Shown here in pieces: positions 1 to 20,134 of a DNA stretch of 20,134 nucleotides. A program made the position numbers and the translations under genes. The first letter of the stretch is position 1, and every line of letters begins with the position of its first letter. The notes below the pieces were generated by a model. That model made no database searches. It was not told where the DNA came from and was given only the letters and a program-made list of their open reading frames with translations. The DNA comes from a virus, in the IMG/VR virus record IMGVR_UViG_3300003859_000002, positions 6,184-26,317 of that record, one strand, 5' to 3'.

Positions 1-630
1 GAGGCGAGAAATCAAATCATCGCTCTTAACAGTCGCCACGTGCGCGCCTTTGCTCAGGCGATCGAGCGGTACAATTCCGCGGGTGAGCGAGTTGAGTATT
101 CGCCTTGCTATCAAGCAGTGGTCGCGGCAGGGATGCAGGCGGGTTCCCCAGTTGGGCAAAGTCTGACCTACAAATACGCTAATGTCCTAAGCATCCGTCA
201 GGACGCGACCTGGAACCCGACAGATGACGCCGAAGAAATGATCCAATCGGGCCTATGCTTCATGGAAAACATCGAGGGTCTCGGTCGGCGCGTCGTTCGC
301 AATATAACGACGCACTTAACGAGCGACAACATCGCATATACGGAAGGCAGCGTGAACGAGGCTGTAAACTACGCTGTTTACACCTTCCGGACGAATATGG
401 AATACGCAGTTGGCAAACGGGGATTTAGTGGAACGGTCAACGCTGCTAAGGGCGTTGCAATCAATACGCTGGGTCTTTTGAAGGACGCAAATATTCTGAT
501 CGCGACTCGTTCTTTAAATATCGAACTCATCGTCGATGTTTTGGAGGTGAGCGTCGAGATGGCGCCAGTGATTCCGATCAATTTCGTCAAATCCACAGTC
601 CACCTTGTCACGATTGCGCAGAGCGCTTAA
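1..630 (+). CDS. Contractile tail sheath protein, C-terminal part (5' partial)
   Basis: The reading frame is open from the first base, so the gene starts upstream and only the last 209 residues are visible; the GTG at 40 is internal. Sheath subunits polymerise around the tail tube and contract at infection. The visible part matches the conserved C-terminal part of phage sheaths: a NVLSIRQD-type strand, an acidic stretch (DDAEEMIQSGL), the block GRRVVRNITTHL followed by a TEGSVNEAVNY helix that recalls the helix used for inter-subunit contacts, and a final beta region ending in VTIAQSA. The identity is strengthened by the tube gene 19 bp downstream, the invariant sheath-tube order of Mu, P2 and T4-type tails. 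Recognition is by motif and context, not by alignment. Confidence 0.85.
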   Translation, partial: EARNQIIALNSRHVRAFAQAIERYNSAGERVEYSPCYQAVVAAGMQAGSPVGQSLTYKYANVLSIRQDATWNPTDDAEEMIQSGLCFMENIEGLGRRVVRNITTHLTSDNIAYTEGSVNEAVNYAVYTFRTNMEYAVGKRGFSGTVNAAKGVAINTLGLLKDANILIATRSLNIELIVDVLEVSVEMAPVIPINFVKSTVHLVTIAQSA

Positions 631-649
631 ATAGGGGAGGGGGAAAGTC

Positions 650-1111
650 ATGTCTCAAAAAGGACGATTGTTGACTGGCGCTCGATGCCGCTTTTCGATC
701 AACGGTATCAAAGTCGGGTATGCGCGAAATGTCGCGATTACCGAAGAAATTGAATACCAGCCTGCTGAAGTTATTGATAATATCGAGGTCGAAGAATATG
801 TTCCAATTGCTTATCGAGTGCGGTTCACGGCCGAACGCTTTAGGATAATCGGGGATCAGGGCGAAGGGTCGCTGAAACAACAAGGTTGGTTCCCTCCAGT
901 TGGCGGGAATACCGAGGAGCATCTCCAAAATATTCTGGTGACAGGCGACGGATTGACCGCGACCATCGAGGACACGAAGACCGGCAAAATCTGGGCGACA
1001 GTAGAACAGGTGAAAATCACCTCGCACAATTGGACTGTTGATCAACGTGGGATCGTCGGCGAGGGCGTGGAGTTCGTCGCGATCCGCGTTCGGGACGAAT
1101 CAGAAGTCTAA
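650..1111 (+). CDS. Tail tube protein
   Basis: A 153-residue protein of the usual length for contractile-tail tube subunits, whose hexameric rings form the inner tube through which DNA passes. It starts at ATG 650 behind a very strong ribosome site (GGGGAGGGGG, 634-643), as expected for a highly expressed structural gene. The N-terminus (GARCRFSINGIKVGYARNVAITEEIEY) has the beta-strand pattern of the tube fold, followed by an acidic strand (IDNIEVEEYVPIAYRVRF) and a strand-rich C-terminal half containing TIEDTKTGKIWATVEQVKI. The gene directly follows the sheath gene and is closed by an intrinsic terminator, which would let sheath and tube be made in excess over the downstream baseplate proteins. 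Confidence 0.85.
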   Translation: MSQKGRLLTGARCRFSINGIKVGYARNVAITEEIEYQPAEVIDNIEVEEYVPIAYRVRFTAERFRIIGDQGEGSLKQQGWFPPVGGNTEEHLQNILVTGDGLTATIEDTKTGKIWATVEQVKITSHNWTVDQRGIVGEGVEFVAIRVRDESEV

Positions 1112-1137
1112 ACTAGGCCTCCGCTCCTCCGGAGAAT

Positions 1138-1181
1138 GCCCCCGGGGGTTCGTTCTCCCCTTCCCCCCGGGGGCGATTTTT
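1138..1181 (+). terminator. Strong GC-rich intrinsic terminator after the tube gene
   Basis: An 11-bp perfect stem, GCCCCCGGGGG (1138-1148) pairing with CCCCCGGGGGC (1164-1174), closes a 15-nt loop and is followed by GATTTTT. It lies 26 bp after the tube stop codon and 64 bp before the next start. Each arm is itself palindromic, so alternative local hairpins are also possible. It probably reduces readthrough from the sheath/tube genes into the chaperone and baseplate genes. I see no convincing promoter between it and 1245, so downstream genes probably depend on partial readthrough or antitermination. Confidence 0.85.
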
Positions 1182-1244
1182 CCCCAGATCTCGCGTGACT
1201 CTTCTGTCGATGGCAGAGTAGAGAGAACCAAAAGGGAGAACCTA

Positions 1245-1715
1245 ATGAAACCGGAAGAATTGCGCAAGCGGCTCGAAAATGTAGAAAAAGGGTTGGCAGA
1301 GGATGAAAGTACAACTGAGTTTCCAACCTCGGGGCCACGCGAAGAACGTGAATATACTTTTGTCATTTCTTGGAAAGATGGTCGAGGAAAACTCTGGAAA
1401 GGTACCTTCACCAATCGAGTGCTTTCAATCCGGGACCGGCAAACTGTTGGACTTATGCGGGCTCGAATGGCGGTAGGCGTGGCTCTCGACTCGCTGGATT
1501 CCCTGACTTCCGAGATCAATTTGATGATTGCGCATTTGTCAGTGAGTTTGATCAAGCGCCCCGACTGGGCTTCTGACCTTGGGGCGTTAGACGAGGTGAG
1601 GTTGCTTCAGGAAATTTATATGGAGGTCCTCAACCACGAGGCGACGTTTTTCGGCTACGGAAAAAATTCGGACGCGAGCGGAGATAAATCTGAAAGCGGG
1701 GAGCACAGCGCTTAA
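1245..1715 (+). CDS. Tail assembly chaperone, short form (gpG-type)
   Basis: The start at ATG 1245 is chosen for its ribosome site AAGGGAGAA (1232-1240); the longer open frame upstream (from 1038) runs through the tube gene and the terminator. The product is 156 residues: a charged N-terminus (KPEELRKRLENVEKG), a beta stretch (REYTFVISWKDGRGKLWKG), a helical middle (ALDSLDSLTSEINLMIAHLSV) and a C-terminus ending in a hydrophilic tail. The position between tube and tape measure is that of the tail-assembly chaperones, which coat the tape measure during tube polymerisation and are absent from the virion. The partner frame starting inside the last 120 bases supports this. The family assignment rests mainly on position and the frameshift arrangement. 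Confidence 0.7.
   Translation: MKPEELRKRLENVEKGLAEDESTTEFPTSGPREEREYTFVISWKDGRGKLWKGTFTNRVLSIRDRQTVGLMRARMAVGVALDSLDSLTSEINLMIAHLSVSLIKRPDWASDLGALDEVRLLQEIYMEVLNHEATFFGYGKNSDASGDKSESGEHSA
1600..1715 (+). other. Candidate +1 (or -2) programmed ribosomal frameshift zone
   Basis: The upstream chaperone frame stops at TAA 1713-1715. The downstream frame, in the +1 register, is open from 1600 (after TGA 1597-1599) to 2016. In this register the residues before the first possible TTG start read like genuine protein (LKRWWSQKYN leading straight into LPTNHELFL). Slippery candidates in the upstream frame are TTT TTC (1647-1652), GGA AAA AAT (1659-1667) and GGG GAG (1698-1703). At each, the P-site tRNA could re-pair one base downstream. 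Programmed frameshifting in this gene position is well known in tailed phages (lambda G/GT is -1, Mu is -2). The exact site is not fixed by the sequence alone. Confidence 0.6.
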
Positions 1716-1740
1716 GCGCTGGTGGTCTCAAAAATACAAT

Positions 1741-2016
1741 TTGCCGACGAACCATGAATTGTTTTTGTCTCAAACTGAAGCAGAATTGTACCAGGAGATG
1801 ACCGAGGATATGCTTTTTTCTCGGCAAGAAATCAGGGCGCAACTCGAGAACGAGGATACGCCAATTGCAGATCGTTCGAATCTCTGGAAACGTCTGCATG
1901 CACTTGATCGCGCCCTGGGGAATCCAACAGAGAGCCAAGATCCTTTGATTGATGAATGGGAGCGCGATTTGGAAGAAGGGCGCATGCCAAATTTAGACAA
2001 GCAGCAGGTTCGATAG
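1741..2016 (+). CDS. Tail assembly chaperone, frameshift extension (gpT-type)
   Basis: If translated on its own, this frame could start at TTG 1741, giving 91 residues, but no good ribosome site precedes it. The frame stays open back to 1600, so it is more probably made only as a C-terminal extension of the 1245 gene, giving a fusion of about 256 residues. The sequence is hydrophilic and helical (TEAELYQEMTEDMLFSRQEI, then DRSNLWKRLHALDRALGNP) with an acidic end (DEWERDLEEG). In lambda-type systems the extension binds the tape measure while the G part binds tail tube protein. It ends 9 bp before the tape measure start. Confidence 0.65.
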   Translation: MPTNHELFLSQTEAELYQEMTEDMLFSRQEIRAQLENEDTPIADRSNLWKRLHALDRALGNPTESQDPLIDEWERDLEEGRMPNLDKQQVR

Positions 2017-2025
2017 GGGGCTTCA

Positions 2026-4362
2026 ATGGGTAAAGATGTCCGCACAAATGTTGTTATAACGGCTGAGACGAAGGGGCTTGATCGAGCACTTCAACAAATT
2101 CTTGGCTTGAACAAAGAAAGCCTAGATGCCCTCAAAGAGCAAGCTGGAGCTTTCACGGCCGTCGAAAAATCCTTAAAATTAACTGAAATTCGAATCAACG
2201 GTATTTGGAAACAGCAACAAGCTCTCGCCCAACAGATGGATCAGATTTCCGACAAGGGAAGTGATGCGTACCAGGCACTCCAAAAAGAAATGCAGAAAGC
2301 AGATGACCAAGCGAAGTCGCTCAACCGCTCTTTGAATCTCCAAAGAAAGATTTATCAAGATGAAGCGGAAGCAGCAACGCGGCTCGAGCGCGCTCACGCC
2401 CAAATTCGGCAAGGGCAACAACGCGCGCAGGAAAAGGCGCAAGGCGCATTTGGGCAAGGATTCCTTCAGGCTGTTCTGCCGCCAAGTGCGATGGGGATGG
2501 CTCCACTGTTTCTCGAACGCGGGCCCGGGATGCGGCAGCAGGCTTTCGGACAACTCGCGGGCACGGCCTTGCGGCGCGCGGGCGAGTTCGGCTGGGGAAT
2601 GACTGGGGGGATTGCATTCGGAGGCTTGCAAGGAATGCAGGCGGGCCTTTCAGCGATACCTTTAGTCGGGGGGCTTGCAGCGGGCCAACTTGGGGCAGCG
2701 GCGGGCTTCGTGGGGCAATCGTTGGCCTATGAGAGGCAACGTGTTGATTTAACTCCTTTTTTGTCGGATCTGTCGCACACAATTGTGACACGCCAGAGAT
2801 CAGCCGCAGAGGTCGAAAGTACAAAGCGTGAAGAAAACTTTACGCGCCTAAAAGCAGAACGAATACCGACAGCTATCTCAGGAATATGGGATCGGGCGTT
2901 GTCAGAAGCGGCGTTTTTGAATCAGCGAGGCCCTCTCGCGGGGCAAACGGCTATGAGCTTAGCCCAGATGGCGGGAGATCCTGCGAAAAAACAACAACTT
3001 GATGATTTGATCGGTAGTTATGCTTCGAACCAACAGGCGGCAATTTGGGCGCAAATCGAGTCTGCGAACGCTAAAGCGCCCGCTGTGGTTCTTCGCGGCC
3101 GCGCTGAAATGCTCAATGCTGGTGGTGGGTTCGGGAATTTAGGGGGGCCTTCGGCGGCAAACCGGGCGATCCAGATTCCTGCTCCTCAGTTCGCCGCATG
3201 GCAGAAGCAAGTCAGTCCTGCGGACCTTGCGGCACAGGCGGGCCTCCGGTTTCGAGGCCTCGGGCGCCCGGAAGCGCTCCAGGAAACGGCGGCGTTGTTC
3301 CGGGCGGCTGGCGGGCGGTTCGGGCAAGGGATTGGTGGGTTAGCAGCGCAGCAACAGTTCTTGGGCCTCGGCATGGCGGCACAGACGCTCTATGGTGCCG
3401 GTCCTGAGATAACAGGGGCTTTTGGTCTCGCGGGGCGCCGCGGAGGCTTGGTCGGGGCCCAAGGTTTGGGTGCTGACAAGTTGACCCAAGCGATTCGGGA
3501 TGCGAACGCGCTCGGGCTCGAGGATTCCGAGGTTCCGCAGTACCTCCAGGTGATCGCCAGTGGAATCCAGAATTTCCAGCAGACCGGAATTCCCATGAAT
3601 CAGGAATCGTTGGCCTCGATGGCTCAGTTGCTCGGGCAAACCGGCATGCAGACACAGCGCGCTTTAGCTGTTTCTCAACAATTTCAAGGGTATGTTCAAG
3701 GAATTCCGGGTCGCGGGCCCCAGGGCGGCCTAGACCTCGCGCTGATGCAGGCGTTTGGGGGGTACCGAGGCGGCGGCCCGACCGCACTTCAGAAATCCTA
3801 TATCCAAATGGAGCAGATGACAGCGCAATTGCGAGAACAAGGTCTCGGAGGCGTCAAAGCGGGTACTACTACGGGCGATTTTATGAGTAAAATCATAGGG
3901 ATGGGAGGGGGAGGCGCGATAGGGGAATTGTTCCTTCAAGGAATTCTGAGGAAAATGGGTATCCAGGCTTCGACTCTCGAGGTACGCCAGATTGGCGCGG
4001 CGTTGGGAGGCCCCCCGTTGACCCCCGCTGAGCAGGCTCAAGTGGAGACTACAAGGGCCAACCAAGCGCTGGTCAGGAAGGCGCGCCCCGGGGATATCAC
4101 GGCGGAAGCAGCGGCAAGGATTACTGCTGTGGGCCCAAATCTTCGCGCGCAAGCGGAACTTGCAGAAAAGCAAAGGATCATTGGGGCGAAAATGACCGAT
4201 GTTGTGATCTCGCTTGAAACGGCGGCGACCAACACGACAGCGGCGTTCACGCGGGCGAAAGATGTTCTTGGGTTTTTCGCAGATGAGGTGAAAAACGCGA
4301 CTTCCGCAGTCGCGCGCTTGACAGCACCTACTGAGCAGAAAAGAACTCCGGGGGTCAAATAA
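2026..4362 (+). CDS. Tape measure protein
   Basis: A 778-residue protein behind a GGGGG-type ribosome site at 2015-2020. Tape measure proteins set tail length and leave the tube ahead of the DNA. The N-terminal 150 residues are a long charged helix rich in Lys, Glu and Gln (EKSLKLTEIRINGIWKQQQ, then KEMQKADDQAKSLNRSL), typical coiled coil. Residues about 186-232 form a hydrophobic Gly/Ala segment that could insert in a membrane. The rest is Gly, Gln and Ala-rich with repeated GLG/GQG turns, and the C-terminus is helical again. At about 1.5 Å per residue the length suggests a tail near 115 nm, an estimate only. The position after the chaperones and before the hub fits. No peptidase or lytic domain is visible. 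Confidence 0.85.
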   Translation: MGKDVRTNVVITAETKGLDRALQQILGLNKESLDALKEQAGAFTAVEKSLKLTEIRINGIWKQQQALAQQMDQISDKGSDAYQALQKEMQKADDQAKSLNRSLNLQRKIYQDEAEAATRLERAHAQIRQGQQRAQEKAQGAFGQGFLQAVLPPSAMGMAPLFLERGPGMRQQAFGQLAGTALRRAGEFGWGMTGGIAFGGLQGMQAGLSAIPLVGGLAAGQLGAAAGFVGQSLAYERQRVDLTPFLSDLSHTIVTRQRSAAEVESTKREENFTRLKAERIPTAISGIWDRALSEAAFLNQRGPLAGQTAMSLAQMAGDPAKKQQLDDLIGSYASNQQAAIWAQIESANAKAPAVVLRGRAEMLNAGGGFGNLGGPSAANRAIQIPAPQFAAWQKQVSPADLAAQAGLRFRGLGRPEALQETAALFRAAGGRFGQGIGGLAAQQQFLGLGMAAQTLYGAGPEITGAFGLAGRRGGLVGAQGLGADKLTQAIRDANALGLEDSEVPQYLQVIASGIQNFQQTGIPMNQESLASMAQLLGQTGMQTQRALAVSQQFQGYVQGIPGRGPQGGLDLALMQAFGGYRGGGPTALQKSYIQMEQMTAQLREQGLGGVKAGTTTGDFMSKIIGMGGGGAIGELFLQGILRKMGIQASTLEVRQIGAALGGPPLTPAEQAQVETTRANQALVRKARPGDITAEAAARITAVGPNLRAQAELAEKQRIIGAKMTDVVISLETAATNTTAAFTRAKDVLGFFADEVKNATSAVARLTAPTEQKRTPGVK

Positions 4363-5885
4363 TGGCGACTGATCCTCGACCAGGTTTTCAAGGATCTGAA
4401 ACATCTTACGTCGAGGTTATTATTTATCAGCATGGTGGAGATCCTGTTTTGCTTTCCTCGGTCAGTGGTAAATTCAGCATTGATGGTAGACATGAATCCG
4501 AAAATCATTGTGTGGTCGGAGTAAGCACCAATAAGTCTCTCGGGGCGCCTTCAGGTACATTTTCTGTCTCGATTAAACCTGGACGGCAAGCCGAAGAGAT
4601 TTTTCAATGGTTGGCAGATGATGACTGGATAGACATTATTTTTTGGAAACATAAAAAACCGTGGCATGTAATGCGGGGCTTAATCGACGGAATGCAACGT
4701 TCGAGAACAGTCAAGGGAGTAGGTGCAGAGAGTCGCACGTATACAATCACGGGGCGTGATTTCGCTAAAATTTGGGAAAGCACACCTGTTTGGTTTTCTC
4801 CTTACGCAGATAATGATCTGGTAACAGACGCAATATCAAATCAAGTTTTTCAGGCGCTACCCCAGATTGTAGGGGCTCCTCCTCGGGCAGTCAAAGCTTT
4901 TCTGAGAAATTTCTTGGAAGAGTTGGCTGGTTCAGCGGGTGTAAATTGGACTCCTCCTCCAGGTATGATTGGTATTAAAAATGAATCATTCCTAGAGAGC
5001 GTTACATTTGCTCCAGAATCTTCGGGAGAAATTACAAACCCGGTTTTCACCCCCAGTTATTTATATCAAAACATCCCTCCTAGAAAACAATTTAATCCAA
5101 ATTACATGAATCCTTCAGGGACCCTTTGGCAGTTAGCTTACCAGCATAGTGATCCTTTATTTACAGAACTGTACGCGGATCTTTTTCCGGATGGAGATCC
5201 TATATCTTCCAAGATTACTGAAGGATCATCGCTTGATTTGACTCAAACAAAGATGACCGTTGTTATTCGCGACAAGCCGTTTCCAACAATGGAGTTTAGG
5301 TCTCTTTGGGATGACTTGCCTTTGCTTAAAATTCCTCGGCAACAGATTGTTGAGGAAAATGTAGGAAAAGGGGGAAATGAGAGATTCAACGCTTATTTTA
5401 TAGCAAGTTTACTTTTTCAGGAGTCAATCGGACCCCACGCTTTAAGCATACTCGCACCTCTGGTTCACATGCAGGAAATTAAGCGGCACGGGATGAGACG
5501 AATGGATGTCCAGAGCAGCATGGCTCCCGATGATTTAGATTTTTCTAAAATGAGCAAAATGCAACGGCGCATTTGCCGAGATTGGTATTGCTTAAATCCT
5601 TATTTGTTGTCTGGATCAATCAGTTTGGCAATCGGTAGACCGGATATAAAGATCGGCTGTAGGATTGAAATCCCGAATGATGGAAGAGGTTTAAAATTAG
5701 ATGAAACCTATTATGTGGAACAGGTGAGCCATTCTTGGGAATTTGGGCGGGGAATGAAAACGCAACTCGGCGTCACGCGCGGTTGGCAAGGGGACGACGT
5801 GAGTTATGCGGACAAACTTTCAACGGTAATTGATAGTTATAAAACTCCTAATTTAATCCGTGATACTGAAGGATTTCTAGCTTAG
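4362..5885 (+). CDS. Baseplate hub protein (gp27 / Mu gp44-type)
   Basis: A 507-residue protein whose ATG overlaps the last base of the tape measure stop (TAATG). The N-terminal part resembles the first hub barrel (SGKFSIDGRHESENHC, then SGTFSVSIKPGR and DDDWIDIIFWKHKKPW), followed by RTYTITGRDFAKIWE, the usual strand-turn of late-control-type hub proteins. The C-terminal part contains LSGSISLAIGRPDIKIGCRI and a YYVEQVSHSWEFG strand, ending in TQLGVTRGW, a recurrent signature of phage hub C-termini. The hub trimer joins tube to spike. The middle (residues about 190-290) is proline-rich and has no motif I recognise. The gene is visibly more AT-rich than the tape measure gene. Confidence 0.8.
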   Translation: MATDPRPGFQGSETSYVEVIIYQHGGDPVLLSSVSGKFSIDGRHESENHCVVGVSTNKSLGAPSGTFSVSIKPGRQAEEIFQWLADDDWIDIIFWKHKKPWHVMRGLIDGMQRSRTVKGVGAESRTYTITGRDFAKIWESTPVWFSPYADNDLVTDAISNQVFQALPQIVGAPPRAVKAFLRNFLEELAGSAGVNWTPPPGMIGIKNESFLESVTFAPESSGEITNPVFTPSYLYQNIPPRKQFNPNYMNPSGTLWQLAYQHSDPLFTELYADLFPDGDPISSKITEGSSLDLTQTKMTVVIRDKPFPTMEFRSLWDDLPLLKIPRQQIVEENVGKGGNERFNAYFIASLLFQESIGPHALSILAPLVHMQEIKRHGMRRMDVQSSMAPDDLDFSKMSKMQRRICRDWYCLNPYLLSGSISLAIGRPDIKIGCRIEIPNDGRGLKLDETYYVEQVSHSWEFGRGMKTQLGVTRGWQGDDVSYADKLSTVIDSYKTPNLIRDTEGFLA

Positions 5886-5893
5886 AGGTCAAA

Positions 5894-6880
5894 ATGAGGT
5901 ATCAATCTGGTATCCCAGCGGGTTTAGCGGCTGAAGATCGAAACGCGAATGGTCTTCTATTGCGCGGCGCCGTAATCGCTACTTACGTTTCAGATGATCC
6001 CACACATCCAGCGGCAACCTACCCTTCGAGCATGCCTCCTGTTGCGGTCTATTGCGATGTCCTGGTATACGCTTCAATTGCGGGCATGCGCTGGTTTGGA
6101 TTAAAAAACGTGCTCGTGTCACAACCCGGGCCTTCGGGAATTCACCGTGGGAGAATTTGGAAACCTCGAGCGACTACGCTAGATATTGAGCAGGCTCTAG
6201 CCGCGGGTGAAGGATCGAACCCTGCTTTCTTTGACGGCGATCATGTGCTCATTGGATTTCTGGATAATAAATTCGATCAGCCGATCATTTTGGGTAGTCT
6301 GCCTCACCCCTCTGTGGATGTAGGGCGAGCAACGCTTCCGGTTGGCCAACGGATGAAGCTTAAAGTCGCGGACGGGGATCCTGATTTTTTCAGGCACCAC
6401 GGCACACATTGGGGGATCGATTCGAACGGAAATTGGGTGACAGATTCTCGATTTGCGAATGACGGCAAAATTGAGGACGATGGGTTTGAGCAAGAGCCGC
6501 CAGTTGATGGGAAAGGCAAGCAGGAATTCATACTTCCCGCTGACGCGAATTTTGCCGTCACGCTCTGGGATATGAGTGATCCACAATCCCCGGTGGAAAA
6601 AATTCGGTTCCAAGTGGATAAAACCAATTTGCATTTCCAAATTGACGGCGAATCGATTACGATCTCGGGCAAAGATGCAACCGCAACTCTCGTTCTGGGA
6701 AATGGTGCGGTCAAGGCAGCCATCGCGGATCATCTTGAGACCCTGTACGGGCAAATTAAAAATGCTTATGCACTGCATAAGCATCCCAGCGGGACGGGCC
6801 CTACGGGATTTGCGGATACTACTTTTCCAGATTGGGATCCAACAATCAATTCCCAGAAATTGACCTTCCCGGACGGTTAG
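5894..6880 (+). CDS. Baseplate central spike protein (gpV / Mu gp45-type)
   Basis: A 328-residue protein starting at ATG 5894 behind AGAGGT. It forms the cell-puncturing tip below the hub. Residues about 115-138 (DGDHVLIGFLDNKFDQPIIL followed by GSLPHP) are the classic OB-fold segment of spike proteins, where the partner barrel of the hub sits. The later part (FILPADANFAVTLWDMSD, then TNLHFQIDGESITISGKDA) is a run of short beta strands expected for the triple-stranded helix of the needle. His295-Lys-His297, followed by PSGTGPTG, matches the HxH motif that binds an iron ion at the apex of Mu gp45-like spikes. No lysozyme domain is inserted. Confidence 0.85.
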   Translation: MRYQSGIPAGLAAEDRNANGLLLRGAVIATYVSDDPTHPAATYPSSMPPVAVYCDVLVYASIAGMRWFGLKNVLVSQPGPSGIHRGRIWKPRATTLDIEQALAAGEGSNPAFFDGDHVLIGFLDNKFDQPIILGSLPHPSVDVGRATLPVGQRMKLKVADGDPDFFRHHGTHWGIDSNGNWVTDSRFANDGKIEDDGFEQEPPVDGKGKQEFILPADANFAVTLWDMSDPQSPVEKIRFQVDKTNLHFQIDGESITISGKDATATLVLGNGAVKAAIADHLETLYGQIKNAYALHKHPSGTGPTGFADTTFPDWDPTINSQKLTFPDG

Positions 6881-6894
6881 AGGACGATGAACCG

Positions 6895-7368
6895 ATGCAA
6901 AGTGTAGATCTTTCAAACGCCTTAAAGGCACTGCCGCTTTTTTCGGAAGAAGCTCTTGCCGCGAATTCTTGGGCGAGTGCTTTCCATGTGTATTTTGAGG
7001 GTGCTACTGCGGGAGTTGTTGGGCCAGTGGTTCCCGCGGGCCTTACGGCTTGTGAAGCAGCCATGGCAGGTGCGCTCATGGGATTTTCGCAGCCAGGTCA
7101 AGGCGCACTGAAAATTCAGTTGGGTATCGTCGCTTATTGGGGTGCGATCGTCCCGGCAGTCGCTTGGCCGGGGTGTTTAGTGATTACGCCCCCGCCTGGG
7201 TTGACGGGATTAACCGCGGCGCTCGAGGCGGTATTTTTGGCGAACACGATTGGACTCGTCGGCAAAGACCCCGCTTATGACGCGATCGCTGGCGCAATTC
7301 ACGCAGTTTGTATCGCGGGTGGGGTTGCGATCTTTCCGATTCCAATCGGCGTGCAGCCGATTTTGTAG
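6895..7368 (+). CDS. Hydrophobic protein of unknown function between spike and wedge
   Basis: I place the start at ATG 6895, 10 nt after AGAGGA (6879-6884); an open frame reaching back to 6832 would overlap the spike gene. The 157-residue product is unusually rich in Ala, Gly, Val, Pro and Ile. Segments such as GATAGVVGPVVPAGLTACEA, LGIVAYWGAIVPAVAWPG and HAVCIAGGVAIFPIPIGVQP could be membrane-seeking or form a hydrophobic shell. There are very few Lys or Arg residues and no signal peptide. I do not recognise the family. The position between spike and the LysM/gp25-type protein suggests a baseplate role, but a membrane-active protein is not excluded. Confidence 0.75.
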   Translation: MQSVDLSNALKALPLFSEEALAANSWASAFHVYFEGATAGVVGPVVPAGLTACEAAMAGALMGFSQPGQGALKIQLGIVAYWGAIVPAVAWPGCLVITPPPGLTGLTAALEAVFLANTIGLVGKDPAYDAIAGAIHAVCIAGGVAIFPIPIGVQPIL

Positions 7369-7376
7369 AGGTGCGC

Positions 7377-9332
7377 ATGCCTGTTTCTACACTAGCTATG
7401 TTGAAAGAACGTAGCAGACAAAGTTTGAATTTTGACGATAAATTTTATAGGAGAATGTTGTATTTTTTTGAACTGCGAGTTCCTGCGGAAGTTGGATTTA
7501 ATGGTGCAACAGATTTTTTGTTTCCATTAATATTGCCACCGGAAAATTATTCGATGGAGGAACCTTTTTCCGCAGAAGTAACCCCGACCCTTGGCGGGGG
7601 TTTGTACGTGGAGGAAAATGGGATCATCCAGCGGATTATTCGTTTGTCGGGGCACACAGGATTTCAGCCTAGAAATTTAAATTTGCGCTCCTCGAGTGGT
7701 ACTTCGGGAGCGTTCTTGAGTCCAGAAAAACGGTCCTACTCAAGGCAATTGCCTTTCAAAATTAAGGGCGGGATTTCAGGTCAAAGACATTTTCAATATT
7801 TACAGGATTCTATTTTTAGAACTTATGCGGACTTGAAACGCGATCCTGCTTTGGCCGCTGATACTAAATTGATTTTTCATAATCCTAGAGACGAGGAGCA
7901 TTGGGTTGTTATCCCAAAAACATTTAAATTGAACCGGGATGGATCAAATAGATTTCTTTATAAGTACGATATAGAATTGATAGTCGTAGAAAGCGCTGCG
8001 CAAAGAGACGCAGATTTTTCAGATGATAAATCTATATTTGATTCAATACGGGATTCAATACGCGCTATTAAGAATGCAATTGACAGAATAACAGGGATGA
8101 TAAACGATATCACTGCTTTGGTAGGCGAAATTACAAGGTTCATAAAAGATGTGGGTAAAATAATAGATGCTGTTACTGAGATTGTGAACGCAGCTTCTAA
8201 TTTTGTTAATGGAGTAACAACACTTATACAAGCCCCTTATGCTGCTCTTGAAAGTACGCTTGAGATGGTTGAGTCTGCGGTAAATTTGATCACAGAGAGC
8301 GTGGAAATGGGGGGCACTGCCGCAGAAATGCCTGAAAAAGTCCAAAATAAATTTCGGCAAATGGGGGACGCCCTAGAAATACTCGGTATAAACCCTGGGG
8401 ATTGGGAAACGCCGGCTGAGGCAACTGTCCGCAAAATCCGGGAGCAACAGGAGGCTCGCCAGCGCCTCTCGCGGATAGATCAAGCCGCGACCACTGCGCC
8501 CACCTCGTTTGAGGCCGTCCGAAATCTCGGTACACAATACAGCCCCGGGGATGCGGAAGTTGCGGAAAGCGCTCTCGAGGTCTCGACGCCCGCGCGCACG
8601 TATCAGAGCGCTCGCCAGGTCGAGATTACCGAAGGGGATACACTCGTTTCTCTGGCAGCTCGCTACTTGGGGGATGCTCGGCTTTGGCAACGCCTGGCGA
8701 TTTTGAACGGGCTTCGGCCTCCTTTTCTGGATCAACACGCGGCGCTTCCGCTAGTTTCTGGATTGGCGGGGTATTTGACGGGTGCTGCAACTGGCGCAGA
8801 TGAGGTTCCATTTGACGGGGTGCTCGGCCCTGGGCAAAAGATTCTGATACCTAGTGGGCAAAAGAGTGCATTGGATATGCCTCTTCTGCCCGTGCGAGGT
8901 GTCACGAGTGATGAGCCCGTGGAGAACTATTTTCTGGGAACTGATTTTGCTTTGGAGGTTGTTTCTGGAACCAGCGATTCAAGTCGCGCGATTTACGATA
9001 TTCCAATTGACGTGGAGGGCGGGAGTGTTGACGCTAAAATCGTTCAAGGGCAGGACAACCTTATTCAGTTGCTTCGCACTAGAATTTTGACTGAACGCGG
9101 GTCTGATCAATTATATAAACAGTTAGGAATGCGCCGCGTAGTTGCTCTTAATTTCACCCCTGTGGATTTGGAAACTGCGCGCTTCCGGGTACTTGAAGCA
9201 ATTTCCTCTGATCCTCGGGTCGCGAATGTGGAAAGCATCGAAGTTCAACAAAATTTGGATGCTCTAGATATAGACGTTTCAGTTGCAATCCGGGGATTGT
9301 CTGAATCAAGAACCCTAACGGTGAGGCTATAA
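7377..9332 (+). CDS. Baseplate fusion: N-terminal tail domain, helical segment, LysM, gp25-like wedge
   Basis: The start is ATG 7377, five bases after AGAGG; an in-frame stretch back to 7308 lies inside the preceding gene. The 651-residue protein has four parts. Residues 1-210 are beta-rich (FPLILPPENYSMEEPFSAEV, then GGLYVEENGIIQRIIRLSGH), a pattern seen in LysM-containing baseplate proteins. Residues 220-323 are a long helical segment with closely spaced Ile (IRDSIRAIKNAIDRITGMIN). Residues about 415-493 are a LysM module (EITEGDTLVSLAARYLG ... LGPGQKILIPSG). Residues 518-651 resemble gp25 / Mu gp46 (NLIQLLRTRILTERGSDQLY, ISSDPRVANVESIEV). The LysM probably acts as a structural joint between hub, sheath and wedge rather than as an enzyme. 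The N-terminal and helical DNA is AT-rich, the LysM DNA GC-richer. Confidence 0.75.
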   Translation: MPVSTLAMLKERSRQSLNFDDKFYRRMLYFFELRVPAEVGFNGATDFLFPLILPPENYSMEEPFSAEVTPTLGGGLYVEENGIIQRIIRLSGHTGFQPRNLNLRSSSGTSGAFLSPEKRSYSRQLPFKIKGGISGQRHFQYLQDSIFRTYADLKRDPALAADTKLIFHNPRDEEHWVVIPKTFKLNRDGSNRFLYKYDIELIVVESAAQRDADFSDDKSIFDSIRDSIRAIKNAIDRITGMINDITALVGEITRFIKDVGKIIDAVTEIVNAASNFVNGVTTLIQAPYAALESTLEMVESAVNLITESVEMGGTAAEMPEKVQNKFRQMGDALEILGINPGDWETPAEATVRKIREQQEARQRLSRIDQAATTAPTSFEAVRNLGTQYSPGDAEVAESALEVSTPARTYQSARQVEITEGDTLVSLAARYLGDARLWQRLAILNGLRPPFLDQHAALPLVSGLAGYLTGAATGADEVPFDGVLGPGQKILIPSGQKSALDMPLLPVRGVTSDEPVENYFLGTDFALEVVSGTSDSSRAIYDIPIDVEGGSVDAKIVQGQDNLIQLLRTRILTERGSDQLYKQLGMRRVVALNFTPVDLETARFRVLEAISSDPRVANVESIEVQQNLDALDIDVSVAIRGLSESRTLTVRL

Positions 9333-9336
9333 AAAA

Positions 9337-10764
9337 ATGCCTTCTTTTCAAACAAAACGGTACGAACAAATATTAATGCAAATGCTGGCCCGCGTGGTCA
9401 CTCGTTCCCGACTTTCTGATATTTCGGACAGTTCAGTCGTTAAGCACGTCTTAGCTGCGGCTGCTCGCCAGGACGATGAGCAATATTTTCAAATGTCTCT
9501 CTTGCTCGATCTTTTTTCGATCGATACTGCTGCTGGGGAGGATTTGGATAGGCGCGCGGCAGAGATCCAACCTGGAACTATTTCGCGGAGTCAAGGGGCC
9601 AAAGCGGTTGGAAATATTGTTTTCTACCGAACAGGTACAACAGGCACGGTCACTATTTCCGCAGGCACGCGCGTTAAAACCTCGACTGGAATTATTTTCA
9701 TTACAACCGCAGCGGGGTCAATCACGCCTACAAGTCCTGAACAAATTTCGGGGCACGGAATTGGCCGAGATTCTGGACTTGTGCCAGTTATCGCGGAACA
9801 AATTGGGGTTGTAGGAAATGTCGCCTCCGATACGATTGTGAAATTCGAAGCCAAGCCCGCGGGGGTCGAGGGCGTAACAAACCCCGCTCCCTGTGCTTAT
9901 GGCACCGATTTGGAATCCGATGATTCTTTCCGGGAGCGGATTATAAATTATATTGCTGCTCTGCCCAGATCAACGGTGAACGCGATCGAATCCGGGGTCT
10001 TAAATGCTGTGGACTCCACAACTGGCGCGACAATTTTGTACGCGAGGGTGATCGAGGACTCAGTTTATCTCGGAAAAGTGATGCTTTACGTTGACGCCGG
10101 GACAGGATCGGCGGAATCGAGCGCGGCTATTACAGGGGAGATTTTGACGGAAGGGCTTTCCCCAGGCGATGTGGCAGTAGGCGGTGAAACTACGTTATTT
10201 TTTGTGCATAAACCGATCAAATCTTCTATTGTTCCTACGATTACCTCGACACTTCGGGGGGCATTGACTGGCGGAAGCACTTATGATGTGACTTACGATT
10301 TTTGGTATAATCCCGCTAGTGGACAAATTTATTTTCCTAGTCCGGGGTTGACAGCAGGTGAAAAGCTTACTTCTAATTATACGTATTACACTGGAATAAT
10401 AGCGTTGGCACAAAAAATAGTGGATGGCGATGAAACAGATCGAGCTAACTATCCGGGCATTCGTGCCGCAGGAGTGCAGGTAATTTGCCGTGTTCCCCAG
10501 GTTTTGATCCAAGAGATTGAAGTAGTTGTGGCGATTTCTGCGGGCTATGATGATGATACAGTGCGCGTAGAGGTTGAGGAAAAACTTTTATCTTATATTA
10601 ATACTCTAGGGATCTCCACTGATGTTTTGAGGTCAGAACTTATATACCAGATTATGAGCGTTCCCGGGGTATACAATTGTTTTCTTGAAGTTCCTAGTGC
10701 CGATGTAATTATTTTGGATGACCAAGTTGTGCGGACTACATCGGCTAACATAGACGTAAGGTGA
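9337..10764 (+). CDS. Baseplate J-like protein (Mu gp47-type)
   Basis: A 475-residue protein with a start four bases after the previous stop. It shows the baseplate J order: a helical N-terminus (YEQILMQMLARVVTRSRLSD), an AAGEDLDRRAAEI helix, the beta segment FYRTGTTGTVTISAGTRVKT, the GIGRDSGLVPVIAEQIGVVGNVASDTI region typical of the family, and TDLESDDSFRERIINYIAAL, the conserved segment preceding the middle helices. J-like proteins pair with the gp25-like protein in the wedge, and here the two genes are adjacent. Residues about 289-360 form an additional AT-rich beta insertion before the C-terminal IQEIEVVVAISAGYDDDTVR segment. The family is typically nearer 300-400 residues, so the insertion explains the extra length. 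Confidence 0.85.
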   Translation: MPSFQTKRYEQILMQMLARVVTRSRLSDISDSSVVKHVLAAAARQDDEQYFQMSLLLDLFSIDTAAGEDLDRRAAEIQPGTISRSQGAKAVGNIVFYRTGTTGTVTISAGTRVKTSTGIIFITTAAGSITPTSPEQISGHGIGRDSGLVPVIAEQIGVVGNVASDTIVKFEAKPAGVEGVTNPAPCAYGTDLESDDSFRERIINYIAALPRSTVNAIESGVLNAVDSTTGATILYARVIEDSVYLGKVMLYVDAGTGSAESSAAITGEILTEGLSPGDVAVGGETTLFFVHKPIKSSIVPTITSTLRGALTGGSTYDVTYDFWYNPASGQIYFPSPGLTAGEKLTSNYTYYTGIIALAQKIVDGDETDRANYPGIRAAGVQVICRVPQVLIQEIEVVVAISAGYDDDTVRVEVEEKLLSYINTLGISTDVLRSELIYQIMSVPGVYNCFLEVPSADVIILDDQVVRTTSANIDVR

Positions 10765-10768
10765 CGCC

Positions 10769-11167
10769 ATGGCTTTTACGTTATCCAGTCTTAATTTGAG
10801 TTCAGTAGCCGAAGATGGAGGTTACGAGTTAAAGATTACAGGTTCGTTTGAAGCTGGGCATCGATATCGTGCTTTTCTAGGGGATATTGGGAATACTTCT
10901 GATCCAGAATGTTTTTCTGGATACCCTCAACAAAGATGGGTGAATGTCTGGAATGGGGTAACAGTGCGGGTTTGGACTCCGAGAGTTTATCCGGGATTGT
11001 CTTCGGTGACTGTTTTGGATATTGATACCAGTGAATCTCATACATTGGTTGATTATATTACGGTAGTTTACCAGCAGTACAGAACAACGGTGGTAAATAT
11101 GAAAAAAGTTTTTCCATTGTTTTATCAAGTTGGAATTCGAGATATCAATTTATTTCCAAGAATCTAA
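10769..11167 (+). CDS. Small beta-strand-rich protein, probable baseplate component, unknown
   Basis: A 132-residue protein with ATG 10769 after AAGGTGA. The sequence alternates polar and hydrophobic residues (GGYELKITGSFEAGHRYRAF, then TVRVWTPRVYPGLSSVTVLD), suggesting an immunoglobulin-like or IPT/TIG-like sandwich in residues 1-95. A basic aromatic C-terminus follows (TTVVNMKKVFPLFYQVGIRD). There is no signal peptide and no membrane segment. It sits between J and the larger host-contact genes in one transcription direction, which suggests a wedge-peripheral or fibre-attachment role. I do not recognise a family. Confidence 0.7.
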   Translation: MAFTLSSLNLSSVAEDGGYELKITGSFEAGHRYRAFLGDIGNTSDPECFSGYPQQRWVNVWNGVTVRVWTPRVYPGLSSVTVLDIDTSESHTLVDYITVVYQQYRTTVVNMKKVFPLFYQVGIRDINLFPRI

Positions 11168-11186
11168 AGAATAGGAGAGTATAACC

Positions 11187-12296
11187 ATGGCTAGAAGCGC
11201 GCCGACTTGCACTAAGGGAACGGTAGGATCAACTGGTACTGGGCAAAGACGTGTTATTATGGATCAAATAAAAACATCCATAGAAGCTTTTCAAATATCT
11301 GCGATGAGTCCGTGGTTAAGAGTTGATTCATATATTTCGACTTACCGATATGATGTATACCATGGAGTAGGAAATCCTACCCTCGGATCAGGGGCTTTGA
11401 AAGGGGACTCTGATCTTTGGTTTTTACTGCAAGAACATGGTTCTGGAATTTATATTAAAACTATGAGTGATTTTTGTCCTTCTGCTAATACTTATCAGCG
11501 GCTAGCATCCGGGGATACTATAGCTGTTGATGATTCTAGCGGTTTTGATTGGTGGTGTGCTGTTAATGAATATGAATTTTGTTTTATTATAATTCAAGGC
11601 GGCACCTGTTATGCACTATGGGCTGGTCAACCTCTGAACGGTTTGTCTGATTCTAGTTTACTAGGGGGACGAGCAAGATTATCAGTAGCAACTGGCATGT
11701 CCGGGGATGGGGTAGTTTTAAGTCTTGACCGCGATTTAACGGGTAAATTAACAGCGGGGCAAAGTATATATTTATTGAATCAAACTGTGGATGGTGAAGC
11801 TGGATTAGACGCCGATTATTGTGAAATTGTCCCTGTAAATTCTGTCGGTTCTAGCACTGTAACTGTCGATAGTGTGGATAATAATCCCTATGAAATAGGA
11901 TCTTTAGTTGGTTTATACCCTTTTTGCTGTGTTTCTGGTGGGGCGGGTGTTAGTTTTACGAATAGTATTTGGTGTTCTATACACCCAAACGGAACTACTG
12001 GGGCAGGCAGCGCCGGCCAATCTAGAGTTTATTTTACAAGTAGTGAAGAACCCTATATGGATCCTGATTATGCAAGTATTTATAGAATGGCTAGAATCCA
12101 TATATTAGCCTTAACTAGCGCAGGTGTGTACGGTACTTCTCAATTGATGTTTTCTTGTTCTCTGGGGACACAGGCAAATGGTGATAGAATGCTTATTGAC
12201 GGAGATACCAGTAAAGCGTATTGGGTATTCCCTTCATTAGTAGGTAATTATTTAGGAGGTGGCTGCTTGGCTATTGGGCCTGGGGCCACGGTATAA
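11187..12296 (+). CDS. Cysteine-rich virion-type protein of unknown function
   Basis: A 369-residue protein starting at ATG 11187 behind TAGGAGAG. It contains 11 Cys, high for a cytoplasmically assembled tail protein: WWCAVNEYEFCF, GGTCYALW, DYCEIVP, FCCVSG, IWCS, FSCS and GGCLA among them. The first third has aromatic-rich strands (DSDLWFLLQEHGSGIYIKTM). Residues about 170-250 (VVLSLDRDLTGKLTAGQSIY, then VGSSTVTVDSVDNNPYEIG) form a barrel-like segment with a Tyr-Pro-Phe turn. No signal peptide is present. It lies between J and the I-like protein, so a baseplate decoration or receptor-contact role is inferred from position and composition only. Confidence 0.75.
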   Translation: MARSAPTCTKGTVGSTGTGQRRVIMDQIKTSIEAFQISAMSPWLRVDSYISTYRYDVYHGVGNPTLGSGALKGDSDLWFLLQEHGSGIYIKTMSDFCPSANTYQRLASGDTIAVDDSSGFDWWCAVNEYEFCFIIIQGGTCYALWAGQPLNGLSDSSLLGGRARLSVATGMSGDGVVLSLDRDLTGKLTAGQSIYLLNQTVDGEAGLDADYCEIVPVNSVGSSTVTVDSVDNNPYEIGSLVGLYPFCCVSGGAGVSFTNSIWCSIHPNGTTGAGSAGQSRVYFTSSEEPYMDPDYASIYRMARIHILALTSAGVYGTSQLMFSCSLGTQANGDRMLIDGDTSKAYWVFPSLVGNYLGGGCLAIGPGATV

Positions 12297-12298
12297 TA

Positions 12299-12706
12299 AT
12301 GGCAGATTTTAATGCTCTACTTTCTGAGGAACTCGACGATTACGGAATTGAAGTAAATTGCGCACTTGTAGAATCCCATGTTGATGATCATTGGTCCTCT
12401 TTGGATTTGGGAGAAGATAGTTGCTGCTTACGGGAACCTAGATTTTCTCTTGGGGTCGGTATTTCACCTGGGATTGATTCTGTTGTCGTGCTTTCATCCA
12501 CAAGTATAAAAATTAATTTTATCTATCCGGCATCAAACAATGTTGCGCTTTCTTTGGCTAACAACTACTCTATTAATCCTGCTCTTACTGTATTTTCAGT
12601 AACTCCTGAAGCAGCCTCAGAACCTACTTATGTAACTCTCACAATTCAGGAACAAAAACAAAGTGAGAATTACACGGTAACGCTATTGAGGATTGAGAGG
12701 GCTTAA
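12299..12706 (+). CDS. Small tail protein with SbsA-type Ig-like domain
   Basis: A 135-residue protein starting two bases after the previous stop with a weak ribosome site, so translation is probably coupled. Residues 1-45 are acidic (LLSEELDDYGIEVNCALVES, DDHWSSLDLGED). Residues about 50-130 resemble a bacterial SbsA-type Ig-like domain: GVGISPGIDSVVVLSSTSIK, VALSLANNYSI, then TYVTLTIQEQKQSENYTVTL. The same pattern opens the next gene (GVGTSPRLLSAVVI ... ALTTPANYVF), so the two are probably related by domain duplication. Such domains in tails mediate adhesion or spacing. The role is inferred. Confidence 0.7.
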   Translation: MADFNALLSEELDDYGIEVNCALVESHVDDHWSSLDLGEDSCCLREPRFSLGVGISPGIDSVVVLSSTSIKINFIYPASNNVALSLANNYSINPALTVFSVTPEAASEPTYVTLTIQEQKQSENYTVTLLRIERA

Positions 12707-15205
12707 ATGGGTGATATTGGAACTTGGGTCGGAGTAGGAACGAGCCCTCGACTTCTGAGCGCAGTAGTAATTCGTGACCGCGCAGTGCGAGCGACGTTTA
12801 ATGAGGCGATGAAAAACAATGCAGCTTTGACGACTCCTGCGAATTATGTTTTCACAGCCCTGGCGGGTGGTGCAGCAGTTGCCGCAGTAACGGTGGTTCC
12901 AGGAACGGATTTAACTTACGTTGACATTTTGACAGATGTTAGTTTTTCAAACGGCACTGCTAATTATAGATTAACAGTCAATAATGCAATTGAGGATACT
13001 GCTGGAAATACTCTTGATCCGTCCTACGATGAGGACGTGTTCGATGGGGTCGCGCCTTCGCTCGCTCCGCGGGTGCTTTACAAGGGGCTGCTCGAGGCCA
13101 TCGTCGAGGCGATCAGCGAGACGGATGCGGAAATCGGTGGTTTGCGAATGACCCGCTTGACAGCGGCTATGGCTCGAGGCGACACAGTGGCCCTGGTGGA
13201 ATCCACCTTGGATTGGGAAGATTCTGGAAAAATAGCGATTGATGGAATTACGTATTCTTACACCTCTAAATCAGCAGGATCATTCATCGGTCTTTCGTAC
13301 CAGGCAGCCGGGGCAACGGTAGCGGGTGCAGCCGGGATCCATCGAGATCTGAGCGTTGTGACTGACCTGAATCAGATCTGGTCCGCTCTCGATCAACTCA
13401 GGCGCGCTCTACTTGTCGATTACGCTGTCGGGGGAAATTTGGATGTGATCGGTAGAAATTTGGGAGTTGCTCGGCGCAATTTGTTTTCTTCTGATAGCCT
13501 ATTTCGTGAAGTTATTAAAGTGCTCGCCTACAACCCTCGGGGAACAATTTTTGGAATTGAACTCATTTTGACTGCGCTTTATGGTGCTGGCAATTTCGAG
13601 ATTTTTGAGGATTTACTTCAGTACCCTAACACGGTATTTATACGTATCACAGATGATGTTCTTGATACTCCTTTGCTCAACGGGAAAGCGTTTTTGGAAA
13701 GAAAAGACTATGAAATTGTTACTAATACAGTAGTTGTTTTGAATGAAATTCCAAAAGCTATTGAGAGCGCAAAATTCTTAGAAGTTGATCAAGAATTTAG
13801 TTTTAGAGATGCCAAGCCAAGCGCATTGACCTATGCTTATTACCCCGGTGCTACCCCTGCTTCAGCATTTACTTTTGTTGGGGCAGATGAAGCAACAGAA
13901 GTCTTGCTTACACCGGGAACTGGAATTGAGATGCTCAGTACAGGACCGGAAGTTTCCTATAAAATGACTGTAGCAAAAGGATACAGAGTTCAATATAATA
14001 GTAATGTTGAAGTAAAATGGATAGGTGGTGTAATGATTCCTATAAGTGCGGGGCTTACTGGGGATGTTCATTTAAAGGATGGCACGCAAGATATTCATGT
14101 TCGGATTGACAATACTGGAGTATCCCCTCAAATAGGTTTATATAGAGTAGGAACGGGGCATCTAGGTACTCCAGTCACTTTGTCTGATCAGTATTACGAA
14201 TTTAAGGTTGTTCAAAATGGGATGGATCCAGTGGAATTATGGATTGATGGGGTATTGGAACAGACAGTTCCTTATCCAGATTTTGCGGCAACTTCCAGTG
14301 TTGAGTTTACTTTTGGTGTTACGGGATCTGGTATGTCTTACGTGATAAAAGAGGTCAATATTAATACTGATAATTATGATTTTTGGAAAAGACCTAGACT
14401 AGCAATAGGAACTGTTTCTGGTGCTGAACCTACAAAATTGAATGACTCTGGAGCAATATTTGCTGATGCTGATGTTGGTAAACAAATTGTTATTACGAAA
14501 TCTTTAATAACTAACACGCAGGGCGGCAATAATACCGGAAAATTTGTGATTGCTGTTAAGGACAGCAGCACCAAGGTAACTTTGGCGGGAAAACAGCGCA
14601 CTGGATTGGAGATAGTGGATGATAGTTCTGCGGGATTAGTAGCTATTCTCCCTCATTATTATACTTTACGTTACCCGGAAGATTTAGGAAAAACTCTGGT
14701 AATTACTGGATCTACTCTAGGAAATAATGGATCGTATACTATTTCCAAATTGTATAGGAATTATCCACCTTACGTTGGATTAGATGAATATGACACGCCG
14801 TGCTCATTAGATTCTTATGTATTAGGTACTGTTGCATCTTTTACGGCAGAAGAAAACAATTTGAATTGGAGAATAGATCCTGCGTTTATTGCTGAATTAG
14901 CGGTTGACGATTTAGACTACGAGATTGCTAACTCAGGTACTATAATTTCTGCTACTTGGATTGGTTTAAAGACCAATTTTTCAGGCCTCCCTGTAAACAA
15001 TGCGCTGATGGAAGTGACCTACATGACCGATCCCTCGAGCCAGGTGAGAGAAGCAGCAGAAGAAACAATTGTTGAAAGTGCGGGCCCACCTCCTGTATAT
15101 AGTCAATATCCTTTTTTCTTGACGGTACCATTGGCAGATTTGCAGGTGTTACTAGATGAGTTAACAGCGGCAGGAGTTTTTCCAGAAACCGAAGTTATTT
15201 ATTAA
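12707..15205 (+). CDS. Fusion: SbsA-type Ig domain, gpI-like baseplate region, lectin-like C-terminal domains
   Basis: An 832-residue protein starting right after the previous stop, behind GAGAGG. Residues 10-108 form an SbsA-type Ig domain closing with the typical EDTAGNTLD turn. Residues about 120-330 resemble Tail_P2_I / Mu gp48: a helix (LYKGLLEAIVEAISETDAEI), then LNQIWSALDQLRRALLVDYA, VGGNLDVIGRNLGVARRN and YNPRGTIFGIELILTALYGA. In phages of this type that protein caps the wedge and anchors the fibre, and the fibre gene follows. Residues about 370-555 look like a concanavalin/LamG-type sandwich (GDVHLKDGTQDIHVRI, then ELWIDGVLEQTVPY). Two copies of a D-(V/L)-GK-x-(I/L)-V-I-T-x-S motif follow at residues about 587 and 659. 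The protein is several times longer than plain gpI homologues. Confidence 0.7.
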   Translation: MGDIGTWVGVGTSPRLLSAVVIRDRAVRATFNEAMKNNAALTTPANYVFTALAGGAAVAAVTVVPGTDLTYVDILTDVSFSNGTANYRLTVNNAIEDTAGNTLDPSYDEDVFDGVAPSLAPRVLYKGLLEAIVEAISETDAEIGGLRMTRLTAAMARGDTVALVESTLDWEDSGKIAIDGITYSYTSKSAGSFIGLSYQAAGATVAGAAGIHRDLSVVTDLNQIWSALDQLRRALLVDYAVGGNLDVIGRNLGVARRNLFSSDSLFREVIKVLAYNPRGTIFGIELILTALYGAGNFEIFEDLLQYPNTVFIRITDDVLDTPLLNGKAFLERKDYEIVTNTVVVLNEIPKAIESAKFLEVDQEFSFRDAKPSALTYAYYPGATPASAFTFVGADEATEVLLTPGTGIEMLSTGPEVSYKMTVAKGYRVQYNSNVEVKWIGGVMIPISAGLTGDVHLKDGTQDIHVRIDNTGVSPQIGLYRVGTGHLGTPVTLSDQYYEFKVVQNGMDPVELWIDGVLEQTVPYPDFAATSSVEFTFGVTGSGMSYVIKEVNINTDNYDFWKRPRLAIGTVSGAEPTKLNDSGAIFADADVGKQIVITKSLITNTQGGNNTGKFVIAVKDSSTKVTLAGKQRTGLEIVDDSSAGLVAILPHYYTLRYPEDLGKTLVITGSTLGNNGSYTISKLYRNYPPYVGLDEYDTPCSLDSYVLGTVASFTAEENNLNWRIDPAFIAELAVDDLDYEIANSGTIISATWIGLKTNFSGLPVNNALMEVTYMTDPSSQVREAAEETIVESAGPPPVYSQYPFFLTVPLADLQVLLDELTAAGVFPETEVIY

Positions 15206-15221
15206 GATAGGAGTGTGCCCG

Positions 15222-17330
15222 ATGACCGTAGATCGCGTCAAGGTTGAACCTAACGAGCGCATTGACATCGCGGATTTTGAAGCACTGAGCGAAACTCCTT
15301 CTGACGAGACTGCTCAATTAGGGTCGGGGTTTTTTGCGGCCCCCACGGGCAAGTGGATTTTGTCCGGATTTGCGATGAGTAACCCATCTGCAAAACAACT
15401 TGAAGTCACCCGGGGCACGGCCATCCTTGCAGAACGTCAAGGCGCGTCTGTGCGTTACGGAACACTGGTCACAGAGGGGGAGGCGTCTCGTATTATTGAT
15501 CTCAATTCCTATGCTTCTGCCACTTACTATATTTATATTCGTTTTGAGTTGATCGCTGGTGGATCTGCTGAGAGAATTTTTTGGGATCCAACAGGGGTAG
15601 GATCGGAATATTCGGAAGTGACAAACACGCGCTATCTGGCAAATTGGAGTTTGCGGGTCGAATTATCTTCTCCAGGGGATGAATGGTTGTGCATTGGATC
15701 AGTGGTGCAATCCACTATGGTCATTACGGATCTGCGCCCGTTCTTTTTCGAAGGCACACCGAATTCTAGTTTCAGGTCAGGGTGGAGCACGGATGGAGGC
15801 GGGGCGGCGACGGATCGCAACGCTAATCGATCTCTTTATGGTATTTCGAATATTCAAAAATTCACTGCCGCGATGCGCCAGTGTATCGAGGATATTAAAG
15901 GGCGCGGTTTGAGGGCTTGGTGGGACGCTGATATTGGGGGTTTAGATGTTGGGTTTTATGACAGCCCGGTAGAGGATACAGTTAGAATTGGTGATACTAA
16001 TTTTTCTATTGCACTGAGTTCGGGAAATCCTAAATTAACATTTGATTCTACTGATTATCTAACCTATAATAGAACAACAAACTTACTTAGTAATTTCATC
16101 GGAGGAACTGAGCATTTACGTCTAGGCACCGATGGTTTGCACGCATTGAATGGTTTATCAATTGGTTTACCTGTAGCAACGAGTATCACGAATAATCGTC
16201 TTCTTATAGGAGATGCTGCTTTTTTCATAGATTTTGATACGAATCCTGTTATCAATTTTGCTTCAACTGATTATCTAACATACGCGACTTCTGGCAATAC
16301 TCTAGATTTTTATGTTGGAGGAGCACTTAATCTTAGAGTGGCTTCTGCCGGGGTAGGAATTGCTGCGGGCCTTGTTGTGGGGCTTACCCCTACGACGGTT
16401 CCTGTTGACAACTCTATCATGATTGGGAGCGCAGATTTTAATCTTACATATACAGGATCAAATTCAAGTATTCAATTTGACGCAACGGACTCAATAACAT
16501 ATCAATTTGGGTCCGATGATATGGGCTTTTGGATTGGGGGCACAGAAGAAGTACGCTTAAGCTCTGCTGGTTTAAAGATAGCGAATGGATTGGTGGTGGG
16601 GATGGCGGTAAGCACCACGCCTACGGATGACGCTATTGTCCTTGGGGATGCAAATTTAGTATTAGCTTTGTCTGGGGGAGATGCAATTTTAACTGTAGAC
16701 AGTACTGACTCATATTGGTACGATCGTTCCCTCAACAAATTTTGCTGGACTATTGGCAGCGCTTTATGCGCTACTATGTCGAGCACTGAATTGTGGTTTA
16801 CAAGCAACATTAGTTCTCGGTATTTATCTGCTTACACAACCAGCGGGGCAACGCCGTCAATAAAATTATTTGATGGAGTTCAAGATCTTGATAAACGCTT
16901 TTTTGGAATTACAACTGAAGGTGTATCCTCAGATGACGTAGTATTATATTTTGCGGAAGACGACGGTACTAGAGCGGCTACATCTTCCATTTTTGTATTT
17001 AGACGAGATCCGGTGTTTTTCCCTGCGGCCTTAGAGGTAGAAGTTATTCCAAAATTATACACAAAAAATGCTTTAGGAGATGCGTATTTGGGGACTGATA
17101 TTTACCCCTGGCCAAAGGTTTACGCCAAAAATATACAACTTACGAATATAGCTACTGCGGGAGAAGCTGGGTATGTGACCTGGACAGGGATTACTGAAGT
17201 AGCCGTAAGTTCTGGAACTGGAACTGTTAAAATGAACGGTTCTACGTCTCGGAATAGTGTTGGTTGGCTAACATTCTATATTGAAACTACCCCGTATTAC
17301 ATTCCATTCTGGGCTGCATATACAGGGTAG
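15222..17330 (+). CDS. Tail fibre protein with four repeats of about 73 residues
   Basis: Start ATG 15222 is eight bases after TAGGAG (15208-15213); a GTG at 15213 overlaps that site and is less likely. The product has 702 residues. Residues 1-200 are the probable baseplate-attachment part (PNERIDIADFEALSE, then YYIYIRFELIAGGSAERIFW). Four repeats begin near residues 252, 325, 397 and 470 with the pattern IGD/IGS, F/L-x-I/L, STDYLTY and IGGTEHLRL, closing NGLVVG. They presumably form a beta shaft. Near residue 622 lies YLGTDIYPWPKVYAKNIQL, a motif common at the distal end of phage fibres. The last 60 residues (beta, ending YYIPFWAAYTG) are the likely receptor-binding tip. No enzymatic motif is visible. 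It follows the gpI-like fusion, the expected order. Confidence 0.85.
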   Translation: MTVDRVKVEPNERIDIADFEALSETPSDETAQLGSGFFAAPTGKWILSGFAMSNPSAKQLEVTRGTAILAERQGASVRYGTLVTEGEASRIIDLNSYASATYYIYIRFELIAGGSAERIFWDPTGVGSEYSEVTNTRYLANWSLRVELSSPGDEWLCIGSVVQSTMVITDLRPFFFEGTPNSSFRSGWSTDGGGAATDRNANRSLYGISNIQKFTAAMRQCIEDIKGRGLRAWWDADIGGLDVGFYDSPVEDTVRIGDTNFSIALSSGNPKLTFDSTDYLTYNRTTNLLSNFIGGTEHLRLGTDGLHALNGLSIGLPVATSITNNRLLIGDAAFFIDFDTNPVINFASTDYLTYATSGNTLDFYVGGALNLRVASAGVGIAAGLVVGLTPTTVPVDNSIMIGSADFNLTYTGSNSSIQFDATDSITYQFGSDDMGFWIGGTEEVRLSSAGLKIANGLVVGMAVSTTPTDDAIVLGDANLVLALSGGDAILTVDSTDSYWYDRSLNKFCWTIGSALCATMSSTELWFTSNISSRYLSAYTTSGATPSIKLFDGVQDLDKRFFGITTEGVSSDDVVLYFAEDDGTRAATSSIFVFRRDPVFFPAALEVEVIPKLYTKNALGDAYLGTDIYPWPKVYAKNIQLTNIATAGEAGYVTWTGITEVAVSSGTGTVKMNGSTSRNSVGWLTFYIETTPYYIPFWAAYTG
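15975..16830 (+). repeat. Four in-frame repeats of about 216-219 bp in the fibre gene
   Basis: Units start at 15975, 16194, 16410 and 16629, spaced 219, 216 and 219 bp. Shared protein features are an opening (R/L/M/V)-(I/L)-G-(D/S), a central F-(D/A)-(S/A)-T-D and a closing (N/I)-(G/A)-x-x-(V/I)-G. The DNA copies have diverged well beyond near-identity, so the duplication is old or under diversifying selection. The fourth unit is the most degenerate and has Cys residues where the others have none. Confidence 0.75.
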
Positions 17331-17344
17331 AGAAAGGGGAGAAA

Positions 17345-17644
17345 GTGAACGGACCCATGGGACTCAAAATGTCGGAGCAGGAACAAGGCCTATATTTGCA
17401 GGCGATCTTTGATCGAAAGGTAGAACTGGAGGGCCCGGAAATCGTCATGGCAGAAGAGTTGCGCCGCCTGCACGGCGAACTCGAGAAAGTGGAAAAGCAC
17501 GTGGCTTCGCTTCGGGAGGAACTGACAAAATCAATCGAGGTGCTGCAACGAATCACGGGTGCTCGCCAGTCCTGCGCCAAGATGCTGCTGGAGATCGAGG
17601 AAGGTCGGCAAAATGAAAAGATCGTGAGAGGGGGGGCAACGTGA
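17345..17644 (+). CDS. Small coiled-coil protein of the terminal cassette
   Basis: GTG 17345 is preceded by AAAGGGGAG (17333-17341), which favours it over ATG 17357 and ATG 17369, so the product is about 99 residues. The sequence is almost wholly charged helix: LYLQAIFDRKVELEGPEI, then EELRRLHGELEKVEKHVASL with heptad-spaced Leu and Val. No signal peptide or membrane segment is present. Its stop overlaps the GTG start of the holin-like gene (GTGA), indicating translational coupling. It could be a cytoplasmic regulator of lysis or a small virion-associated coiled coil. I do not recognise the family. Confidence 0.75.
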   Translation: MNGPMGLKMSEQEQGLYLQAIFDRKVELEGPEIVMAEELRRLHGELEKVEKHVASLREELTKSIEVLQRITGARQSCAKMLLEIEEGRQNEKIVRGGAT

Positions 17645-17928
17645 GGCAGAAACTATTTGAAATCCTTCAATTTTTTGGAACACTGCTCACTGAAGATCGA
17701 AACGGAAAAACAATCCTGAGCCTCGGCCGAGTCACGCTGGTCGCTGTCCTGGGATTCTATTTCTGGATCTGGTCTGCCGATATCGTTGGAGAAGAAGAAA
17801 TCCTGATTCCTCCAGGACTTTCGGAAGTTTTTTTGGTTCTGTGTGGGTACGTTTTCGGATCGAAAGTGCTGAACACCTGGAGGCCTGGGGTACCTTCCGC
17901 GGAGAAAGAGGAGAAAGAGGCGCCATGA
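17641..17928 (+). CDS. Small two-TM membrane protein, holin-like
   Basis: A 95-residue protein with a GTG start just after AGAGGGGGGG. It has two predicted membrane segments: residues about 28-48 (SLGRVTLVAVLGFYFWIWSA) and about 60-78 (LSEVFLVLCGYVFGSKVLNT), joined by a short acidic loop (EEE), with a charged C-terminus (EKEEKEA). Size, topology and position after the fibre gene fit class II holins, which make inner-membrane holes to release the endolysin. No endolysin gene is in the window, so the assignment is by topology and neighbourhood. It overlaps both neighbours by four bases, consistent with tight co-translation. Confidence 0.65.
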   Translation: MRQKLFEILQFFGTLLTEDRNGKTILSLGRVTLVAVLGFYFWIWSADIVGEEEILIPPGLSEVFLVLCGYVFGSKVLNTWRPGVPSAEKEEKEAP

Positions 17929-18260
17929 GCACGATTCTAAAAATCCTTGTATGGATCAAGAGTTACGTTTACATCCCGCTTTTCGCGCTTGTATCAATCT
18001 TGGCGTGGGTTCTGTTCTCGCGCAGGGGCTCGCCACTAGCTTCAACGGCCCTCGAGCTTGAGGCTATCCGCGCCGGACTTGAGGCGAAGCGCCTGGAGGC
18101 CGAGCGGGGCACTTACGAGGCCTTCCTCGCGGTGCGCGAAACCCACCGAAAAGCGCTGGCTGGCCTGGATGAGGAACAGAGGAAAAAGGCCGATGCACTC
18201 ATCAATGCGCCTGAAAAACTGGCTCGTTTTCTCGTGCGCGCTGGTAGCACTCGCCGATAG
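17925..18260 (+). CDS. Membrane-anchored coiled-coil protein, Rz (i-spanin)-like
   Basis: Start ATG 17925 overlaps the previous stop (ATGA), with AGAGG a few bases upstream; a longer in-frame extension to 17841 lies in the holin-like gene. The 111-residue protein has one N-terminal membrane segment (residues about 13-31, YVYIPLFALVSILAWVLFS) followed by a long charged helix (LEAIRAGLEAKRLEAERGTY, then THRKALAGLDEEQRKKADAL). This is the layout of inner-membrane spanins, which link to an outer-membrane partner to fuse the envelope membranes at lysis. The next gene starts within its last 68 bases, recalling Rz/Rz1 overlaps, but that partner is not a standard Rz1 lipoprotein. Function is inferred. 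Confidence 0.6.
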   Translation: MSTILKILVWIKSYVYIPLFALVSILAWVLFSRRGSPLASTALELEAIRAGLEAKRLEAERGTYEAFLAVRETHRKALAGLDEEQRKKADALINAPEKLARFLVRAGSTRR

Positions 18261-18639
18261 GGTTGCGGCAGGGGAGAAGATTTGCGCGGAAGATGATCCA
18301 CGCAAGTGCTCTCAGGCGGTCGAGAAGGGCGAGTTCGCGCCGTTCGCAGGTCAACTACTCACGCCAACTTTGGCGGCGGAACTGGGGGTCAAAGCCGATT
18401 CGTGCGATGCGCGCCTTGATCTCGAGGTCAATTTCCAGCGAAAGCTTGTCTCGATCCCTCTAGAACTCGAGAGGACGTTGCGGAAGCAGGAACAGGAGGC
18501 GTTCGCGCAAGAACGTGCATTACTCCTGAAGCGGCTCGAGGAAGCTACGTCGCGCCCTTGGTACGAACGTCCGCTTTTTGTGGCGACTGTGACAGCGCTT
18601 CTCGTGATCGGTGTTTCGTTCGCGTGGAGGAAATACTAG
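18193..18639 (+). CDS. Secreted protein with C-terminal membrane anchor, possible lysis partner
   Basis: Two in-frame starts are possible: ATG 18193, nine bases after AGAGGA (18178-18183), and ATG 18205. I prefer 18193, giving 148 residues. An N-terminal signal peptide is visible (RLKNWLVFSCALVALA, likely cleaved after RVAA). The mature part has three early Cys (KIC, RKC, DSC), an APFAGQLLTPTLAAELG segment, and a charged helix (RTLRKQEQEAFAQERALLLK). A C-terminal membrane segment follows (VATVTALLVIGVSFAW) with a short basic end. It therefore spans the periplasm with its C-terminus in the inner membrane. Overlap with the spanin-like gene suggests a role in lysis. An unrelated envelope protein is possible. 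Confidence 0.65.
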   Translation: MHSSMRLKNWLVFSCALVALADRVAAGEKICAEDDPRKCSQAVEKGEFAPFAGQLLTPTLAAELGVKADSCDARLDLEVNFQRKLVSIPLELERTLRKQEQEAFAQERALLLKRLEEATSRPWYERPLFVATVTALLVIGVSFAWRKY

Positions 18640-19041
18640 ATGTTTCGTACTATTACGACGGTTTTCTGCTTGGCGGGGGTGGCTTGCGGCGACGGCGCGC
18701 CTGTGTCGGTCATGGTTCCTTTGGTGGGAGATCACTGCGATATCGACAAAGCCCAAGCAACCGTGACGGGGCCCGGCATGTCCCAGGTGGGGCCAGTCAA
18801 TCTTAACATCACGGACTTTGCGGGAATCGTGGGCGAAATTAAGGACGTTCCCCTTGGGAACGGACGCAAAGTTGCGGTCGTTGCGTTCGCTGAGCACGAT
18901 CTCGTGGTATACGAAGGCGCGGGGTTCGTCAACGTGCTCGCAGAGACCACACCAGCTCCGTTGGCCCTCATTCTCCATAGGAACTGGGCGAATTGTCCTG
19001 CGGAGGACGATGAGGACGACGAGGACGACGAGGACGATTAA
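18640..19041 (+). CDS. Secreted, possibly lipidated beta protein with acidic repeat tail
   Basis: ATG 18640 follows the previous stop directly, behind GGAGGAAA. The 133-residue product opens with a hydrophobic signal (TITTVFCLAGVAC). Cys16 sits in a degenerate lipobox (G-V-A-C rather than L-x-x-C) and is followed by Gly-Asp, so lipidation is uncertain. The mature part looks like a small beta sandwich: ATVTGPGMSQVGPVNLNI, VGEIKDVPLGNGRKVAVVAF, YEGAGFVNVLAETTPAPLAL. This pattern resembles secreted Ig-like or carboxypeptidase-regulatory-like domains of bacterial lipoproteins. The last 12 residues are four Glu-Asp-Asp triplets. It could be a cell-surface protein made by the phage (exclusion or conversion), an outer spanin-like partner, or a displaced host gene. 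Confidence 0.7.
   Translation: MFRTITTVFCLAGVACGDGAPVSVMVPLVGDHCDIDKAQATVTGPGMSQVGPVNLNITDFAGIVGEIKDVPLGNGRKVAVVAFAEHDLVVYEGAGFVNVLAETTPAPLALILHRNWANCPAEDDEDDEDDEDD
19003..19038 (+). repeat. Four tandem 9-bp units (GAGGACGAY) encoding Glu-Asp-Asp
   Basis: Four contiguous copies of GAGGACGAT/GAGGACGAC form the very end of the lipoprotein-like gene, just before its stop. The unit is in phase with the reading frame, so copy-number change by slippage would lengthen or shorten the acidic tail without a frameshift. Confidence 0.9.
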
Positions 19042-19070
19042 TTCTAGGTTATTTTTAGAATTATTTATTC
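19040..19070 (+). terminator. Weak AT-rich hairpin after the last gene
   Basis: AATTCTA (19040-19046) can pair with TAGAATT (19056-19062), followed by ATTTATT. The stem overlaps the stop codon and is AT-rich, so this is a possible but weak intrinsic terminator for the late operon. No stronger candidate is visible before the window end. Confidence 0.3.
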
Positions 19071-19443
19071 CTCAGTAAAATCAGAGTTTTGCGAATTCTT
19101 CCTCAAGTAGTTCTTTAGGAAACAAAAAAAGTTAACTGTATATCAATCAGCACCTCAATGAGATGATTGACGGTTATTGAAAAAATTCAGAACATTTGGC
19201 CTATTTTAATGTGCAACTTACAAGACGAAAAACCCTTATGTTTCAGATTTTCTTAATTAATATCATTTTCAGACAATTTCCAAATGATTTTCCGATATAT
19301 TTTTGAATTTCCAGAAAAATAGTCTTCTCCTGGGTACTTAGAAAGAAAAAACTCCCATTCGTTACAGAACTTCATATAGATGTTCTATTTTGATATAGTT
19401 ATAAATTAAAAAAGTCTTTGCGATTCGGGTTTTTGGAATTTAT

Positions 19444-19472
19444 TATAATTTTGTCAAGTATTCTATACTTGA
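19444..19472 (+). promoter_or_regulatory. TATAAT box next to a perfect 8-bp inverted repeat
   Basis: TATAAT at 19444-19449 is followed by TCAAGTAT-TCT-ATACTTGA (19454-19472), a perfect 8-bp inverted repeat with a 3-bp centre, the form of a small dimeric repressor site. No good -35 lies at 16-18 bp; TTGCGA (19418-19423) is 20 bp away. No gene follows within 650 bp, so a promoter role would imply a small RNA or distant target. Confidence 0.25.
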
Positions 19473-19789
19473 TCTAAGAAGTATGCTCGAGCTGAATCAT
19501 TGGACTATCTTAATGCGGAGGAAAGTTTAAAATATAAGATTCGTAATTCTTATGCTATTTCGCTAACTTAGGTCATTTTCGGGAGAAGGTTTGATGTATT
19601 TATAAATAATTTTTTCACTAATAAAATCATATCTTTGCGTGCTTAACTTAAAGGACTACTTCATAAAACTATTACTTCTTATTAAACAGAGACTTAACCC
19701 CCCTTCACTTTTTTCTTGACAAGGTTTTTTGTTCGTGGCAATGGGTGGAGCCTTGCGACACCCCAAATAGGTTCCAAGGATCGACACCT

Positions 19790-19828
19790 GGATTTTAAGA
19801 TTAATTAATTTAATCTATCTTTAAAACC
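19790..19828. other. Imperfect AT-rich inverted repeat
   Basis: GGATTTTAAGATTAA on the left and TTAATCTATCTTTAAAACC on the right form an interrupted stem around TTAATTAATT. It could be a bidirectional terminator or a DNA-bending/protein site, but composition alone can produce such pairs in this AT-rich stretch. Confidence 0.3.
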
Positions 19829-19893
19829 CCACTAATTAAATCTTCTAGATGTGCAAATCTCCTGGGATGTTAAGGTTAAATTTCAATCCATTC

Positions 19894-19960
19894 TTTCTGA
19901 TCTTAATTACTCTTTCTGATCACTTTTTTCTGATCTTAACTACTTTTTTCTGATCTTAAC
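19894..19960 (+). repeat. Short direct repeats of TTTCTGATCTTAAC
   Basis: Copies start at 19894 (TTTCTGATCTTAAT), 19913 (partial, TTTCTGATCA), 19927 and 19947 (both full), and a further full copy at 20017 opens the second 70-bp unit. The 19927 and 19947 copies are 20 bp apart. The sites lie immediately upstream of, and run into, the 70-bp array, which appears to have grown from one of them. The arrangement is iteron-like. Confidence 0.8.
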
Positions 19961-20134
19961 TATTGATAAGGCAGGTATAAAAAGAAAGTTCCACTCCTAA
20001 GGCTAGATCTGTGTTATTTCTGATCTTAACTATTGATAAGGCAGGTATAAAAAGAAAGTTCCACTCCTAAGTCTAGATCTGTGTTATTTCTGATAAGGCA
20101 GGTATAAAAAGAAAGTTCCACTCCTAAGTCTAGA
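19947..20134 (+). repeat. 70-bp tandem repeat array running off the window edge
   Basis: Unit 1 is 19947-20016 and unit 2 is 20017-20086, each 70 bp and nearly identical (GGCTAGATCT versus GTCTAGATCT near the end). Unit 3 starts at 20087 and lacks the 13 bp CTTAACTATTGAT between two TGAT copies, then continues to the window end. The core is GATAAGGCAGGTATAAAAAG, then AAAGTTCCACTCCTAAG. No spacers separate the units, so it is not a CRISPR array. The near-identity indicates recent expansion or continuing homogenisation. Confidence 0.9.

Follow-up and report, generated by a model that had tools for sequence, protein, structure and literature searches.

A single gene at 7377..9332 (+ strand) of the window, the 20,134-nucleotide stretch of metagenomic virus DNA analysed here, encodes a tail-tube initiator, a helical domain, a LysM domain and a gp25-like sheath initiator in one chain of 651 aa plus stop. 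Sequence comparison confirmed that three baseplate parts, which make up two or three proteins in well-studied phages, are one chain in this virus. The product very probably unites a baseplate centrepiece with a LysM glue domain and a sheath initiator (BCP-BW4-BW1 by the naming scheme of PMC10811340), and both the tube and the sheath would start from this chain. Direct observations underlie this assignment: the identity of the domains, a single reading frame, conservation, one branch between fused and split forms, and the lack of any further gp25-like match in the long relatives.

The open reading frame begins with an ATG at 7377, immediately preceded by the Shine-Dalgarno-like GAGGT, and contains no internal stop before the stop codon at 9330-9332. 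An additional LysM-gp25 protein could in principle arise from an internal translation start, in which case some or all wedges would carry an unfused sheath initiator. Relatives do have separate genes of such extent, and 51 of 57 homologues contain some in-frame ATG, GTG or TTG in this region, although chance alone gives many. However, no in-frame ATG, GTG or TTG occurs across residues 340-418 of the window protein, no internal start is conserved among the 57 homologues, and a strong Shine-Dalgarno match was found in only five of the 57, none of them with an ATG. Internal initiation is thus very improbable.

The fused protein was divided into domains, all encoded on the + strand. Residues 1-207 (7377..7997) form a tail-tube-initiator domain, the inner, tube-side part of the baseplate centrepiece, as indicated by Phage_tail_tube_init, PHROG 1011 and the fold of phi812 ORF59. 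Residues 1-210 passed the cut-off of Pfam Phage_tail_tube_init (PF23980; E 6.6e-11, 42.8 bits, cut-off 27) and matched PHROG 1011 at 4.4e-18, and PF23980 was matched by 56/57 homologues. The original prediction had described this region as a hub-side tail domain; a tail domain it is, but more precisely a tail-tube initiator. Residues 218-398 (8028..8570) constitute a helical domain in the position that a helical bundle occupies in Mu gp43 and Milano gp25; in an AlphaFold model, helices span 220-398, with LysM next in the chain, and PHROG 184 ('baseplate hub') aligned over residues 219-449 (2.1e-8). A linker at residues 399-410 (8571..8606), modelled with low confidence, leads to a BW4-type LysM domain at residues 411-493 (8607..8855). 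Residues 415-493 passed the Pfam LysM cut-off (1.8e-5, 25.0 bits, cut-off 20.9). The insertion at ~457-480 of this domain is clade-specific, its columns being gaps in ~75% of the homologues.

Residues 513-651 (8913..9329) were assigned to the gp25/BW1-like sheath initiators on the basis of PHROG 975, the T4 gp25 fold and conservation. The predicted gp25-like match was present for residues 518-651, which matched the PHROG 975 baseplate protein at 2.7e-13, whereas the Pfam Sheath_initiator score (PF10934; 0.0031, 18.0 bits) was below its cut-off of 32.9 and GPW_gp25 (PF04965) gave no match in the window protein. These two Pfam cut-offs leave out divergent members, since SPO1 gp14.1 passes only PF10934 and the protein of Aeromonas phage ST4 passes neither. 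Taken whole, the window protein matched PHROG 975, which contains LysM followed by a gp25-like domain in one chain, at 5.1e-23, and the family was matched by 57/57 homologues. A stand-alone LysM-gp25 protein has ~200-250 residues, whereas the domain pair in the window sits in a 651-residue frame. A Glu-Pro-Arg-like motif is known in the last third of gp25 and TssE. The window protein has D612-P613-R614 at this site; the acidic residue is Asp, D612 is invariant and R614 is conserved in at least 90% of the 57 sequences, whereas the Pro is not conserved. Altogether 18 positions are invariant among these sequences, and conservation spans the tube, LysM and gp25 domains. Searched separately, then, residues 1-210, 415-493 and 518-651 each returned the kind of family that had been anticipated.

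Searches against the PDB gave the same picture. The window protein alone matched the phi812 baseplate chains ORF61 and ORF59, and a profile of 57 sequences matched ORF61 (LysM and gp25) at 9.5e-38 over profile positions 398-601 and ORF59 (tube initiator) at 1.3e-16 over positions 48-256. Profile comparisons between alignments that both contained the window protein were set aside as evidence. The AlphaFold model, built from the 57-sequence alignment, had a mean pLDDT of 77 and a pTM of 0.42; because of the latter value, the single domains of the model are usable and their arrangement is not predicted. Residues 1-208 of the model aligned to phi812 ORF59 with Z 13.3, and the C-terminal part aligned to T4 gp25 (5iv5_BD) with Z 13.5 and 2.0 Å over 117 residues and to 2ia7 with Z 13.4 and 1.9 Å over 99 residues. 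Residues 410-643 aligned to phi812 ORF61 (Z 11.3, rmsd 8.4), and a part within residues 5-494 aligned to the Milano centrepiece 8fqc_U1 (Z 8.9, rmsd 20.4), where domain placement differs. Structural matches to copper-storage proteins, pectin methylesterase inhibitor and Bop1 were attributed to generic arrangements of helices and disregarded.

The fusion is not confined to the window. With the adjacent J-like and sheath genes as entry points, we collected 73 ORFs from IMG/VR loci, that of the window included, which span both ends of the protein with the same domain order. They form 60 groups at 90% identity, range from 587 to 786 residues in length and are ~19-53% identical to the window protein. 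Two extra scans were seeded by peptide patterns confined to the N-terminal domain; among the 52 loci obtained in this way, 49 had one ORF over the whole profile, three were cut by contig ends and none was split. Split genes would have shown up in this survey, as the script did report two neighbouring ORFs for L120, a relative of ST4. Because loci were reached via neighbours or fused relatives, these counts give no frequency among all phages. The Pfam, PHROG and fold matches and the 73 ORFs together bear out the original prediction, in which a tail domain at the N-terminus, a long helix, LysM and a gp25-like domain follow each other in a single chain. The window comes from one 26.3-kb record of a metagenomic virus, and a long ORF in such a record might reflect an assembly artefact or a stop codon lost by chance in a single phage. 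However, the 73 fused homologues, in 60 groups and down to 19% identity, the long internal branches of their trees and the lack of any split N-seeded locus make the chance of this negligible, and an assembly artefact was rejected.

A plain gp25 gene elsewhere in the same genome would have spoken against the original prediction. None was found in 17 long related records, the record of the window itself being only 26.3 kb. Among 18 related records of 99-171 kb, 17 had one PHROG 975 place each (in two pieces in one record), always within a frame of 596-677 aa that also held a PHROG 1011 match; the remaining record, G007, had no PHROG 975 match, and its sheath lies near a contig end. In the 17 long relatives, no second gp25-like gene was detected outside the fused frame with PF04965 and PF10934 at E values up to 1. 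Neither of two scans found relatives in contigs of bacterial genomes, and a plasmid search gave a single weak match, to the C-terminal part only.

Trees of the N-terminal and C-terminal halves each separated 57 fused from nine split sequences by one branch (99/89 in the C-terminal tree and 100/97 in the N-terminal tree). The same three large fused clades, with long internal branches, were recovered in both. Since a single branch separates fused and split forms in both trees, one fusion event suffices or, depending on the root, one fission.

Proteins of this kind also seem to be present in public collections. The BFVD predicted structure of A0A6J5L2B6 (854 aa) from an uncultured Caudovirales phage aligned to the window model over 858 columns (E 2.7e-25), and that of A0A6J5L7B1 (560 aa, 'LysM domain'), likewise from an uncultured Caudovirales phage, over 666 columns (E 1.2e-18). 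Judging from these modelled structures, both are probably of the same fused kind, and they stand in UniProt without annotation of function or fusion. PHROG 4033 (630 aa, function not annotated) matched 43/57 homologues; in the matches inspected, the C-terminal third of the family aligned to the LysM-gp25 part. It may represent a further fused protein of this type, as yet unnamed, in known phages.

The fused gene lies in a tail gene cluster, of which the sheath, tube, tape measure, hub, spike and J-like genes are on the + strand. The window opens with the C-terminal part of a tail sheath gene (1..630; PHROG 279, 3.8e-12), which begins upstream of the window and is present as a full ORF in locus L002. 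It is followed by a probable tail tube protein gene (650..1111), which matched PHROG 985 (virion structural protein) at 2.1e-7; relatives of this ORF in distant loci also matched the sheath-adjacent ST4 gene annotated 'major tail protein'. Between the tube and tape measure genes, a chaperone-like ORF at 1239-1715 matched PHROG 25000 (tail assembly chaperone, 1.1e-4). The frame of a second chaperone-like ORF, at 1741-2016, is open 5' of 1741 and runs into the 3' end of the first ORF in a +1 (or -2) relation, and a stem-loop (z -2.8) was found at ~1699-1729. By analogy with SPO1 gp10.2-11.1, which is so annotated, a programmed frameshift joining the two ORFs is possible. The tape measure protein (778 aa, 2026..4362) gave no informative family match and was assigned by its position between the tube and chaperone ORFs and the hub, in the window and in relatives. 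The baseplate hub gene (4362..5885) matched PHROG 1015 (tail protein with lysin activity) at 7.3e-26, and a probable central spike gene (5894..6880) matched PHROG 14236 and 1922 weakly (0.002-0.006), its position being conserved in relatives. Between the spike and the fused gene, where content varies among relatives, the window has a small Ala/Gly-rich hydrophobic ORF (6832-7368, ~165-178 aa) with no Pfam or PHROG match. The next gene downstream of the fused gene (9337..10764) encodes the baseplate J-like wedge protein (BW2; PHROG 6 baseplate wedge subunit, 1.8e-48).

In ten distant relatives, the strict order of sheath, tube, chaperone-like ORFs, tape measure, hub, spike and fused gene was retained, with extra ORFs in some. 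The tape measure ORFs of these relatives (L174-L183, on contigs of 103-171 kb), identified by position and taken from stop to stop, were 698-810 aa long, so tail length seems nearly constant in the group; their hub ORFs varied from 557 to 1182 aa. Elsewhere in the window, an ORF at 18640-19041 ends in a run of Glu-Asp-Asp repeats (EDDEDDEDDEDD) and adjoins a GC-poor stretch (0.32 GC at 19001-20000).

By analogy with Mu and Milano, six copies of the fused protein would be expected per tail. Their N-terminal domains would form a ring for polymerisation of the tail tube, while the helical and LysM domains would lie in the wedge and link adjacent wedges. The C-terminal domain would take the arms of the first sheath ring, whereupon sheath assembly would begin. 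Tube and sheath could thus begin in register from a single chain. The Mu tube initiator is a hexamer, and the six wedges of that phage carry one gp25-like subunit apiece (PMC11915804); a fusion in a 1:1 ratio therefore matches the symmetry and leaves the stoichiometry unchanged. For the same reason, the earlier suggestion that the fusion would fix stoichiometry has little force. That it would simplify the baseplate is an inference, and the fusion also adds a problem, since in other tails contraction parts the inner from the outer components.

The phi812 structures illustrate this problem. ORF59 and ORF60 are listed in five PDB entries only (9euf, 9eug, 9euh, 9tic, and 9tid), whereas ORF61 is also present in 9eui, titled complete post-contraction baseplate. 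The simplest reading is that the tube and sheath initiators of phi812 part on contraction, although absence from a model can also mean disorder. As the phi812 equivalents appear to part, the covalent link in the fused protein would cross a sliding interface and would have to stretch, tear or be cut. On contraction, the tube would move and the sheath initiator would stay; the helical domain and linkers would then unravel, or the chain would be cut or torn out. Whether the tube initiator and the sheath initiator must part for a contractile tail to fire is therefore a question that this protein makes testable.

One possibility, which we hold tentatively, is that the protein is made as one polypeptide and then cleaved within a linker (~360-410 or 494-512) by a protease, either while the tail assembles or when it fires. 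The resulting parts would be those of SPO1-like phages, the fusion only securing equal synthesis and co-assembly; proteolysis after assembly, if it occurs, would yield functionally separate parts. The apparent separation of ORF59 and ORF61 in phi812 is consistent with such a cut, as is the fact that, in the alignment of homologues, the less conserved stretches include residues 361-400 and the poorly modelled residues 399-410. In contrast, no conserved linker motif was found among the homologues, and none of ten neighbouring gene products was recognised as a protease by Pfam, most of them being without a family match.

A chain that stays intact during firing is somewhat doubtful. In that case, the moving tube would drag the N-terminal domain down, with the C-terminal domain left behind in the sheath, and the ~200 residues between them would unravel as a molecular rip-cord or brake. 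Tape measure length corresponds to 1.5 Å per residue. With the shortening of 0.46 taken from Mu, in which the rise changes from 35 to 19 Å, tube travel was estimated at ~540 Å (781 aa x 1.5 Å x 0.46). Fully stretched, residues 208-411 would reach ~714 Å (3.5 Å per residue), more than the estimated travel, so an intact tether is geometrically possible. Across 16 loci, tether length did not correlate significantly with the length of the tape measure (Spearman 0.34, p 0.20), a correlation that would have hinted at selection for reach.

Whatever becomes of the chain on contraction, a fused centrepiece and sheath initiator can be set against the arrangements of known tails. In Milano, Photorhabdus virulence cassettes and the antifeeding prophage, BW4 (LysM) is the C-terminal end of the centrepiece protein, whereas in SPO1-like phages LysM is joined instead to a gp25-like BW1, for example in A511 gp102 (PMC10811340). 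Mu gp43 likewise has a tube-like domain, a helix-rich domain and LysM in one chain (PMC11915804). Mu gp43 ('DNA circularisation protein') and Milano gp25 (BCP) thus join the tube, helical and LysM parts as in the window, but in both phages the gp25-like BW1 is made as a protein of its own (Mu gp46 and Milano gp28). LysM and gp25 are in one chain in SPO1 gp14.1, A511 gp102 and phi812 ORF61, as in the C-terminal half of the window protein. The original statement that LysM and gp25 are separate in Mu, T4 and PBSX-type tails was right for Mu (gp43 versus gp46; PMC11915804), and the known joining of the two in SPO1, A511 and phi812 had been overlooked.

The Herelleviridae have three genes where the window has one: phi812 ORF59, ORF60 and ORF61, SPO1 gp13.1, gp13.2 and gp14.1, and A511 gp100, gp101 and gp102. 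This trio shares with the window the tube-initiator and LysM-gp25 families and their order, after the hub region and before the baseplate J-like gene. The middle gene lies at 3444-3965 of L119 (phi812 ORF60), 3156-3686 of L118 (A511 gp101) and 7492-8184 of L005 (SPO1 gp13.2); no counterpart of it is recognisable in the fused protein, and its equation with the helical domain was not supported, at an hhalign probability of 0.7% obtained from only four sequences. Two-gene forms occur in Aeromonas phage ST4 (gp71 and gp70), Bordetella PHB04 (gp5 and gp4), Yersinia fHe-Yen8-01 (gp20 and gp21), Pseudomonas Dolphis (gp25 and gp26) and Morganella Mecenats66 (ORF81 and ORF82). In these five, the first gene encodes the tube initiator and the helical part and the second encodes LysM-gp25; these gene pairs are adjacent and collinear with the window protein, and in both trees the fused/split branch sets them apart from the fused forms. 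When an annotated phage collection was searched by tblastn with four fused proteins, no record had one place covering 80% of the query, within the limited reach of a search that may leave out phage records very near the window; the records inspected all showed one of the two arrangements just described, with two or three genes.

Known tails join these parts pairwise, and the addition of a tube initiator and a helical domain to the LysM-gp25 pair appears, at the level of sequence, to be new. A function can now be proposed for a recurrent unnamed protein of environmental phages, whose related records span 99-171 kb. Two fusions known only apart, that of tube initiator and LysM in Mu-like and eCIS tails and that of LysM and gp25 in SPO1-like tails, are united here; as both are combined in one chain, LysM can be seen as the piece that both share, in the middle of a single ordered module.
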